From assembly GCF_004402695.1 (NCBI RefSeq), contig NZ_SOFL01000040.1, positions 1 through 64,000 of the forward strand: a DNA stretch of 64,000 nt, written 5' to 3'. The notes beneath the pieces are model-generated. The model did no database searches. It was not told the DNA's origin and worked only from the letters and a program-made list of their open reading frames with translations. Numbering within the stretch: position 1 is the stretch's first letter; each line of letters starts with the position of its first letter. Positions 1 through 64,000 of the stretch are shown piece by piece. The translations under genes and the position numbers were made by a program. Source of the stretch: Cryobacterium adonitolivorans (GTDB lineage Bacteria; Actinomycetota; Actinomycetes; Actinomycetales; Microbacteriaceae).

Positions 1-2
1 AC

Positions 3-287
3 ATCGACCACACCACCGCATGGGAGCACGACGGACCCACCGATCACGACAACCTGGCCCACCTCTGCGCCTCCCACCACCGCCTCAAACACCAAACACT
101 GTGGGACGTAGTCCAAGAACCGGGCGGGGTCCTGCGCTGGACCTCACCGGCCGGCCAAACCCACCGCACCAACCCCGAAACCACCCTCGGACCACCACCC
201 ACACTGACCCCGATCACACAGCCGCCGGCTCCGCCCGTGACACCGGCGGTGTCACAGGATCGGTCCGATGAACAGCCACCTTTCTAG
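3..287 (+). CDS. HNH endonuclease signature protein, C-terminal part only (DUF222/HNH type)
   Basis: The reading frame is already open at the left edge and ends at TAG 285-287, giving the last 94 residues of a protein. The motif pieces HDNLAHLC and SHHRLKH match the HNH fold at the end of the DUF222-HNH proteins that are multicopy in Microbacteriaceae and related actinobacteria. A Pro/Thr-rich tail follows. The N-terminal DUF222 part lies outside the window, so activity cannot be judged. These proteins are often annotated as nucleases, but their biological role is unclear. Confidence 0.8.
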   Translation: MDHTTAWEHDGPTDHDNLAHLCASHHRLKHQTLWDVVQEPGGVLRWTSPAGQTHRTNPETTLGPPPTLTPITQPPAPPVTPAVSQDRSDEQPPF

Positions 288-340
288 GCGGTTTGCAGTC
301 ACCGGACCGTCTAGGAGTCACACGTTGGGACGGTGCTGGG

Positions 341-943
341 TCACTTTCTGGAGTTGGGATCGTCGTCACCGATGTGTCCCGGCGCGTTTGCGGTGAGCAC
401 CCGTTGCACGAAAGCCGAATACTCCTCCATGTAGTGGCGAAGGAATGACCTGGTGGACTCGTCGGTGACCTCGCCGTTAGGACCGTATGCGGCAGCGTCG
501 AAGTGGATATATGCCTCGGGTGAGTTGAGCTGAGGGGCATCGAGGAAGCTCAGGACACTGCGCATCGACGACTGCATGACTGCGGTGCCGATGCCGCCGG
601 GGGACGCGCCGATAATGCCGGTGGGCTTGCGCGCGAAGGAGTTGCTTCCCCACGGCCTGGACCCCCAGTCGATCGCATTCTTCAGAGCGCCGGGGATCGA
701 ACGATTGTATTCAGGGGAGACGAAGAGGATGCCGTCCGAGGAGTCGATGGCCTCTTTGAGAGTGCGGCCAGCCGGCGGGAAGTCCGCGTCGAAGTCCGGG
801 TTGTACAGTGGCAGGTTCCTGATCGGTATCTCGGTGAATTCGAGTTCCTCGGGGGCGAGAGCGATCAGCGCCGTGGAGAGGGTGCGGTTGATGGAGGTAC
901 TGCTCAGGCTGCCAACGAAGTAGCCGATCGTGTAGGTCGCCAT
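341..943 (-). CDS. NADPH-dependent FMN reductase family flavoprotein
   Basis: 200 residues with a flavodoxin-like fold. The early phosphate-binding stretch GSLSSTSINR (about residues 11-20) and the hallmark SPEYNRSIPGALKNAIDW (about 76-93) are typical of NAD(P)H:FMN/quinone reductases of the YieF/ChrR type. They reduce FMN, quinones or xenobiotics in the cytosol. An AAAGAGGA ribosome site precedes ATG 943. The gene stands alone; two ATAT(c)TGTCGA-like words lie upstream (about 964-1022) and could be operator half-sites, which is speculative. The true substrate cannot be told from sequence. Confidence 0.85.
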   Translation of the reverse strand: MATYTIGYFVGSLSSTSINRTLSTALIALAPEELEFTEIPIRNLPLYNPDFDADFPPAGRTLKEAIDSSDGILFVSPEYNRSIPGALKNAIDWGSRPWGSNSFARKPTGIIGASPGGIGTAVMQSSMRSVLSFLDAPQLNSPEAYIHFDAAAYGPNGEVTDESTRSFLRHYMEEYSAFVQRVLTANAPGHIGDDDPNSRK

Positions 944-1072
944 GTCTATCCTCTTTCCCGAATATGTCGACAGGAAATCTGAAGTTGACGCAGTGGACCC
1001 ACGGCCTCGATATCTGTCGATCCCTTTCGGTTTAGCACTCCGGCCCGGTGACCGACAGGGTCAGCACACCGG

Positions 1073-2266
1073 CTACCAGGGCAGCGGAAGCGTGGCGACG
1101 GGCTCGGGGGAGCACGCACCGCCGGGCGGCACCACGGCCACCCCGTCCGCCTCGGCGAGCCCGCGCAACATGCCGGAACCCTGACGTGCCGTGGGCACCG
1201 CGCCCTCGTCCGTGAACCGGTACGCCACCAGACGGGTCGACCCGCTCAGGTTGGCGATGTCGTGTGCGAGGGCCACCCGGCCCAGCGGCACCAGTGGGCG
1301 GCCGAGCATCCCGTCGATCAGTGGCATGCCGAGGCTGGCCAGGACCAGCATTGCGGCCAGGGGATTGCCGGGCAGGCAGAGCATCAGTCGCCCGTCGGCC
1401 AGCCGGGCGAGCATCACGGGATGGCCGGGACGCATCCGTACGCCGTCGATGAGCACAGTGGCCCGGAGCGCGGTGAGCGCGGCGCGCAGGTGGTCGGCCG
1501 GACCGCGGGCACTGCCACCGGTGCTGATCACCAGCTCGGCGGTGCTCGACCGGATGGCGTCGATGGTCTGCTCGAGGTCGTCGGGCAGCCGCCGCAGGTC
1601 GCTCAGCCGCACACCCAAACCCCTCAGCAGGGCCGGGAACTCGGGGGAGTATGCGTCACGCACCTGTCCGGGACCGGGGATGCCGGACTCGATCACCTCG
1701 GTGCCGAGCAGCAACAGCTCCACGGCCGGCGGTGTCGTCACGGTGAGGGTGTCGTGGCCAGTCACCGCCGCCAGCGCGACGCGCGGAACGGTGAGCACGC
1801 AGCCGGGCTCGAGCATCCTCTCGTCGAGCCCGCACTCCTCGCCGCGGGCGCGCACGTGCTCGCCGAGTGCCGGCTCGTGCGCGCCGGTGTGCGCCGAGCG
1901 GATGAGCGTGGGCACGGTGACGGCCGCAGACGCCGACACGAGCTCACCCTTTTCAGAGCGCAGGATGCCGTGGGTGCCGGCCGGCACGCAGGCGCCGGTG
2001 GCGATGGGCCGCGCGGTCCCGGGCGCGAGGACCGTCATCGTCGGAGGGTCGCCCGCCAGGATCGGTTCGCCAAGGATCCACGGCTCATCGCCGCTGACGG
2101 CCCAGCCGTCCATAGCGGATGATGCGAAGCTCGGCAGCGCGGTCAGCGAGCGCACTGTGGTGGCGAGGGTGCGGCCGACGGCGTCCGTGAGTGCCACGAA
2201 TTCGGTGGCACGCGGCATCTCCGCGCCCCGTCGATGCACGGTGGCCCTGGCCTCCAGCCACTCCAT
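1073..2266 (-). CDS. moeA: Molybdopterin molybdotransferase MoeA
   Basis: 397 residues. MoeA inserts molybdate into adenylylated molybdopterin to complete the molybdenum cofactor. Visible family motifs are SSAMDGWAV (catalytic Asp, about residues 49-57), GTEVI in the MogA-like domain, STGGSARGPADHL (variant of the usual TGGxSxGxxD) and CLPGNPLAA near residue 300. The TGGS loop and ELLLLGTEV deviate from E. coli MoeA, so this is a divergent actinobacterial form. The ATG shares one base with the stop of the 26-codon ORF upstream (TGATG), indicating translational coupling; mobA precedes both in the same direction. Confidence 0.88.
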   Translation of the reverse strand: MEWLEARATVHRRGAEMPRATEFVALTDAVGRTLATTVRSLTALPSFASSAMDGWAVSGDEPWILGEPILAGDPPTMTVLAPGTARPIATGACVPAGTHGILRSEKGELVSASAAVTVPTLIRSAHTGAHEPALGEHVRARGEECGLDERMLEPGCVLTVPRVALAAVTGHDTLTVTTPPAVELLLLGTEVIESGIPGPGQVRDAYSPEFPALLRGLGVRLSDLRRLPDDLEQTIDAIRSSTAELVISTGGSARGPADHLRAALTALRATVLIDGVRMRPGHPVMLARLADGRLMLCLPGNPLAAMLVLASLGMPLIDGMLGRPLVPLGRVALAHDIANLSGSTRLVAYRFTDEGAVPTARQGSGMLRGLAEADGVAVVPPGGACSPEPVATLPLPW

Positions 2267-2346
2267 CAGAGGACCACGCGGATGGCCGCGTCGCTGATGC
2301 CGCGCGACCCGAATCGGACCGTTCGGCCGGTGTGGATCATGGGCAT
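2266..2346 (-). CDS. 26-codon small ORF coupled to moeA
   Basis: ATG at 2346, preceded at 7 nt by a clear GAGGAG ribosome-binding site. It encodes MPMIHTGRTVRFGSRGISDA plus six residues and ends at TGA 2268-2266, overlapping the moeA ATG by one base. It lies between mobA (ends 2402) and moeA. I recognise no family. It could be a real small protein, a remnant of a longer gene, or a leader peptide that loads ribosomes onto moeA, which has no obvious ribosome site of its own. Confidence 0.5.
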   Translation of the reverse strand: MPMIHTGRTVRFGSRGISDAAIRVVL

Positions 2347-2401
2347 AGCGGGCTCCTCGAGGATCGTCGACGACAGTGTCGCCTGAGTCAAGGCTAGCCA
2401 G

Positions 2402-3145
2402 TCACGGTTCTTGCTGCGGGGTGCCCGGCGGTGCGGCGGAAGCGGGGATGACGATGCCGAGCCTGGCCGCGTCGGCCGGGGTGTCGACGTCGTCGCCGAG
2501 AGCGTCGGGAAGCCGCAGCTCCACGAGGGTGAGGGCGCCGATCAGGCTCGTCACCGAGAGGTTCTCCGCCGGCCGCATCGCCGCGGCGGAGACGAGCGCC
2601 GCACGCCGGTAGACGGCGAGCAGCGGCTGGCGCCGGCCGCCCGCATCGACGCTGATCAGGCCGTCGACGTCCGGGGAGGTCGAGAGTCGGTCGAGTTCGG
2701 CCAGAAGGAGAGGCACAGCGTTCTCCGCTCGGATGAGGTCGCCGGCGAGTACAACTATCCAGTCCGTGCCTGTGGCTGCGCCGCCGGATTCGCGGGCCAA
2801 TGCCTCGAGGCCGGCCACGATCGCCGCGGCCGGGCCGCCCCATCGCGGTTGTTCAACGGCACGCAACACGCCAGCGGGGAGGCTTCTGTCCGATCCCACC
2901 ACGCAGGTTCGCCGGGCGCCGGAAGCGGCGGCCAGTACTCCGTCGAGCAGGCTGCGGCCCCGCCAGACCAGAGCGGTTTTGTCGATACCGTCCAGCCGCC
3001 TGGCCCGGCCGCCGGCGACGATGATCGCGTCCCACTGGCGACCTGCACCCTCCCGACCGGCACCGCCCTGACCGGCACCGCCCTGACCGGCACCGCCCTG
3101 ACCGGCGGCCGAAGCCGGCGTGGGATCGGTGTCGTGACGGGGCAT
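2402..3145 (-). CDS. mobA: Molybdenum cofactor guanylyltransferase-like NTP transferase (MobA)
   Basis: 247 residues. After a Gly/Gln-rich N-terminal extension (residues about 10-36), the nucleotidyltransferase signature VAGGRARRLDGIDK appears (about 43-56), followed by VLAGDLI with the metal-binding Asp. It probably transfers GMP or CMP to molybdopterin; the gene lies upstream of moeA. The DxP usually seen after the Asp is DL here, so nucleotide choice is uncertain. The extension comes from a 15-bp tandem repeat, so the true start could be inside or just after it. Confidence 0.78.
   Translation of the reverse strand: MPRHDTDPTPASAAGQGGAGQGGAGQGGAGREGAGRQWDAIIVAGGRARRLDGIDKTALVWRGRSLLDGVLAAASGARRTCVVGSDRSLPAGVLRAVEQPRWGGPAAAIVAGLEALARESGGAATGTDWIVVLAGDLIRAENAVPLLLAELDRLSTSPDVDGLISVDAGGRRQPLLAVYRRAALVSAAAMRPAENLSVTSLIGALTLVELRLPDALGDDVDTPADAARLGIVIPASAAPPGTPQQEP
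3046..3105. repeat. 15-bp tandem repeat in the mobA N-terminus
   Basis: Three exact copies of CACCGCCCTGACCGG (3061-3105) and one variant copy (3046-3060). On the coding strand they give the pentapeptide GQGGA repeated in frame, so copy-number change would not shift the frame. Confidence 0.9.
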
Positions 3146-3210
3146 CCTGCTGAGTCCTTGCGCTCGGGTCGCGAACAGGCGACCAGATCAGGCTACCCGG
3201 GCGTGGCGCA

Positions 3211-3252
3211 ACAAACCGGGACCGGGCCGCATGATGCCGCCCGATCCCGGTT
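3211..3252 (-). terminator. Rho-independent-type terminator after fdhA
   Basis: 14-bp stem: AACCGGGACCGGGC (3214-3227) pairs with GCCCGATCCCGGTT (3239-3252) with one wobble pair. Read on the minus strand it follows the fdhA stop (3285) and is followed by TTTGTTG. It separates fdhA from mobA. Confidence 0.75.
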
Positions 3253-3284
3253 GCTGCCTACAGGCTGTCCAGGTCTGAGCTCAG

Positions 3285-4502
3285 TCAGTCCTTGAGGTAG
3301 CCGTTCGGGTTGAGCACGTACTTTGTTGCCGCACCGGCGTCGAATTCGGCGTACCCGCGGGGGGCATCCTCGAGGCTGATCGGCTGCGCGTGCACGGCCT
3401 TGGCGATCTGCACCTTGTCGTGCAGAATCGCCATCATCAGCTGACGGTTGTACTTCATCACCGGGCACTGGCCAGTGGTGAACGACAGCGATTTGGCCCA
3501 ACCGGTTCCGAGGCTGAGTGACAACGAACCCACCTTGGCGGCTTCCGTCGCAGCTCCCGGGTCACCTGTGACGTACAGCCCGGGAATGCCGAGCGCACCG
3601 CCGGCCGCAGTGATGCTCATGAGCGAGTTCAGCACGGTTGCCGGCTTCTCAGTACCGGCATCCTTGCCGTGGCCGTGCGCCTCGAATCCGACGGCGTCGA
3701 CCGCCGCATCCACCTCGGGCACACCCAGGATCTGTTCGATCTGATCCTGCGGCTCACCCTTGGTGAGGTCTACGGTCTCGCAGCCGAAGCTGCGGGCCTG
3801 CGCCAGCCGCTCCGGGTTGAGGTCGCCCACGATCACCACGGCGGCACCCAACAGCTGCGCCGAAACGGCGGCGGCGAGTCCCACCGGTCCAGCGCCGGCG
3901 ATGTAGGCCGTGGAGCCCACGCCGATGCCGGCGGTGAAGGCGCCGTGGAACCCGGTCGGGAAGATGTCCGACAGCATGGTGAGGTCGAGGATCTTCTCCA
4001 GTGCCTGCTCGCGGTCCGGGAACTTCAGCAGGTTCCAATCCGCGTAGGGCACGAGCACGTACTGCGACTGCCCGCCGACCCAGCCACCCATGTCGACGTA
4101 CCCGTACGCGCTACCCGGACGGTCCGGGTTCACGTTCAGGCAGACACCGGTCTTGCGTTCCTTGCAGTTGCGACAGCGACCGCAGGAGATGTTGAACGGG
4201 ACGGACACGATGTCGCCGACCTTGATGAACTCGACGTCGCGGCCGACTTCGACAACCTCGCCGGTGATCTCGTGGCCGAGGACCAGGCCCATCGGAGCCG
4301 TCGTGCGTCCACGCACCATGTGCTGGTCGGAGCCACAGATGTTCGTGGTGATGGTTCTCAGGATGACGCCGTGCTGAACCTGGCGGCCGATATTCGCCGG
4401 GTTGACGCCGGGTCCGTCTTTCAGTTCAAAGGTGGGGTAGTCGATGTCGATAACGTCGACCTTGCCCGGACCTTCGTAAGCAACTGCTCTGTTTCCTGCC
4501 AT
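3285..4502 (-). CDS. fdhA: Glutathione-independent formaldehyde dehydrogenase
   Basis: 405 residues, a zinc-dependent medium-chain dehydrogenase like Pseudomonas FdhA (about 399 aa). It oxidises formaldehyde (or other aldehydes by dismutation) with tightly bound NAD. Catalytic-zinc residues are Cys56 (ICGSDQH) and His77-Glu78; the structural-zinc cysteines are 107, 110, 113 and 121; the NAD loop is GAGPVGLAAA. The start is placed at ATG 4502 because AAGGAGGA lies 8 nt before it; an in-frame extension to 4535 has no such site. A terminator follows, so it is probably transcribed alone. Confidence 0.92.
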   Translation of the reverse strand: MAGNRAVAYEGPGKVDVIDIDYPTFELKDGPGVNPANIGRQVQHGVILRTITTNICGSDQHMVRGRTTAPMGLVLGHEITGEVVEVGRDVEFIKVGDIVSVPFNISCGRCRNCKERKTGVCLNVNPDRPGSAYGYVDMGGWVGGQSQYVLVPYADWNLLKFPDREQALEKILDLTMLSDIFPTGFHGAFTAGIGVGSTAYIAGAGPVGLAAAVSAQLLGAAVVIVGDLNPERLAQARSFGCETVDLTKGEPQDQIEQILGVPEVDAAVDAVGFEAHGHGKDAGTEKPATVLNSLMSITAAGGALGIPGLYVTGDPGAATEAAKVGSLSLSLGTGWAKSLSFTTGQCPVMKYNRQLMMAILHDKVQIAKAVHAQPISLEDAPRGYAEFDAGAATKYVLNPNGYLKD

Positions 4503-4771
4503 TATTTGTATCCTCCTTGATACCTGTCGTGACACCTGAACCGGTTCGGTTCGCGCTTGTGGCGCCCGGCATCCCCAGTCGTGTTTCTCGGTGGTTCGCT
4601 CTCAGCAACAGAACGCGCTGGAACACCACCCATGGCACTCCACCACACTGGGAATTTCAAGGGTGTCGGCGAACGAAAACGTGTGTATCGTGTCAGTGTC
4701 GAACCCCAAAATTCGCCTAAGGCTGAGCACGAACTCACGTGTTTTATCGAGCTCTATCGTGAAACCTTGTT

Positions 4772-4784
4772 TAGGGTGGTCACA
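4772..4784 (+). promoter_or_regulatory. Leaderless promoter -10 box for the AI-2E permease gene
   Basis: TAGGGT (4772-4777) lies 6 nt before ATG 4784 and there is no ribosome site, so transcription probably starts at the A of the ATG. Confidence 0.55.
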
Positions 4785-5908
4785 TGCGAATTCCCGACAA
4801 CACCGGCGCCCGCACGGCCGTGCCCCGCACCGACGGTCCTACGACGTTGCGCACCCTGCTGACCGACAAGCTGGGCTGGCTCGGCCTACGCAGTGCGCAG
4901 ATCCTCCTCGCGCTCGCGCTGGTCGCGGTGGTCATCTTCGTCCTCGTGCAGGTGAAGCTCGTGGTGATCCCGCTGCTGATCGCGATCATTCTGGCGTCAG
5001 CGCTGAGCCCGGTGGTCGGATGGCTGCGCCGCCGGGGGCTCTCGCCCCTTGTGGCCACCTGGGTCACCCTGCTGACCGCCATCATCGTGTTCGGCGGCAT
5101 CGTGACCCTGATCGTCGTCGCCGTCGAAAACCAGTGGAGCGAGCTGGCGACGAGCGCATCCGACGGTATCGACCAGTTGTCCACCTTCCTCACCGAGGGT
5201 CCGCTGGCCGTCGACGCCGCCCAGATCGAGGATGCCCGCAACGCCGGCATCGACTTCCTCACCAGCAGCCAGTTCGGCTCCGGCGCCCTCGCAGGGGTGT
5301 CGGTGGCGACGGAGATCATCACCGGCGCCGTGCTCGTCGTCGTGATCCTGTTCTTCTTCCTCAAGGACGGCGATGTCATCTGGAAGTTCTTCCTGCGTCC
5401 TTTCCGCGGCGAGCGCCTACAGCGCGGTCGCCGCATCGGCACCACCTCGGTGCGGGTGCTCGGCGGGTACGTGCGCGGAACGGCGGTCATCGCCTTCGTC
5501 GATGCCGCCGCGATCGGCATCGGCCTCGCCATCCTCGGGGTGCCGTTGGCGCTGCCGCTGGCGGTCATCGTCTTCCTCACGGCGTTCATCCCGCTGATCG
5601 GTGCGACAGTGGCCGGCATCCTGGCCGCCCTCGTGGCGCTGGTCGCCACCGACTGGATCACCGCCTTGATCGTCGTGGGCATCGTGGTGGTGGTCAACCA
5701 GCTCGAGGGCAACTTCCTGCAGCCCGTCGTGATGGCACAGTCGCTCAAGCTGCACCCGCTGGTGATCCTCGTCGCCCTGACCGCCGGCACGATCCTGGCC
5801 GGCATCATCGGTGCCGTGCTCGCCGTGCCCATCGCCGCCGTCGGCTGGGCCATCGTCAAGACCTGGGACGCCCCGCCGGAGCTCACCGGCCAGCCCAAGC
5901 TGGCCTAG
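4784..5908 (+). CDS. AI-2E family transporter (PerM/YdgG type)
   Basis: 374 residues, mostly hydrophobic. A short charged N-terminus is followed by about eight membrane segments, with a soluble stretch near residues 105-165 (QWSELATSASDG onward) typical of the family. It includes the conserved FFLKDG and the C-terminal NQLEGNFLQPVVMAQSLKLH signature. Members are proposed exporters of autoinducer-2 or ion/solute permeases, so the family name is not proof of substrate. It is convergent with the antiporter gene, 23 bp apart. Confidence 0.88.
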   Translation: MRIPDNTGARTAVPRTDGPTTLRTLLTDKLGWLGLRSAQILLALALVAVVIFVLVQVKLVVIPLLIAIILASALSPVVGWLRRRGLSPLVATWVTLLTAIIVFGGIVTLIVVAVENQWSELATSASDGIDQLSTFLTEGPLAVDAAQIEDARNAGIDFLTSSQFGSGALAGVSVATEIITGAVLVVVILFFFLKDGDVIWKFFLRPFRGERLQRGRRIGTTSVRVLGGYVRGTAVIAFVDAAAIGIGLAILGVPLALPLAVIVFLTAFIPLIGATVAGILAALVALVATDWITALIVVGIVVVVNQLEGNFLQPVVMAQSLKLHPLVILVALTAGTILAGIIGAVLAVPIAAVGWAIVKTWDAPPELTGQPKLA

Positions 5909-5931
5909 CCGCTCCAGCGCTCCGGGCAGCC

Positions 5932-7512
5932 TCAGCCGTCGTGGTGCTTGGGCGATCCGGCCTTGAGCGCGGACTCCTCCACATCGATGAACGCCAGCGC
6001 CGAACGGATGGCCGGCTCCTGGTAGCGGCCCTCCACCCGGGCGGCCAGCACCGCCGCGCGCTCGGCCTCGATCATGGCCCGCCGCAGCCGGTTGTACGCG
6101 GCCGGCAGCGGCTCGGCGTCATCCGGAGCGGGGTTGTCCAGCGCGTTGGCGAGGAAGTGGGCGTTGGTGCGCAACCGGCCGATCACGCGGTCCTCGTCGG
6201 CGTCGGTCACCTCGGCGTCCAGCCGGGCCAGGCCGGCGGTCTGCGCCTCGGCCAGGAGCATCTGCGCCTCGATCCGCTCCTGTGTCCGGTCCGGCGGCGG
6301 CAGGCGCAACCGGCGGATGATCCACGGTAGCGCCAGCCCCTGCAACAGCGTGCCGACCACCACGACGAAGGCCAGCAGCTGCAGGAGCTCGCGCTGGGGC
6401 GTCTCGGGCGGCAGCAGGAAGACGGCGGCGAGGGTGACCACCCCGCGCATCCCCGCGAACGACACGGCCACCCCGGTGCGCCAGCTCCAGCCGCGCTCCT
6501 GTAGCCGCCGCGGTCCGTACCGATAGATCGACGTGGTGATGGCCATCCACACGAAGCGCGACACGAGCAGGGCGGCGAGGACCACCAGGGAGATCCGCAC
6601 GGTGGCCCAGAAGCCGGTGCCGGTGAGCCGGACACCCTCGAGAATCGACTCCAGGTTGAGGCCGATGAACAGGAACACGGCGTTCTCCAGCAGGAACTGG
6701 ATGGTGCGCCAGTTGATCGACTCGGCGATGCGGGCCTCCGCCGACTGGATCACCGGCGCGCGGTAGCCCAGGAACAGGCCGGCGATCACCACCGCCAGCA
6801 CCCCGGACCCGTGCACCAGCTCGCCGAGGATGAACGCCAGGTACGGCGTCACCAGCGACAGGCTGGTGTCGAGCACCGGCGCGTGCAGCTGCCGGCGGAT
6901 CACGGCCAGCACGTAACCGACCGCGAGTCCGACCCCCACCCCGCCGACGACAGCGACGACGAAGTCGCCGGTCACCGAGAGCGGGCTCACCGTGCTGAGA
7001 ATGGCCGCGATCGCAGCGTTCAGGGCCACCAGAGCGGTCGCGTCGTTGAGCAGGCTCTCACCCTCGAGCACCGTGACCACCCGCCGAGGCAGGCCCAGCC
7101 GCCCGGCGATGGCCGTGATCGCCACGGCATCCGTCGGCGCGACGACCGCGCCGAACGCGAACGCGGCGGCGAGCGAAATCGCCGGCACCACCAGCCAGGC
7201 GGTCAGCCCCACGGTCACGACGGTGAAGGCCACCAGGCCCACAGACAGCAGCAGGATGCCGTCCCGCCGGGCCCGCACATCCACGACCGAGGTGCGGATG
7301 GCTGCCGCGAACAGCAACGGAGGCAACAGGCCGTAGAGCACCAGCTCCGGCTCGAGCTCGATCTGCGGCACCGACGGCAGGAACGACGCCGCCGCGCCGA
7401 CTACCACCAGCACGAACGGCGCCGACCAACCGATCCGCCGGGAGAAACCGGTCACGATCACCGTGACCACGACAAACACGACAATCCAGACAATGGTGAT
7501 GACGGGGTCCAT
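5932..7512 (-). CDS. CPA1-family Na+/H+ antiporter
   Basis: 526 residues: about twelve membrane helices, then a C-terminal cytosolic region of roughly 120 residues (from about 405). CPA1 signatures are FGAVVAPTDAVA and EGESLLNDATALV, which carry the acidic residues of the ion site. It exchanges cytoplasmic Na+ (or K+) for protons at the membrane. The start ATG 7512 (MDPVITIVW) puts the first helix at the N-terminus; an upstream in-frame ATG at 7581 would add a basic stretch not expected here. A CATAAT box 7 nt before 7512 supports a leaderless start. Confidence 0.9.
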   Translation of the reverse strand: MDPVITIVWIVVFVVVTVIVTGFSRRIGWSAPFVLVVVGAAASFLPSVPQIELEPELVLYGLLPPLLFAAAIRTSVVDVRARRDGILLLSVGLVAFTVVTVGLTAWLVVPAISLAAAFAFGAVVAPTDAVAITAIAGRLGLPRRVVTVLEGESLLNDATALVALNAAIAAILSTVSPLSVTGDFVVAVVGGVGVGLAVGYVLAVIRRQLHAPVLDTSLSLVTPYLAFILGELVHGSGVLAVVIAGLFLGYRAPVIQSAEARIAESINWRTIQFLLENAVFLFIGLNLESILEGVRLTGTGFWATVRISLVVLAALLVSRFVWMAITTSIYRYGPRRLQERGWSWRTGVAVSFAGMRGVVTLAAVFLLPPETPQRELLQLLAFVVVVGTLLQGLALPWIIRRLRLPPPDRTQERIEAQMLLAEAQTAGLARLDAEVTDADEDRVIGRLRTNAHFLANALDNPAPDDAEPLPAAYNRLRRAMIEAERAAVLAARVEGRYQEPAIRSALAFIDVEESALKAGSPKHHDG

Positions 7513-7525
7513 AGCGACAATTATG
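7512..7525 (-). promoter_or_regulatory. Leaderless promoter -10 box for the antiporter gene
   Basis: CATAAT (7525-7520 on the minus strand) ends 7 nt before ATG 7512, with no ribosome site between. Confidence 0.5.
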
Positions 7526-7640
7526 CGCAACCGGGCGCCGCCGCGGGAGAGGCGGCGCGGCTGCATCCATCCACGGCCCATTGCCGGTTGGTGAGTTGAC
7601 GCCTACGATCCCCAGAAACACGCGAGGAAGCGAGGCGCAC

Positions 7641-8498
7641 ATGGCCGTGAGCACTCTCAAAGAGATCGTCGATCGTGCCTACGCCGAGAAATACGGCGTT
7701 CCCGCGATCAACATCGTGAACGACCTGACGATGGAGGCGGTGCTCGCCGGGGCCGTCGAAGCCCGCTCGCCGGTGATCGTGCAAACCTCTGTGAAGACCG
7801 TCAAGTCGATCGGCTCTGACGTGCTCTTCGCCATGTGGTCGGCGATGACCGCAGGCATCGACGTGCCGGTGGCGCTGCACCTGGACCACTGCCCGGACCG
7901 GGACGTCATCACGGACTGCCTCGAGCGCGGCTGGAACTCTGTGTTGTTCGACGCATCCACCCTGCCTGTGGAGGAGAACCAGCGCCAGACCATCGAGGTG
8001 GTTCGACAGGCCCGTAGCTTCGGCGCTCACGTGGAGGGCGAAATCGAGTCGATCACCGGCGTCGAAGACGGCGTGGGCAGCGACACCGAAGCAGCCAGGC
8101 AGAGCCTCGCCGTGTCGCTCAGATTCCTCGAGGCCACCGGCGTGGACGTTTTCGCGCCGGCGATCGGCAACGCCCACGGGGTGTACAAGCGAGAACCCGT
8201 GCTCGACTTCCAGCGGGTGAGCGACCTCGTCGCCGCCCACCCGATCCCGATCGCCCTGCACGGCGGCAGCGGCATGACCGACGCCCAGTTCACCGACCTC
8301 ATCGCACGGGGCTGCGCCAAGGTGAACATCTCCACGGCGCTGAAGATCACCTACATGAAATCCAACCTCTCCTTCCTCACGGATGCCCAGGCCCGCGACA
8401 AGTGGGACCCACCGTCGCTGTTCGCGAAGGTGCGCACCGACATCGTCAACCTCACCCGGGGACTGGCCGAACAGTTCGGCAGCGCGGGGAAGGCCTGA
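7641..8498 (+). CDS. Class II (zinc) ketose-bisphosphate aldolase family protein
   Basis: 285 residues. Class II aldolase residues are all visible: HLDHC with catalytic Asp82 and zinc His83, the EGE segment near 132-134, zinc His179 in GNAHGVY and zinc His207 in HGGSG, then NIST at 230-232. It should cleave a phosphorylated ketose to DHAP (or dihydroxyacetone) plus an aldehyde. ATG 7641 was chosen for the preceding GAGGAAGCGAGG; an upstream in-frame ATG at 7581 adds unconserved residues. It is the first gene of an operon with a CbbY-like phosphatase, dhaL and dhaK, which argues for a dedicated sugar or polyol pathway rather than glycolysis. Confidence 0.88.
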   Translation: MAVSTLKEIVDRAYAEKYGVPAINIVNDLTMEAVLAGAVEARSPVIVQTSVKTVKSIGSDVLFAMWSAMTAGIDVPVALHLDHCPDRDVITDCLERGWNSVLFDASTLPVEENQRQTIEVVRQARSFGAHVEGEIESITGVEDGVGSDTEAARQSLAVSLRFLEATGVDVFAPAIGNAHGVYKREPVLDFQRVSDLVAAHPIPIALHGGSGMTDAQFTDLIARGCAKVNISTALKITYMKSNLSFLTDAQARDKWDPPSLFAKVRTDIVNLTRGLAEQFGSAGKA

Positions 8499-8499
8499 G

Positions 8500-9288
8500 A
8501 TGCCGGCACTGATCTTCGACTGCGACGGGGTGCTCGCCGACACCGAACGGGACGGGCACCTGCCGGCGTTCAACCAGACCTTCGACGAGTTCGGGGTGCC
8601 CGTGCAGTGGAGTGACTCCGACTATGCCGAGAAGGTGAAGATCGGCGGCGGCAAGGAACGAATGCGGAGCATCCTCACCCCTGACGTCGTGCGCGAGCTG
8701 GGCCTGCCGGAGGACCCGGCGGCCTGGGACGAGACCATCCTCGCCTGGCACCGCCGCAAGACCGCGATCTACACCAACCGGGTCGCCGAGGGGGTGCTGC
8801 CGGCTCGCCCCGGCATCCGTCGCCTCACCGAGGAGGCTGCCGCGGCCGGCTGGACCCTCGCCGTGGCCTCGACCTCGGCCGAGGCGTCGGTGCGGGCTGT
8901 GCTCACCCACGCGGTGGGGCCGGAACTCTCCGCCGGGTTCCACGTCTTCGCGGGCGACATCGTGCCGGCGAAGAAACCCGCCCCCGACATCTACCTGCAC
9001 GCCCTGCGCGAGCTGGGCGTCGACACGAGAGACGCGCTGGTGATCGAGGACAGCGAGAACGGGTTGCGGGCCGCGCTCGCCGCCGGGCTCGCGACCGTCG
9101 TGACCGTGAGCAGCTACACGGCTGAGGAAGACTTCGACGGGGCCACCCTCGTGGTCTCCTCGCTCGGCGACCCCACCGGGCCCGCCGCCGAGACCCTGGC
9201 CGACCCGACCGGCATCCACCCCGGCCCCTATGTGCGGCTGGCGGACCTTGTCACGATCCTCACCCGAACTGGAAGCGAGACACCATGA
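8500..9288 (+). CDS. HAD-superfamily phosphatase, CbbY-like
   Basis: 262 residues. HAD motif I is FDCDGVLAD with Asp7 and Asp9, followed by TERDGHLPAFN, a sequence typical of CbbY (xylulose-1,5-bisphosphate phosphatase) and of the beta-phosphoglucomutase subgroup. Motif III is KKPAPD and motif IV is VIEDSENGLRAA. It probably removes phosphate from a sugar phosphate or bisphosphate in the cytosol. The ATG begins 2 nt after the aldolase stop, and the end overlaps the dhaL start by 4 nt (ATGA). No Rubisco genes are near, so an autotrophic CbbY role is unlikely. Confidence 0.85.
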   Translation: MPALIFDCDGVLADTERDGHLPAFNQTFDEFGVPVQWSDSDYAEKVKIGGGKERMRSILTPDVVRELGLPEDPAAWDETILAWHRRKTAIYTNRVAEGVLPARPGIRRLTEEAAAAGWTLAVASTSAEASVRAVLTHAVGPELSAGFHVFAGDIVPAKKPAPDIYLHALRELGVDTRDALVIEDSENGLRAALAAGLATVVTVSSYTAEEDFDGATLVVSSLGDPTGPAAETLADPTGIHPGPYVRLADLVTILTRTGSETP

Positions 9289-9974
9289 CCAGCCTGGCCG
9301 ACACCGAATTCGTCGTGCACAGCATCGCCCAGACGGCGGTCGACAACGAGAAGCAGTTCGGCGACCTGGACGCCGTCGTCGGCGACGGTGACTTCGGCTA
9401 CTCGCTCGCCAGGGGCTTCGAAATCGTCCTCGCCGACTGGGACGAGTACGACCGCATCAGCCCGAGCGCGTTCCTGCAGAAGGTGGGCATGGTCATCTCC
9501 GGGCGCATCGGTGGGACCTCCGGGCCGCTCTGGGGCACCGCCTTCCTGCGCGCGTCCATCGCCGTCAAGGGTAAGGACGAGGTGAGCGGCACCGACGCCG
9601 TCGCGATGCTGCGCAGCGCGATCGACGGCATCAAGTCGCGCGGCAATTCCGACGTGGGCGACAAAACCCTGCTCGATGCCCTGGTTCCGATGACGGATGC
9701 CCTCGAGGAGGAGGTCGCGGCCGGCACCGATGCGCCCGGTACCCTGCACCGCATGGCCGCTGTAGCCCGGCAGGCCTCCGACCGGACCGCCATGATGCAG
9801 GCCAGACGCGGCCGGGCCAGCTACACCGGGGAGCGCAGCATCGGCTCGCCGGACCCCGGCGCGGTGGCGGTGGCCGTCATCCTTGAGCGACTCAGCGCCG
9901 AGTGGGATGCCCGGGTGGGCTCATCCGCGGCCACCCAGAACGACGCCGAACGGCCATCCAGCCACACAGACTGA
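9285..9974 (+). CDS. dhaL: Dihydroxyacetone kinase subunit DhaL (nucleotide-binding)
   Basis: 229 residues. The Mg-ADP binding GDGDFGYSL, GGTSGPLWGTAF and the late GRASYTGERSIGSPDPGA are the standard DhaL motifs. DhaL supplies the phosphate (ATP or ADP-bound) to the substrate held on DhaK. Start ATG 9285 overlaps the phosphatase stop. About 25 hydrophilic residues after the fold are extra. No DhaM (PTS) gene is present in the window, so an ATP-dependent two-subunit kinase is as likely as a PTS-fed one. Confidence 0.9.
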   Translation: MTSLADTEFVVHSIAQTAVDNEKQFGDLDAVVGDGDFGYSLARGFEIVLADWDEYDRISPSAFLQKVGMVISGRIGGTSGPLWGTAFLRASIAVKGKDEVSGTDAVAMLRSAIDGIKSRGNSDVGDKTLLDALVPMTDALEEEVAAGTDAPGTLHRMAAVARQASDRTAMMQARRGRASYTGERSIGSPDPGAVAVAVILERLSAEWDARVGSSAATQNDAERPSSHTD

Positions 9975-10045
9975 CGTGAATATCGAGCTGAGCGAGTGTG
10001 CTGCACGAGCATCCGACTGACCGAGCACCGCCAAGAGAGGGAGCC

Positions 10046-11041
10046 ATGAAGAAATTCGTCAACGATCCGAAGCAGTACGTTCCGGAGATGCTCAAGGGCA
10101 TCGCGCTGGCCAACCCCGACACGCTGAAGTACGTGCCCGCGTACAACTTGATCATGCGTGCCGACAGCCCCAACCCCGACCGGGTGTCGATCATCCAGGG
10201 CTCGGGCTCCGGGCACGAACCCGCGCACGTGATGACGGTCGGCAGGGGCATGCTCGACGCGGCCTGCCCCGGCGACGTGTTCTCGGCACCGCCGATGGAC
10301 TACGTGTACGAGACCACCAAGCTGCTGGCCTCGCCCAAGGGCGTGCTGTTGCTGGTGAACAACTACACCGGCGACCGGATGGCCTTCGAGATGGCGCAGG
10401 AGCTCAGCGCTGCCGACGGCGTGAAGGTGAAGACCCTGTTCATCGACGACGACGTCGCCGTCCAGGACTCCACCTACACGGTGGGACGGCGCGGGGTGGC
10501 CGGAAACTTCTTCGTGATGAAGGCCGTCGGCGCTGCCGCCGAGCAGGGCGCGGACCTGGACGAGTTGGTCCGGATCGGGGAGAAGGTGGACAGCGTCACC
10601 CGCACCATGGGGATCGCCCTCACCTCCTGCACCCCGCCGGCGAAGGGATCGCCGCTGTTCGAGTTGGGCGAGGATGAGATCGAGGTGGGCGTGGGCATCC
10701 ACGGCGAGCCCGGGCGGCGCCGGGCGAAGCTCACCACGGCGAACGAGATGACCGACGAGATGCTGGATGCCGTCGTGAAGGACCTGCCCTATGTGGCCGG
10801 CGACAGGGTGGCGCTGATGATCAACGGGCTCGGCGGCACCCCGATCAGCGAGCTGTACATCCTGTTCGGGCGGGCGCACGAACGGCTCACCGAGCTGGGG
10901 ATCACGGTGGGACGCAGCTACGTGGGCGAATACTGCACCTCGCTCGACATGGCGGGGGCGTCGCTGACCCTGGTGCGGCTCGATGATGAGATCGAGGCGC
11001 TGCTGGAGGCGCCCGCGGAGATCGCGGTGCGAGTGTTCTAG
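10046..11041 (+). CDS. dhaK: Dihydroxyacetone kinase subunit DhaK (substrate-binding)
   Basis: 331 residues. GSGSGHEPAH and SAPPMDYVYE form the substrate pocket, and His219 in GIHGEPGRR is the histidine that covalently holds dihydroxyacetone as a hemiaminal in this family. With DhaL it phosphorylates dihydroxyacetone or a related short ketose (erythrulose, apulose and similar are known for relatives). The start is at ATG 10046 after AGAGAGGGAGCC. The gene order L then K is the reverse of many operons. A hairpin terminator follows at 11059-11085. Confidence 0.92.
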   Translation: MKKFVNDPKQYVPEMLKGIALANPDTLKYVPAYNLIMRADSPNPDRVSIIQGSGSGHEPAHVMTVGRGMLDAACPGDVFSAPPMDYVYETTKLLASPKGVLLLVNNYTGDRMAFEMAQELSAADGVKVKTLFIDDDVAVQDSTYTVGRRGVAGNFFVMKAVGAAAEQGADLDELVRIGEKVDSVTRTMGIALTSCTPPAKGSPLFELGEDEIEVGVGIHGEPGRRRAKLTTANEMTDEMLDAVVKDLPYVAGDRVALMINGLGGTPISELYILFGRAHERLTELGITVGRSYVGEYCTSLDMAGASLTLVRLDDEIEALLEAPAEIAVRVF

Positions 11042-11058
11042 CCGCGACGCTGGGTGTG

Positions 11059-11085
11059 GGCCGGGCCCGAGGTGCGGGCCCGGCC
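11059..11085 (+). terminator. Hairpin terminator after dhaK
   Basis: Perfect 11-bp stem GGCCGGGCCCG (11059-11069) / CGGGCCCGGCC (11075-11085) with a 5-nt loop, 17 nt after the dhaK stop. No T-run follows. Confidence 0.65.
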
Positions 11086-11173
11086 TACACTCAGGACGTC
11101 CAGCGCGGATGTCGGGCGCGGGTGTCCGGCGTGGACTTCAGGCCCGACTCCGCACGAGCGCACGCGGTGCCGC

Positions 11174-11186
11174 TACTCTGTGGGCA
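11174..11186 (+). promoter_or_regulatory. Leaderless promoter -10 box for the MDMPI gene
   Basis: TACTCT (11174-11179), then 6 nt, then ATG 11186; no ribosome site. Confidence 0.55.
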
Positions 11187-11863
11187 TGAGTGAGACTCCC
11201 AGCGACTGGTCAGACACGGTTTTCGCCTTCGACACGGCCACCAGGTGGTTCGTCGCGGTGACCGCCGGCATCGCCGAGCGCGCCGCCGGAAATGCCGAGG
11301 TCTGGGGGCAGCTGGGCCTGGGCGAGTGGAGTGTGCGCGACCTCGTCGGGCACACCAGCCGGGCCCTCTCCACCATCGAGACCTACCTCGACCTCGCGGC
11401 GGAGGAGGACGCCGTCGGCGTGGCCGCCCCCATCGAGGTCACCTCGCCGGCGGCGTACTTCGAACGCGCGCTCGCCGCGGGAACACCCGAGGTGATCGCG
11501 CAACGCGGTCGGGAGACCGCCGCCACCCTCGGCGCCCAGCCCGCGGTCGCGGTCGCGGCGCTCGCCGCCCGGGTGCTGGCCCGGGTGGCCACCCTCGACG
11601 GTTCCGAGCCGGCCGACACGCCGGCCGGCCGCATCCGAATCGCCGAGTACCTGCCGTCGCGCACCGTGGAACTCACCGTGCACACCAGCGACCTGCTGCA
11701 GAGCCAGGGGGTGCCGGCCGCCGAGCAGACCGTGCCGGAACCCGCCGCCGCCGCGACCCTGCACGTGCTTTCCGACCTGGCCGCCCACAAGGGCCTGGCC
11801 GCGCCGTTGCTGCGTGCCGCCACCGGCCGCGCCCCGCTGCCCGCGGGTTTCTCCGTGCTCTGA
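11186..11863 (+). CDS. Maleylpyruvate isomerase N-terminal (MDMPI/DinB-like) protein
   Basis: 225 residues. The DinB/MDMPI four-helix fold is indicated by GEWSVRDLVGHTSRAL near residue 50 and by VHTSDLL near 165; these histidines form the metal site of mycothiol-dependent isomerases and transferases. The second half resembles the usual MDMPI C-terminal region. The family uses mycothiol, the actinobacterial thiol, but the substrate here is unknown. The gene is monocistronic and ends in a run of TGAGT repeats. It starts directly after a -10 box, so it is probably leaderless. Confidence 0.8.
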   Translation: MSETPSDWSDTVFAFDTATRWFVAVTAGIAERAAGNAEVWGQLGLGEWSVRDLVGHTSRALSTIETYLDLAAEEDAVGVAAPIEVTSPAAYFERALAAGTPEVIAQRGRETAATLGAQPAVAVAALAARVLARVATLDGSEPADTPAGRIRIAEYLPSRTVELTVHTSDLLQSQGVPAAEQTVPEPAAAATLHVLSDLAAHKGLAAPLLRAATGRAPLPAGFSVL

Positions 11864-11885
11864 GTTGAGTTGAGTTGAGTTGAGT
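11861..11885. repeat. TGAGT x5 microsatellite at a stop codon
   Basis: Five exact tandem copies of TGAGT; the first contains the TGA stop of the MDMPI gene. Loss or gain of copies would keep the stop, so the protein is insulated from slippage. Confidence 0.95.
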
Positions 11886-11978
11886 TGCCGTGCGGTGCCG
11901 CGGCGTGCCCTGCGGTGCCGTGGCCTGCGCCTCGTCTCGTGGCGCAGGATGCTCCTGGCTGCGCAGGTCGTTTCTGGC

Positions 11979-12010
11979 GGCGCAGGTTAATCGGCTCACT
12001 AACCTGCGCC
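11979..12010. repeat. Intergenic inverted repeat GGCGCAGGTTA
   Basis: Arms GGCGCAGGTTA (11979-11989) and TAACCTGCGCC (12000-12010) are perfect over 11 bp with a 10-nt loop. A third direct copy of TAACCTGCGCC follows at 12019-12029. It lies in the 440-bp gap between two convergent genes (11864-12304), which contains no gene I can support. Confidence 0.8.
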
Positions 12011-12143
12011 GTGAGCACTAACCTGCGCCGCGAGGCATCTGGTGCGCCGCGAGCGTGCGCGAGAGCTCACTTGTGGCGCCATCGGTAAGCCGCCCCACGG
12101 ATGCCTCTGCGCGCGTCGCTGCCCGTGTCGGTCTCCGCGGCAC

Positions 12144-12193
12144 GTGTTGTACTCGCCGGCACGCGTAAGAACACGTGCCGGCGAGTACAACAC
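12144..12193. repeat. Perfect 20-bp inverted repeat between convergent genes
   Basis: GTGTTGTACTCGCCGGCACG (12144-12163) is exactly complementary to 12174-12193, with the 10-nt loop CGTAAGAACA. There is no flanking T-run on either strand. The position between the convergent MDMPI and helicase genes fits a bidirectional transcription stop. Confidence 0.9.
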
Positions 12194-12242
12194 CTGCCGC
12201 GAGCGCTAACAGGTTCCGGCGGGACAAACACCTGCCGCGAGC
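12190..12242. repeat. Direct repeat ACACCTGCCGCGAGC
   Basis: Two exact 15-bp copies at 12190-12204 and 12228-12242, each followed by a TAA-containing A-rich spacer. A degenerate third unit (GTGCCGCGGGAGC) follows near 12250. Confidence 0.75.
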
Positions 12243-12304
12243 CTTAAAACGTGCCGCGGGAGCAAAAATGTGCCGCCAGGGGAGGCCGGACCTCGGCGGC
12301 CCGG

Positions 12305-15300
12305 CTACGCCAGCGCGGCGGCCTCGTGCGCCTGGCGGGCGGCGTCGAGGGCGTCCAGCTTCTCGGCGAGGCGGTCCAGCACCGCGTCGCGGTCGCCGAG
12401 CCACTCGGGCAGCCACACCCGCTCCACCGCAGGCCAACCCATCAGCCTGGAGAGCACCTCGACGGGCAGGCCGTCCCGGTCGGAGACCGTGCGGCGGGCC
12501 GCCCAGGTGGGGCCGTCGAGCAGCACGGCCATCACCGGATGCCCGGGCGCCCCGGCCGTGGCCACGCTGAGGTCCACCCGGAAGTCGGACAGCCCCACAT
12601 CCGCGTGCACCGCGAAGCCGCGCTCGCGCAGGGCCTCGGCGATCTCCTCCCGGTGCCGGTCCAGGGCCCCGGACTGGCGCAGCGGGCTGGCCAGACCGTC
12701 GGAGCCGCCGGCGGCGAGGTCGAGGTAGGCCCGCAGGTCCTTCACCCCGGCCGAGATGGTCTCCTCGGCGCGCAGGTCGGCGGGTGCGAAGCTGCTGAAC
12801 ACGATCACCTGGCGCCTGGCCCGGGTGATCGCCACGTTCAGGCGGCGCTCGCCGCCGGGCAGGTTGAGCGGACCGAAGTTCAACGGCAGCCGGCCGGAGG
12901 CATCCGCGCTGAACGCCGTGGAGAACAGGATGGTGTCGCGCTCGTCGCCCTGCACGTTCTCCAGGTTCTTCACGAACAGGCCGTCAGTGTCGGTGTCGAG
13001 GGCGTGCACGATGCGATCGTCGCCGCTGTCGCGGAGACTGCCCTCGATGAGGGCCCGCTGCTGCACGTTGAAGGTGATCACTCCGATGGACGGGGTGCCC
13101 TCGGGCTCGGCGGCGAACCGGGCCAGGATCTCGGCGACGATGGCCTGGGCCTCGACCGGGTTGGTGCGCAGGCTCTTGCCCGTGCCGCTGCGCAGGAAGG
13201 CCCCGTCGACCCGGCGGAGGCTCACTCCGTAGCCCGCGGAGCCGGTGCCGGCAGCCGAGCCGGAGCCCGTGCCGGCAGCCGTGCCCGCACCGTGATGCGG
13301 AGCCGGGAACGAGGACAACCGGTCACGGTAGTACGCGCGGTTGCTGAAGGCGATCAGCGATTCATCCTGGCTGCGGTAGTGCCAGGACAGCCACTTGCTG
13401 GGCACCTGGGCCTGCACGCACTCCGACAGGATCGACTCCTCGTCGCGGACGAACTCGAGGGTGTCGCCGTCTTCCTCGCCCGAGCCGATGGTCGACTCCG
13501 CGAACGAGGTGGGCGGCATCTGCTTGCTGTCGCCGACCACCACCACCGAGCGGGCCCGCCCCATGGCGCCGACGGCGTCGGATACCCGCACCTGGGAGGC
13601 CTCGTCGAAGACCACGATGTCGAAAAGGCCGGCCTGGGCGGGGAAAAACCTGGCCACCGACTCCGGGCTCATCAGCATGCACGGCAGGATGTCGGTGATC
13701 AGGTCACCGAACTCGTGCATGAGCTCACGCACCCCCATGCCGCCGCGCTGCCGGTCCAGCTGACGTTTGAGCAGGCCGAGCCTGGCAGCCGTCTCCGCGG
13801 CCGGGCTCCCGGTCGTTTCCCCGGCGGTGTCCGGGGCGGCGCCGATGGTGCGCCGCCGCAGCACGCTGTAAGGGATGAAGGTGGGCAGATGCCGGCGCAC
13901 TGCACCGGATGACGTGGTGAAGCGGGTGATCGAGCGGTTCTGGGCGGCGGCGTCGAACTGGTCCAGGGTGGTGGCCTGTCCGCGTTCGGCGACGGATGCG
14001 GTGGCGAGCCCCTTCTCGAACGCCAGGCCGGCGTCGTCGGCGTCGACCTCGCCGCGGAGGACCGCCGTGTGCGCGGCCGTGAGCCCGAGCCGAGCCAGCG
14101 GTTCGAGGTGTTCGAGCAGGGCGATCCACCGGGTGAGGGTGGGCAACCCCGGCGCCTGCGCGTCGCGTTCCTCGAGGCCGCGGGACCAGACGGCGACCAG
14201 GCCGCCGTCCGCAGCCCACCCGGTGATGGCGGCCGGTCCGGCACCGGTGGCCGTCATCACGGCCTGCAGGGCGAGGAGCGCCCGGTTCAGCGCGGTGGCG
14301 AGAGCCGGATCCGGTTCGGCGGTGGCGTCGAGGTAGTCGCGCAGGGCGGCCACGAAGTCAGCGCCGAGGTCGCGGTGCTCTGACGCGACGACGCCACCGG
14401 CCCAGCGCAGCCATGCGAGGCGGGCGGCGAGCGCGTCCCGGCCGGCGCCGGCGAGGGGGTTCCAGTCGTCCGGAATACTCACGCCGTCGACGGCCCGCAC
14501 CCCGGCCCGCAGGGCGTGCAGCTGGGCCTGGCTGTCGGCGAGCTGGCCGGTGACGGTGGAGAGGGAGCCGAGAGGCACCTTGGCCCCTGGCCGCACCTCG
14601 GCGGCCAGCCGCGCGAACACGGCCTTCCGGCGGCCACGGCGACCGAAGAAGCTTGAGGCATCCGCCGCCTGGGCGTCCCGGTGCAGAGACGCGGCGTCCA
14701 GCCGCAGGGCACCGGGCTCGAGCACGGTCAACGCCGGGTGCTCGGCCTGCGCAAAAGTGGTGGTGGACTGCTCGGCGGCCGCCGCGGCCGCGACCCAGGC
14801 CGGGGAGCGGGTGCTATCGAGAGTGGCCAGCGGCACCCGATCCGCGTCGGCGAGACTGCTCAGGGAGACGAGCTCGGTAGGGCTGGCCGCTGCGGCCACG
14901 ACGCTCGGGGTGGCGGCGACCACCGCGGCGGCGCCAGACCCGGCCGTCTCGTCGGCGCGGGGGAGCGCGGCCAGGGCCTCGTCCAGCTCCAGCGCGGCGC
15001 GGGCAACGGTGGCCAGGTCGAGGGGGGTGGCGGGCGGCGCGGTGATGAACGCCCACGGATGCTGCGGCCGCGGCCGGGCCGGATCGGTCGCCTCTGGCAG
15101 GTCCCGCAGCGTCCGCCGCAGCTCGTCGAGCTCGTCGGCCGTGATGCGCGCGGGCAGGTCGGCCGGCACGGGCAGGGCCCGCACGTCGTCGTCGGCCGTG
15201 AGCTGTGCGGTGCGGGCGGAGTAGAAGGACAGGCCGGCGCCGTTCTGTTCGTGCAACCGGTCGGTGTACCTGGCCAGGCTGCGCCGGGCGGTGCCGAGCA

Positions 15301-17749
15301 CGTCGAGGTCGTTCTTCAGCCCCTGGCCGTCCACCGTCACCTTGTGCTCGAGGGCCTGCCGGATCTGGGCCCGCACGGCGGCGGGCTTGCTGGCCTTGTC
15401 GTGCAGGTCCAGGGCGAACGGGCCCATGCCCACCTCGTTCAGCCGGGCCTGCACCACCTGCAGGGCGGCGCGTTTCTCGGCGACGAACAGCACCTTCTTG
15501 CCCTCGTAGACGGCGCGGGTGAGCAGGTTGGTGATGGTCTGCGACTTGCCGGTGCCGGGTGGGCCCTCGAGCACGAAGGTGCGCTCGGCGATGGCCTCGG
15601 CCACGGCGGCCAATTGCGACGAGTCACCGGGCACCGGGCACTCGGCGCCGAGCGCGTCGAGGTCGGCGGGCGCCGGCAGCGCCACCGGGTCGACGAACGG
15701 CTGGGTGGGGGTGTGCACGAGGTGGCTCACCAGGGAGTTCTCGGCCAGCGTCTGCCAGTTCTCGTCGAGGTCCTTCCAGAGCCGGAACTTGGCGAACTGC
15801 AGGATCGACAGGTCGAGGGTCTCCTCGACCCGGTAGGGCAGCCCGGCCGCCAACAGCGCCTCGCGGGTGGCGCGGAACGCGGCGGCCAGGTCGATGCCGG
15901 CGGTGTCGATACGGGCAGCGTCCCCGGCGGTGTCGGCGACAGGGGTCGCCAGGCCGTCGATCGTGAGGCCGTGCAGCTGCCGGAGCTTCTCGAGCAGGCA
16001 GTAGTTGGGCGTGGATGCCCCGGCCTCGTCGAGCCGCACCCTGTAGTCGCCGCCGCGGCCGGCCGCTTCGAGCACCACGGGAACGAGCACCAGTGGGCTG
16101 CGGAGTTCCCGGTCGTTCGCGGTCCAGACCAGCGAGCCGAAGGCCAGGTAGAGGTTGTTGGCGCCGGTCTCCTGCACCACGGTGCGGGCCTTGTAGGCCA
16201 GCGCCCGCAGCTTGGTGGCATAGGCGGCGTCGGTAACGTCGGCGTAGACGGCCTTCTTGTCGGCGAGCACCGCCACGAGCTGGTCGACGGGCAGGTCCCG
16301 GCCGAACCGGATGCCGCGCTCCCGGTCGGTCGTCGTCATCCGGTCGGCGGGCAGCAGGGTCAACCCGGTGCCGCCGGTCACGAGGTCTTCGACACCGGCC
16401 AGATGCTGGTCGGGCACCGTTAGTGCGAGGGCGCCGCGTTCGGTGAAGTTGATCAGCCGGTTACGCAGACTCAGGTCGAGCAGGGCGTTCTTCCACTGGG
16501 TGATTCGGGGCGGCGTACTACTGGGCGGCGTGCTCAGGGACGGGCTGGTCGGGGCCCCGGCGGCGCTCGCCGCATCCGCCCCGGACGCCGCGCCGGTGCC
16601 GCCGGGCGAGACGATCGCCGGCCGGTACTCGGTGACGACCACGGTGCCGTCGCCGGTCACGGTGCGGGCGGGCAGCGGCAGGATGTGCGTGCGCCGCGCC
16701 TGCACCACGTCGACCACGCCGATCACGGTGTCCAGATCGGCGAGCCACTCCAGGTAGGGGGAGCGCTGGGCCTGCGCGAAGGTGACCGGAGTGCCGGCGC
16801 CATGGTCGGTGACCTGGGTGGTCTCCACGAGCCGGATCAGGTCGAGGTCGATGAGGTTGATCACCTCGGCCACGTCGGTGAGCGCGGGCGCGCCGAGGGT
16901 CTCCTCTTCACGCCAGTAGCCGAGGAACGCGTGCCCGGCGACCACCCACAGCAGTGGATGCAGCCCGGCCTGCTCGAGGGCGGCGGCCATCACGACGACG
17001 GTGTCGAGGCAGGTGCCCACCCCGCCCACCCCGCCCGCCCCGCCCCGGTCGGCCGTGCCCAGCACCTCGCCGGGCGTGCGCACCTTCTGGCCGTCGTCGG
17101 ACCAGCTGGCCGGCGGGGTGGCGTAGCGGATGCCGCGGGCCCGCATGGCCACGAACACCGACTCGACCACCTGGTCGACCCGGTCGGGGCCCGACTGGTA
17201 GCCGGGCATCGCTGCCGAGCCGGTGCGGGCCTCGAGCGCCGCGGCGGCCTCGTCCAGCAGGACCGCGATCTCGGGGTGGTTGGGCAGCACGTGCGCCGAG
17301 AGCATCTCCAGCGCCAGGTCCACGGGCTGGGCGATCCACTGTTGGGCGGCGAGCAACTGGATGGGCTCGCCGGCCTCGGCTACGACGATGCCGTCGATGA
17401 GCAGGCTGGCCCGGATCTCGGCCGGGCGCTGCTCCTCGATGAGCAGCATGGCGGCGGGGTCGACGGTGAGGGAGACATCCGTGAAGGTGGCGGTGCGCTC
17501 GGCGGCGAGGTCCACGAGCAGGTCACGTGCGCTGCCGAGGGTGTCGCCGGCACTGAGCACCTCGAGCCGTAGCACGGCCTCCCGCACGGCGGGACCGCGG
17601 TTGTCGACGCCCACCCGGCCGACCACGTTGATGCGGTTGTGCGCCAGGGCGTAGCTGAGCACCGGCGTCGCGGTCAGCGAGAGGGTGATCAGACCGGAAC
17701 CGCGGATGGCTGACTCAGTGACAATCGAATCCAGCTCTGTCGATTCCAT
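12305..17749 (-). CDS. Giant DUF4011-type SF1 helicase with C-terminal nuclease-like domain
   Basis: 1814 residues. In order: a beta-rich N-terminal region; a transglutaminase-like stretch with GTCLDTVVVMAAAL and GHAFLGYW (about residues 240-275); a DUF4011 start at WKNALLDLSLRNRLINFTER (about 418); Walker A GPPGTGKSQ (about 730); Walker B DEASQ (about 1383) and GDSKQMPP; motif V VQGDERDTI; motif VI VAITRARRQ (about 1640); and a C-terminal RE_MTES_1575/Vsr-like domain (about 1705-1814) with FRVDLSV and DRDGLPVEVL. It probably translocates on nucleic acid with ATP. Relatives with a DUF4011-helicase-Vsr layout are reported as single-gene anti-phage systems. The start ATG 17749 has GAGGAG before it. 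The nuclease part reads LLDGP where ECDG is usual, so cleavage is doubtful. Confidence 0.85.
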   Translation of the reverse strand: MESTELDSIVTESAIRGSGLITLSLTATPVLSYALAHNRINVVGRVGVDNRGPAVREAVLRLEVLSAGDTLGSARDLLVDLAAERTATFTDVSLTVDPAAMLLIEEQRPAEIRASLLIDGIVVAEAGEPIQLLAAQQWIAQPVDLALEMLSAHVLPNHPEIAVLLDEAAAALEARTGSAAMPGYQSGPDRVDQVVESVFVAMRARGIRYATPPASWSDDGQKVRTPGEVLGTADRGGAGGVGGVGTCLDTVVVMAAALEQAGLHPLLWVVAGHAFLGYWREEETLGAPALTDVAEVINLIDLDLIRLVETTQVTDHGAGTPVTFAQAQRSPYLEWLADLDTVIGVVDVVQARRTHILPLPARTVTGDGTVVVTEYRPAIVSPGGTGAASGADAASAAGAPTSPSLSTPPSSTPPRITQWKNALLDLSLRNRLINFTERGALALTVPDQHLAGVEDLVTGGTGLTLLPADRMTTTDRERGIRFGRDLPVDQLVAVLADKKAVYADVTDAAYATKLRALAYKARTVVQETGANNLYLAFGSLVWTANDRELRSPLVLVPVVLEAAGRGGDYRVRLDEAGASTPNYCLLEKLRQLHGLTIDGLATPVADTAGDAARIDTAGIDLAAAFRATREALLAAGLPYRVEETLDLSILQFAKFRLWKDLDENWQTLAENSLVSHLVHTPTQPFVDPVALPAPADLDALGAECPVPGDSSQLAAVAEAIAERTFVLEGPPGTGKSQTITNLLTRAVYEGKKVLFVAEKRAALQVVQARLNEVGMGPFALDLHDKASKPAAVRAQIRQALEHKVTVDGQGLKNDLDVLGTARRSLARYTDRLHEQNGAGLSFYSARTAQLTADDDVRALPVPADLPARITADELDELRRTLRDLPEATDPARPRPQHPWAFITAPPATPLDLATVARAALELDEALAALPRADETAGSGAAAVVAATPSVVAAAASPTELVSLSSLADADRVPLATLDSTRSPAWVAAAAAAEQSTTTFAQAEHPALTVLEPGALRLDAASLHRDAQAADASSFFGRRGRRKAVFARLAAEVRPGAKVPLGSLSTVTGQLADSQAQLHALRAGVRAVDGVSIPDDWNPLAGAGRDALAARLAWLRWAGGVVASEHRDLGADFVAALRDYLDATAEPDPALATALNRALLALQAVMTATGAGPAAITGWAADGGLVAVWSRGLEERDAQAPGLPTLTRWIALLEHLEPLARLGLTAAHTAVLRGEVDADDAGLAFEKGLATASVAERGQATTLDQFDAAAQNRSITRFTTSSGAVRRHLPTFIPYSVLRRRTIGAAPDTAGETTGSPAAETAARLGLLKRQLDRQRGGMGVRELMHEFGDLITDILPCMLMSPESVARFFPAQAGLFDIVVFDEASQVRVSDAVGAMGRARSVVVVGDSKQMPPTSFAESTIGSGEEDGDTLEFVRDEESILSECVQAQVPSKWLSWHYRSQDESLIAFSNRAYYRDRLSSFPAPHHGAGTAAGTGSGSAAGTGSAGYGVSLRRVDGAFLRSGTGKSLRTNPVEAQAIVAEILARFAAEPEGTPSIGVITFNVQQRALIEGSLRDSGDDRIVHALDTDTDGLFVKNLENVQGDERDTILFSTAFSADASGRLPLNFGPLNLPGGERRLNVAITRARRQVIVFSSFAPADLRAEETISAGVKDLRAYLDLAAGGSDGLASPLRQSGALDRHREEIAEALRERGFAVHADVGLSDFRVDLSVATAGAPGHPVMAVLLDGPTWAARRTVSDRDGLPVEVLSRLMGWPAVERVWLPEWLGDRDAVLDRLAEKLDALDAARQAHEAAALA

Positions 17750-17867
17750 CGGGGCTCCTCAATATTGCCGTGCGGGTGCTGCGTGGTTCCCCTCGTTCGG
17801 GGCCCTTAAGTCAATCATCGGCGACGGGAGGGGGGACCACGACCCGCCAGGCTCGGCCCAACTCTGC

Positions 17868-17873
17868 TAAGCT
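17868..17873 (+). promoter_or_regulatory. Probable rpsO promoter -10 box
   Basis: TAAGCT fits an actinobacterial -10 and would give an 80-85 nt leader before rpsO. S15 represses its own mRNA through 5' leaders in many bacteria; I cannot confirm such a structure here. Confidence 0.4.
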
Positions 17874-17962
17874 CTTGAGGTTGCCGTTCAACGGCCGCGG
17901 ATAAAGAGAGCTCAGGCATTCTGCCCCGAGCACCGCGCAGTGAGAGAAAGGGGATCCCATCT

Positions 17963-18232
17963 ATGGCACTCGAAGCTAATGCTAAGAAGGCGATCATCGA
18001 AAAGTACGCTACCCACCCGGGCGACACGGGTTCCCCCGAAGTCCAGATTGCAATGCTCACGCAGCGCATTCTCGACCTCACGGAGCACCTCAAAGAGCAC
18101 AAGCACGACCACCACTCGCGTCGTGGCCTGCTCCTCCTGGTTGGTCAGCGTCGCCGTCTGCTCGGCTACCTGTCCGACGTGGACATCAACCGTTACCGCT
18201 CGCTCATCGAGCGTCTCGGCCTGCGCCGCTAG
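17963..18232 (+). CDS. rpsO: 30S ribosomal protein S15
   Basis: 89 residues, the standard length. The motifs [26 protein letters not shown] and QRRRLLGYL are those of S15, which binds 16S rRNA helix 22 and nucleates the platform of the small subunit. The start ATG 17963 follows GAGAAAGGGG. A strong terminator lies 40 nt after the stop. pnp, which usually follows rpsO directly, is about 9.8 kb downstream here. Confidence 0.98.
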
Positions 18233-18272
18233 GTAGTAGCCGAATGGTTCGCTGATAACGCGATCTTCTTCG

Positions 18273-18307
18273 AAACGGGCCGTCACCCCTGGGGTGGCGG
18301 CCCGTTT
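18273..18307 (+). terminator. Intrinsic terminator after rpsO
   Basis: 17-bp stem AAACGGGCCGTCACCCC / GGGGTGGCGGCCCGTTT (one G-U pair, 1-nt loop) followed by TGTG; the stem ends in GTTTT. Confidence 0.9.
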
Positions 18308-18326
18308 TGTGTACCCGGGGATGATC

Positions 18327-18389
18327 TCGCGAGCCGTGAGTTAAGCACCTTCCCGACGCCCGGGAGGGTGCTTTTCTCACGGCTCGCGA
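18327..18389. repeat. Intergenic palindrome, CGCGAGCCGTGAG family, copy 1
   Basis: Left arm 18327-18349 (TCGCGAGCCGTGAG, then TTAAGCACC) and right arm 18367-18389 pair over 23 bp with only two mismatches. The loop itself contains CCCG/CGGG. The same outer sequence recurs at 58715-58775. It sits after the rpsO terminator. Confidence 0.85.
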
Positions 18390-18434
18390 CCGTTTCCCGT
18401 AGCGCCGGGCCGGGCAAGCGGCAAGAGTGGGGGG

Positions 18435-19247
18435 ATGAACGACTTCGTCAGCTCACCCGGCGGTGACCCGCGCGGCTTCGACAAGCGGCATCACGGCGCA
18501 CCCTCCGGCTTCTTCGAGGCCGAGGCCGCCGGCCTGGTCTGGCTGGCGGTACCCGGGGGAGTGCGTACGGCACAGGTGATCGGCCTCGAGCCGGGGCACA
18601 TCGTGCTCGAGACCGTCGACGAGGTGCCACCCACCCGGTCGGCCGCCCGAGCCTTCGGCGCCGAGCTGTCGGTGACCCACTCGGCCGGCGCCTCGGCATT
18701 CGGCGCCCCACCCGACAACTGGAGCGGCCCGCTGTTCATCGGCAATCGCAGCCTCCCCACCGCCTATGAGAACAGCTGGGGAGTGTTCTACGCCCGCTAC
18801 CGGGTGCTGCCATACCTGGACATCGCCGTCGACGTGGGCGGAATCACCGCCAGGCAGTCCGAGGTCGTGCACGCGGCCTGCGCACGCATCGAGGCCGGCG
18901 ACTTCGACGACGGTGCCTCGCCGGCCCGGGTGCACGGGGACCTGTGGACCGGCAACGTGCTGTGGTCGGCCGACGGGGTCGTGCTGATTGACCCGGCCGC
19001 GCACGGCGGCCACCGCGAGACCGACCTGGCGATGCTCGCCCTGTTCGGCTGCCCGTACCTGGAGGAGATCGCCGCCGGCTACGAGTCGGCCTCGCCGTTG
19101 AAGCCGGGCTGGCGGGCGCGCACGCCGCTGCACCAGCTGCATCCGCTGGCCGTGCATGCCGCCGGGCATGGCGCGGCATACGGCCGGGCGCTGGCGCAGG
19201 CCGCCGAGGCGGTGCTCGAACTGCCCAGGACCGCCCGGTCCGGCTAG
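18435..19247 (+). CDS. Fructosamine kinase family protein
   Basis: 270 residues with the aminoglycoside-phosphotransferase/kinase fold. RVHGDLWTGNVLW (catalytic Asp and Asn, about residues 164-176) and IDPAAHGGHRETDLAML (metal-binding Asp) are the fructosamine-3-kinase family motifs. It would phosphorylate glycated amines or ribulosamines so that they decompose, a deglycation repair in the cytosol. The start is ATG 18435; AAGAGT 6 nt upstream may be a weak leaderless -10. The gene stands alone. The exact sugar amine is unknown. Confidence 0.85.
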   Translation: MNDFVSSPGGDPRGFDKRHHGAPSGFFEAEAAGLVWLAVPGGVRTAQVIGLEPGHIVLETVDEVPPTRSAARAFGAELSVTHSAGASAFGAPPDNWSGPLFIGNRSLPTAYENSWGVFYARYRVLPYLDIAVDVGGITARQSEVVHAACARIEAGDFDDGASPARVHGDLWTGNVLWSADGVVLIDPAAHGGHRETDLAMLALFGCPYLEEIAAGYESASPLKPGWRARTPLHQLHPLAVHAAGHGAAYGRALAQAAEAVLELPRTARSG

Positions 19248-19384
19248 GCCGGCACACCGTTTCTGAGGCCAGGTCCCTGCCGGGCGCCCCGCGAACGTTT
19301 CGGGGTGTCCGGCAGGGACTTTCGGCCTGCCGCCGCCGAAGTACTGCCCTAAACTTGAGCTTTACACGGAACGGACACCCCCCC

Positions 19385-20923
19385 ATGAGTCTCTGGCGTA
19401 CGAAGAGCATCGAGTCATCGATCGAGGATTCCCTGGAAAAGGGGCACAGTCTCAAACGCACCCTCGGCACCTGGGACCTGATGATCATGGGAGTGGCGGT
19501 CGCCGTCGGCGCCGGCATCTTCTCCGTGGGCGCCAAGGCCGCCGGCAGCTACGCCGGGCCGTCCGTGACGCTCGCCTTCGTGCTCGCCGCGGTCACCTGC
19601 GCCCTCGCGATCATGTGTTACGCCGAGTTCGCCTCCGCGGTGCCCGTGGCCGGCTCCGCATACACCTTCACCTACGCCACTCTGGGCGAGCTGCTGGCCT
19701 GGATAATAGGCTGGGACCTGATCCTGGAGATGCTCACCGCCGCGGCCGTGATCGCCAAGTACTGGGGCATCTACCTCAGCAACGTCTTCGCGCTCTGGAA
19801 CTGGGACATCCCCGCCACCATCAACGTGGTCGGCCTCGACGTGAGCTGGGGCGCGTTCGTGATCGTCGCCATCTTCACCACCCTGCTGGTGCTCGGCACC
19901 CAGCTCTCCGCCCGCGTCGCCAGCGTCTTCACCATCGTCAAGGTGGCGATCGTGCTCTTCGTCATCGTCGTCGGCGCCTTCTTCATCAACCCGGCCAACT
20001 ACTCGCCGTTCATCCCCGAGGCCGTGCCCACCACGGATGGCGTCGGCAGCGACGTGTGGACCCAGTCCCTGTTCTCCTTCATGACCGGCGCCGCCCCGGC
20101 GCAGTACGGCATCTTCGGCCTGCTCGCCGGTGCCTCCCTGGTCTTCTTCGCCTTCATCGGCTTCGACGTGGTCGCCACCAGCGCCGAAGAGGTCAAGGAT
20201 CCGCAGAAGACCCTGCCGCGCGGCATCTTCGCCGGCCTGGCCATCGTCACCGTGCTCTACGTCGGAGTGAGCCTCGTGCTCACGGGAATGGTGCCGTACA
20301 CCGTGCTCGCCGACGACCCCAACGCGTCCCTCGCCACCGCCTTCATCGCCGTGGGCGCCGGCTGGGCCGCCCAGGTCATCTCCATCGGCATCCTGGCCGG
20401 CCTCACCACGGTGATCATGGTGCTGCTGCTCGGACTGTCGCGGGTGCTCTTCGCCATGAGCCGCGACGGCCTGCTGCCCCGCTGGCTCAGCGTCACCTCG
20501 GAGAAGCGCCGCACGCCGGTGCGCATCCAGATCATCACCGGTGCGGCCGTCGCGCTGATCGCCGGGCTCACCGACGTGGGCGTGCTCGAAGAGATGATCA
20601 ACATCGGCACCCTCTCCGCGTTTGTGCTCGTGAGCATCGCCGTCGTGGTGCTGCGCAAGAAGCGGCCGGACCTCAAGCGCTCGTTCAAGGTGCCGCTGTC
20701 GCCGTTCCTGCCGATCCTCTCGGCCGTGCTCTGCTTCTGGCTGATGCTGAACCTCACCACGCTCACCTGGGCGCGCTTCGCAGTCTGGCTGCTGCTCGGT
20801 TTCATCGTCTACTTCGCCTACGGCCGTCGCCACTCGCTGGTGGGCATCAACGCCAAGCTTCTCGTCGACGCCACCCGTCGTGAGGAGATCGAACGCGAGG
20901 AGCGCGCCCTCAAGGGCAAGTAG
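19385..20923 (+). CDS. APC-family amino acid permease
   Basis: 512 residues with about twelve membrane helices. The N-terminal LGTWDLMIMGVAVAVGAGIF is the APC substrate-site signature, and FFAFIGFDVVATSAEEVKDP is typical of the cationic-amino-acid transporter branch (YfnA/CAT type). It imports amino acids with protons. The start ATG 19385 follows the rpsO-pnp island layout; no classical ribosome site is seen. The gene ends with a perfect 19-bp hairpin (20942-20983). Confidence 0.9.
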   Translation: MSLWRTKSIESSIEDSLEKGHSLKRTLGTWDLMIMGVAVAVGAGIFSVGAKAAGSYAGPSVTLAFVLAAVTCALAIMCYAEFASAVPVAGSAYTFTYATLGELLAWIIGWDLILEMLTAAAVIAKYWGIYLSNVFALWNWDIPATINVVGLDVSWGAFVIVAIFTTLLVLGTQLSARVASVFTIVKVAIVLFVIVVGAFFINPANYSPFIPEAVPTTDGVGSDVWTQSLFSFMTGAAPAQYGIFGLLAGASLVFFAFIGFDVVATSAEEVKDPQKTLPRGIFAGLAIVTVLYVGVSLVLTGMVPYTVLADDPNASLATAFIAVGAGWAAQVISIGILAGLTTVIMVLLLGLSRVLFAMSRDGLLPRWLSVTSEKRRTPVRIQIITGAAVALIAGLTDVGVLEEMINIGTLSAFVLVSIAVVVLRKKRPDLKRSFKVPLSPFLPILSAVLCFWLMLNLTTLTWARFAVWLLLGFIVYFAYGRRHSLVGINAKLLVDATRREEIEREERALKGK

Positions 20924-20941
20924 CCGCGGAACTGTTCCCCG

Positions 20942-20983
20942 AACGGACATTTGCGTCCGGTGCGCCGGACGCAAATGTCCGTT
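20942..20983 (+). terminator. Perfect 19-bp hairpin after the APC permease gene
   Basis: AACGGACATTTGCGTCCGG (20942-20960) pairs exactly with 20965-20983 around a TGCG tetraloop, 18 nt after the stop. No T-run follows, as in the other gene-end palindromes of this window. Confidence 0.75.
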
Positions 20984-21140
20984 GCGGCAACAGAAGGGAG
21001 CCGGCACCTGGGCCGAGGCCCTCGCGTTGACGGCGACGGCGGAGTGGCTTTTTGGCGGATGGCCCGTTCGCTGGGAATGGGCGTGTGCGTGCCTCGCCAC
21101 CGGAGGGAGACCTCATGCACCGGCAGTCGGAGTAATCGCC

Positions 21141-21643
21141 ATGACGGCGGCGCTCCTGCTGGCTCTCGACCTGGTCGCGGCGATTGTCACCGCCGGGGCG
21201 TGGATCGCCGCCGCGGTGCTCACCTCGGGACTCCCAACGCCGGGATCTCCTGCGGATGCCGCGCCCCGGCACGCCCGCACCCGGCACGCCCGCGCCCGAT
21301 GAGCCCGCGCCGGATGAGCCCGCGCCGGCGCCGACGATCCGGCGTCGCGGCGCCTGGATCGTGATAGCCATGGTCGGGATAGGCCTGCTGGGCCTGGGTG
21401 CACAGCTGCTCTGCACCGCCCTGCTCGCCGATGGCGGCTGGTGGTTCGTGCAGGAGAAGGCGGTGTTCGCCCTGCCGGGGCCGTCGTCGCCTCGATCGCC
21501 GTGATCGTCCTCGCCGGCCCCAGGCCGCTGGGCGCTGCCGCGGCAGCTGCCCCGCTCTCGGCGCCCGCGGCCGCGCGGCCCTGGTGGGTGCTGCGGCGGC
21601 CGGCCTTGCCGGTATCGTGGCCCGCCTGGTGATCGGCTATCCG
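21141..21643 (+). pseudogene. Frameshifted remnant of a small membrane protein gene
   Basis: Consecutive hydrophobic segments occur in different frames. MTAALLLALDLVAAIVTAG opens at ATG 21141. WIVIAMVGIGLLGLGAQLL (from about 21352) is one frame on, VVASIAVIVLAGPRPLG (about 21480) is another, and ALVGAAAAGLAGIVARLVIG (about 21575) is a third. Together they read like one protein of three to four membrane helices with a Pro/Ala-rich linker (PAPDEPAPDEPAP). At least three frameshifts break it and it abuts the convergent glucosidase. I do not recognise the family. It is the only content of 20984-21643. Confidence 0.6.
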
Positions 21644-23359
21644 TTAGAGCCTGTAGAGGCGGGCCTCCCAGGGCCGGAGCGCCGCGGAACCGTCACCGGG
21701 GTAGTTGCCCAGCAGCAGCTCGGCGCCCGAAATGTCGTCGGGCAGCCACTCGCCGCGCACCGTCAACGGCTCATCTGACACGTTCGCCAGCACCAGCAGG
21801 GTCTGCCCGTCCAGCGTGCGGGTGAACGCGTACAGCCGTTCGTGGTCGGGCTCGATCAGCTCGAAGGCGCCGAGCGCGACGACGGGGTCCGCGTGCCGCA
21901 GCGCGATCAGCCGCTGGTAGAACGCGAACACACTGTGCGAAGCGGCCCGGTCGGCTCGCACGTTGATGGTGGGATAGTTCGGGTTGGCCGCGAGCCACGG
22001 GGTGCCGGTGGTGAACCCGGCGTGGGCGGTATCGTCCCACTGCATCGGTGTGCGCGCGTTGTCACGCCCCATGGCGTGCACCCCGGCCAGCACGCTCGCC
22101 GGAGACTGGTCGAACTGCTCCACGGCCTCCCGGTAGTGGTTGAGCGACTCGATGTCCCGGTAGTGGTCGATGGTGTCGAACTTCACGTTCGTCATGCCGA
22201 TTTCTTCGCCCTGGTAGATATAGGGCGTGCCGCGGTGCAGGTGCAGCACCAGCGCCCACAGGGTTGCCGACTCGTAACGGAACTGCGTGTCGTTGCCGAA
22301 CCGGGACACCAGCCGCGGCTGGTCGTGGTTGTTCAGGTACAGGCTGTTCCAGCCGGTCTGGGCCAGGCCGTCCTGCCAGCGGGCGAGGCTGCGCTTCAGT
22401 GGCACCAGGCTGCGCGGCAGCGGGTCGAACTTGTGCGTTCCCTGGTCGAGCGACACATGCTCGAACTGGAAGATCATGTCGACCTCGGCGCGGGCCGCAT
22501 CCGTGAACAGCACGGCATCGGCGATGCTCACGCCGGGCATCTCTCCCACGGTCAGGTGCTCGTCGGGGCGGCCGGCGAAGACCATCCGGTGCATCTCCTG
22601 CAGATATTCGTGGATCTGCGCGCCCATCGGCGAACCACCATCGGTGGCCGCGGCCGGCCCGCTGACCAGCTCCACCTGCTTGGCGATGAAGTTGATCACG
22701 TCCATGCGGAACCCGTCGACGCCGCGGTCCAGCCACCAGTTCATCATCGTGTAGACCGCCTGGCGCACCTCGGGGTTCACCCAGTTGAGGTCGGGCTGTT
22801 GCGGCGCGAACAGGTGCAGGTAGTACTCGCCCGTCGTCTCATCCAGGGTCCAGGCCGGGCCGCTGAACGCGCTGCCCCAGCCGTTCGGTTCGGCGCCGGC
22901 CGCTCCGGGCCGGCGCCACCAGTACCAGTCGCGCTTGGGGTTGTCGATCGACGAGCGTGATTCGACGAACCACGGATGCTCGTTGCTGGTGTGGTTGACC
23001 ACCAGGTCCATCACGATCTTGATGCCGCGCTCATGGGCCTCGGCCAGCAGAAGGTCGAATTCCGCCAGGCTGCCGAACACCGGGTCGATGTCCTGGTAGT
23101 CGCGGATGTCGTAGCCGTTGTCGTGCTGCGGGGACGGGTAGACCGGGGAGAGCCAGATGGCGTCGACGCCGAGCTCGGCGAGGTAGTCGAGCTTGCCGCG
23201 CACCCCGCCGAGGTCACCGATGCCGTCGCCGTTCGAGTCCGCGAAGCTGCGCGGATAGACCTGGTACACCACGGCCGTGGTCCACCACGGGGCGGCGGTG
23301 TGCGCACCGGCGTCAGTGCCGGAGTGTCCGGTGACGGTGCGGCTGTTCAGACTGGTCAC
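21644..23359 (-). CDS. GH13 alpha-glucosidase (oligo-1,6-glucosidase type)
   Basis: 571 residues. The GH13 catalytic triad is visible: nucleophile Asp220 in GFRMDVIN, acid Glu273 in TVGEMPG and Asp346 in NNHDQPR, plus DLVVNHTS near 118. The GDGIGDLGG insert marks the GH13_31-type glucosidases that hydrolyse short alpha-glucosides such as isomaltose, maltose, sucrose or trehalose-like substrates in the cytosol. The start is GTG 23359 with GGGAGG 5 nt before it. There is no transporter beside it. A ROK-like palindrome sits in the likely promoter upstream. Confidence 0.92.
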   Translation of the reverse strand: MTSLNSRTVTGHSGTDAGAHTAAPWWTTAVVYQVYPRSFADSNGDGIGDLGGVRGKLDYLAELGVDAIWLSPVYPSPQHDNGYDIRDYQDIDPVFGSLAEFDLLLAEAHERGIKIVMDLVVNHTSNEHPWFVESRSSIDNPKRDWYWWRRPGAAGAEPNGWGSAFSGPAWTLDETTGEYYLHLFAPQQPDLNWVNPEVRQAVYTMMNWWLDRGVDGFRMDVINFIAKQVELVSGPAAATDGGSPMGAQIHEYLQEMHRMVFAGRPDEHLTVGEMPGVSIADAVLFTDAARAEVDMIFQFEHVSLDQGTHKFDPLPRSLVPLKRSLARWQDGLAQTGWNSLYLNNHDQPRLVSRFGNDTQFRYESATLWALVLHLHRGTPYIYQGEEIGMTNVKFDTIDHYRDIESLNHYREAVEQFDQSPASVLAGVHAMGRDNARTPMQWDDTAHAGFTTGTPWLAANPNYPTINVRADRAASHSVFAFYQRLIALRHADPVVALGAFELIEPDHERLYAFTRTLDGQTLLVLANVSDEPLTVRGEWLPDDISGAELLLGNYPGDGSAALRPWEARLYRL

Positions 23360-23425
23360 GGGGTCCTCCCTTGCCGGGGTCCGGCGCGGGCGAGCGCGGG
23401 CCTTCCGGTGTCACGCGAATTGGCT

Positions 23426-23442
23426 AACTTACTGAATAAAGT
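23426..23442 (-). promoter_or_regulatory. Putative ROK-type operator in the glucosidase promoter
   Basis: AACTTACTGAATAAAGT is an imperfect palindrome resembling ROK-repressor sites (TTA-CT-AATAA cores). On the minus strand it lies between a possible -35 TTGGAC and a -10 near AAGTTA, so a bound repressor would block polymerase. No ROK gene is in the window. Confidence 0.45.
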
Positions 23443-23629
23443 CGTCCGTCCAATGTAGCGTCCGGTGCCCGAGTGGCACCACTGCGGGGGTGCTGCGAGG
23501 GTGCGGCGGGGGCGCGTGGCCGCGTGACTCCCCGCTCTCACCGCACTCGCACCGGGTCGGGAATAGGATCGGGCCATGTGCCGTTGACACCCATATACAT
23601 GCAGACGCATTGAGTTTTGGAGGCTGGAA

Positions 23630-24826
23630 ATGCAGTTCGGAATCTTCACGGTCGGGGACCTGACCACCGATCCCACCACGGGGCAGACGCCGACGGAGCA
23701 CGCCCGCATCAAGGCCATGCTCACCATCGCGCAGAAGGTCGAAGAGGTCGGCCTGGATGTCTTCGCCACCGGCGAGCACCACAACCCGCCCTTCGTGCCC
23801 TCGTCGCCGACCACCATGCTCGGCTACATCGCGGCCAAGACCGAGCGGATCATCCTCTCCACCGCGACCACGCTGATCACCACCAGCGACCCGGTGAAGA
23901 TCGCCGAGGACTTCGCAATGCTCCAGCACGTCGCCGACGGCCGGGTGGACCTCACCCTGGGCCGCGGCAACACCGGCCCGGTCTACCCCTGGTTCGGTCA
24001 GGACATCCGGCAGGGCATCCCGCTGGCGCTGGAGAACTACGCACTGCTGCGCCGGCTCTGGCGCGAGGACTTCGTCGACTGGGAAGGCCAGTTCCGCACC
24101 CCGTTGCAGGGCTTCCAGTCCACCCCGAGGCCGCTCGACGGTGTGCCGCCGTTCGTGTGGCACGGCAGCATCCGCAGCCCAGAGATCGCCGAACAGGCCG
24201 CGTACTACGGCGACGGCTTCTTCTCGAACCACATCTTCTGGCCGGCCTCGCACACCGCGAAGATGGTCAAGTACTACCGCAACCGCTTCGAGCACTACGG
24301 CCACGGCACGGCCGCGCAGGCCATGGTGGGCCTCGGCGGCCAGGTGTTCATGCGCAAGAACTCGCAGGACGCCAAGCGCGACTTCCGGCCGTACTTCGAC
24401 AACGCCCCGGTCTACGGCAACGGCCCGAGCATGGAGGAGTTCACCTCGCAGACCCCGCTCACCGTCGGCAGTCCGCAGGAGGTCATCGACCGCACCCTCG
24501 GGTTCCGGGACTACGTCGGCGACTACCAGCGCCAGCTCTGGCTGATGGACCACGCCGGGCTGCCACTGAAGACCGTGCTCGAGCAGCTCGACCTCCTCGG
24601 TGAAGAGGTCGTACCGGTGCTCCGCAAGGAATTCGCGAAGAACCGGCCGGCCAACGTGCCGGATGGCCCCACCCACGAGTCCCTGGTGCTCGCCGCCGCC
24701 CAGGCGCCGGCTGCCGCCGCATCGGTCGGGCGCGATGACCTGGACACCTCCGCCGCCATCGCCCCGCACCGCCGGGCGAACGGTGCCGCGTTCGGCCTAG
24801 CCGGCGCCGGCACGATTGGAGCATAG
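23630..24826 (+). CDS. CE1758-family FMN-dependent luciferase-like monooxygenase
   Basis: 398 residues with a TIM-barrel luciferase-like fold. MQFGIFTVGDLTTDP at the start, FATGEHHNPPF, TATTLITTSDPVKIAEDF and LGRGNTGPVYPWFG match the LLM family that always travels with a CE1759-type FMN reductase. It should use reduced FMN and oxygen on an unknown organic substrate. The start ATG 23630 has TTTGGAGG 7 nt before it. An Ala-rich C-terminal tail follows the fold. The reductase gene begins 2 nt after the stop, so the two are co-translated. Confidence 0.88.
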   Translation: MQFGIFTVGDLTTDPTTGQTPTEHARIKAMLTIAQKVEEVGLDVFATGEHHNPPFVPSSPTTMLGYIAAKTERIILSTATTLITTSDPVKIAEDFAMLQHVADGRVDLTLGRGNTGPVYPWFGQDIRQGIPLALENYALLRRLWREDFVDWEGQFRTPLQGFQSTPRPLDGVPPFVWHGSIRSPEIAEQAAYYGDGFFSNHIFWPASHTAKMVKYYRNRFEHYGHGTAAQAMVGLGGQVFMRKNSQDAKRDFRPYFDNAPVYGNGPSMEEFTSQTPLTVGSPQEVIDRTLGFRDYVGDYQRQLWLMDHAGLPLKTVLEQLDLLGEEVVPVLRKEFAKNRPANVPDGPTHESLVLAAAQAPAAAASVGRDDLDTSAAIAPHRRANGAAFGLAGAGTIGA

Positions 24827-24828
24827 AG

Positions 24829-25470
24829 ATGACCGAGCGCACCCTGGCGGTCGTCTCCGCCGGACTCAGCCAGCCGTCCTCCACCCGGCTGCTCGCCGAC
24901 AAGCTCGCCACGGCCACCGTGGCGCGGCTGGCCGACGAGGGCATCACCACCACGGTGCTGACCTACGAACTGCGCGACTACGCCCAGGACATCATGAACA
25001 ACATGCTCACCGGGTTCGCCAACCCTCGGCTGGAAGAGATGATCGAGGCCGTCACCGCGGCCGACGGCCTGATTGCCGTCACCCCGATCTTCACCACCAG
25101 CTACAGCGGACTGTTCAAGACGTTCTTCGACGTGATCGACAACCGCTCCCTCACCGACCAGCCCGTGCTGATCGGCGCGACCGCGGGGACGCCGCGGCAC
25201 TCGCTGGCCCTCGACTACGCGCTGCGGCCGATGTTCACCTACCTGCACGCCGTGGTGGTGCCCACCGCGGTGTTCGCCGCGTCGGAGGACTGGGGCACCG
25301 GCGACGGCGGCCGCGTGGACAGCCGGGTGCAGACCCTGCCGGCCCGGATCGAACGCGCGGCGGGGGAGCTCTCGGCGCTCGTCGCCCGCTCCGCCCGGTC
25401 CAGCCGGGTGCAGGATCCCTTCGAGCTGCCCGCCGGCTTCAACCCCGCCGGCATGTTCCCGCCCCGGTAG
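24829..25470 (+). CDS. CE1759-family FMN reductase
   Basis: 213 residues, a flavodoxin-like NAD(P)H:FMN reductase. The start is VVSAGLSQPSSTRLLADKL, and the body contains TPIFTTSYSGLFKTFFDVID, the family equivalent of the SP-Y loop. It supplies reduced FMN to the adjacent luciferase-like monooxygenase. The ATG is 2 nt after the partner's stop. A basic ARSARSSRVQDPF stretch near the end is family-typical. No other gene of the pathway can be named with confidence. Confidence 0.88.
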   Translation: MTERTLAVVSAGLSQPSSTRLLADKLATATVARLADEGITTTVLTYELRDYAQDIMNNMLTGFANPRLEEMIEAVTAADGLIAVTPIFTTSYSGLFKTFFDVIDNRSLTDQPVLIGATAGTPRHSLALDYALRPMFTYLHAVVVPTAVFAASEDWGTGDGGRVDSRVQTLPARIERAAGELSALVARSARSSRVQDPFELPAGFNPAGMFPPR

Positions 25471-25638
25471 CAGGGCTAGTGCGTGCGGGTGGTGCCCCGG
25501 GACTCTCGCGTCCCCCACACTGTCGCGACATGCCTCTGAGGCTGCCCCGCCGGGACCTTCGGCTCTGATGACGGCAGAGCGGCGGGGACAGACTGGAACA
25601 CGGTGCGCCGGAGAGAGTGCTTCCGCGAGACGGAAGCC

Positions 25639-26640
25639 GTGACAACCGCGCAGACAGGTCGTTCCGTGGTCGCCGTACGTGCAGACACAGAGTTCCCGGA
25701 TGCCCGCGCCGCGTACGCCGCCGCCCCCGGTGCCGCCACTGTCGACCTCTCGGTGCGGATCGGCAGCCTCACCCTGCACACCCCGGTGATGCCGGCCTCC
25801 GGCTGCTTCGGCCCGGAACTGGGCGCACTCATCCCGGTCGCCGAACTCGGCGCCGCCGTCACCAAGACCGTCTTCGGTTCGGCGCGCGGCGGCAACCCGG
25901 TGCACCGGCTCACCGAGATCCCCGCGGGCATGGTCAACAGCGTCGGCATCCCCAGCCGAGGCCCGGTCGGCTACCTAGCCACCCTGCATCCGCGCTACGC
26001 GGCCCTCGACGTGCCCACGATCATCAGCGTCGGCGGCCACCGGCCGAGCGAATACGCTCCGGTCGTTGCGGCACTGGGCGAGAACGGTGCCGCCTTCGAA
26101 CTCAACGTGTCCTGCCCCAACCTCGACCGGAACGGCACCGACATCGGCTCGGACCCTGCGGCAATCCGCGAGGTGGTCGCCGCCGTGCGCCTGGTCACGG
26201 ACAAGCCGATCATCGTGAAGCTGCCGGTGCTGGTCGCCTCGATCGCAGACTGTGCCCGCGCCGCCGAGGAGGCCGGCGCCGACGCCGTCTGCGTGGCCAA
26301 CTCCATCCCGGCGATGCCGCTGGATGCCCTCACCCGCCGGCCGATTCTCGGCAACGTCATCGGCGGGCTGTCCGGGCCGTCGATCAAGCCGATCGTGCTG
26401 CGGCTGGTCTGGCTGGCGTCACGGGCGGTGCAGATCCCGGTGATCGCCTGCGGCGGAGTCGAGACCGCCGACGATGCCCTCGACTACTTCTCGGTGGGGG
26501 CCAGCGCCGTGCAGGTGGGAACCGCCAGCTTCGCCCGGCCTTTCGCGGCGGTGGAGGTGGCGCGGGGGTTGCAGCAACGGTGCCGGGACGCCGAGGTGGG
26601 CACTATCCGGGAGCTGCTCGAGTTGGATGCTGCACTGTGA
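25639..26640 (+). CDS. pyrD: Dihydroorotate dehydrogenase, class 1B-like catalytic subunit
   Basis: 333 residues. After about 37 extra N-terminal residues come the family motifs: TPVMPASGCFG, AAVTKTV, GGNP.R, NVSCPNLD (the Cys is the catalytic base of class 1 enzymes), GGLSGPSIKPIVLR and CGGVETADDALD (FMN phosphate). The usual KLSPN reads KLPVL. It would oxidise dihydroorotate to orotate, passing electrons to the PyrK-like subunit encoded next. The start is placed at GTG 25639 after GACGGAAG; GTG 25603 is possible. Actinobacteria normally use a quinone-linked class 2 enzyme, so this may be a second or specialised enzyme. Confidence 0.8.
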   Translation: MTTAQTGRSVVAVRADTEFPDARAAYAAAPGAATVDLSVRIGSLTLHTPVMPASGCFGPELGALIPVAELGAAVTKTVFGSARGGNPVHRLTEIPAGMVNSVGIPSRGPVGYLATLHPRYAALDVPTIISVGGHRPSEYAPVVAALGENGAAFELNVSCPNLDRNGTDIGSDPAAIREVVAAVRLVTDKPIIVKLPVLVASIADCARAAEEAGADAVCVANSIPAMPLDALTRRPILGNVIGGLSGPSIKPIVLRLVWLASRAVQIPVIACGGVETADDALDYFSVGASAVQVGTASFARPFAAVEVARGLQQRCRDAEVGTIRELLELDAAL

Positions 26641-26670
26641 ACCGGAACGTGTCCTCGGAACGCAACCATC

Positions 26671-26760
26671 CGTTGGTCGAGCCTGTCGAGACCCCGCGAG
26701 ACACGTCACCGGGTCTACTTCGGCAAGCTCAGCACGGCGTCGACAAGCTCGACCAGCGGG
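26671..26760. repeat. Intergenic repeat TTGGTCGAGCCTGTCGAG, inverted pair
   Basis: The left arm 26674-26690 (TGGTCGAGCCTGTCGAG) has a near-complement at 26741-26755 (CGACAAGCTCGACCA). The core recurs at 47989-48009. This is the dispersed element type common in Microbacteriaceae intergenic DNA. Here it separates pyrD from pyrK. Confidence 0.75.
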
Positions 26761-26819
26761 ATGGGGACGAACCGCAGGTTGAGTCACCCGCGCTCGACCA
26801 GCGAGGTGGGGACGACAGT

Positions 26820-27767
26820 ATGCGGGCGACCGCCGCCGCCGCGGCTCGCCGCGAGGCCGCCGCCCGGGCGCGGGCGTTCGCCGAGGCGGATGCCCGGGCG
26901 CTCGACGGCCTGGTCTCGGTGCGACCGCGCCAGGCCGTGCCGCGCCCGCAACCCGTCTGGGACGACGCCGAGATGCTCGTGCACGAGCCGGCGGGGGAGC
27001 GCTATCGCCGCCTGGTCCTGGCCAGCAGCAGCATCGCGCACACCGCGCTGGCCGGCCAGTTCCTCATGATCACGGTGCCGCCGCACGCCGGCGACACGAT
27101 TCTGCTGCCCCGGCCCATGGCCATCCACCGCCGCCGACCGGCGACCGCCGACCAGCCAGGCACCGTGGAACTGATCTACGGCGTCGTGGGCCGCGGCACC
27201 CGCGCCCTGGCCGCCGTTCCCGTCGGAGGCACCCTGCAGGTCACCGGGCCGCTCGGCCGCGGGTTCGAATTCGAAACCGGCACCCGTTCCGCCCTGCTGA
27301 TCGGCCGGGGCGTGGGCATCTGCGGCGTGATGGGCGCCGCGGAGGATGCCCAGGCGGCGGGCATCCGCACGACCATGGTGCTCAGCGGGCAACGTCCTGA
27401 GCAGCTGCTCGGCCGCGCCGACTGCGCCGAACTGGGCGTGCGGGTGATCGCGGTCACCGACGACGACGGCTCCAGTGACCTGGTCACCCTCAGCGCCGGC
27501 CTGCGCGCCGAGTTCGACGGCGCCACGCCCGAGCGCACCCCGCCCGACGTGGTCATGGTCTGTGGAGCCGGGGTGCTCGCCCGGCTCGCCGCGGAACTCG
27601 GCGCGCACTGGGGGGTGCCCGTGCAGGCCTCGCTCGAGGCGCACATGGCCTGCGGGCTCGGCTACTGCCACGGCTGCGCCGCCCCGGTGCGCACCGACGC
27701 GAGCGTGGAAGGCCCCCTGGTCTGCGCCGACGGTCCGGTCTTCGACGCCCGCATCCCTGTCGATTAA
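26820..27767 (+). CDS. pyrK: Dihydroorotate dehydrogenase electron-transfer subunit (PyrK-like)
   Basis: 315 residues: an Ala/Arg-rich N-terminal stretch of about 45 residues, an FAD domain (RPMAIHRR, the RxYS-like FAD motif), an NAD domain (LLIGRGVGICGVMGAA) and a C-terminal cysteine cluster CGLGYCHGC plus Cys in PLVCADGPVF, which binds the [2Fe-2S] centre. It passes electrons from PyrD to NAD+. The start ATG 26820 follows GAGGTGGGGACGAC; the frame is open much further upstream across pyrD, but that part is not coding. It is separated from pyrD by a 179-bp gap holding a dispersed repeat. Confidence 0.82.
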   Translation: MRATAAAAARREAAARARAFAEADARALDGLVSVRPRQAVPRPQPVWDDAEMLVHEPAGERYRRLVLASSSIAHTALAGQFLMITVPPHAGDTILLPRPMAIHRRRPATADQPGTVELIYGVVGRGTRALAAVPVGGTLQVTGPLGRGFEFETGTRSALLIGRGVGICGVMGAAEDAQAAGIRTTMVLSGQRPEQLLGRADCAELGVRVIAVTDDDGSSDLVTLSAGLRAEFDGATPERTPPDVVMVCGAGVLARLAAELGAHWGVPVQASLEAHMACGLGYCHGCAAPVRTDASVEGPLVCADGPVFDARIPVD

Positions 27768-28031
27768 CCCCCGTTCTGCTACGCTTATTCAGGTGGATCT
27801 TCGGATCTACCCGCAGTACCCGGAGCAGACCTGCAGGACGCTGGTCCTCGGTGGTGGTTTCCCAACGCACAGGCCTGTAAAACGCAGTGCACCGTTGGTG
27901 AATTTCTACTGATGGCCAGCAATGTCAGCGCCCAACACATGTTCGGCAGATTGTTCTGCCTGTTCCTGCTCCGATGTCCCACTCGCGCGCCACACGGGCA
28001 AACGAGTCTAAACAAAGGAGAGAACCCCCAT
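27768..28031 (+). promoter_or_regulatory. pnp leader region
   Basis: 264 bp without a convincing gene. It contains the short palindrome GGACGCTGGTCC near 27837 and ends in AAAGGAGAG, the pnp ribosome site. The downstream frame stays open to ATG 27912, but that extension is not PNPase-like. PNPase controls its own mRNA through leader hairpins in other bacteria; whether it does so here is unknown. Confidence 0.4.
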
Positions 28032-30320
28032 ATGGAGGGTCCAGAAATCACGTTCGCCGAAACCGTTATTGACAACGGCAAGTACGGCAAGCGCACCATC
28101 CGTTTCGAAACCGGGCGTCTCGCCCAGCAGGCGCAGGGCTCAGCCGCCGCGTACATCGACGAAGAGACCATGCTTCTCTCTGCCACGAGCGCCAGCAAGC
28201 AGCCGAAGGACAACTTCGACTTCTTCCCGCTGACGATCGACGTCGAAGAGCGCATGTACGCCGCTGGCCGCATCCCGGGCAGCTTCTTCCGCCGCGAAGG
28301 CCGCCCGTCGACCGAAGCGATCCTCACCTGCCGTCTGATCGACCGGCCGCTGCGCCCGTCATTCGTCGACGGCCTCCGCAACGAGATCCAGGTTGTCGTG
28401 ACCGTTCTGGCCATCGCGCCCGACGAGTACTACGACGTCCTGGCCATCAACGCCGCGTCCATGTCGACCCAGATCGCCGGCCTGCCGTTCTCCGGCCCGA
28501 TCGGTGGCGTCCGCGTCGCCCTCATCCCCGACGACAACGGCTCCGGCCAGTGGGTCGCCTTCCCGAAGCACTCGCAGGTCGTTGACGCCGTGTTCAGCAT
28601 GGTCGTCGCCGGCCGCGTTGTGACGGATGCCGATGGCAGCGAAGACGTCGCGATCATGATGATCGAGGCCGAAGCGACCGACAACGCCTGGACGCTGATC
28701 CAGGGCGGCGCCATCAAGCCGAACGAAGAGGTCATCGCCGAGGGCATCGAGGCGTCCAAGCCGTTCATCAAGCAGCTCATCGTCGCCCAGCAGCAGGTTG
28801 CCGCCGCGGCGTCCAAGCCCACCGGCAACTACCCGCTGTTCCCCCCGTACACCCCGGAGACCTACGACGCCGTCGCAGCCCTGGCGTACGAGGGACTGAA
28901 GGACGTCTACGTGATCGCCGACAAGATCGCGCGTCAGGATGCTGACGACGTGCTCAAAGCATCCGTCAAGACCGCCATCGCGGCCAAGGTCGAAGCCGGC
29001 GAGCTTCCCGCAGCCGCCAACAACCAGGTCGGCGCGGCGTACAAGTCCGTCACCAAGCTCGTCGTGCGCTCACGCGTTCTCAACGAGGGTGTTCGTATGG
29101 ACGGACGCGGCCTGGCCGACATCCGCCCGCTCGACGCCGAGGTTGCGGTCATCCCGCGCGTGCACGGTTCGGCGATCTTCCAGCGCGGCGAGACCCAGAT
29201 CCTGGGTGTCACCACGCTGAACATGCTCAAGCTCGAGCAGACCATCGACTCCCTGAGCCCGGTCACCAAGAAGCGCTACATGCACAACTACAACTTCCCG
29301 CCCTACTCCACCGGTGAAACCGGTCGGGTCGGCACGCCCAAGCGTCGCGAGATCGGCCACGGAGCGCTCGCTGAGCGTGCCCTGGTACCCGTGCTGCCGT
29401 CGCGTGAGGAATTCCCCTACGCCATCCGTCAGGTATCCGAGGCGCTCAGCTCCAACGGATCCACCTCGATGGGTTCCGTCTGCGCCTCTACCCTGTCGAT
29501 GCTGAACGCCGGAGTGCCGCTGCGCGCCCCGGTCGCCGGCATCGCAATGGGCCTGATCTCCGACACCGTCGACGGTAAGACCCGCTACGCGGCTCTGACC
29601 GACATCCTCGGTGCCGAAGATGCCCTCGGCGACATGGACTTCAAGGTTGCCGGCACGAGCGAGTTCGTCACCGCGATCCAGCTCGACACCAAGCTCGACG
29701 GCATTCCCGCGTCGGTCCTGGCCGGCGCGCTGACGCAGGCGAAGGATGCTCGCACGACGATCCTCGCCGTGCTGAACGCCGCGATCGACGCTCCCGACGA
29801 GATGGCACCGACCGCGCCCCGCGTGATCAGCGTGCAGATCCCCGTCGACAAGATCGGCGAGCTCATCGGCCCGAAGGGCAAGATGATCAACTCGATCCAG
29901 GACGAGACCGGAGCCGACATCTCGATCGAGGAAGACGGCACCGTGTACATCGGCGCCGTCGATGGTCCCTCGGCCGAGGCCGCTCGCGCCATGGTCAACT
30001 CCGTCGCAAACCCTACCAACCCCGAGGTTGGCGAGCAGTTCCTCGGAACTGTCGTGAAGATCGCCGCTTTCGGCGCCTTCGTCTCGCTCCTCCCGGGCAA
30101 GGACGGCCTGCTGCACATCTCTGAGGTGCGCAAGCTCGCCGGCGGCAAGCGCGTGGAGAACGTCGAAGACGTCCTCGGCGTGGGCCAGAAGGTCCTCGTT
30201 GAGATCACCAAGATTGACGACCGTGGCAAGCTTTCGCTCGCCCCGGTCCTCCCCGATGAAGCCGACACGCACGGTCGTGACGCTGCATCCGAGGGACCCG
30301 AAGCTCCGGCCGAAGGTTAG
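28032..30320 (+). CDS. pnp: Polyribonucleotide nucleotidyltransferase (PNPase)
   Basis: 762 residues. Two RNase PH domains are separated by the helical linker; [20 protein letters not shown] is in the first and [15 protein letters not shown] in the second catalytic domain. A KH domain ([15 protein letters not shown], about residue 610) and an S1 domain (about 665-740) follow. It degrades RNA phosphorolytically and, in actinobacteria, also serves as the guanosine-pentaphosphate synthetase type (GPSI). Start ATG 28032 follows AAAGGAGAG. Its codon use is that of a highly expressed gene. It is uncoupled from rpsO here. Confidence 0.97.
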
Positions 30321-30367
30321 TCACTAGTTCTGCCGGTCACCTCTCGCCAGGTGTGCCGGTCAGACGG

Positions 30368-30402
30368 AAGGCCCGTCCTGCTTCGGCAGGGCGGGCCTTT
30401 TC
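30368..30402 (+). terminator. Intrinsic terminator after pnp
   Basis: 13-bp stem AAGGCCCGTCCTG / CAGGGCGGGCCTT with a CTTCGG loop (UUCG type) and a TTTT tail. Confidence 0.92.
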
Positions 30403-30440
30403 GCGTGTCCCGGCGGGTGCGGCCCCGGCGCCTGCGGGCG

Positions 30441-30920
30441 TTAAGCGGTGCGGGGCTGCACGCCGCGTTCGAGCAGCGGAACGATCCGGTACGGGATCAG
30501 CTCACCCATCGCCAGGGACGTCTCGGTGCGCTCGACGCCCTCACAGGCGAGGATCGTGCGATCGATCCTGAAAAGGTCTTCGGCGTCGGCGCAGGCCACC
30601 CGCACCAACAGATCGGCCGCACCGCTCATGCCGTGCGCCTGCACGATTTCGGGAATTCGGCTGAGCTCGCCGATGATCTCCGCGGCGCGCTTTTGCACGA
30701 TGTGTACCTCGATGAACGCCGTCAGAGGATACCCGAGCACGGCGGGACAGACCCGGCGGTCGAACTCGAGGAACACCCGGGACTCCTCGAGCCGGGTCAT
30801 CCGGGCCTGCACAGTGTTGCGGGAGAGCCCGAGCGTGTGGGCGAGCCCCACATAGGTGCTGTCAGGGGCGGCGCACAGCGCACGCAGTAACTCGAGATCG
30901 ACTCTGTCCAAGTGGTGCAT
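30441..30920 (-). CDS. Lrp/AsnC-family transcriptional regulator
   Basis: 159 residues. An N-terminal helix-turn-helix (LDRVDLELLRALC through LGLSRNTVQARMTRLEES, residues 4-50) is followed by a RAM effector domain (FIEVHIV, then GAADLLVRVAC). Such proteins sense amino acids and often control a divergent neighbour. Start ATG 30920 is used; TACGGT lies 8 nt upstream, giving an almost leaderless mRNA. An ATG at 30938 is possible. The divergent gene is the pterin dehydratase-VOC fusion 161 bp away, a candidate target. Confidence 0.88.
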   Translation of the reverse strand: MHHLDRVDLELLRALCAAPDSTYVGLAHTLGLSRNTVQARMTRLEESRVFLEFDRRVCPAVLGYPLTAFIEVHIVQKRAAEIIGELSRIPEIVQAHGMSGAADLLVRVACADAEDLFRIDRTILACEGVERTETSLAMGELIPYRIVPLLERGVQPRTA

Positions 30921-31081
30921 ACTGCCTGACCGTAGCATGCACAGTGGCCCCAGAACAGGGCACAGTGCACGCCGTGACCCAGATCCGCTGCGCGAGCGGG
31001 AAGTCCTCACCGTCCAGGGGTCGGCAGCGTGACGCTCCGCCCAGGGTTGACCGGGTCGGCGCCGCGCGGAAGAGTGGTCGG

Positions 31082-31744
31082 ATGGACGACACCCGCCAGA
31101 CCCTGACTCCCATCCAAACCCGCTCGGTGCTCTCCGGGGGCGATTTCCTGCATCTGGAGGGAACGCTGTACGCCACCTACCGCACGGCGGATTTTGCCGC
31201 AGCCGTGCGCCTGGTCGATGCCGTCGCCGCCGACGCGGACGCCCAGAATCATCACCCCGACGTCAAACTGGGCTACGGGTCCGTGGAGTTCGAGCTGTCG
31301 AGCCACGATGTGGGCGGAATCACCGAACGCGATCTGCGGCTCGCGCTGCGCATCCAGGAACTCGCCGCCGAGCAGGATGCCCACGCCACCCGCCTGGTGC
31401 CCAGCCGCGCCGACGTAGCCATCGACTGCACCGACGCCGAGGCCGTGCGCCCATTCTGGCGGGTGGGGCTGGGCTACCAGGAGTCGGGTCCCGCGGACGA
31501 CATCGAACTGCGTGACCCGCGCGGCGTCGGCCCCAAGGTGTGGTTCCAGCACATGGAGATCCAGCGCACGGAGCGCAACCGAATCCATCTCGACGTGTAC
31601 GTGCCCGTTGCCGACTGCGAGGAACGGGTGGAGGACATCATCGACGTCGGGGGAGTGCTGCTCACCGACGAGCACGCTCCGGACTGGTGGGTGCTCGCCG
31701 ACCCGGAGGGCAACGAGCTCTGCGTGTGCAGCTGGGACGCTTGA
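31082..31744 (+). CDS. Fusion of 4a-hydroxytetrahydrobiopterin dehydratase and a VOC (glyoxalase-like) domain
   Basis: 220 residues. Residues about 1-100 are a pterin-4a-carbinolamine dehydratase: NHHPDV holds the active-site histidines and SSHDVGGITERDLRLA is the family helix. Residues about 108-220 form a glyoxalase-like VOC domain ending DWWVLADPEGNELCVCSW. The dehydratase normally recycles tetrahydrobiopterin for aromatic-amino-acid hydroxylases, none of which is in the window, or acts as a transcription cofactor. What the VOC half binds is unknown. ATG 31082 lies 6 nt after AAGAGT, a weak leaderless signal. Confidence 0.85.
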   Translation: MDDTRQTLTPIQTRSVLSGGDFLHLEGTLYATYRTADFAAAVRLVDAVAADADAQNHHPDVKLGYGSVEFELSSHDVGGITERDLRLALRIQELAAEQDAHATRLVPSRADVAIDCTDAEAVRPFWRVGLGYQESGPADDIELRDPRGVGPKVWFQHMEIQRTERNRIHLDVYVPVADCEERVEDIIDVGGVLLTDEHAPDWWVLADPEGNELCVCSWDA

Positions 31745-31773
31745 CCGGCGCCGACTCAGGCACCGACTCCGGT

Positions 31774-32277
31774 TCAGGCTGCGGCGCGCGCCAAGGCCTT
31801 TTCGATCGCGGCGACGAGCTGCGGTGATTCAGGTTCCACCGTCGACGCGAACCTGTCGACGATCACGCCGTCGCCGTTCACCAGGAACTTCTCGAAGTTC
31901 CACTTGATCAACCCCGGCAGCACGCCCTTCCTGAACGCGGTGAGCTGGCTGTACAGCGGATGCTGGTGCGAGCCGCGCACATCCACCTTGGCCGTGAGCG
32001 GGAAGGTGACACCGAAGTTGACCTCGCAGAACTGCTGGATGTCCACTTCGCTGCCGGGCTCCTCGTTCATGAATTGGTTGCACGGCAGCCCGAGCACCAC
32101 CAGGCCGTCGTCGGCGAAGCGTCGGTAGAGGGCTTCGAGACCCGCGTACTGGGGGGTGAAGCCGCACTTCGATGCCACGTTGACCACGAGCACGGTCTTG
32201 CCGGCGAACCGGCCGAACGTGGTCGGGGTGCCGTCGATCAGGGTGAGCGGGACGCCATAGAGCGGGGAATCGGACAT
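31774..32277 (-). CDS. Glutathione peroxidase family protein (cysteine type)
   Basis: 167 residues. The peroxidatic Cys38 lies in NVASKCGFTPQY; LPCNQF holds the second family cysteine and WNFEKFL the conserved Trp/Asn. Bacterial homologues of this kind usually take electrons from thioredoxin, which fits an organism that makes mycothiol rather than glutathione. It reduces lipid and hydrogen peroxides in the cytosol. It ends 30 nt from the convergent fusion gene. Confidence 0.92.
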   Translation of the reverse strand: MSDSPLYGVPLTLIDGTPTTFGRFAGKTVLVVNVASKCGFTPQYAGLEALYRRFADDGLVVLGLPCNQFMNEEPGSEVDIQQFCEVNFGVTFPLTAKVDVRGSHQHPLYSQLTAFRKGVLPGLIKWNFEKFLVNGDGVIVDRFASTVEPESPQLVAAIEKALARAAA

Positions 32278-32290
32278 GCCGAAAAGATTA
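32277..32290 (-). promoter_or_regulatory. Leaderless promoter -10 box for the peroxidase gene
   Basis: TAATCT (32290-32285 on the minus strand), then 7 nt, then ATG 32277. Confidence 0.55.
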
Positions 32291-32468
32291 CTCCCCGACC
32301 CTTCGAGAGGCCTCGCAAGAGGTCAATTTCCGGCTAAACGGGGGGTCAAGCCACACATTTGTGTAACGCTTGCCGCGCGCCCCCAGCGGATTGTGAGGAT
32401 CGGGTTATTCTCGGCTTACATGGGTCGGCGCGGGAGCCGCGCAGACCCGTCCGAGGGGCGGTGGAGGC

Positions 32469-33617
32469 ATGAGAGGCAGCGTGGCGACGGGGCGTGTGGC
32501 GACGGGGCGTTTGGCAACGGACAACGTCAAGACAGAGGTAACCGCCGAGAGCCGCACAGAGCCGGCGTTGCACACCGGCAGCAATCCCGCAGTGCAGGCT
32601 GGCTCCCGGGTCGACGAACTCGTCCTGCAGACCCGCCCGGTCCAGGTGCAGCACACCGCTCCGGTTCAGCTGCCCGAACGCCCTCCCGCTGCAGCCCCGG
32701 ACATCCGGCGCACAATCGGCGACACCGACCTCACCGTGCACCCGCTGGCGCTGGGCTGCAGCGTCTTCGGCTGGACCACCGACGGCGACACCGCCATGGC
32801 CATCCTCGACAGGCACTGGGAACTCGGCGGCAACTTCCTCGACACCGCTGACAGCTACGCCGCCGGGCGCAGCGAGGTGCTGATCGGATCGTGGATGCGC
32901 ACCCGCGGAGTGCGCGACGACACGATCATCTCCACCAAGATCGGCCGCAACCGCGACAACCCCGGACTCTCGCCGCGCAGCATCGTCGGTGCGGTGCACG
33001 CCTCCCTCGAACGGCTCGGCACCGACCGAATCGACCTGCTGCACTTCCACTTCGACGATCTCGACGTGCCCCTGGAGGAGAGCCTCGGCGCCATGGAGAC
33101 GCTCATTGCCAGAGGCACCGTGCGGCACCTCGCGGCATCCAACTTCACGGCGGAGCGCCTGATGGAGGCCCGGGTGCTCGCCGCCAATGGCCTGCCCAGG
33201 TTCGTGGCCCTCGAGACCCCGTACAACCTGATGAACCGGGTCTCATTCGAGTCGTCCCTGGCCCTTGTCACCCGGGCGCAAGGCGTCGCGGTGATGCCGT
33301 ACTTCGCCCTCGCGCACGGATTCCTCACCGGCAAGTACCACTCCAAGGCCGACCTCACCGACACCATCCGGGCCGGCCGCGCATCGGCCTACCTGAATCG
33401 TGCCGGACTCAAGGTGCTTGGCGTGCTCGAACGCATCGCGGAGGACCACGGTGTGGCCCCGTCGACGATCGCGCTGGCCTGGCTGCTGGCCAAGGACGGC
33501 GTGGTGGCCCCGGTGGCCAGCGCGAGCCGGCCGGACCAGGTGGATGCCCTCGTGGCCGCGGCCGCCGTGCGGCTGGGCCGTGCCGACATGGTCGACCTCG
33601 ACAAGGTGTCGGCCTAA
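32469..33617 (+). CDS. Aldo/keto reductase
   Basis: 382 residues in the longest form. The AKR barrel begins near residue 79 (RRTIGDTDLTVHPLALGC). The catalytic tetrad is present: Asp and Tyr in FLDTADSYA, Lys in IISTKIGRN and His in LLHFHFDD. It reduces aldehydes or ketones with NADPH. The first 78 residues are low-complexity, partly from a 15-bp tandem repeat, and may be untranslated; the true start could be a GTG downstream, such as that of AVQAGS. No cofactor or substrate class can be fixed. Confidence 0.82.
   Translation: MRGSVATGRVATGRLATDNVKTEVTAESRTEPALHTGSNPAVQAGSRVDELVLQTRPVQVQHTAPVQLPERPPAAAPDIRRTIGDTDLTVHPLALGCSVFGWTTDGDTAMAILDRHWELGGNFLDTADSYAAGRSEVLIGSWMRTRGVRDDTIISTKIGRNRDNPGLSPRSIVGAVHASLERLGTDRIDLLHFHFDDLDVPLEESLGAMETLIARGTVRHLAASNFTAERLMEARVLAANGLPRFVALETPYNLMNRVSFESSLALVTRAQGVAVMPYFALAHGFLTGKYHSKADLTDTIRAGRASAYLNRAGLKVLGVLERIAEDHGVAPSTIALAWLLAKDGVVAPVASASRPDQVDALVAAAAVRLGRADMVDLDKVSA
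32481..32525. repeat. 15-bp repeat GTGGCGACGGGGCGT at the AKR 5' end
   Basis: Two exact copies (32481-32495, 32496-32510) and one degenerate copy (32511-32525). They are in frame with the proposed AKR start. Confidence 0.8.
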
Positions 33618-33682
33618 CCGGTGCGCTGGCCCGCCGCGTGCAGCCGGGCCAGGTCTCGCCGGTGTCGTAAGGTTGGACTGAT

Positions 33683-35050
33683 ATGAAAGGCGCCGTTGAA
33701 TTTCCCCTTGACCTGACCGAACTCTCGTTTCGGGCCGCTGGTGAGTCCCTCGTCAGGCGCACCGTCCTGCCCAGCGGGGTGCGCATCGTCACCGAACAGG
33801 TGCCGGGCAGCCGCAGCCTCACCATCGGTTACTGGGTGGCCGTAGGATCCCGCGACGAGCAGCCGGGCCACTTCGGCTCCACGCATTTTCTTGAGCACCT
33901 GCTGTTCAAGGGCACCGCAGAGCGCTCGGCGCTGGACATCGCCATCGCCTTCGACGCCGTCGGCGGCGAGCACAACGCCATGACTGCCAAGGAATACACC
34001 TGCTACTACGCCAAGGTGCAGGACCGCGACCTCAACATGGCCGTCGAGGTGCTCACCGACATGATCACCTCGTCGTTGCTGGACCCCGCCGAGTTCGAAA
34101 CCGAGCGCGGCGTCATCCTCGAGGAACTCGCGATGGCCGACGACGACCCGGCCGACGTCGCCAACGAACGCTTCTTCCAGGCTGTCATGGGCACGCATCC
34201 GCTGGGCCGCCCGATCGGCGGTAGACCGGACACCATCCGCGACGCCACGCGTGACGCCGTCTGGGAGCACTACCGGGCCAACTACCGGCCGCAAGACCTT
34301 GTCGTCACCGTTGCCGGAGCCGTCGACCACGACGTGCTCGTGGCCGCCGTCACCCGGTCGTTGTTGCAGGCCGGTTGGGACCTGGGCGAATACGCCGCAC
34401 CGGTGGGACGCCGCTCCGGCACCGCAGCGGTGATCAACCAGGGCCAGCCCGTCAGCGTGGTGCACCGTCCGCTCGAGCAGGCCAACCTGCTTATCGGCGT
34501 GCCGGGCCTCGTCGCCGCCGACGACCGTCGCGTGGCGATGAACGTGCTCACCTCCATCTTCGGCGGCGGCATGTCGTCGCGGCTGTTCCAGGAAGTGCGC
34601 GAGAAGCGCGGCCTGGCCTACTCCGTCTACGCGTTCGCGCCCGGCTATTCGGATGCCGGCATCTTCGGCATGTACGCCGGCTGCACCCCAGCCAAGGCCG
34701 GGCAGGTCACCGAGATCATGCTCGACGAGTTGCACCGCCTCGCCGAGCACGGCGTGACCGCAAACGAGATGAAGCGGGCCTCCGGCCAGCTCTCCGGCGC
34801 ATCCGCCCTGGCCCTCGAAGACTCCGACACCCGGATGTCCAGGCTCGGCCGTTCCGAGATCACGCTGGGGGAGTTCGTCGACCTCGACGAGGCCCTGCGA
34901 CGACTTGCGCTGGTCACCGCGGACGACGTGCAGCAGCTGGCGGCGGACATGGTCTCCCGGCCGTTCTCCGTGGCCGCCGTCGGCGCCCTCGAGGAGGACG
35001 CCTTCGACGCCGTGCTGTCTCGCCGAACGGTGCCCCAACCGCCGAGCTGA
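33683..35050 (+). CDS. M16-family zinc metallopeptidase
   Basis: 455 residues. The inverted zinc motif HFLEH gives ligands His68 and His72 with catalytic Glu71; the third ligand is Glu148 in ERGVILEE, the correct spacing. Two-lobed pitrilysin/processing-peptidase fold: the R/Y pair lies in EKRGLAYSVYAF in the second lobe. It degrades peptides and commonly sits downstream of pnp in actinobacteria. TAAGGT 9 nt before ATG 33683 suggests a very short leader. Confidence 0.93.
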   Translation: MKGAVEFPLDLTELSFRAAGESLVRRTVLPSGVRIVTEQVPGSRSLTIGYWVAVGSRDEQPGHFGSTHFLEHLLFKGTAERSALDIAIAFDAVGGEHNAMTAKEYTCYYAKVQDRDLNMAVEVLTDMITSSLLDPAEFETERGVILEELAMADDDPADVANERFFQAVMGTHPLGRPIGGRPDTIRDATRDAVWEHYRANYRPQDLVVTVAGAVDHDVLVAAVTRSLLQAGWDLGEYAAPVGRRSGTAAVINQGQPVSVVHRPLEQANLLIGVPGLVAADDRRVAMNVLTSIFGGGMSSRLFQEVREKRGLAYSVYAFAPGYSDAGIFGMYAGCTPAKAGQVTEIMLDELHRLAEHGVTANEMKRASGQLSGASALALEDSDTRMSRLGRSEITLGEFVDLDEALRRLALVTADDVQQLAADMVSRPFSVAAVGALEEDAFDAVLSRRTVPQPPS

Positions 35051-35106
35051 CCTCATCTTCACCGCGAGCCCCAGGCTCGACATTCCCCGACACAACCGAA
35101 AGGGCG

Positions 35107-35712
35107 ATGATGCCCCAATACCTCTACCTCGTGCGACACGGCGAACAGCAGGATGCCGAATACGGCCTGCCGGACGGCCCGCTGTCGCCGCGGGGCAAGC
35201 GTCAGGCGCACCTCATCGCCGAACGCCTGGGCGGGGTGCCGTTCACCGGCGCCTGGCATTCGCCGCTGCAGCGCGCCGCGGAGACGGCCGCCATCATCGC
35301 CGAACGGCTGCCGTCGCTCACCTCCGAGCCATCACCGTTGCTGTTCGACTGTGTTCCCTCCGGCCGGGCGCCGGAAATGCCCAAGGCGTACGCGCCGTTC
35401 TTCAACTCCGTCAGCGAGGAGACCATCGAGGCCGGCCGCGCCCAGATGGAGGACGCCGTCGCCGAGTTCCTGCACCCGCACCGCGGCCCCAGACACGACC
35501 TGCTGATCACCCACAACTTCGTGATCGCCTGGTTCGTCCGTGAGGTGCTCGGCGCCCCGGACTGGCGCTGGATCAGCATCAACCAGGCCCACTGCGGCCT
35601 CACCGTGCTGCAGCAAAAGCCCGGCCGGCCGTGGTCGCTGGTCACCCACAACGACCTCGGCCACCTGCCGGTGGAGCTGCGCACCGGCCTGCCCGACCCG
35701 CTGCTGTTCTAA
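35107..35712 (+). CDS. Histidine phosphatase family protein
   Basis: 201 residues. LVRHGEQ near residue 8 carries the phospho-accepting His11; LSPRGKRQAHLIAERL and WHSPLQRAAETA are standard phosphoglycerate-mutase-like motifs; LLITHNF carries the second histidine. The substrate is unknown. The start is one of two adjacent ATGs (35107 or 35110) after GAAAGGG. It lies 56 nt after the M16 peptidase, probably in the same transcript. Confidence 0.88.
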   Translation: MMPQYLYLVRHGEQQDAEYGLPDGPLSPRGKRQAHLIAERLGGVPFTGAWHSPLQRAAETAAIIAERLPSLTSEPSPLLFDCVPSGRAPEMPKAYAPFFNSVSEETIEAGRAQMEDAVAEFLHPHRGPRHDLLITHNFVIAWFVREVLGAPDWRWISINQAHCGLTVLQQKPGRPWSLVTHNDLGHLPVELRTGLPDPLLF

Positions 35713-35743
35713 ACCGCGAGGGTGCCCGCACCGCCGGGGCGCG

Positions 35744-36118
35744 CTAGTCGAGGATCTTCCAGAAGGAATCCTTGCGGCGAATCTTTCCTTCAGAATCGAA
35801 TTCGAGCAGGTCCACTCCGCGCACCTCGAGCCGCTGGCCGGACACTGACGTGCCGGTCAGCGTCCACTCGGAGACACCGAGCTCATTCCCGCACACCCAG
35901 TGCCGGTCGTCGCCGTAATGCACGTCGGGGATGCCTGTGAATCGCGTCGCGAGCCCGGCCCGCACGTCAGCCTTGCCCCGGTAGTGATCGCCGCGAGGCT
36001 TCGCACCCCGGGGCATGTAGAAGACGCAGTCGTCGGCGAAATAGCCCATGATGGCGTCCAGGTCGTGGTTGTTGAACGCCGCCAGGAACCCGGCCAGCGT
36101 GTCACGTGTAACGGTCAT
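35744..36118 (-). CDS. Nuclear transport factor 2 (SnoaL-like) domain protein
   Basis: 124 residues forming a single cone-shaped NTF2 fold: LAGFLAAFNNHDLDAIMGYF at the N-terminus, FADDCVFYMPRG, then WTLTGTSVSGQRLEVRGVD. Such proteins are small-molecule isomerases, hydrolases or binding proteins. No catalytic set can be assigned. A GGAGGTCGG site precedes ATG 36118. It is convergent with the histidine phosphatase gene. Confidence 0.82.
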   Translation of the reverse strand: MTVTRDTLAGFLAAFNNHDLDAIMGYFADDCVFYMPRGAKPRGDHYRGKADVRAGLATRFTGIPDVHYGDDRHWVCGNELGVSEWTLTGTSVSGQRLEVRGVDLLEFDSEGKIRRKDSFWKILD

Positions 36119-36180
36119 GGCGACCGACCTCCTCCTGCGCTCCCGCGCCGCATGCTGTGAGAGTAGCCAGCATCGAGGGG

Positions 36181-36672
36181 TCAGGGGGTCGGTGCGAGTA
36201 TCTTCCGGTACCAGTTCGTGGCGTTCGGATTGTCGTTGTACGGCGGCACATCCTCATACCCGGAGCGTTGGTACAGCGCACCGGCCGCCTCGAGGCTCGA
36301 GTTCGTGTCGAGCACCATCTCCGTGGCGCCGAACTGCCTGGCCCGCTTTTCAAGCTCGGCGAGCAGCAGGGTGCCCCAGCCGAGGCCGCGCACCTGCGGC
36401 TGCAGCCAGAGGTGCTTCGCCTCGAACCGCACCGCACCATCCGCACCGTCGTCGATGCGCCGGATGCCGCCGCAGCCCACGAAGGTGCGGGAGCCCGGTG
36501 CTTCGCTCACGAGCAGGAACTGGCCGCGCGGCGGGACGAACTGCTCGGGAGTCGGGAAGGTGGTGCGGTAGCCGCCGGCGTTGGGGAATGTGGACGCGCG
36601 ATCGCTGAAGTACTGGGTGAGCAGGGTGATGGACCCCGCATCCGTGACGGAGACCGCAGTGAATTCGGGCAT
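36181..36672 (-). CDS. GNAT-family N-acetyltransferase
   Basis: 163 residues. The acetyl-CoA loop is LWLQPQVRGLGWGTLLLAELE (Q/R-x-x-G-x-G/A form), followed by VLDTNSSLEAAGALYQRSGY, the typical late GNAT helix. The acceptor is unknown. ATG 36672 follows TACCCT at 6 nt, so it is probably leaderless. It is divergent from dapB across a 60-bp gap in which both genes appear to start at their -10 boxes. Confidence 0.88.
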   Translation of the reverse strand: MPEFTAVSVTDAGSITLLTQYFSDRASTFPNAGGYRTTFPTPEQFVPPRGQFLLVSEAPGSRTFVGCGGIRRIDDGADGAVRFEAKHLWLQPQVRGLGWGTLLLAELEKRARQFGATEMVLDTNSSLEAAGALYQRSGYEDVPPYNDNPNATNWYRKILAPTP

Positions 36673-36684
36673 GCCCCTAGGGTA
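36672..36684 (-). promoter_or_regulatory. Leaderless promoter -10 box for the GNAT gene
   Basis: TACCCT (36684-36679 on the minus strand), 6 nt before ATG 36672. Confidence 0.55.
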
Positions 36685-36720
36685 CGTGCCTCGGTGCCGG
36701 GGGCAACCGCCACCGCTTGG

Positions 36721-36733
36721 TAGATTGGCAACA
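36721..36733 (+). promoter_or_regulatory. Leaderless promoter -10 box for dapB
   Basis: TAGATT (36721-36726), then 6 nt, then ATG 36733; no ribosome site. Confidence 0.55.
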
Positions 36734-37548
36734 TGACAACACGGGTGGCCATCGTCGGCGCAACGGGCAAGATGGGCCGCCTGGTCGGCGGCCTGGTCGA
36801 GAACACACCGGGGTATGAGGTGGTCGCCCGGCTCAATTCCGCCAGCGAACTGTCCGAGATGCTCGGCGCCGATGTGGCGGTCGACCTCACCGTGCCGGCG
36901 GTCAGCCAGGGCGTCGTCGACTTCGCCATCGACAACGGCATCCGGGTGCTCGTCGGCACCTCCGGCTGGTCCCAGGCCCGCGTCGACGCCCTCGGACACA
37001 AGCTCAAGGGCCGCACGGATGTCGGCGCCGTGATCATCCCCAATTTCTCGCTCGGCTCGGTGCTCGGCACGGCCTTCGCGGCCCTCGCCGCCCGATTCTT
37101 CGACTCCATCGAGATCGTCGAGGCGCACCAGGCCGGCAAGATCGACTCCCCGTCGGGAACCGCCGTGCGCACGGCCGAGCTCATGGCCGCCGCCCGCGCC
37201 GGCCTCGGCCCGGTCGCCGCCCCGCACGTCGACCAGCGTGCCCGCGGCCAGCAGATCGCCACGGTTCCGGTGCACAGCCTGCGCCTGGCCGGCGTGCTGG
37301 CCCGCCAGGACGTGATCTTCGGCGGCTCGGGGGAGACCCTCACGATCACCCACAACACGCTCTCCGCCGAGGCCTACGAGCGCGGCATCCTGGTCGCCCT
37401 GGCCGCCGCACGCGACTGCGTCGGTGTGACCGTCGGGCTCGACCAGCTGATCGACCTGGGGCTCACCGGTGAGGTGCTCGAGCCCGCCGCGGAGCCCGCC
37501 GGGCCCGCCGCCGGGCCCGAAGCCGCCGAGATGGAGCCCGGCGAATGA
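36733..37548 (+). CDS. dapB: 4-hydroxy-tetrahydrodipicolinate reductase
   Basis: 271 residues. The NAD(P)H loop is VGATGKMGR (residues 8-16), the catalytic segment is EAHQAGKIDSPSGTA (His and Lys) and the substrate loop is FGGSGETLTITH. It catalyses the second step unique to lysine and diaminopimelate synthesis after DapA. The last 25 residues are an Ala/Pro/Glu-rich tail beyond the fold. Its stop overlaps the next ATG by 4 nt. Confidence 0.95.
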   Translation: MTTRVAIVGATGKMGRLVGGLVENTPGYEVVARLNSASELSEMLGADVAVDLTVPAVSQGVVDFAIDNGIRVLVGTSGWSQARVDALGHKLKGRTDVGAVIIPNFSLGSVLGTAFAALAARFFDSIEIVEAHQAGKIDSPSGTAVRTAELMAAARAGLGPVAAPHVDQRARGQQIATVPVHSLRLAGVLARQDVIFGGSGETLTITHNTLSAEAYERGILVALAAARDCVGVTVGLDQLIDLGLTGEVLEPAAEPAGPAAGPEAAEMEPGE

Positions 37549-37988
37549 AGGGCCGCATCGCCGTCGTCGTGATGGCGCTCCTGCTCGTCTTCTACCTGGT
37601 TCTCGTCGGCTGGCGCGCCGTGCTCTTCGTTCAGAGCGGTGACCCCGTCGGCATCCTCATCGGCGTTGCGCTCATCGTGCTGCCGCTGATCGGCGCCTGG
37701 GCGCTGGTGCGCGAGATCAACTTCGGCGTCCACTGCGAACGACTGGTCAAGCAGCTCGACGCCGAGGGTGCCCTGCCCGTCAACGACCTGCCCAGCCGCC
37801 CGAGCGGCCGTCCCTACCGCGAAGCGGCCGACGCGCAATTCCCGCAGTACCGAGAGGCCGTGGATGCCGCGCCGAAAGACTGGCGGGCCTGGTTCCGCCT
37901 CGGCCTGGCCTATGACGCGTCGGGCGACCGCCGTCGCGCCCGCTCCGCCCTCCGCACCGCGATGGCCCTGGAGAAGTCCGCCGCCTGA
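37545..37988 (+). CDS. Small membrane protein with a TPR-like C-terminus
   Basis: 147 residues. Two hydrophobic helices (residues about 5-26 and 37-58) are followed by a soluble part with FPQYREAVDAAPKDWRAWFRLG and YDASGDRRRARSALRTAM, which resemble one tetratricopeptide unit. The ATG overlaps the dapB stop (ATGA), a coupling commonly seen in Microbacteriaceae. Its function is not known. The downstream gap is filled by a 19-bp tandem repeat. Confidence 0.82.
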   Translation: MKGRIAVVVMALLLVFYLVLVGWRAVLFVQSGDPVGILIGVALIVLPLIGAWALVREINFGVHCERLVKQLDAEGALPVNDLPSRPSGRPYREAADAQFPQYREAVDAAPKDWRAWFRLGLAYDASGDRRRARSALRTAMALEKSAA

Positions 37989-38045
37989 GCCGCCCGCGTG
38001 CGCGCCGGCGTGCCCAGGTGCGCGAGCCGCTGCCCGGGTCCCGGA

Positions 38046-38140
38046 GCCGCTTTGCGGGTGCCGCGCCGTCATGCGGGTGCCGCGCCGCTATGCGGGTGGC
38101 GCGCCGTTATGCGGGTGCCGCGCCTTTATGCGGGTGGCGC
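38046..38140. repeat. 19-bp tandem repeat (five units)
   Basis: Five units of the form GCCGNTATGCGGGTGSCGC run head to tail (38046-38064, 38065-38083, 38084-38102, 38103-38121, 38122-38140). The last is followed by GCCACCCGCACAACGGCGCC (38141-38160), the complement of a unit, which makes a terminal hairpin. The same unit forms the 40-bp palindrome at 39371-39410. It sits between the convergent TPR and AbiEi-like genes. Confidence 0.92.
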
Positions 38141-38231
38141 GCCACCCGCACAACGGCGCCTGCCCCGCATACCTCGAGTTGCCCACCTCGCGGCCGGCAG
38201 CTCCGCGCCACATCGCGCCGCCGCGCCCCGC

Positions 38232-39212
38232 TCAGCGCTCGGCCAGCCGGGGGCGCCCCGGGGCCAGGCCCAGGTGTGCCAGCCGCGCCGTCAACCGCGG
38301 CACGCTCATCCCAGTGGCGTGGTCCCAGCGAACGAAGCCGCGCACCTGCAACCGAATGGCATCCTCGCGCAGCTTTTCCTCGTAGACCACCTCCGCCGGT
38401 GTACGCCCGGCGAGCATCGCGGGGTTGAAGTACTTCACCCGGCCGTCGCTCTCACCCACCCCACGCAGGTAGCGCCAGAAGAAGTCGGCGAAGACGGTGC
38501 GGTCCTCGATCACGAACGGATGCTGCAGCTCCGGTTCGGGCAGCCCGGCCAGCGCGATCGTCACGCGACTGCCCGACTCGTCGGGGGAGCCCGACAGAGG
38601 CGTGGCGAAGTCGATCACCGTACGGGCCCGCACCGAGCCGTGGAATGGCAGCATCCGGTGCCACGTTTCGAGGAGGGTTGTCCGGTCGGTGAGCGGCGGG
38701 GTGCGACCTGTCCGGTCCACTGCCAGAGCCCGATCGGCCGCGGCGACCGCCGACCGGAGGTCCACGATCGTCGCGAGCTCGACGACGGTGCGGGCTACCG
38801 AGGTGACGAGCACTCCGTCTTTCATCTGCACATCGCGGGCGTCGAATCCCACCGTGTGCTTGCGGATGCCCGGTTCCGAGCGGCCCCCGGCTGCCCTTTG
38901 GTCGAGGAAGTGAATATCATCGGGCCACGGTGCCAGCAGCGGCAGCTGCCAGAGCACCGCGGCAGACTGGTGGGAGAGCGGCAGCGCGCCTCCTCGGGCC
39001 AGCGAGGCCGCCCGCACCCTCAGCGCATACCGCTGGTCGCGGTCCAGGCCGGCCCAAACCGCTGCCGGGCAGTACTGTCCCCAGCCGATGCGGTGCAGGT
39101 AGCCGCGCTCGGCACCGCGTCGAAGGCGAAGGTCGGCGCCGAGGGCGCGCCGGTAGTCGGCGGCCAGGAGCACCTCGGGTGGAAAGGACGGCTGTTCTCG
39201 AGGAACGTTCAT
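38232..39212 (-). CDS. AbiEi-like / DUF559-type nuclease-like protein
   Basis: 326 residues. The N-terminal half (YRRALGADLRLRRGAERGYLHRIGWGQYCP, then VTSVARTVVELATI) resembles the winged-helix start of type IV AbiEi-like proteins common in actinobacteria. The C-terminal part (LPEPELQHPF, VFADFFW, GVGESDGRVKYF) resembles a DUF559/PD-(D/E)xK core with an Asp and a Glu at expected places. No AbiEii toxin partner is adjacent, so a classical toxin-antitoxin pair is not supported. Start ATG 39212; the frame extends further upstream through palindromic DNA and is not coding there. Confidence 0.65.
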   Translation of the reverse strand: MNVPREQPSFPPEVLLAADYRRALGADLRLRRGAERGYLHRIGWGQYCPAAVWAGLDRDQRYALRVRAASLARGGALPLSHQSAAVLWQLPLLAPWPDDIHFLDQRAAGGRSEPGIRKHTVGFDARDVQMKDGVLVTSVARTVVELATIVDLRSAVAAADRALAVDRTGRTPPLTDRTTLLETWHRMLPFHGSVRARTVIDFATPLSGSPDESGSRVTIALAGLPEPELQHPFVIEDRTVFADFFWRYLRGVGESDGRVKYFNPAMLAGRTPAEVVYEEKLREDAIRLQVRGFVRWDHATGMSVPRLTARLAHLGLAPGRPRLAER

Positions 39213-39370
39213 CGAATGAGTCTCGGCGCGAGGTGCCGCGGCTGCGGTTACCGCACCGGGTCCGTCCCAAACACCGGGCCGGAGCCCCTGTGGAGGACCG
39301 CCCAACCGAGCAGCGTGCGCGGGCCCAGCCGCTGCGTGGCGCGGCCATGCCGCCCCGAAATGCGGGCCAG

Positions 39371-39410
39371 GCGCCGTTATGCGGGTGGCGCGCCACCCGC
39401 ATAACGGCGC
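39371..39410. repeat. 40-bp perfect palindrome without a loop
   Basis: GCGCCGTTATGCGGGTGGCG (39371-39390) is followed directly by its exact complement, with GGCGCGCC at the centre. The flanking ATGCGGG and CCCCGCATAACGG words continue the theme on both sides (39360-39427). It occupies most of the 296-bp gap 39213-39508, where I see no gene. Confidence 0.97.
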
Positions 39411-39508
39411 GTTCCCCGCATAACGGGATGTGGTGCGCCGGATGCCTCGGCGTGGCCCACGCGGCACCGCGCGCACCGCACCGCACCGCGCACCGCGCCC
39501 CTAGGGGC

Positions 39509-40393
39509 CTAGCGCAGCATCCAAGTGACCGCTTCGGCGGCAGTGCGGTGGGTGAAGCGGAACCCGTCGGCCTGAAGCTTCGCCGAGCTCACCCGCTGGT
39601 CGGCGAGCAGCAGCTGCCTGGCGGCATCCTGCAGCACGAGCGTGAGCACCATCTCGGGCACCGGAAGGAAGTACGGCCGGCGCAGCGCCGAGGCCACGGC
39701 CCGGATCACGTCGCTGGCGGTCGCCGGGGTGGGGCCGGTGAGGTTCACCGGGCCGCTCAGCTCCGACGTGAGCAGGTGCACGATCGCGGCGGCCTCGTCG
39801 TGCAGGCTCACCCACGGCCACAGCTGGCTGCCACGCCCGAGCGGCCCGGCGAGGCCGAGGCGCACGATCGGCATCAGGGGCTTCAGCGCGCCGCCCTTGG
39901 CGAGCACCAGGCCGGTGCGCAGCATCACCACCCGGGTGCCTTCAGGGGCCAGACGGGCCTCCGCCTCCCAGGCCGTGACGACGGTCGCGAGAAAGTCGGA
40001 GCCCGGTGCGGACTCCTCGGTGAGTTCCTCGCCGGGCCGATTGCCGTAGATCCCCACGGCGGACGCGTTCAGCAGCACGGTCGGCGGCGTGCCGGCCCGG
40101 CGCATGGCGTCGGTGAGGGTGCGCGCGGCCTGCACACGCGATTCCATGATCTGGCGCCGGTAGGACTTCGTCCAGGGCAACCGCCCGATCGAGGCCCCGG
40201 ACAGGTTGATTACCGCATCCACGCCGTCGAGCGCGGCGGGATCGAGGGTCAGCGTCGCCGGGTCCCAGCGAATCTCCGACCTGGACCGCGGCGGGCGCCG
40301 GACGAGGCGCAGCACGGTGTGCCCGGCAGCTTCCAGCTGGCGGGTCAGTTCGCTACCGATGAGCCCGGAAGCTCCGGAGATGAGTACGCGCAT
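39509..40393 (-). CDS. TIGR01777-family NAD(P)-dependent epimerase/oxidoreductase
   Basis: 294 residues with an extended short-chain dehydrogenase fold: ISGASGLIGSEL (residues 5-16) is the nucleotide loop, VINLSGASIGRLPWTKSYRR and LLNASAVGIYGNRPGEELTE follow, and the C-terminal DUF1731-like segment includes LLADQRVSSAKLQADGF. Members (YfcH, SulA) are linked to cell division in some cyanobacteria and plants, but their substrate is unknown. The gene lies 18 nt downstream of osmC in the same direction. Confidence 0.9.
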   Translation of the reverse strand: MRVLISGASGLIGSELTRQLEAAGHTVLRLVRRPPRSRSEIRWDPATLTLDPAALDGVDAVINLSGASIGRLPWTKSYRRQIMESRVQAARTLTDAMRRAGTPPTVLLNASAVGIYGNRPGEELTEESAPGSDFLATVVTAWEAEARLAPEGTRVVMLRTGLVLAKGGALKPLMPIVRLGLAGPLGRGSQLWPWVSLHDEAAAIVHLLTSELSGPVNLTGPTPATASDVIRAVASALRRPYFLPVPEMVLTLVLQDAARQLLLADQRVSSAKLQADGFRFTHRTAAEAVTWMLR

Positions 40394-40411
40394 GGGGTTG
40401 CCGACCGCCCC

Positions 40412-40837
40412 TCAGGCCAGCTCGGCTTCGATGGTGATCGGGATGCCCGCCAATGCCTGCGAGATCGGGCAGTTCACCTTCGCGTCCTGCGCGAAGGCCT
40501 CGAACTCCTCCTCGGTGACGCCGGGAACGTTGGCGCTGACGAGCAGGTGGCTGCCGGTGACGCCGGTTCCGGCGACGAAGGTGACCGCCGCGGTGGTCTG
40601 GATATTCGTGGGGGTGTGCCCTGCGTCGGCCAGGATCTTGGCCAGCGCCATCGAGAAGCAGGATGCGTGCGCCGCGCCCAGCAACTCCTCCGGGTTGGTC
40701 ATGTTGGCGGTGCCTTCGGCCCTGGCCTTCCAGTTCACCGGGAACGACCCGTTATGCGAGGAATCGAGCGTGACGGTGCCGGATCCCGTCATCAGGTCGC
40801 CGGTCCATACGGTGGTTGCTTCGCTGGTCAGGGCCAT
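40412..40837 (-). CDS. osmC: OsmC-family peroxiredoxin
   Basis: 141 residues. Redox cysteines are Cys60 (AAHASCFSMAL) and Cys123 (AKVNCPIS), with the partner Glu in NPEELL. OsmC reduces organic hydroperoxides in the cytosol. An AGGAGG site precedes ATG 40837. It probably forms an operon with the epimerase downstream. Confidence 0.93.
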   Translation of the reverse strand: MALTSEATTVWTGDLMTGSGTVTLDSSHNGSFPVNWKARAEGTANMTNPEELLGAAHASCFSMALAKILADAGHTPTNIQTTAAVTFVAGTGVTGSHLLVSANVPGVTEEEFEAFAQDAKVNCPISQALAGIPITIEAELA

Positions 40838-40935
40838 GGTGATACCTCCTGGAAGTGGAGCACCAGCCTATCCGCCGGGCCTGGACTGTTCACAGGAAAT
40901 CCCCGAGCGAACGGCAAGGTGGCAACGCCCGCCGG

Positions 40936-41421
40936 TCAGGGCGCCGCCGGGCTGCGACCGAGGACCCCGGCTCGCACCAGCAAAAGGTACAGCTGGCAGC
41001 CCAGGCAGTAGTCGAAGGCGGCATTCAGGAAAGCCGCAACGAACGCGGCCGCAGCCGCGATGGGCACGGCCGCGGTCACCCCGGCCAGGCCGAGCACCAC
41101 CCCGATCAGGGCGACCAGCAGGCCGACACCCTGGGCGAAGGTGGGCGGCGCCGGGTCTTCGAGTTCGGCCGGCGGGCCGAGCCGCGGGCGCACGAGAGTC
41201 TTGTAGAGCAGCCCGTACGGATGCCGGGCGACGCTCGCGAGGGCGCCCCAGGCGAACACCGCGGTCTGCGCGGCGAGCAGCGCCAGGGCAACACCGGATG
41301 CCCCGACCAGCGCGAGGAAGATCACCGCGAGCAGCACGACGGCCGTGACGGCCGCACCGAACCGGGGGCCGCGGGGGTCGATACCCGCCCGCTTCGGGGC
41401 GGCGGGGCCTGGTCGGGTCAT
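40936..41421 (-). CDS. DUF4395 membrane protein
   Basis: 161 residues with four predicted helices; the C-terminal YCLGCQLYLL holds the CxxC pair typical of DUF4395. Its ATG overlaps the stop of the thioredoxin-like gene upstream by 4 nt, so the pair is co-translated. DUF4395 proteins regularly accompany membrane thioredoxins and may relay thiol redox across the membrane (inference). An in-frame extension upstream of 41421 runs through the thioredoxin gene in another frame and is not coding. Confidence 0.85.
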   Translation of the reverse strand: MTRPGPAAPKRAGIDPRGPRFGAAVTAVVLLAVIFLALVGASGVALALLAAQTAVFAWGALASVARHPYGLLYKTLVRPRLGPPAELEDPAPPTFAQGVGLLVALIGVVLGLAGVTAAVPIAAAAAFVAAFLNAAFDYCLGCQLYLLLVRAGVLGRSPAAP

Positions 41422-41891
41422 GGGAACTCCTGAACGTCGAGGGCAAGGTCGTCGAGGTGGGCATGCAGTGCCGCCCGGTTCGGCACGCCGCCCACGCGGG
41501 CGCGCACCCGGCCGGCCCGGTCGAGCACCAGGGTGGTGGGCGTCTGCAGAACGTTGAACCGCCGGGCGAGGTCGGCGCGATGGGTGAGGTCCACGTCCAC
41601 GTGCCGCACGCCGATGCGGGCATCCGCCACCTGGCCCAGCAGCACGCTCGTGCCGGGGCAACGGGCGCAGAACTCGGTGGAGAACTGCAACAGCGTCGCC
41701 TCGGAGCCGAAGACCGGCGGGGAACTCGACGCGGACAGGCCCAGTTGCGCGGCCGTGACGACATCCGCCGAGTCGTCAGAGACCGAGACCGAGACCGAGA
41801 CCCGGCCCTGCCGACGGCGCCAGACCAGTCCAAGCACCGTGGTCAGCGCGACCAAAAGCACCAGGACAAGCATGGCGGCGGCGGGATTCAT
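41418..41891 (-). CDS. Membrane-anchored thioredoxin-like protein
   Basis: 157 residues. One N-terminal helix (residues 5-24) anchors it; a VSVSVSVS run follows, then a thioredoxin fold with the active site Cys75-Ala-Arg-Cys78 (STEFCARCPG) and the cis-proline in QTPTTLV. It probably reduces or carries disulfides outside the membrane together with the DUF4395 partner. The mRNA is likely leaderless (TAGCCT 7 nt before ATG 41891). Confidence 0.88.
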   Translation of the reverse strand: MNPAAAMLVLVLLVALTTVLGLVWRRRQGRVSVSVSVSDDSADVVTAAQLGLSASSSPPVFGSEATLLQFSTEFCARCPGTSVLLGQVADARIGVRHVDVDLTHRADLARRFNVLQTPTTLVLDRAGRVRARVGGVPNRAALHAHLDDLALDVQEFP

Positions 41892-41904
41892 GAAGGCGAG
41901 GCTA
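41891..41904 (-). promoter_or_regulatory. Leaderless promoter -10 box for the thioredoxin/DUF4395 operon
   Basis: TAGCCT (41904-41899 on the minus strand), 7 nt before ATG 41891. Confidence 0.55.
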
Positions 41905-41991
41905 CGCTGCGGCGGCCCTCAGACGCCCCGTATGACGGCAGATGACGCGCGAGAGGCCCGGCGTGAAGGCGCGAGAGGGCGCGCTAGACGA

Positions 41992-42005
41992 TACCCTGTA
42001 AACCG
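41992..42005 (+). promoter_or_regulatory. Leaderless promoter -10 box for dapA
   Basis: TACCCT (41992-41997), 7 nt before GTG 42005. Confidence 0.55.
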
Positions 42006-42982
42006 TGTCTACTCCTTTCAACCCTTTCGGGCAGGTCCTCGTCGCCCTGGTGACACCATTCACCGCTGACGGAGAGGTCGCCTGGGCCGATGTGGAGAAG
42101 CACATCGACGACGTCATCACCGCCGGGGCCGACGGCATCGTGGTCACCGGCACCACCGGCGAGACCTCCACCCTCACCGACCCCGAGAAGATCCGGCTCG
42201 TCGAGGTCGGCAAGGACGTCGCGGCCGGTCGCGCCAAGATCATCACCGGCGGCGGCTCGAACGAGACCGCGCACGCCATGCAGCTCGCCAAGCAGAGCGA
42301 GAAGGCCGGCGCCGACGGCAACATGATCGTCACGCCGTACTACAACAAGCCCACCCAGGCCGGCGTGCTCACGCACTTCCGCATGATCGCGGATGCCACC
42401 GACCTGCCGGTGATCCTCTACGACATCCCGGGTCGCACGGGCATCCCGATCACCTACGAGACCATCCTGCGCGCCGCGAAGCACCCCAACATCCTCGCCG
42501 TGAAGGACGCCAAGGGCGACCTGGCCCAGGTCAGTCGAGTGCTCAACCAGACCGACCTGCTCTACTTCTCGGGTGACGACCCCAATGTGCTGCCGCACCT
42601 CTCGATCGGCGCCACCGGCCTGATCGGCGTCACGGCGAACATCGCCGCCACCCCGTACCGCCAGATGGTGGATGCCGTCAACGCGGGTGACCTCAAGGCG
42701 GCCACGCTGGCGCACCAGCAGCTCGAGCCCCTCGTGCGCGCCGTGATGACCCACGTGCCCGGCACCGTCGCGGCCAAGTACATCCTGCACGGGCTGGGCC
42801 GCATTGGCAGTCCCCGCGTGCGCCTGCCCCTGGTCGGCCCCGAGGAATCAGAGGCCGCCATGATCGAAGACGAAATCGACCTCGTCCGGAACATCCCCGG
42901 CGTCGACTTCACCAACTTCCGCCCCGACCGCAACGCCGCCGCAGGTGGAGCATTGCCCAAGGTCGCCGGAACCACACGCTAA
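42005..42982 (+). CDS. dapA: 4-hydroxy-tetrahydrodipicolinate synthase
   Basis: 325 residues. The motifs are VTGTTGETSTL, YYNKPTQAG, LYDIPGRTG (Tyr of the proton relay) and AVKDAKGD with the Schiff-base lysine. It condenses pyruvate with aspartate semialdehyde, the committed step to lysine and diaminopimelate. GTG 42005 starts MSTPFNPFGQVL, the usual N-terminus. The C-terminus is slightly extended. RNase J follows 85 nt later, as in other actinobacteria. Confidence 0.96.
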   Translation: MSTPFNPFGQVLVALVTPFTADGEVAWADVEKHIDDVITAGADGIVVTGTTGETSTLTDPEKIRLVEVGKDVAAGRAKIITGGGSNETAHAMQLAKQSEKAGADGNMIVTPYYNKPTQAGVLTHFRMIADATDLPVILYDIPGRTGIPITYETILRAAKHPNILAVKDAKGDLAQVSRVLNQTDLLYFSGDDPNVLPHLSIGATGLIGVTANIAATPYRQMVDAVNAGDLKAATLAHQQLEPLVRAVMTHVPGTVAAKYILHGLGRIGSPRVRLPLVGPEESEAAMIEDEIDLVRNIPGVDFTNFRPDRNAAAGGALPKVAGTTR

Positions 42983-43012
42983 AAGATAAACGCACCCCGA
43001 ACCAGAGCGCCG

Positions 43013-43044
43013 CTAACTTCACGCACCACTAACTTCACGCACCA
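43013..43044. repeat. 16-bp tandem duplication before rnj
   Basis: CTAACTTCACGCACCA occurs twice head to tail (43013-43028, 43029-43044), directly upstream of the rnj ribosome site AGGAGG. Confidence 0.9.
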
Positions 43045-43067
43045 TCAACTCCACAATAGGAGGGCTT

Positions 43068-44744
43068 ATGCCCAACGACGTATACGCACCGCCCGCGCTT
43101 CCCAAGGGAACACTTCGCGTCACGCCCATCGGCGGACTCGGCGAAATCGGCCGGAACATGACCACCTTCGAGATCAACGGCAAAATCCTGATCGTCGACT
43201 GCGGCGTGCTGTTCCCCGAGGAGCACCAGCCCGGTGTCGACCTGATCCTGCCGGACTTCACCCCGATCAAGGACCGCCTCAAAGACATCGTCGGCGTTGT
43301 GCTCACGCACGGCCACGAGGACCACATCGGCGCGGTTCCCTACCTGCTCAAGCTGCGCCAGGACATCCCGCTGATCGGCTCCGGCCTGACGCTGGCGTTC
43401 ATCGAGGCCAAGCTCAAGGAACACCGCATCACCCCCTACACCCTGCAGGTGAAAGAGGGCCAGAAGGAGCGCCTCGGCCCGTTCAACCTCGAGTTCATCG
43501 CGGTCAACCACTCCATTCCGGATGCCCTGGCCGTGGCCATCAAGACCGAGGGTGGCAGCGTGCTGCACACCGGTGACTTCAAGATGGACCAGCTGCCGCT
43601 GGACAACCGCATCACGGACCTGCGCGACTTCGCGCGCCTGGGCGAAGAGGGCATCGACCTGTTCCTGGTCGACTCCACCAACGCCGACGTGCCCGGCTTC
43701 ACCCCGTCCGAGCGCGCCATCGGCCCGGTCCTGGAAGACGTCATCGCCCGCGCCCCGCGCCGGGTGGTCATCGCCAGCTTCTCCAGCCACGTGCACCGTG
43801 TGCAACAGGTGCTCGACGCCGCCCACGCCAACGGACGCCGAGTGGCGCTGCTGGGCCGCTCGATGGTGCGCAACATGACCATCGCCGCCGACCTCGGCTA
43901 CCTCAAGGTGCCGGACGGCGTGCTGATCGACTTCAAGAAGGCCGGGAACATCCCGGACAACAAGATCGTCTACATGTCCACGGGTTCGCAGGGCGAGCCG
44001 ATGGCCGTGCTCAGCCGCATCGTCAACAGCGAGCACCAGATCGAGGTCGGCCCCGGCGACACCGTCATCCTGGCCTCCAGCCTGATCCCCGGCAACGAGA
44101 ACGCGGTCTACCGCATCATCGACGGCCTCACCAAGCTCGGCGCCAACGTCGTGCACAAGGGCAACGCCAAGGTGCACGTCTCCGGACACGCCGCCGCCGG
44201 CGAGCTGCTCTACGTGTACAACGTGCTGCGCCCGAAGAACGTGCTGCCCGTGCACGGCGAGTACCGCCACCTGGTGGCCAACGCCAAGCTCGCCGTGCAG
44301 AGCGGTGTGCCCGTCGAGCGGGCGATCCTCGCCGAGGACGGCACCGTGCTCGACCTGCGCAACGGCGACGTGAAGAAGGTCGGCCAGCTCGACCTCGGTT
44401 ACGTGTACGTGGACGGTTCCACCGTCGGCGAGATCACCGAAGCCGACCTCACCGACCGTCGCACCCTGTCCGAGGAAGGCTTCATCTCGATCATCGTCGT
44501 GGTCGACAAGTCCACCGGAAAGGTCATCGTCGGCCCGGAGATCCACGCCAAGGGCTTCGCCGAAGACGACTCGGTCTTCGACTCCGTCCGGCCCAAGATC
44601 GAGGCCGCCCTGGCCGAGGCCGCCCAGAACGGCACCCACGACACCTACGCGCTCACGCAGGTCGTGCGTCGTACCGTCGGCCGCTGGGTGCAGGCGTCCT
44701 TCCGCCGCCGCCCGATGATCGTCCCGATGATCATCGAGGCGTAA
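43068..44744 (+). CDS. rnj: Ribonuclease J
   Basis: 558 residues. A metallo-beta-lactamase domain with HGHEDH (residues 81-86) is joined to a beta-CASP region (SNADVPG, SFSSHVHRVQQV, STGSQGEPMAV) and the HVSGHAAAGEL zinc segment, followed by a C-terminal RNA-interaction domain. It is an endo- and 5'-exoribonuclease for mRNA decay and rRNA maturation. Start ATG 43068 has AGGAGG 6 nt upstream. A terminator hairpin follows at 44770. Confidence 0.96.
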   Translation: MPNDVYAPPALPKGTLRVTPIGGLGEIGRNMTTFEINGKILIVDCGVLFPEEHQPGVDLILPDFTPIKDRLKDIVGVVLTHGHEDHIGAVPYLLKLRQDIPLIGSGLTLAFIEAKLKEHRITPYTLQVKEGQKERLGPFNLEFIAVNHSIPDALAVAIKTEGGSVLHTGDFKMDQLPLDNRITDLRDFARLGEEGIDLFLVDSTNADVPGFTPSERAIGPVLEDVIARAPRRVVIASFSSHVHRVQQVLDAAHANGRRVALLGRSMVRNMTIAADLGYLKVPDGVLIDFKKAGNIPDNKIVYMSTGSQGEPMAVLSRIVNSEHQIEVGPGDTVILASSLIPGNENAVYRIIDGLTKLGANVVHKGNAKVHVSGHAAAGELLYVYNVLRPKNVLPVHGEYRHLVANAKLAVQSGVPVERAILAEDGTVLDLRNGDVKKVGQLDLGYVYVDGSTVGEITEADLTDRRTLSEEGFISIIVVVDKSTGKVIVGPEIHAKGFAEDDSVFDSVRPKIEAALAEAAQNGTHDTYALTQVVRRTVGRWVQASFRRRPMIVPMIIEA

Positions 44745-44769
44745 CCGCCCGCTGCACCGCACATCCGTC

Positions 44770-44799
44770 AACCCCCGGCCGCCCTCGGCGCCGGGGGTT
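44770..44799 (+). terminator. Hairpin terminator after rnj
   Basis: 10-bp stem AACCCCCGGC (44770-44779) / GCCGGGGGTT (44790-44799) with a 10-nt loop, 26 nt after the stop. Confidence 0.8.
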
Positions 44800-44937
44800 G
44801 CCGCGTTCTCCGACCCCGCCGCCGCAGGGTCATCCTAGAGGAGGATCTTGCCCGAAAGCCGCTCTGACGGCCGGTAACTGCCCCTAGGCTCGAGCCAGCC
44901 GACACCGTCAGGTGCGATGCGAGCACGGGGGAATTCA

Positions 44938-46011
44938 GTGAATGTGATGCGCAAATGGGTCTTTCCGATCCTCCGTTTGCTCGTGGTCGCCGCCATCGCG
45001 GTGGCCCTGGTGAAACTGGCGTTCTTCGCCGACGAAGCCTCGGCCCAGGACCCGGCCCAGCCCACCGGGCAGATCGTGGAACCCCAGATCCCGGTGGCCC
45101 TGGGCACGATCACCAACGATGTGACACTGCCCGGAACCGTGTCGGCGGATGCCGCCGTGCCGGTGAAGGCCGTCGCGGCCGGCACCGTCGATGAGATCTT
45201 CTTCGCCGCGGGAGAGACCGTCGCCGCCGGCGACAAGATCTACGACATCAAGGTCGAAACCGTGCGCGACCCGGTTGAGACGACGGACGCCGCCACAGGC
45301 ATGGTCGCCATCACCCAGCCGAAGCCCGCGGTCACGTTCGAGAAGGTCTTCGCACCCGCCGACGGCGTGCTCAGCGCCCTCACCGTCATCCACGGCCAGT
45401 CGGTCGCCATCGGCGACACCACCGGCCAGGTCGCGCCGCCCAGCTACTCCGTGAGCGGATCGCTCAGCCCCGAGCAGCAGTACCGGCTCGTCACCCAGCC
45501 CACCGATGCCTCCATCGCCATCACCAACGGCCCGGCCCCGTTCACCTGCACGGGCCTGCGTATCAGCACCCCGCTGGCCGGGGCGGATGCCGGCGGCACC
45601 GGCGGCGGTGCCGATCCGGCCCCCGGAACAGGAACCGGCACCGGCGGGGCGTCCGGCACCACCGTCAGCTGCGCCATCCCGGCCGAGGTCACAGTCTTCC
45701 CGGGCCTCGCCGCCCAGATCACCATCGCCGGCGGCAAGGCCGAGAACGTGCTCGTGGTGCCCACCACGGCCGTGAAGGGCTCCGCCGAGACCGGGGTCGT
45801 CTGGTTCGTGCTGCCCGACGGCAGCACCGAGGAACGCCCGGTGACGCTCGGCATGAACGACGGCACCTCGGTGCAGGTTCTCGGGGGCCTGGCCGAGGGC
45901 GACCTGGTCAACCAGTTCGTGCCCGGCGCCGTCGCGGTGCCGGCCGACGGCTGCGTCACCGCCCCCGACGGCAGCGAGGTCTGCTCCGAGCCCGGAATGA
46001 CCCTCCGGTGA
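44938..46011 (+). CDS. Efflux periplasmic-adaptor-like subunit (MacA/HlyD-like)
   Basis: 357 residues. One N-terminal membrane helix (about residues 4-28) ends in AEDEASA-like small residues. Two lipoyl-like half motifs follow: VKAVAAGTVDEIFFAAGETV and VFAPADGVLSALTVIHGQSV. A Gly-rich insert (ADPAPGTGTGTGG) and a barrel with VPTTAVKG come after. In Gram-positives such adaptors link to a MacB-type ABC pump. GTG 44938 is chosen because GGGGGA lies 7 nt before it; ATG 44917 and 44947 are alternatives. The stop overlaps the next GTG (GTGA). Confidence 0.82.
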   Translation: MNVMRKWVFPILRLLVVAAIAVALVKLAFFADEASAQDPAQPTGQIVEPQIPVALGTITNDVTLPGTVSADAAVPVKAVAAGTVDEIFFAAGETVAAGDKIYDIKVETVRDPVETTDAATGMVAITQPKPAVTFEKVFAPADGVLSALTVIHGQSVAIGDTTGQVAPPSYSVSGSLSPEQQYRLVTQPTDASIAITNGPAPFTCTGLRISTPLAGADAGGTGGGADPAPGTGTGTGGASGTTVSCAIPAEVTVFPGLAAQITIAGGKAENVLVVPTTAVKGSAETGVVWFVLPDGSTEERPVTLGMNDGTSVQVLGGLAEGDLVNQFVPGAVAVPADGCVTAPDGSEVCSEPGMTLR

Positions 46012-46742
46012 CGCTCCTGCACCTGGCCGGCGTCACCCGCACCGTCCAGCTCGTCGACGCCCCGCCGCTGACGATCCTCTCCGGCGTCGACCTGGACGTC
46101 GCGGTGGGGGACCGGGTTTCCATCGTGGGACGCAGTGGTTCGGGCAAGTCCACCCTGCTCAACCTGCTCGGCCTGCTCGACAACCCCACCACGGGCGACC
46201 TCGAATTCGGCAGCCGACCGGTGAAGTCGTTCTCCTCGGCCGAACGCGACAGGGTACGCGGACGCGACGTGGGCTTCATCTTCCAGCAATTCAACCTGCT
46301 GCAGGGCCGCACGGCGCTCGAGAACGTGATGACCCCGCTGCTCTACGCGCAGGGCAAGCAGTTCTGGCAACGTGCCCGCATCGCCAGCGAGATGCTTGAG
46401 AGGGTCGGCCTCGGCCACCGGCTGGGCGCCATGCCCGACAGGCTCTCCGGCGGTGAACAGCAGCGGGTGGCCATCGCCAGGTCGCTGGTGCGCGGCCCGC
46501 GGCTGATCCTGGCCGACGAACCCACCGGCGCCCTGGACCTCGAGACCGGTGCAGACGTGATGGCGCTGCTCGACGAGGTTGCCACCGCCTCGGGAGCCGC
46601 CCTCATCACCATCACCCACGACCCCGCCATCGCGGCGCTGGCCAGCCGGCACCTGCGCCTGGACCACGGCGTGCTCACGGTCGCCGGCGCCCCGGCCGCC
46701 CCGGTTCTGCACGACACCGAGTTCGCTGCGGTGCCCGCATGA
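46008..46742 (+). CDS. ABC transporter ATP-binding protein (MacB/LolD type)
   Basis: 244 residues. Walker A GRSGSGKST, Q-loop FIFQQFNLL, signature LSGGEQQRVAIAR, Walker B LILADEPTGALD and H-loop ITHDP are all present; ADEPTGALD is typical of the MacB/LolD/FtsE export branch. The GTG start overlaps the adaptor stop, and the end overlaps the permease ATG, so all three subunits are made together. Confidence 0.93.
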   Translation: MTLLHLAGVTRTVQLVDAPPLTILSGVDLDVAVGDRVSIVGRSGSGKSTLLNLLGLLDNPTTGDLEFGSRPVKSFSSAERDRVRGRDVGFIFQQFNLLQGRTALENVMTPLLYAQGKQFWQRARIASEMLERVGLGHRLGAMPDRLSGGEQQRVAIARSLVRGPRLILADEPTGALDLETGADVMALLDEVATASGAALITITHDPAIAALASRHLRLDHGVLTVAGAPAAPVLHDTEFAAVPA

Positions 46743-47965
46743 ACCGCCTGCTCAGCAACGTGGTCGGCTCGTTCGTCGAGGCCTGGCAGGAGCTGCGCAT
46801 CCACAAGACCCGGGTGATGCTCTCGCTGATCGGGGTGGCCGTCGCGGTGTGCGCGATCACCTCGGTGGTGGGACTCGGCGCCGTGGCGCAGCAGGCCCTG
46901 CAGGAGCAGAACGAACAGCAGGGCGGCCGGGCGGCGACCCTGTCCCTGTACGTGGCGAAGTACGACGGCACGGCCATGGATCCGGAGGTCATGCAGGATC
47001 TCTGGACCACCTCCCTGGACCGGTACGGCATCGAGTACGCCAGCCGGATCGTGAACTCCAGCCAGACCGTGCAGTTCGCGGATGGCGCGGTGCCGGTGCG
47101 CGTCACCGCCGTCGACCAGGCGTACGGCACGATGCACCGCGTCAAGCTCACCGAGGGCGGGTGGTTCACGGCCGAGGACGCCGATAGGCTCGCCCCCGCG
47201 GTGCTGGTGAACCAGGTCTATTACGACCGGCTCGGCCGGCCCGACCTGGCGACGCATCCCACCACCATCCTGCTCGGCGACCGGCCGACGACCGCCGTGA
47301 TAACCGGCGTCTACCCGGTGAGCACCTGGGACACTGAGCCCGCCATGTATATGCTCACCGACACCCTGACCGGTCTGAGTTCGCCGGAGCAGCAGACGGC
47401 CAACGGGGTGGTGCCCAACTATGAAATGTGGGTGCCGACGGACCTCAGCGAAGACCTGACGACCGCCATCCAGCGGGATTTCACGGCAGCAATCGGCAAG
47501 GGAACCAACGTGTCGGTGAGCCGGCAGGACTACGCCGCGTTCAACGAGGACCCTTTCGCGTCGATCAAACTGCTCGTCGGGGGAGTGGCCGGCCTGGTGC
47601 TGCTGCTTGGCGCCCTCGGCCTGGTGAACATCGCCCTGGTCACGCTCAAGCAACGCATCCGCGAGATCGGGGTGCGGCGCAGCTTCGGCGCCACCGCCGG
47701 GCGGGTGTTCTTCTCGGTGATGATGGAGAGCATCGTGGCGACTCTGGTGGCCGGCGTGGTGGGCGTGATCGGCGCCGTGCTCATCGTCACCAACCCCATG
47801 CTGCAGGAGTTCATCAGCCAGGGCATGGTCACCGACTTCCCGCCGTTCCCGGTGGAGGCCGCCATCCTCGGCCTGGTCTGCGCCACCGTCGTCGGCGCCC
47901 TCGCCGGCCTGCTGCCGGCCCTGGTAGCGGTGCGCGTCAAGGTCATCGACGCCATCCGGTACTGA
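46739..47965 (+). CDS. MacB-type ABC transporter permease
   Basis: 408 residues. One N-terminal helix (residues about 22-45, VMLSLIGVAVAVCAITSVVG), a large extracytoplasmic MacB core domain (about 46-275) and three C-terminal helices in an FtsX domain, including IRERGVRRSFGA-like IREIGVRRSFGATAG. With the ATPase and adaptor it should export a peptide, lipid or drug or act as a mechanotransmission pump; substrate unknown. The operon is inserted between the conserved genes rnj and ftsK. Confidence 0.9.
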   Translation: MNRLLSNVVGSFVEAWQELRIHKTRVMLSLIGVAVAVCAITSVVGLGAVAQQALQEQNEQQGGRAATLSLYVAKYDGTAMDPEVMQDLWTTSLDRYGIEYASRIVNSSQTVQFADGAVPVRVTAVDQAYGTMHRVKLTEGGWFTAEDADRLAPAVLVNQVYYDRLGRPDLATHPTTILLGDRPTTAVITGVYPVSTWDTEPAMYMLTDTLTGLSSPEQQTANGVVPNYEMWVPTDLSEDLTTAIQRDFTAAIGKGTNVSVSRQDYAAFNEDPFASIKLLVGGVAGLVLLLGALGLVNIALVTLKQRIREIGVRRSFGATAGRVFFSVMMESIVATLVAGVVGVIGAVLIVTNPMLQEFISQGMVTDFPPFPVEAAILGLVCATVVGALAGLLPALVAVRVKVIDAIRY

Positions 47966-47988
47966 TGTTCCCCACGATCGCCGCCATT

Positions 47989-48009
47989 CGCTGGTCGAGC
48001 CTGTCGAGC
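47989..48009. repeat. Dispersed repeat CGCTGGTCGAGCCTGTCGAG
   Basis: It shares TGGTCGAGCCTGTCGAG with the repeat at 26674-26690, in the gap between the permease and ftsK. Confidence 0.75.
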
Positions 48010-48096
48010 CCAGCTGAGACACCCCTTCGCCGTGCCCGCCGGGGCGGTTGCCGGGGCAATTGGGCGTGGGCTCACGCCGATGTCGGCGCTCGGCGG

Positions 48097-48110
48097 TACC
48101 GTGGAACACA
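48097..48110 (+). promoter_or_regulatory. Leaderless promoter -10 box for ftsK
   Basis: TACCGT (48097-48102), 7 nt before ATG 48110; no ribosome site. Confidence 0.5.
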
Positions 48111-51070
48111 TGGCTACGAGCACTAAGTCGACCGGGCGTGCCCGCAGCACGCCTGCGCGCGGCACCGGAACGACCGCGCGAACCAAGGCCGGCAGCACCG
48201 CGACCCAGAAGACCGTAAAATTCACCCCGACCGTGACCAAGCCGGGCATCGCCGTACGCATCTGGATGGGACTGGCCCACGTCAGCGGCGGCGCCGCCCG
48301 CGCGCTCGGCCCCGAGCAGCTCTCCAGGGAGGAACGCCGCGACGGCCTGCCCTTCTTCCTCGTGCTGCTGTCCATCGCCGGCGCCGTGATCGAGTGGTTC
48401 CTGATCAACGACCCTGTGGCCCAGACCCTGGACGCCTGGACCTTCGGTGGGCTCTTCGGCCGGGTGGCCTTCGCCCTTCCGGTGATAATGCTGCTCTTTG
48501 CGATCTGGCTGTTCCGCAACCCCAGCTCAGTGCACGACAACGGCCGTATCGGCATCGGGCTGTCCCTGCTGCTGGTCACGGTGTCCGGGCTCTGCCACAT
48601 TTTCGGCGGACAGCCGGCGCCCAGCCAGGGCATGGAGGTCCTGGCCCTTTCCGGCGGCGTGATCGGCTGGATGATCGCGGCCCCGCTGATCTACCTGATG
48701 ACCACCGTTGGCGCGGCCATCGTCGTGATCCTGCTGCTCATCCTCAGCCTCTTCATCATCACCAAGACCCCGCCGAACAAGATCGGTGATCGCAGCCGCG
48801 AACTCTACGCGTGGCTGTTCGGTGCACCGCTGCCGGCCCCCGAGGAGCGCGCCGCCGCCAAGGAGATCCGCCAGGAGCGCATCCAGGCCCTCAAGACCAA
48901 GCAGATCGAACTCGACGGCCTCGACCCGGCCCACGACGACGAGACCGACGAGGGCGCCCTGCCCTGGTGGCGACGCAACACCAGCAAGCGCGAGGAAGAC
49001 CCCGACTTCAGCAGCGCCGTCTCCACTAATTCAAACGGCACTAATTCAAACGGCACTAATTCAAACGGCACCAATCCAAACGGCACCGACCATGAGGCTG
49101 ACCCGCCGGCGGCAGATCCGCTCAGCATGCTGCTCAACCACGGCGCGGATGCGGCCAAGGGCGGCTTCGACACCGCCCTCGAGTCACCCCAGCCGCCCGC
49201 TTCCCAGGACCACTACGGCACCGAGGTGCTCGAAGACCTGCTCAAGGCCGAGGAGGCCATCAAACGCTTCACCGGTGAAGTCGACGCGGTGCCGCACGCG
49301 ACGGGCCTTCAAGCCGACGACCCGGTCGGCCTTACCGAAGTGCTGCCGGGCCTGGACGACCTCGACGAGGCGGCCACGGCGGTAGACCGGTCCGCGACCG
49401 ACCTCGCCTTCGGCGAGCAGCCGAACCTGCCCTACGTGCTGCCCTCGTCCACGACCCTCACCGCCGGTCCGCCGGCCAAGGCCCGTTCCGCCGCCAACGA
49501 CGAGATCGTCAAGTCCATCACCGAGGTGCTCAGCCAGTTCTCGGTGGATGCCCGCGTCACCGGCTTCTCCCGCGGCCCGACGGTCACCCAGTACGAGATC
49601 GAACTCGGCCCCGGCGTCAAGGTCGAGCGGGTCACCGCCCTGAGCAAGAATCTCTCCTACGCCGTCGCCTCCAACGAGGTGCGCATCCTCTCGCCGATCC
49701 CCGGCAAGAGCGCCATCGGCATCGAGATCCCCAACACCGACCGCGAAATCGTCACCCTCGGCGACGTGCTGCGCTCGACCACGGCGACCAACAGCACCCA
49801 TCCGATGACCATCGGCGTGGGCAAGGACGTCGGCGGCGGCTTCGTCATCGCCAACCTCGCCAAGATGCCCCACCTGCTCGTGGCCGGATCCACCGGCTCG
49901 GGTAAGTCCAGCTTCGTCAACTCGATGATCACCAGCCTGCTCATGCGGGCCAAGCCCAGCGACGTGCGCATGGTCCTCATCGACCCCAAGCGCGTCGAAC
50001 TTGCCGCGTACGCCGGCGTGCCGCACCTGATCACCCCCATCATCACGAACCCCAAGAAGGCCGCCGAAGCGCTGCAGTGGGTCGTGAAGGAGATGGACAT
50101 GCGTTACGACGACCTGGCCAGCTTCGGTTTCAGGCACATCGACGACTTCAACAAGGCCGTGGTCAACAACGAGATCGTGCTACCCGCCGGCAGCGCCCGC
50201 AAGCTCAAGCCCTACCCCTACCTGCTGGTGGTCGTCGACGAGCTCGCCGACCTCATGATGGTGGCTCCGCGCGACGTCGAAGACTCGATCGTGCGCATCA
50301 CCCAGCTCGCTCGCGCCTCCGGCATCCACCTGGTGCTGGCCACCCAGCGGCCCAGCGTCGACGTGGTCACCGGCCTGATCAAGGCCAATGTGCCCTCCCG
50401 GCTGGCCTTCGCGGTGACCAGCGTCACCGACTCCCGGGTCATCCTCGACCAGCCAGGCGCGGACAAGCTGATCGGCCAGGGCGACGCGTTGTTCCTGCCG
50501 ATGGGCGCCTCCAAGGCCCTGCGCGTGCAGGGCGCCTGGGTCAACGAGGCCGAGATCGAACGGGTCGTCAAGCACGTCACCCAACAGGCCCGGCCCGACT
50601 ACCGGCCCGACGTCTCCGCCGAGGCGCCGCGCAAGGAGATCGACTCCGACATCGGCGACGACCTCGAGGTGCTGCTCGCCGCCGCCGAACTCGTGGTGTC
50701 CACACAGTTCGGCTCCACCTCGATGCTGCAGCGCAAGCTCCGCGTGGGCTTCGCCAAGGCCGGCCGCCTGATGGACCTGCTCGAATCCCGCGAGATCGTC
50801 GGCCCGTCCGAGGGCTCCAAGGCCCGCGACGTGCTCGTCACCGCCGAACAGCTGCCGAGCGTCCTGGCCAAGCTGCGCGGCTCCGACGCCGAGCACCACG
50901 CCGCCACCGCCCGCTCGCAGTTCGAGGAGTCCCAGCGGGCGCAGGCGCACGAGCCGGCAACGCCCGACCCGCGCTACGCCGACGACCCGGTGGCGAAGAT
51001 GAGCGAAGGGTACGCTGAGGACGAGGGCGACTCGGACGAAGACGCCTGGCAACTCACCGACAGGGAATGA
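48110..51070 (+). CDS. ftsK: DNA translocase FtsK
   Basis: 986 residues. A basic Thr/Arg-rich N-terminus leads to four membrane helices (about 80-220). An acidic linker carries a TNSNG repeat (about 306-325). The motor domain has Walker [14 protein letters not shown] (about 591) and Walker [13 protein letters not shown]. The gamma winged helix lies near 870-920 ([24 protein letters not shown]). It pumps chromosomes through the division septum and aids dimer resolution at dif. The start ATG 48110 is inferred from the leaderless -10 box. Its stop is 3 nt before pgsA. Confidence 0.95.
49025..49084. repeat. 15-bp tandem repeat in the ftsK linker
   Basis: Four in-frame units of ACTAATTCAAACGGC (the fourth varied) encode TNSNG x4. 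The units are much lower in GC than the surrounding gene. Confidence 0.93.
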
Positions 51071-51073
51071 CCC

Positions 51074-51676
51074 ATGGCTACACCGCGCGACCCGGCCACG
51101 CCGTCCAACTGGAACCTGCCGAACATCATCACCATCGTGCGCATCCTGCTCGCGCCGCTGTTCTTCTTGATGCTTCTGTCCGACAACGGCGCCGACGGCG
51201 CCCTGCGCTGGTGGGCCGCCGTGCTCTTCATCGTGGCCATCGCCACCGACGGCGTCGACGGGGCCATCGCCCGCCGGTACAACCTGGTCACCGACCTGGG
51301 CAAGCTGCTCGACCCGATCGCCGACAAGATCCTCACCGGCGCCGCGCTGATCGGCCTGTCCATCCTCAACGAGTTGCCCTGGTGGGTCACCCTGGTCATC
51401 CTGGTGCGCGAGATCGGCATCACGGTCTTCAGGTTCGCCATGCTGCGCGACCGGGTCATCCCGGCGTCCCGCGGCGGCAAACTCAAGACCCTCGCGCAGT
51501 CTGTGGCGATCTCTCTGGCCCTGTTGCCGCTCTGGCTGGTCTTCGGCGACTGGATCAACTGGGTCAACACCATCACCATGACCCTCGCCCTGGTGCTCAC
51601 CGTGTACACCGGCATCGAATACCTCGTCGCCGCCCGCCGGGAGAACCAGCACGTCAAGCCGCCCGAAAATGCCTGA
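51074..51676 (+). CDS. pgsA: CDP-diacylglycerol-glycerol-3-phosphate 3-phosphatidyltransferase
   Basis: 200 residues, a polytopic membrane enzyme. The CDP-alcohol phosphatidyltransferase motif is complete: DGVDGAIARR, then GKLLDPIADK. It makes phosphatidylglycerol phosphate for membrane phospholipids. ATG 51074 is 3 nt after the ftsK stop. Its TGA (51674-51676) is overlapped by the first unit of a 16-bp repeat that leads into cinA. Confidence 0.94.
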   Translation: MATPRDPATPSNWNLPNIITIVRILLAPLFFLMLLSDNGADGALRWWAAVLFIVAIATDGVDGAIARRYNLVTDLGKLLDPIADKILTGAALIGLSILNELPWWVTLVILVREIGITVFRFAMLRDRVIPASRGGKLKTLAQSVAISLALLPLWLVFGDWINWVNTITMTLALVLTVYTGIEYLVAARRENQHVKPPENA

Positions 51677-51738
51677 GTCGATTCGTGCGTGAGTCGATTC
51701 GTGCGTGAGTCGATTCGTGCGTGAGTCGATTCGTGCGT
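51675..51738. repeat. 16-bp tandem repeat at the pgsA/cinA junction
   Basis: Four exact copies of GAGTCGATTCGTGCGT. The first overlaps the pgsA stop and the third and fourth supply candidate GTG starts of cinA. Because 16 is not a multiple of 3, each copy changes the frame between the two genes. Confidence 0.97.
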
Positions 51739-52257
51739 GAGCCGACGGCCCGCCCGGATGCGGCGGCCGCCCTGGTCGCCGCCCTCACCGCCCGGCACCT
51801 CACCATCGCCGTGGCGGAGTCCCTGACCGGCGGGCTGCTCGTGGCCGAGCTCGTACGCATTCCCGGAGCATCCGCCGTCGTCAACGGGGGAGTGGTGGCC
51901 TACCAGACCCCGATCAAGCACACGCTGCTGGGCGTGGACGACGTGCTGCTGGCCGAGCATGGCGCCGTGCACCCCGAGGTCGCCAGGCAGATGGCCACCG
52001 GGGTGCGCACCGCGTTGGCGATCGAGGGGCGCCCGGCCGACATCGGCATCTCGACGACCGGGGTGGCCGGCCCGGACGAACAAGACGGCCAGAGTGTCGG
52101 CACGGTCTACCTGGGGCTGTCTTTCGGGGATAAAGTGCGGGCAATATCGGTCAGTCTCACCGGTGACCGCTCGGAGATCCGGGCGCAAACCGTCGCGTGC
52201 GCGATCGAAGCTGTGTGTCAGCTGATTGAAACCACAAAGCGCCGGATCGCGGAATAG
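51721..52257 (+). CDS. cinA: Nicotinamide-nucleotide amidohydrolase (CinA C-terminal type)
   Basis: 178 residues. This is the stand-alone PncC/CinA-C domain: AVAESLTGGLLVAELV, NGGVVAYQTPIKHTLLGV, and STTGVAGPDEQDGQSVGTVYLGL. It deamidates nicotinamide mononucleotide in pyridine-nucleotide salvage, and in actinobacteria it sits in the competence/recA cluster. The start is GTG 51721 or 51733, both inside the 16-bp repeat; an in-frame TGA at 51706 excludes earlier ones. No ribosome site is evident, so coupling to pgsA is likely. Confidence 0.9.
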   Translation: MSRFVREPTARPDAAAALVAALTARHLTIAVAESLTGGLLVAELVRIPGASAVVNGGVVAYQTPIKHTLLGVDDVLLAEHGAVHPEVARQMATGVRTALAIEGRPADIGISTTGVAGPDEQDGQSVGTVYLGLSFGDKVRAISVSLTGDRSEIRAQTVACAIEAVCQLIETTKRRIAE

Positions 52258-52422
52258 TTCCAGTTACCGGTGGGTTACAGAACACATATTCACAAGAAAA
52301 GTCCAGTCATCCTCGATAATCTGAGGTGTCGGATGGATAGAGTACTGTTGGCCATCCGCCACACAAAACTGACCGGTTGAGTGGGCCCCAGCAGACTAGA
52401 CAGCACGAAGAAGGAGGTTCCG

Positions 52423-52731
52423 ATGATTCTTGTTCGTCAGGAAATCGGCGATGTGCTCAGGGACTTCCGCCTGCAGAAGGGTCGCACCCTGCGCCAGGTT
52501 GCGAGCAAGGCAAGTGTGGCCCTCGGCTACCTGTCTGAAGTGGAACGCGGTCAGAAGGAAGCCTCATCCGAGATTCTTGCTTCGGTCGCTGACGCGCTGG
52601 ATACACCGATTTCGGTGATCATGCGCGAGGTCGGCGATCGGCTGGCCGTCATCGAGGGAATCGATCGTTTCCCCGACACCGTACCCGACGAGCTGGTTGC
52701 CAAGTTCGACGCCAGCATGATGATGCGCTAA
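52423..52731 (+). CDS. clgR: ClgR-like XRE-family transcriptional regulator
   Basis: 102 residues. A helix-turn-helix of the XRE/Cro type (LRDFRLQKGRTLRQVASKAS, then LGYLSEVERGQKEAS, residues 9-45) is followed by a short acidic tail. By position (between cinA and recA) and sequence it matches ClgR, which activates clp protease and DNA-repair genes in Corynebacterium and Streptomyces. ATG 52423 has a strong AAGGAGG site 5 nt upstream. A 165-bp gap before it should hold its promoter, but no operator could be fixed. Confidence 0.85.
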   Translation: MILVRQEIGDVLRDFRLQKGRTLRQVASKASVALGYLSEVERGQKEASSEILASVADALDTPISVIMREVGDRLAVIEGIDRFPDTVPDELVAKFDASMMMR

Positions 52732-52798
52732 TCGGCCGTCTCCACGGCATTGCCGAACCGCGTATCGCCCGAATAGGTATTGCCCGAGTGAGCACCGC

Positions 52799-53020
52799 AT
52801 GCGATTGAGTGAGTTCCGCCAGGCTCTGAAAGACGAGTTCGGCGAGGGCTACGGCCGGGTGCTCACCCGGGATCTGGTCCTGGGTCCGCTCGGCCGGACC
52901 GCCGACCAGGCCCTCGCGGGCGGAGTCCCCGCCCGCGACGTCTGGTTGGCCCTCTGTGCCGAAACGGATGTTCCGCAGGGCCGCCGTCACGGCGCCGGGC
53001 TTCCTCCGGCCCGCAGCTGA
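52799..53020 (+). CDS. DUF3046 domain protein
   Basis: 73 residues. MRLSEFRQALKDEFGEGYGR and DVWLALCAETDVP are the start and end of DUF3046, a small actinobacterial family almost always found just upstream of recA. Its function is unknown. There is no clear ribosome site before ATG 52799. A strong hairpin terminator follows 47 nt after the stop. Confidence 0.88.
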   Translation: MRLSEFRQALKDEFGEGYGRVLTRDLVLGPLGRTADQALAGGVPARDVWLALCAETDVPQGRRHGAGLPPARS

Positions 53021-53067
53021 TCCGGTCGCGCCAGCAGCACCCAGACGGAAGCAAACCATGAGCCACC

Positions 53068-53095
53068 AACGGCCCGGCCCTCCAGCCGGGCCGTT
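53068..53095 (+). terminator. Intrinsic terminator between DUF3046 and recA
   Basis: Perfect 11-bp stem AACGGCCCGGC / GCCGGGCCGTT with a CCTCCA loop, then GCTCGTTTCT. It isolates recA transcription from the upstream genes. Confidence 0.88.
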
Positions 53096-53134
53096 GCTCG
53101 TTTCTGGAGAAGATTCCGACACACCGCACGATCG

Positions 53135-53150
53135 TCGAATGCGTGTTCGG
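53135..53150 (+). promoter_or_regulatory. SOS box (LexA site) in the recA promoter
   Basis: TCGAATGCGTGTTCGG matches the actinobacterial LexA site TCGAAC-N4-GTTCGA at 10 of 12 defined positions. TAGGCT at 53158-53163 could be the -10, with the box covering the -35 and spacer. The rest of the 336-bp gap 53021-53356 holds only the terminator and a long leader; I see no gene. Confidence 0.75.
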
Positions 53151-53356
53151 TTCTTGGTAGGCTCCTCCACAGTAGTAGTCGAAGACGGATTGTCCACCGT
53201 CGCGGTGTCTCCCGGCCAGTGTCGGGGGTGCTGCGTACAGTCGCATTCGTCAACGACAACAGCGCACCTGCCTTGTCGAGAGCGGTCGCCGGGGTCCTCC
53301 CGGTGGCCGAAACGACAGCCTATAGGCGCCACGCGCACGACCCAAAGGAGCACACC

Positions 53357-54499
53357 ATGGCATCAGCAGCAGACCGCGAGAAGGCACTCGACACCGCGCT
53401 CGCCCAAATCGACCGCCAGTTCGGCAAGGGCTCGGTCATGCGCCTCGGCAGCGACGAGCGCGCCCCCGTCGAGACCATCTCCACCGGGTCGATCGCTTTG
53501 GACGTCGCGCTCGGCATAGGCGGACTGCCCCGCGGCCGGATCGTGGAGATCTACGGCCCGGAGTCCTCGGGTAAGACCACGCTCACCCTGCACGCCATCG
53601 CGAACGCGCAGAAGAACGGCGGCATCGCCGCGTTCATCGACGCCGAGCACGCCCTCGATCCCGAATACGCCAAGAAGCTCGGCGTCGACATCGATGCCCT
53701 CCTTGTCTCCCAGCCCGACACCGGTGAGCAGGCGCTAGAAATCGCCGACATGCTCGTGCGAAGCGGCTCGATCGACCTGATCGTCATCGACTCCGTCGCC
53801 GCGCTCGTACCGCGCGCCGAAATCGAAGGCGAGATGGGTGACTCCCACGTGGGCCTGCAGGCCCGTCTGATGTCACAGGCGCTCCGCAAGCTCACCGGTG
53901 GGCTCAGCCAGACCAACACCACCATGATCTTCATCAACCAACTGCGCGAGAAGATCGGCGTGATGTTCGGCAGCCCGGAGACCACCGCCGGCGGCAAGGC
54001 GCTGAAGTTCTACGCCTCGGTGCGACTGGACATCCGCCGCATCGAGACCCTCAAGGACGGCACCGAAGCCGTCGGTAACCGCACCAGGGTCAAGGTGGTC
54101 AAGAACAAGATGGCGCCGCCGTTCAAGCAGGCCGAATTCGACATCATCTACGGCGTCGGCATCTCCCGCGAGGGCAGCCTGATCGACTTCGGAGTCGACC
54201 AGGGCATCGTCAAGAAGTCCGGCGCCTGGTACACCTACGACGGCGACCAGCTCGGCCAGGGCAAGGAAAACTCCCGCAACTTCCTGCTGCGCAACGCCGA
54301 CATGGCCAACGAGATCGAAACCAAGATCAAGAACAAGCTCGGCGTGGGCGCCGAGGGCAAGGCCGCAAAGAAGGCCACCGACGACGCCGCCACAGCGGCA
54401 GCGGCAGCTGCGGCCGCGGCAACGGGTGCGGCTACCGGCACCGACGGTGCCAAGGTCCCGTCCATCGCGTCCAAGGCCGCCGCACGCAAGGGCGCCTAG
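53357..54499 (+). CDS. recA: Recombinase RecA
   Basis: 380 residues with no intein. Walker [10 protein letters not shown], the DNA loops L1 ([20 protein letters not shown]) and L2 ([20 protein letters not shown]), and a C-terminal Ala-rich tail (AATAAAAAAAAATG) are seen. It pairs homologous DNA and activates LexA self-cleavage. ATG 53357 has AAAGGAG 7 nt upstream; the open frame upstream of it is leader. recX follows 5 nt later. Confidence 0.98.
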
Positions 54500-54504
54500 C
54501 CGTC

Positions 54505-55134
54505 ATGGTTCACTTCGAACCCTCGCGCGGTAAAGCCGGTGCCGGCTCGGCGGCCGACCGGGAAAGCCTCGCCCCGGTGACGTACCTGCCGGGGGCGAGC
54601 CCCGCGGAGCAGGCCGATGACGCCGCGGACGACGCAGCCGAGGAGCGCGAACACGCGGAGAAGCTGCTCCTGCGGCGGCTCCGCGGCCGGTCCCTCTCGA
54701 TCGTCGAGGCCCAGAAGCTGCTGCGGTCCACCGAGATCGACGAGGTGGCCGTGCAGGAGATCCTCGAACGCTTCACCGAGCTGCACTACCTCGACGAGGA
54801 GAAGCTCGCCGACCAGATCATGCACAGCCACCACGAACGCAAGGGCCTGGGCCGCAGCGGCGTGGGCGCCGAGATGCGCCAACGCGGGCTCGATGCCGAG
54901 TTGATCGCCGAGAAGCTCGAGGAGATGCCGGACGACGAGGCCGAACGGGCGACCGAACTGGCGCTCAAGCGCGTGCAGCAGCTGGACAGGTTCGACGATG
55001 CCACCATCGATCGCCGGCTCACCGGATTCCTGATGCGCAAAGGGTACGCCTCCTCGGTGGTGCGCGACGCCGTCAAGGCCGCTCTCGCGTCCCGGCGGGG
55101 TTCCGGCCGCGCGTCCACCGTGCGGTTCCGGTAA
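54505..55134 (+). CDS. recX: Regulatory protein RecX
   Basis: 209 residues. After an acidic N-terminal segment of about 55 residues come three helical RecX repeats (AEKLLLRRLRGRSLS, ELHYLDEEKLADQIM, then LTGFLMRKGYASSVV). RecX binds RecA filaments and limits recombination. It is 5 nt after recA and certainly co-transcribed. The N-terminal extension is longer than in E. coli RecX, as in other actinobacteria. Confidence 0.93.
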   Translation: MVHFEPSRGKAGAGSAADRESLAPVTYLPGASPAEQADDAADDAAEEREHAEKLLLRRLRGRSLSIVEAQKLLRSTEIDEVAVQEILERFTELHYLDEEKLADQIMHSHHERKGLGRSGVGAEMRQRGLDAELIAEKLEEMPDDEAERATELALKRVQQLDRFDDATIDRRLTGFLMRKGYASSVVRDAVKAALASRRGSGRASTVRFR

Positions 55135-55193
55135 CTGTGGGGTTCTTCGCTTCAGGTGAGACCGGTCGCGCGCACGCGTAAGCTGAGGTAACT

Positions 55194-56873
55194 ATGAGCA
55201 GCGTCACCGCACCGTCCCTCGCCACCCCGTCATCCCTCGACCCGTCGCCGCACAGCGCGACAGTGATCGCACCGTCCTCGGCGGCGAGGGATGACGAGGG
55301 CCGGGCCCGCACCTACGAGGTGCGCACCTTCGGCTGCCAGATGAACGTGCACGACTCCGAGCGGCTCAGCGGCTCCCTCGAGGCGGCCGGCTACGTCTCG
55401 GCGGCCGGCGCCGAGGCCGACATCGTCGTGATCAACACCTGCGCGGTGCGGGAGAACGCCGACAACAAGCTCTACGGCAACCTCGGTTACCTCGCCTCGG
55501 TGAAGCGCAAGCACGCCGGCATGCAGATCGCGGTCGGCGGCTGCCTGGCCCAGAAGGACAAGGCCACGATCCTGGCCAAGGCCCCGTGGGTGGACGTGGT
55601 GTTCGGCACCCACAACATGGGGTCGCTGCCCAGCCTGCTCGAGCGCGCCCGGCACAACGGCGAGGCCCAGCTGGAGATCCTGGAATCCCTGGAAACCTTC
55701 CCGTCCACCCTGCCGACCAAGCGCGACTCGAGCTACAGCGGCTGGGTCTCCATCTCGGTCGGGTGCAACAACACCTGCACCTTCTGCATCGTGCCCGCAC
55801 TCCGGGGCAAGGAGAAAGACCGCCGCCCCGGCGAAATCCTCGCAGAAATTCAGGCCCTCGTCGACGACGGCGCCATCGAGGTGACCCTGCTCGGCCAGAA
55901 CGTGAACTCCTACGGGGTGGAGTTCGGCGACAGGCTCGCGTTCGGCAAGCTGCTGCGCGCGGCCGGCCAGATCGAGGGACTCGAACGCATCCGCTTCACC
56001 AGCCCGCACCCCGCCGCGTTCACCGACGACGTCATCGATGCCATGGCCGAGACCCCCGCCGTGATGCCCCAGCTGCACATGCCGCTGCAGTCCGGCTCCA
56101 ACAGGGTGCTCAAGGCCATGCGCCGCTCCTACCGGTCCACCAAGTTCCTCGGCATCCTCGAGCGCGTGCGGGCGCAGATGCCCGACGCGGCGATCAGCAC
56201 CGACATCATCGTCGGCTTCCCCGGCGAGACCGAGGAGGACTTCCTCGAGACCATGCGGGTCGTCGAGGAGTCAAGATTCGCCACGGCCTTCACTTTCCAG
56301 TACTCCATCCGGCCGGGCACCCCGGCGGCCACCATGGCCGACCAGGTGCCCAAAGCCGTGGTGCAGGACCGCTACGAACGGCTGATCGCCCTGCAGGAGC
56401 GGATCTCCTGGGAAGAGAACCGCGCCATCATCGGCCGCGAGGTCGAACTCCTCGTCGCCAACGGTGAGGGTCGCAAGGATGCCGACACCCACCGGCTCAG
56501 CGGGCGCGCCCCCGACAGCCGGCTCGTGCATTTCGACGTGCCCGCCGGCTCCGGCCTGCCCCGTCCCGGCGATATGGTCACAGTGACCGTCACCCAGGCC
56601 GCACCGTTCCACCTCATCGCCGACTCCGTCGACCAGGCGCCGCTGCGCATCCGCCGCACCATTGCCGGGGACGCCTGGGACCGGGAGCAGGCCGAGTCCT
56701 GCGGGGTGCCCGCCTCGGCGGGGACGACCGGCAGCGCGGTCTCGTTGGGCCTGCCGACACTGCGGGTGGGCGGGCCCAGCCTCACCCTGTCCAACCTCAG
56801 CCAGCACGCCGCTACCGGGCACGGCGGCGCCACGACGATCCCGATCTACCCGGTCGACGACGCGGAACGCTAG
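55194..56873 (+). CDS. miaB: tRNA-2-methylthio-N6-dimethylallyladenosine synthase MiaB
   Basis: 559 residues. The N-terminal MTTase domain has cysteines in FGCQMN, INTCAV and VGGCLAQ. The radical-SAM cluster GCNNTCTFC lies near residue 190. A TRAM domain (about 420-490) and a roughly 65-residue extra C-terminal tail follow. It adds the methylthio group to i6A37 of tRNAs reading UNN codons, acting after MiaA, which is encoded 6 nt downstream. Start ATG 55194 has GAGG 6 nt upstream. Confidence 0.95.
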
Positions 56874-56879
56874 GACCCG

Positions 56880-57788
56880 GTGCTCGTTGTCATCGTCGGA
56901 CCGACCGGTACCGGCAAATCCGAGCTGTCCCTGGACATCGCCGAACGGCTGATCACGGCCGGCCGGCCGGCCGAGATCGTGAACGCCGACGCGATGCAGC
57001 TGTACCGGGGCATGGACATCGGCACCGCCAAGCTCGCTCCCGCCGAGCGCCGCGGGGTCCCGCACCATCTGTTGGACGTGCTCGACGTGGCCGACGAGGC
57101 CACCGTCGCCCGCTACCAGGTGGAGGCCCGCGCCGCCATCGCCGGCATCATCGAGCGCGGCGCCGTACCCATCCTCGTCGGCGGGTCCGGCCTCTACGTG
57201 TCCTCCGTCGTCTACGACTTCCAGTTTCCCGGCACCGACCCGGTGCTCCGCGCCCGTCTCGAGGCCGAGCTCGTGGAGCAGGGCCCCGGCCTGATGTATG
57301 ACCGGCTGAAGGCCCTCGACCCCGGCGCAGCGGCCCGCATCGGCGCCAGCAACGGCCGTCGGCTCGTGCGAGCCCTCGAGGTCGTCGAGCTCACCGGGGC
57401 TCCGCACGCCGCGGTGCTGCCCGGCGACCCGGTCTACTGGATGCCCGCCGTCACGCTCGGGCTGCGCCTGCCACGCGAGGTCCTCACCCCGCGTCTGGAT
57501 GCCCGGGTAGACCGCATGTGGACGGCCGGACTCGTCGAGGAGGTGCGCGGCCTCATCCCCGCGGGACTGGAAGGCGGCGTCACGGCCAGCCGGGCCATCG
57601 GCTACGCCCAGGCCCTCGGCCAGGTGCGCGGCACCGTGTCGCAGGCGGATGCCGTCGAGGCGACCCAGCAACTCACCCGGCGGTATGCCCGTCGTCAGGT
57701 GAGCTGGTTCAAACGTGACCCGCACACCCACTGGATCGACGCCGACGACGCGGACCGCGTCGACCAGGCCGCCAGCCACCTGCCCTGA
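56880..57788 (+). CDS. miaA: tRNA dimethylallyltransferase MiaA
   Basis: 302 residues. The P-loop is GPTGTGKS (residues 7-14), then [17 protein letters not shown] and [10 protein letters not shown]. It transfers a dimethylallyl group to A37 of tRNAs, making the substrate of MiaB. It starts at GTG 56880 ([10 protein letters not shown]), immediately after miaB. dapF follows with its own leaderless promoter. Confidence 0.95.
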
Positions 57789-57814
57789 CGCAAGAGCCTG
57801 TAGGCCCGAGTCCC

Positions 57815-57827
57815 TAAACTGGGACCA
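57815..57827 (+). promoter_or_regulatory. Leaderless promoter -10 box for dapF
   Basis: TAAACT (57815-57820), 6 nt before ATG 57827. Confidence 0.55.
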
Positions 57828-58708
57828 TGGGCATCGATCTCACGTTCACCAAGGGCCACGGCACCGGCAACGACTTCGTGCTGTTCGCCGACCCCGACGG
57901 CTTGCTGACGCTCACCCCGGAGCAGATCCAGGGCATCTGCGACCGCCAGTTCGGCGTCGGCGCCGACGGCATCATCCGCGCCGTACGCTCGGCCAACCTC
58001 AACGCGGGCGCCGCTGCCCTCGCCGAAGACGACGGCGCCGAATGGTTCATGGACTACTGGAACGCCGACGGCACGGTCTCGGAGATGTGCGGCAACGGCA
58101 TCCGCGTGTACACCCGGTTCCTGCTCGAACAGGGACTCGTCGACCTCGGCCCCGGCGACACCCTTCCGATCGGCACCCGCAGCGGCGTGCGCGACGTGCA
58201 GCGCAACGCCACCGGCTACCAGGTGGACCTCGGCCGCTGGCGGCTGGAGCCGGGGGAGACCCTGGTGCGTGCCAAGAACCTCGCCGTGGCCCGCCCCGGC
58301 CTCGGCATCAACGTGGGCAACCCGCACGTTGTGGTGGCCCTCGCCGACGAAGACGAGCTCGAGAGCGCCGACCTGACCTTCATCCCGCAGCTGGACCCCG
58401 AGCCCGCCGACGGCGCCAACGTGGAGTTCGTGCTGCCGCACGACCCGCTGGTCGTCGACGGCGTCGGCCGCATCCGGATGCGCGTGCACGAACGCGGCAG
58501 CGGCGAGACCCTCTCCTGCGGCACCGGCGCCGTCGCCGCGGCCCTGGCCACCCGGCACTGGGCCGGCCAGGGAGCGCCGAACCAGTGGCGCGTCGAGGTT
58601 CCCGGCGGTGTGCTGGGCGTGCGGATGTTCCCCACCGAAGACGGCGAGCACGTCTCGCTCTCCGGCCCCGCGACCTTAGTCTTCGACGGCACCCTCAAGC
58701 TCGCGTAA
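57827..58708 (+). CDS. dapF: Diaminopimelate epimerase
   Basis: 293 residues. The two catalytic cysteines are Cys88 (SEMCGNGIR) and Cys231 (LSCGTGAVA), with [10 protein letters not shown] at the N-terminus. It converts LL- to meso-diaminopimelate for peptidoglycan and lysine. It complements dapA and dapB earlier in the window. The gene ends 7 nt before a large palindrome shared with the 18.3 kb region. Confidence 0.96.
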
Positions 58709-58714
58709 CACTCT

Positions 58715-58775
58715 CGCGAACCGTGAGTTAAGCACCGAAAACCCTCGGGTTTAGGGGCTTAGCTCACAGTTCGCG
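58715..58775. repeat. Intergenic palindrome, CGCGARCCGTGAG family, copy 2
   Basis: Left arm 58715-58736 (CGCGAACCGTGAGTTAAGCA, then CC) and right arm 58754-58775 pair over 22 bp with about four mismatches. It shares its left arm with the element at 18327. It lies between the convergent dapF and methyltransferase genes and nearly fills the gap. Confidence 0.85.
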
Positions 58776-58780
58776 GGGGG

Positions 58781-59407
58781 TCAGGCGGGTTTGTGGGCCT
58801 GGAGGATGCGGAAGCCCTTGTCCGTGGCGTAACGGGAGACCTCGAGTGCGCCGGGGAGCTGGGCGCCGGGGAACTCCTCGGCGAGCCAGCGCTGCAGCGA
58901 ATCGGAGCCGAGGTTGCGCTGCACGACGAGCCAGGCATCCGTGCCGGACTTCAGGCGCGGCAGCCAGTGCTCGAGCATCGTGTGCAACTCTGCCTTGCCC
59001 ACCCGGATCGGCGGATTCGACCAGATGCCGGCGAACACCACGGAATCGGGAACATCCGCCGGCAGGACGGCGTTGATGTTCGTGAGCCCCAGGTCGGCGG
59101 CGTTCATCCGCACCAGTTCGAGAGCTCGCTCGTTGACGTCGACGGCCCAGACCGTGGCTGTCGGATCGGCCAGTGCCAGGTGCAGGCTGATCGGGCCCCA
59201 GCCACAACCTAGGTCCAGCACATCTCCGCCGCCGGAGGGCAGCGGAGCCTCGCGCATCAGCACCTTGGTGCCGGTATCGATGTGCTCGGGGGAGAAAATC
59301 GCGTTCGCGGTGGTGACCTCGCGGATTGCTCCGGCGATCTTCACGGTGATCTTCCGCAATTTCAGGTCGCTGCCCGGAGTCGACGAGAAATAGTGTTCGG
59401 AAGCCAT
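58781..59407 (-). CDS. RsmC/RlmG-like class I SAM-dependent methyltransferase
   Basis: 208 residues. The SAM motif is VLDLGCGWGPISLHLA and the catalytic NPPI (SNPPIRVG) is that of N2-guanine rRNA methyltransferases of the MTS (RsmC) group, but the length corresponds to the single C-terminal domain. It probably methylates a guanine in 16S or 23S rRNA. It is divergent from hflX with only 41 bp between the two start codons. Confidence 0.85.
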   Translation of the reverse strand: MASEHYFSSTPGSDLKLRKITVKIAGAIREVTTANAIFSPEHIDTGTKVLMREAPLPSGGGDVLDLGCGWGPISLHLALADPTATVWAVDVNERALELVRMNAADLGLTNINAVLPADVPDSVVFAGIWSNPPIRVGKAELHTMLEHWLPRLKSGTDAWLVVQRNLGSDSLQRWLAEEFPGAQLPGALEVSRYATDKGFRILQAHKPA

Positions 59408-59448
59408 ACAGCGAACTTATCGAAAAAAGAGGAACTAGAGTTAAAGCA
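59408..59448. promoter_or_regulatory. 41-bp divergent double leaderless promoter
   Basis: Minus-strand TAAGTT (59419-59414) is 6 nt from ATG 59407. Plus-strand TAGAGT (59436-59441) is 7 nt from ATG 59449. The -10 boxes are 16 bp apart, so the two -35 regions must overlap the opposite promoter. Confidence 0.6.
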
Positions 59449-60993
59449 ATGACTGATATAAACGCTCCACACGATGGCGATGACGATGTAGTTGCGCGCG
59501 TGTTGGCCAGCGCCGAGAGCCGGTCCTCCGGCTACTCGCTATTCGCGAGCGGATCGGCGCAGGCCCTCTCGGCACGCCCGGCCAGCGGCGGTTTCGACGG
59601 CGGCGACCACGACGGCGAACAGACCGAGCGTGAAGACCGCAATGCCCTGCGCCGCGTCGGCGGGCTCTCCACCGAACTGCAGGACGTCACCGAGGTTGAA
59701 TACCGCCAGCTGCGCCTGGAAAACGTCGTTCTGATCGGCGTCTACTCCGCCCGCAGCCTGCTCGACGCCGAGAACTCCATGCGCGAGCTCGCCGCCCTGG
59801 CCGAAACCGCCGGGGCCACGGTGCTCGACGGCCTGCTGCAGCGCCGCGCCACCCCCGACCCCAGCACCTACCTCGGCAAGGGCAAGGCCCTCGAACTCGC
59901 CTCCATCGTGGCGGCGCTCGGCGCCGACACCGTGATCGCCGACACCGAGCTCGCGCCCAGCCAGCGGCGCGCGCTGGAGGATGTGGTCAAGGTGAAGGTC
60001 ATCGACCGCACAGCCGTGATCCTGGACATCTTCAGCCAGCACGCCAAGAGCCGGGAGGGCAAGGCCCAGGTCGAACTCGCCCAGCTCGCCTACCTGCTTC
60101 CCCGCCTCCGCGGCTGGGGCGACTCGATGTCGCGCCAGGCCGGTGGCCAGGTCGGTGGCGCCGGCGCCGGCATGGGCTCGCGTGGACCCGGTGAGACGAA
60201 GATCGAACTCGACCGTCGTCGCATCCACACCCGGATGTCACGGCTGCGTAAGCAGATGGTGGAGATGAAGCCCGCCCGCGAGGCCAAGCGCGCCAACCGC
60301 AAGCGCAACGCGGTGCCCTCTGTCGCGATCGTCGGGTACACCAACGCCGGCAAGTCCAGCCTGCTCAACCGCATCACCAAGGCCGGCGTGCTCGTGGAGA
60401 ACTCCCTCTTCGCCACCCTCGACGCCACAGTGCGGAAGTCCACCACGGCCGACGGCCGGTTGTACACCTTCACCGACACCGTCGGTTTTGTGCGCAACCT
60501 GCCGCACCAGTTGGTGGAGGCGTTCCGCTCCACCCTCGAGGAGGTCGCAGACTCCGACGTCATCATCCACGTCGTCGACGCGTCACATCCCGACCCGGCC
60601 AGCCAGCTGGCAACGGTCCGCGAGGTCGTCGGCGAGGTTGGCGCCAGCGACATCCCCGAACTGGTCGTGTTCAACAAGAGCGACCTGGTCAGCGAGGATG
60701 ACCGCCTCGTGTTGCGTGGCCTCGCGCCCAAGGCGATCTTCGTGTCCGCCCGCACCGGCGAGGGCATCGAAGCCGTGCTCGAGGCCATCGAAACCTTGCT
60801 CCCGCGCCCGGAGATCCGCCTGGACCTGCTGATCCCCTACGACCGCGGCGACCTCATCCCGATCCTGCACGAGCAGGGCAAGGTGCTGGCGCTCGACTAC
60901 GCCGAGACCGGCACCCTCGTCACCGCCCTGGTATCACCCGGTATCGAGGCCCAGTTCACCCCGTTCGTGGTGACACCGGCCATCGCCGGCTGA
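59449..60993 (+). CDS. hflX: GTPase HflX
   Basis: 514 residues. An N-terminal HflX nucleotide-binding domain (LLQRRATPDPSTYLGKGKA; LAPSQRRALED) and a Gly-rich link (GGQVGGAGAGMGSRGPGE) lead to a GTPase domain with G1 GYTNAGKS, G3 DTVGF and G4 NKSD. It splits or rescues stalled ribosomes under stress. ATG 59449 is probably the first transcribed base. About 85 extra N-terminal residues are typical for actinobacteria. lexA, often downstream, is absent here. Confidence 0.95.
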   Translation: MTDINAPHDGDDDVVARVLASAESRSSGYSLFASGSAQALSARPASGGFDGGDHDGEQTEREDRNALRRVGGLSTELQDVTEVEYRQLRLENVVLIGVYSARSLLDAENSMRELAALAETAGATVLDGLLQRRATPDPSTYLGKGKALELASIVAALGADTVIADTELAPSQRRALEDVVKVKVIDRTAVILDIFSQHAKSREGKAQVELAQLAYLLPRLRGWGDSMSRQAGGQVGGAGAGMGSRGPGETKIELDRRRIHTRMSRLRKQMVEMKPAREAKRANRKRNAVPSVAIVGYTNAGKSSLLNRITKAGVLVENSLFATLDATVRKSTTADGRLYTFTDTVGFVRNLPHQLVEAFRSTLEEVADSDVIIHVVDASHPDPASQLATVREVVGEVGASDIPELVVFNKSDLVSEDDRLVLRGLAPKAIFVSARTGEGIEAVLEAIETLLPRPEIRLDLLIPYDRGDLIPILHEQGKVLALDYAETGTLVTALVSPGIEAQFTPFVVTPAIAG

Positions 60994-61009
60994 CCCGTTC
61001 ACGCCCGCT

Positions 61010-61048
61010 GGGCGGCACCCGCATCCGTCACCGGAGCGAGTGCCGCCC
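61010..61048 (+). terminator. Hairpin terminator after hflX
   Basis: 9-bp stem GGGCGGCAC (61010-61018) / GTGCCGCCC (61040-61048), 17 nt after the stop. A second small hairpin follows. Confidence 0.6.
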
Positions 61049-61277
61049 GCTGTCGTTAACGGGCGGTTTGTGCCGCCGAACGTAACATTCGGCCATGCGA
61101 CTGTGCCGCACGAATGCCCGTTGTTAGAGTCATCTCAATCGTTGCCGGGCCTCTCACCCGCCCGGCATGGAGCGACAGCCGAGCCCGGCACCCGCCCGCG
61201 AGGAGCTGCCTGGTTTGCCTGGCGGTCCGCGGCCGCCAGGCCCTTCCTGTTGCACCGACCATGCCGAATGAGGAACC
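61049..61277 (+). promoter_or_regulatory. metF leader region with a hairpin
   Basis: 229 bp without a gene. The perfect 9-bp stem GCCTGGCGG (61217-61225) / CCGCCAGGC (61233-61241) lies 37 nt before ATG 61278, and a larger G/C helix around CCGGGC (about 61145-61187) precedes it. Position before metF-metE suggests a methionine- or SAM-responsive leader, but no known riboswitch consensus was found. GAGGAACC is the ribosome site. Confidence 0.4.
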
Positions 61278-62339
61278 ATGACAGCGACCCCAACGTCCCC
61301 ACCCGCGGACCCCGCCTGTCGGTCGAGCATCCCGTTCTCGTTCGAGCTGTACCCGCCCAAGACGGCTGCCGCGACGACGGCCCTTCACGCCACCATCGAC
61401 GCCCTGGCGTCCGCCCGCCCGAAGTTCATCTCGGTGACCTACGGTGCCAGCGGCTCCTCCCGTACCTCGTCCCTGGACGTGCTGCGCTACATCCGCCGGG
61501 CCACAACGGTGGAGCCGATGGCGCACCTCACCTGCGTGGGTTCCTCGCACGCCGAGGCGAGCAGCCTGATCCGTGAATTCCTCGATGCCGGCGTGCGCAG
61601 CTTCCTCGCGCTCCGCGGCGACCCGCCGGAGGGCCTGACCGAGAACGACGCCTTCCTCGGCGACCTGCACAGCGCCGGCGAGCTGGTGCAGCTGATCCAC
61701 CGGGTGCAGGCCGAACGGGTGCCGTACCAGGAGACCCCGATCCCCGGCCTGCCGCGGGCCCGCGCGGTGAAGACCGAACGTGATCACGTACGCATCGCCG
61801 TGGCCGCCTTCCCCAACGGCCATCCGCGCTCGCGCTCCACTGCACAGGACATCGACACCCTGCTGGCCAAACAGGCGGCGGGCGCCAACCTGGCCATCAC
61901 CCAACTCTTCTTCCACGCCGACCACTACCTCAGCTTCATCCAGCGAGCCCGGGAGGCCGGGGTCCAGTTCCCGATCCTGCCCGGCATCATGCCCGTCACC
62001 AGCCCCGGCCGGCTGCGGCGCATTCTCGAGCTCTCCGGCGAGGAACTGCCCGCCGAGCTCTCGATCCAGCTCGAGGTGGAGCCCACCCTCGAGGGCCAGC
62101 GCGAGATCGGCATCAGTCACGCCGCCGCCCTGGCCGAGAAGCTCATCGCCGGCGGGGCTCCCGGCCTGCACCTCTACGCCTTCAATCAGCACGAGACCGT
62201 GCTCGCCGTGCTCGACCGCGCCGGCGCGCTCGCACCGGCACAACCGGTCGTCTCCGCGCACATCCCGTCCCCGACCCATCCCTCGACCAGCCCCGTCGGC
62301 ACCCGTGCCGGAATCCACTCCACGAAGGACTACCACTGA
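61278..62339 (+). CDS. metF: 5,10-methylenetetrahydrofolate reductase
   Basis: 353 residues with a TIM barrel. The catalytic Glu lies in FSFELYPPKT, FAD-binding elements in ISVTYGASG, LTCVGSS and ALRGDPPEG, and QLFFHADHYL and LPGIMPVTSPGRL follow. It makes 5-methyl-THF for methionine synthesis. Start ATG 61278 has GAGGA 5 nt upstream. Its TGA shares one base with the metE ATG (TGATG). A 30-residue Pro/Thr-rich tail extends past the fold. Confidence 0.95.
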   Translation: MTATPTSPPADPACRSSIPFSFELYPPKTAAATTALHATIDALASARPKFISVTYGASGSSRTSSLDVLRYIRRATTVEPMAHLTCVGSSHAEASSLIREFLDAGVRSFLALRGDPPEGLTENDAFLGDLHSAGELVQLIHRVQAERVPYQETPIPGLPRARAVKTERDHVRIAVAAFPNGHPRSRSTAQDIDTLLAKQAAGANLAITQLFFHADHYLSFIQRAREAGVQFPILPGIMPVTSPGRLRRILELSGEELPAELSIQLEVEPTLEGQREIGISHAAALAEKLIAGGAPGLHLYAFNQHETVLAVLDRAGALAPAQPVVSAHIPSPTHPSTSPVGTRAGIHSTKDYH

Positions 62340-64000
62340 TGACCACCACCGTCCCCGCTTTCCCCACCGGAACGATCCTCGGCTACCCGCGGATCGGCCG
62401 CCGCCGCGAACTGAAGAAGGCCGTTGAAGCCTTCTGGGCCGGCCGGATCGGCGCCGCCGAGCTCGAAGCCACCGCCGCAGCGCTTCGTAACACCACCCGT
62501 GAGCGCCTCGTGGGCCTGGGCCTCGGCCGCACCGACTCGTCCATTCCGGAGAGCTTCTCCTTCTACGACCAGGTGCTGGATGCCGCCGTCACCGTCGGCG
62601 CCATCCCCACCCGTTTCGCCGGTCTCGTCGATGCCGACGGCCACCTCGACCTCGCCGGCTACTTCACCCTGGCCCGCGGCGCCGGTGAGAACCTGCCGCT
62701 TGAAATGACCAAGTGGTTCGACTCCAACTACCACTACCTGGTGCCGGAAATCGGCCCGGAGACCGACTTCCACCTCGCCAGCGACCGCATCGTGCGGGAA
62801 TTCGAAGAGGCCGTCGCCGCCGGCTTCCTCACCCGACCCGTCATTGTCGGCCCGGTCACCTTCTTGCTCTTGGCCAAGCCGAGCGAAGCGGCCCCGGCCG
62901 GCTTCCACCCGCTCGATCGCCTGGACGACCTGCTGCCGGTCTACGCCACCCTGATCGAGCGCCTGGCCGCCGCGGGCGCGCAGTGGGTACAGCTGGACGA
63001 ACCTGGGCTCGTCAGCGAGAGCATCGACATCCCGCGGGCCCGTGCCCTCGCCGCCCTCGCCCAGGCCTACGACACCCTCGGAGGGCTCGACAACCGGCCG
63101 GGACTGTTCGTGGCCGCGCCGTACGGGAGCCTCGACGACGCCCTGCCCGTGTTAGCCAACGCCCCGGTCGAGGCCATCGGACTGGACCTCGTGCGCGGCA
63201 CCGTGCCGGTCGACGTGCCCGGCCTGGCCGGCACCACCCTCGTGGCCGGTGTGATCGACGGTCACAACATCTGGCGGGGCGACCTGGCGGCGGCGTTCGA
63301 CAAGGTCACCCAGCTGGGCGCCCTGAGCGACCGGATTGCGGTCTCCAGCTCCACCTCGCTGCTGCACCTGCCGCACGACGTCACCGACGAGAGCAAGCTC
63401 GGCGCCGAACTCACCAGCTGGCTGGCCTTCGCCGACCAGAAGATCGGTCAGGTCGCCACCCTCGCCCGCGGCCTTTCCCAGGGCCAGGTCGCCGTTCAGG
63501 CCGACCTCGACGCGGCCACCGCGTCGCTGGACGCGCGCCGGGTATCGCCCGGTGTGCGTGACGGCGCCGTGCGCGCGCGCCTCGCCACCCTCACCCCGGC
63601 CGACTTCAGCCGGGGCGACTACGAGACCCGCCTCGCCGCCCAGGAAGCCGTGCTGGACCTGCCCCCGCTGCCGACCACGACAATCGGCTCGTTCCCGCAA
63701 ACCGGTGACATCCGGCGCGCCCGCGCCCGCCTGGTCTCGGGCGAACTCGCGCCCGCCGACTACCAGGAGCTCATGCGCGCCGAGATCGGCCGGGTCGTGC
63801 AGCTGCAGGAAGACCTCGGCCTCGACGTGCTCGTGCACGGCGAACCCGAGCGCAACGACATGGTGCAGTACTTCGCCGAGAACCTCGACGGCTTCACCGT
63901 CACCGAGAACGGCTGGGTGCAGTCCTACGGCAGCCGCTGCACCCGCCCGTCGATCCTCTGGGGCGACGTCTCCCGGCCGGCGCCCATCACAGTGGAGTGG
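62339..64000 (+). CDS. metE: Cobalamin-independent methionine synthase, N-terminal part
   Basis: The first 554 codons are present and the frame runs off the right edge. GYPRIGRRRELKKAVEAFW at the start, EMTKWFDSNYHYLVPE and VGPVTFLLLAK are the MetE N-domain; TTTIGSFPQT near residue 444 begins the catalytic C-domain, and HGEPERNDMVQYF carries substrate residues. The zinc Cys ligands lie beyond the edge. It methylates homocysteine with methyl-THF made by MetF. It is translationally coupled to metF. Confidence 0.95.
   Translation, partial: MTTTVPAFPTGTILGYPRIGRRRELKKAVEAFWAGRIGAAELEATAAALRNTTRERLVGLGLGRTDSSIPESFSFYDQVLDAAVTVGAIPTRFAGLVDADGHLDLAGYFTLARGAGENLPLEMTKWFDSNYHYLVPEIGPETDFHLASDRIVREFEEAVAAGFLTRPVIVGPVTFLLLAKPSEAAPAGFHPLDRLDDLLPVYATLIERLAAAGAQWVQLDEPGLVSESIDIPRARALAALAQAYDTLGGLDNRPGLFVAAPYGSLDDALPVLANAPVEAIGLDLVRGTVPVDVPGLAGTTLVAGVIDGHNIWRGDLAAAFDKVTQLGALSDRIAVSSSTSLLHLPHDVTDESKLGAELTSWLAFADQKIGQVATLARGLSQGQVAVQADLDAATASLDARRVSPGVRDGAVRARLATLTPADFSRGDYETRLAAQEAVLDLPPLPTTTIGSFPQTGDIRRARARLVSGELAPADYQELMRAEIGRVVQLQEDLGLDVLVHGEPERNDMVQYFAENLDGFTVTENGWVQSYGSRCTRPSILWGDVSRPAPITVEW

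What the first reader, a model, noticed from the sequence alone, without database searches (positions are those of the whole stretch)
12305..17749. Stand-alone 1814-residue DUF4011 helicase as a candidate anti-phage system
The domain order (N-terminal transglutaminase-like region, DUF4011, SF1 helicase, Vsr/RE_MTES-like end) resembles single-gene defence proteins described as DUF4011-helicase-Vsr (named Hhe in defence catalogues, from memory). It lies alone between two hairpin-rich gaps, in a region of otherwise ordinary genes. The transglutaminase-like Cys/His stretch (GTCLD and GHAFLGYW) is an unexpected extra domain.
Basis: partly seen in the sequence, partly recalled or inferred. Interest (0 to 1): 0.6.

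Follow-up and report, generated by a model that had tools for sequence, protein, structure and literature searches.

The report
Truncated ProA-type anti-phage helicase in Cryobacterium
The gene is real and belongs to a named family of giant anti-phage helicase proteins called ProA; in one branch of the cold-loving bacterium Cryobacterium it lacks the family's usual C-terminal tail and is an inherited gene at one fixed place beside a ribosomal-protein gene, rather than a mobile defence gene.

Summary
The 1814-residue ORF is real (12305-17749, minus strand). The domain order holds: Ig-like sandwich, transglutaminase-like (TGase) domain, DUF4011, UPF1-like SF1 helicase, Vsr-like MTES_1575 domain. 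It is not Hhe: NCBIfam scores it 1575 bits as "anti-phage protein ProA" (cut-off 1500) and 541 as Hhe (cut-off 2000). The TGase fusion is not unexpected: a 2013 paper describes it for MTES_1575 of Microbacterium testaceum; the 2162-aa protein I take to be MTES_1575 aligns here at 50% identity.

What differs: the C-terminal wHTH/DUF3320 end is missing (as is the N-terminal HEPN, which most relatives lack too). The same short form occurs in 12 of 57 Cryobacterium genomes, always at the same site beside rpsO; those 12 are one clade in a marker tree. Five other genomes show the site empty. Synonymous divergence matches the neighbouring genes; dN/dS is 0.21 overall, 0.15 in the MTES domain. So it is a vertically inherited, selected gene. 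Helicase motifs and the TGase Cys and His are intact; the MTES domain lacks the E and H of its best canonical relative, as ProAs generally do.

Best reading: fixed innate ProA-type defence. Domestication to another role is not excluded. No phage assay was possible.

The parts
12305..17749 (-). short ProA gene, 1814 aa
   Evidence: ORF and coding bias; NCBIfam NF058533 ProA 1575.1 bits, cut-off 1500
17339..17680 (-). residues 24-137: Ig-like beta sandwich
   Evidence: AlphaFold model pLDDT 89; VIA-align matches over model 1-114 to domains of dextranase, GH2 enzymes, arrestin and factor XIII, Z about 9-10
16670..17338 (-). residues 138-360: transglutaminase-like domain, C247, H273, D292 (roles recalled)
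   Evidence: fold matches PNGase 3esw Z 9.5 and 3kd4 Z 9.4; weak Transglut_core/DUF553 hits in family members; C247 and H273 in 12 of 12 short copies
15983..16483 (-). residues 423-589: DUF4011
   Evidence: PF13195
15347..15625 (-). residues 709-801: start of the helicase with Walker A GPPGTGKS (729-736)
   Evidence: PF13086; K735 in 89 of 89 homologues aligned
12794..13609 (-). residues 1381-1652: helicase motif II (FDEASQ) to motif VI (NVAITRARRQ); motif names recalled
   Evidence: PF13087 over 1438-1652; D1382 and E1383 in 89 of 89
12356..12649 (-). residues 1701-1798: MTES_1575 Vsr-like endonuclease fold, without the E and H of the best canonical relative
   Evidence: PF18741; fold matches; columns 1743 and 1750
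17963..18232 (+). rpsO (ribosomal protein S15), divergent neighbour that marks the fixed site
   Evidence: PF00312; same neighbour in the 11 other short copies
9998..11863 (+). Dak1 (9998-11041) and MDMPI_N-domain gene (11054-11863), convergent neighbours on the other side of the site
   Evidence: PF02733, PF11716; synteny
11936..12283 (.). intergenic inverted and 19-nt direct repeats downstream of the gene

Best explanation
It is a short ProA: a single-chain anti-phage-family protein in which an ATP-driven UPF1-like SF1 helicase with DUF4011 (shown by sequence) loads on or scans nucleic acid (inferred), and a C-terminal Vsr-like fold plus an N-terminal transglutaminase-like domain act as output (inferred). 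In the usual family member a C-terminal DUF3320/wHTH end follows, and about a third have a long N-terminal extension (a HEPN RNase domain in the two cases scanned); here both are absent, and the missing C-terminal end is what sets this clade apart (shown). Synteny, trees and divergence show that the gene was in the ancestor of one Cryobacterium clade and has been inherited vertically at the rpsO site under purifying selection. I think it still works as a fixed, innate defence: the helicase senses abnormal or invading DNA and the TGase-like domain and/or residual nuclease fold disable it or the cell. The TGase site keeps Cys and His. The nuclease site lacks the E and H of its best canonical relative, so cleavage by that domain is doubtful and it may mainly bind DNA.
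For: Passes the curated ProA cut-off over residues 32-1811. Aligns at 50% identity over residues 23-1803 with the 2162-aa M. testaceum StLB037 protein, which carries HEPN_Swt1 and DUF3320 and which I take to be MTES_1575, filed as modification-independent defence in PMC3710099 (passages). Patchy family distribution, as for defence genes: 28 of 299 Microbacteriaceae, 14 of 396 in the phylum, the window's genome counted in both. One of three long Cryobacterium copies outside the rpsO site whose neighbours were scanned (G038, L026) lies beside a type IV restriction enzyme (PADLOC mREase_IV, 765 bits). Helicase residues K735, D1382, E1383 invariant in 89 of 89. Median dN/dS among the 12 short copies 0.21 whole, 0.20 TGase, 0.125 DUF4011, 0.15 MTES, so the shortened protein is kept by selection.
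Against: No phage assay. The window neighbours are ordinary; 0 of 10 further ORFs near the site in relatives matched PADLOC, and for the other two long copies (L027, L029) 0 of 5 neighbouring ORFs did. The gene is present in every member of its clade (12 of 12), which fits a core function as well as fixed immunity. The part proposed in 2013 to recognise invading DNA (wHTH) is absent. The family's nuclease domain lacks two residues of the canonical relative.
Confidence: 0.55

Rival explanations
1. Domesticated ProA: the shortened protein left defence and became a clade-specific housekeeping factor in DNA or RNA processing (for example clearing stalled nucleic-acid structures in the cold), which is why it is fixed beside rpsO.
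For: 12 of 12 clade members carry it at one site; divergence and dN/dS like the neighbouring genes HAD, Dak2 and MDMPI; 8 of 9 splits shared with the marker tree; C-terminal DUF3320/wHTH end lost.
Against: The 45 other genus genomes lack the short form; the TGase Cys and helicase motifs are kept; defence genes can also become fixed; no functional link to rpsO is shown.
Confidence: 0.3
2. Modification-independent restriction enzyme: the Vsr-like domain of the short protein actively cuts invading DNA during helicase translocation.
For: Vsr-like fold; D1745, R1752, D1757, R1758 invariant in the 87 of 89 homologues with letters there; purifying selection on the domain. The 12 non-ProA MTES rows aligned also lack the H, so its absence need not mean an inactive enzyme.
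Against: The E and H of the canonical VECDGEFWH stretch (L211) are replaced: column 1743 is never E, column 1750 is H in 1 of 87; D1726 is E in the G038 short copy; the wHTH end is missing.
Confidence: 0.1
3. It is an Hhe system.
For: Shared DUF4011, helicase and Vsr-like end; Hhe models match in part.
Against: 541 bits against a cut-off of 2000 in NCBIfam; PADLOC Hhe 373 bits against 809 for PDC-S37.
Confidence: 0.02
4. A decaying remnant of a longer defence gene.
For: C-terminal end missing relative to the long forms; left gap full of repeats.
Against: Long open frame in all 12 genomes; dN/dS 0.12-0.22 in the Ig-like, TGase, DUF4011, helicase and MTES parts, looser only in a helicase insert (0.32) and the linker 361-410 (0.71); no clear remnant of the C-terminal end found in the 12 loci.
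Confidence: 0.03

Closest known systems
ProA, 'anti-phage protein ProA' (NCBIfam NF058533; the original paper was not found, and a link to the DefenseFinder system Prometheus is my guess from the name)
   Same: Passes the equivalog cut-off (1575.1 vs 1500 bits) over residues 32-1811; same domain order
   Different: The match stops at model position 1716-1717 of 1903: the C-terminal DUF3320/wHTH end is absent
MTES_1575-type giant proteins (Anantharaman et al. 2013, PMC3710099; passages read; author name recalled)
   Same: TGase, SF1 helicase and Vsr-like REase in one chain; 50% identity over residues 23-1803 to the M. testaceum StLB037 protein L138
   Different: No N-terminal HEPN_Swt1 and no DUF3320, both of which L138 has
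Hhe (PADLOC, NCBIfam NF042953)
   Same: DUF4011, SF1 helicase, Vsr-like end
   Different: Far below the curated cut-off (541 of 2000 bits)
PADLOC candidate PDC-S37
   Same: Best PADLOC match, 809 bits over 415-1809
   Different: The match does not reach residues 1-414 and ends at profile position 1349 of 1550; the name is in 0 papers of the library
Core DUF4011 gene flanking cDHS1 of Pseudomonas aeruginosa (PMC10250203, passages read)
   Same: A DUF4011 gene found in every isolate at one site
   Different: It borders a defence hotspot; no defence gene was found beside this one among the ORFs tested. Sequence relationship not tested

Membership tests
ProA (NCBIfam NF058533) | score over the curated equivalog cut-off of 1500 bits | tested here: met
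   1575.1 bits; 1575.3 in the genome search
ProA (NCBIfam NF058533) | match over the full model, to position 1903 (DUF3320/wHTH end) | tested here: not met
   match ends at 1716-1717; no DUF3320 in P0001 while the four long copies scanned have it (L026, L029, L030; L138)
ProA (NCBIfam NF058533) | protection against phage | not testable with these tools
   no assay; no phage-protection paper for ProA found
MTES_1575-type giant defence protein (PMC3710099) | TGase-like domain upstream of an SF1 helicase and Vsr-like REase | tested here: met
MTES_1575-type giant defence protein (PMC3710099) | N-terminal HEPN domain | tested here: not met
   no HEPN in P0001, 22 residues before the first shared column against 224 in L138; HEPN_Swt1 in L138
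MTES_1575-type giant defence protein (PMC3710099) | two C-terminal wHTH domains overlapping DUF3320 | tested here: not met
   20 residues after residue 1794, against 241 in L138
Hhe | score over the curated cut-off of 2000 bits | tested here: not met
   541.1 bits
transglutaminase-like superfamily | fold with Cys, His and Asp | tested here: met
   two fold matches at Z 9.4-9.5 and weak profile hits in relatives; C247, H273, D292 present; activity not testable; Cys is replaced in 20 of 88 homologues with a letter there
Vsr/MTES_1575 endonuclease | canonical catalytic residues | tested here: inconclusive
   acidic residues kept; E and H of the best canonical relative absent; the H is also absent in 12 of 12 non-ProA MTES rows, and E is kept in 4 of those 12; which residues are essential in ProA is unknown

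The most novel reading that the evidence does not exclude
A ProA-type giant defence helicase was tamed: in the ancestor of one Cryobacterium clade it settled at the rpsO site, shed the invader-reading wHTH end, carries no HEPN toxin domain, and is now a core gene whose transglutaminase-helicase engine serves a constitutive role, so that one genus holds patchy long forms and a fixed short form, in G038 both side by side (and in G041, where the long one is split).
Probability: 0.3. Interest if true: 0.5.

Novelty: new variant of a known kind. Interest (0 to 1): 0.33.

Why it matters
ProA-type proteins are very large single-gene defence candidates whose working is open as far as my searches show. 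A natural short form, kept by selection without the C-terminal wHTH end, shows which part can be spared and gives a more compact protein for biochemistry. A genus with a fixed short copy, patchy long copies and empty sites also allows a direct test of whether a defence gene can become core.

Tried and rejected
Degeneration special to this copy: I first thought the MTES domain had decayed in the window. The alignment shows the same stretch in the five long Cryobacterium copies and near-invariant columns in 89 homologues, so it is a family trait and the idea was dropped.

Defence island at the rpsO site: PADLOC gave 0 hits for 10 ORFs around the site in relatives (L015, L016, L022, L024, L072) and 0 for L030's two neighbours and L024's first ORF; Pfam calls L030's and L028's neighbours rhodopsin-like and zinc alcohol dehydrogenase. 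Rejected for the ORFs tested; not every ORF was tested, and the window's own neighbours were scanned with Pfam only.

rpsO nearness as a wider rule: one non-Cryobacterium genome, G096, has a short ProA (1714 aa, 39% identity) about 2.8 kb from rpsO. Comparing the coordinates by eye, none of the other 38 genomes in which rpsO was found has the two within 100 kb on one contig (many have them on different contigs, so nearness across a contig break is not excluded). So no rule; recorded as a curiosity. A family-wide search with the G096 protein failed twice; its genus holds one genome.

Remnant of the lost C-terminal end: tblastn of long C-termini against the 12 short loci gave only short pieces (E 0.019 or worse), none just downstream of ProA in the window.

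Solved-structure searches by sequence found no convincing relative of either end (best E 0.36 and 0.45). Foldseek's top 50 for the N-terminal model named no transglutaminase-fold protein except factor XIII. Literature: ProA's founding paper was not found; the passages naming Prometheus in four papers give no protein description.

The named set is the best 80 kept of 201 relatives, so it is a capped list. Upstream of rpsO is not readable in G039 (contig end, L060); that genome shows only the core paralogue. The structure alignments hold 35 and 36 sequences that I picked out of the 89.

Full report
The ORF. The reading frame 12305-17749 on the minus strand is open for 1814 codons from ATG and has the codon-position GC pattern of a gene. 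The window lies in G000, contig C32, a 3.67-Mb genome in 58 contigs.

Domains. Pfam: DUF4011 423-589, AAA_11 709-801, AAA_12 1438-1652, MTES_1575 1701-1798. By sequence the helicase is closest to SMUBP-2 and then UPF1 among solved structures. AlphaFold models were built from alignments of the window protein with family members: residues 24-420 (35 sequences, pLDDT 89) and 1655-1814 (36 sequences, pLDDT 72). The first has an Ig-like sandwich (model 1-114), which fills nearly all of the listed matches, and a domain that aligns with yeast PNGase (Z 9.5, 157 residues, 3.8 A) and the putative protease 3kd4 (Z 9.4, 136 residues, 3.1 A); that both carry a transglutaminase-like core is recalled. These are two rows of 50, and the tool notes that Z 7-8 is common without kinship. 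Weak profile hits in family members agree, although the window's own N-terminus matches no Pfam family. The second model aligns with I-Bth0305I (Z 10.1), NGO0050 (Z 9.9) and Vsr (Z 7.9). Foldseek alone gave E 0.016 at best, so the C-terminal assignment rests on Pfam and the aligner together.

Name. NCBIfam: ProA 1575.1 bits (cut-off 1500), Hhe 541.1 (cut-off 2000). PADLOC: PDC-S37 809 bits, Hhe 373. So it is ProA by the curated rule and not Hhe. I could not find the paper behind the name ProA; DefenseFinder's 'Prometheus' may be the same system, but that is a guess. The architecture is older in print: PMC3710099 (2013; [quoted passage not shown] testaceum, and proposes modification-independent defence with the wHTH end recognising invading DNA. 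The 2162-aa ORF of M. testaceum StLB037 in L138 fits the residue numbers given there, so I take it to be MTES_1575. It aligns with the window protein at 50% over window residues 23-1803 and carries HEPN_Swt1 and DUF3320.

What is missing. In 89 homologues (12 short and 5 long Cryobacterium copies, 72 named others) the 12 short copies have 20 residues after window residue 1794. Of the 77 others, 74 have 164-419; the exceptions are L085 and L145 (split ORFs) and L123 (90). At the N-terminus 24 of the 77 others have an extension of 170 residues or more before the first shared column; HEPN was scanned for and found in two such proteins (L138; L242). The short copies have 22-81 residues there in 11 rows and none in L023, but their closest long relatives, G011 and G021, have only 7. 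So lack of HEPN is common in the family, and the loss that marks this clade is that of the C-terminal DUF3320/wHTH end. Short forms also occur outside the genus: L241 (1799 aa), L243 (1714 aa) and L242 (1931 aa, with HEPN) show no match to the long C-termini by blastp; DUF3320 was scanned for by Pfam only in L242, and not found. So the end has been lost more than once or is separable.

Active sites. K735 of Walker A, D1382 and E1383 are identical in 89 of 89. C247 is Cys in 68 of 88 homologues with a letter there, including all 12 short copies; 17 have Pro, 2 Ser, 1 Ala, 15 of these 20 being Blastococcus. So the TGase site looks dead in part of the family but is kept here. In the MTES domain D1745, W1749, R1752, D1757 and R1758 are invariant in 87 of 87 with letters; D1726 is D in 85 and E in 2, one of them the short copy of G038. 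The best-scoring MTES match among 60 genomes, L211, reads RIDL...VECDGEFWH; ProAs read VDLS...VLLDGPxWA, with no E at column 1743 and H at 1750 in 1 of 87. That E and H matter for catalysis in Vsr-like enzymes is recalled, not tested, and tells only so much: the 12 non-ProA MTES rows aligned also lack the H, and 4 of them keep the E.

Distribution. With the ProA model, 16 of 57 Cryobacterium genomes pass the cut-off. Twelve carry the short form (the 11 others 81-92% identical to the window). Long forms are intact in G001, G011, G021, G038 and G051, and partial or split in G005, G007, G015, G023 and G041. All 57 also have a DUF4011-type helicase of roughly 1250-1400 aa, about 180-210 bits to the model (split and lower in G007, interrupted in G043), a core paralogue; PF13195 itself was tested for it only in G000:C35. 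In the family 28 of 299 genomes, 17 of 85 genera, have ProA at E 1e-200, in the phylum 14 of 396, both counts with the window's genome. In plasmids 318 records match at E 1e-50, none over 80% of the protein and the best over 48%; in phages one record.

Site. All 12 short copies lie between MDMPI/Dak1 and rpsO, on the strand opposite to rpsO. Reading the rpsO site in the other genomes shows Dak1, with or without the MDMPI gene, next to rpsO without ProA in G001, G007, G015, G030 and G051: empty sites. G011 and G021 hold a long ProA (65% identity) between Dak1 and rpsO with a rhodopsin-like gene and an alcohol dehydrogenase beside it. In a FastTree of the core paralogue's DNA the 12 genomes form one clade (SH-like support 1.0). 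In the ProA tree the 14 rpsO-site proteins form one clade (support 1.0), apart from the other Cryobacterium long copies tested. Inside the 12, 8 of 9 splits agree between the trees, though several have low support in the ProA tree (0.04-0.66). The marker is one gene and itself a DUF4011 helicase, with a stop inside the fetched stretch in G024, G043 and G048, so it is a gene tree used as a stand-in for a species tree. Because G011 and G021 are far from the 12 in that tree, either the site was occupied early and lost often, or the locus was exchanged between lineages; I cannot decide.

Selection. Among the 12 copies mean pS is 0.30, as in the flanking genes FBA, HAD, Dak2, Dak1 and MDMPI (0.29-0.33; rpsO 0.05), so the gene is as old at the site as its surroundings. 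Median dN/dS is 0.21 whole, 0.22 Ig-like, 0.20 TGase, 0.125 DUF4011, 0.20 helicase, 0.32 helicase insert 900-1180, 0.15 MTES, 0.71 in the linker 361-410; FBA 0.07, Dak1 0.06, MDMPI 0.17, Dak2 0.18, HAD 0.24. The protein is under ordinary purifying selection, including its doubtful nuclease domain.

Mechanism. Shown: helicase motifs, TGase residues, Vsr-like fold, absence of both end modules, vertical fixation, purifying selection. Inferred: ATP-driven engagement of nucleic acid, and an output through the TGase-like domain or the Vsr-like fold. I favour fixed innate defence (0.55) over domestication (0.3) because the family is named for phage defence, its distribution is patchy, one long copy (L026, one of three such loci scanned) lies beside a restriction enzyme, and the other 45 genus genomes do without the short form. 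The clade-wide fixation, the ordinary neighbours and the missing end speak the other way, and only a phage assay can settle it.

Print status. DUF4011, DUF3320 or MTES_1575 occur in 6 papers of the open library, none on Cryobacterium by title (listing). Cryobacterium with 'defense system' and phage gives one paper, on Antarctic soil viruses (listing only). I found no description of the short form within those searches; most subscription papers and preprints are not held.

Noticed in passing
window 11936-12283: Intergenic 19-nt units (such as CACTAACCTGCGCCGCGAG) in direct and inverted order forming long hairpins. A degenerate form with up to 2 mismatches occurs 6 times in the genome, 3 of them here and 2 at C51:130049-130089, against 2 for the reversed control.
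   Followed up: partly
L243 (G096, another Microbacteriaceae genus) 5040-14209: A divergent short ProA (1714 aa, 39% identity) lies about 2.8 kb from rpsO on the opposite strand, as in Cryobacterium, with a convergent alcohol dehydrogenase gene beside it. 1 of 39 non-Cryobacterium genomes compared, so possibly chance.
   Followed up: partly
G000:C35:56745-60137: A DUF4011-type helicase of 1252 aa whose counterparts were found in all 57 Cryobacterium genomes searched (split in G007, interrupted in G043), a candidate housekeeping relative of defence proteins.
   Followed up: no
ProA residue 247 in L087, L091, L096-L098, L104, L105, L109, L110, L113, L118-L120, L122, L123, L129, L133, L140, L142, L151: The transglutaminase Cys is Pro, Ser or Ala in these 20 homologues, 15 of them Blastococcus, although the surrounding stretch is kept: likely natural catalytic-dead variants.
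   Followed up: partly
L030:4695-13211 and L028:4540-13079: The long ProA at the rpsO site of G011 and G021 is preceded by a rhodopsin-like gene and followed by a zinc alcohol dehydrogenase in the same direction; in L030 the latter overlaps ProA by 4 nt.
   Followed up: partly
L015, L016, L022 between rpsO and the fructosamine-kinase gene: About 5 kb of extra genes (an ApbE-family gene in L015) lie where the window has 0.2 kb; no PADLOC match in the ORFs tested there.
   Followed up: partly
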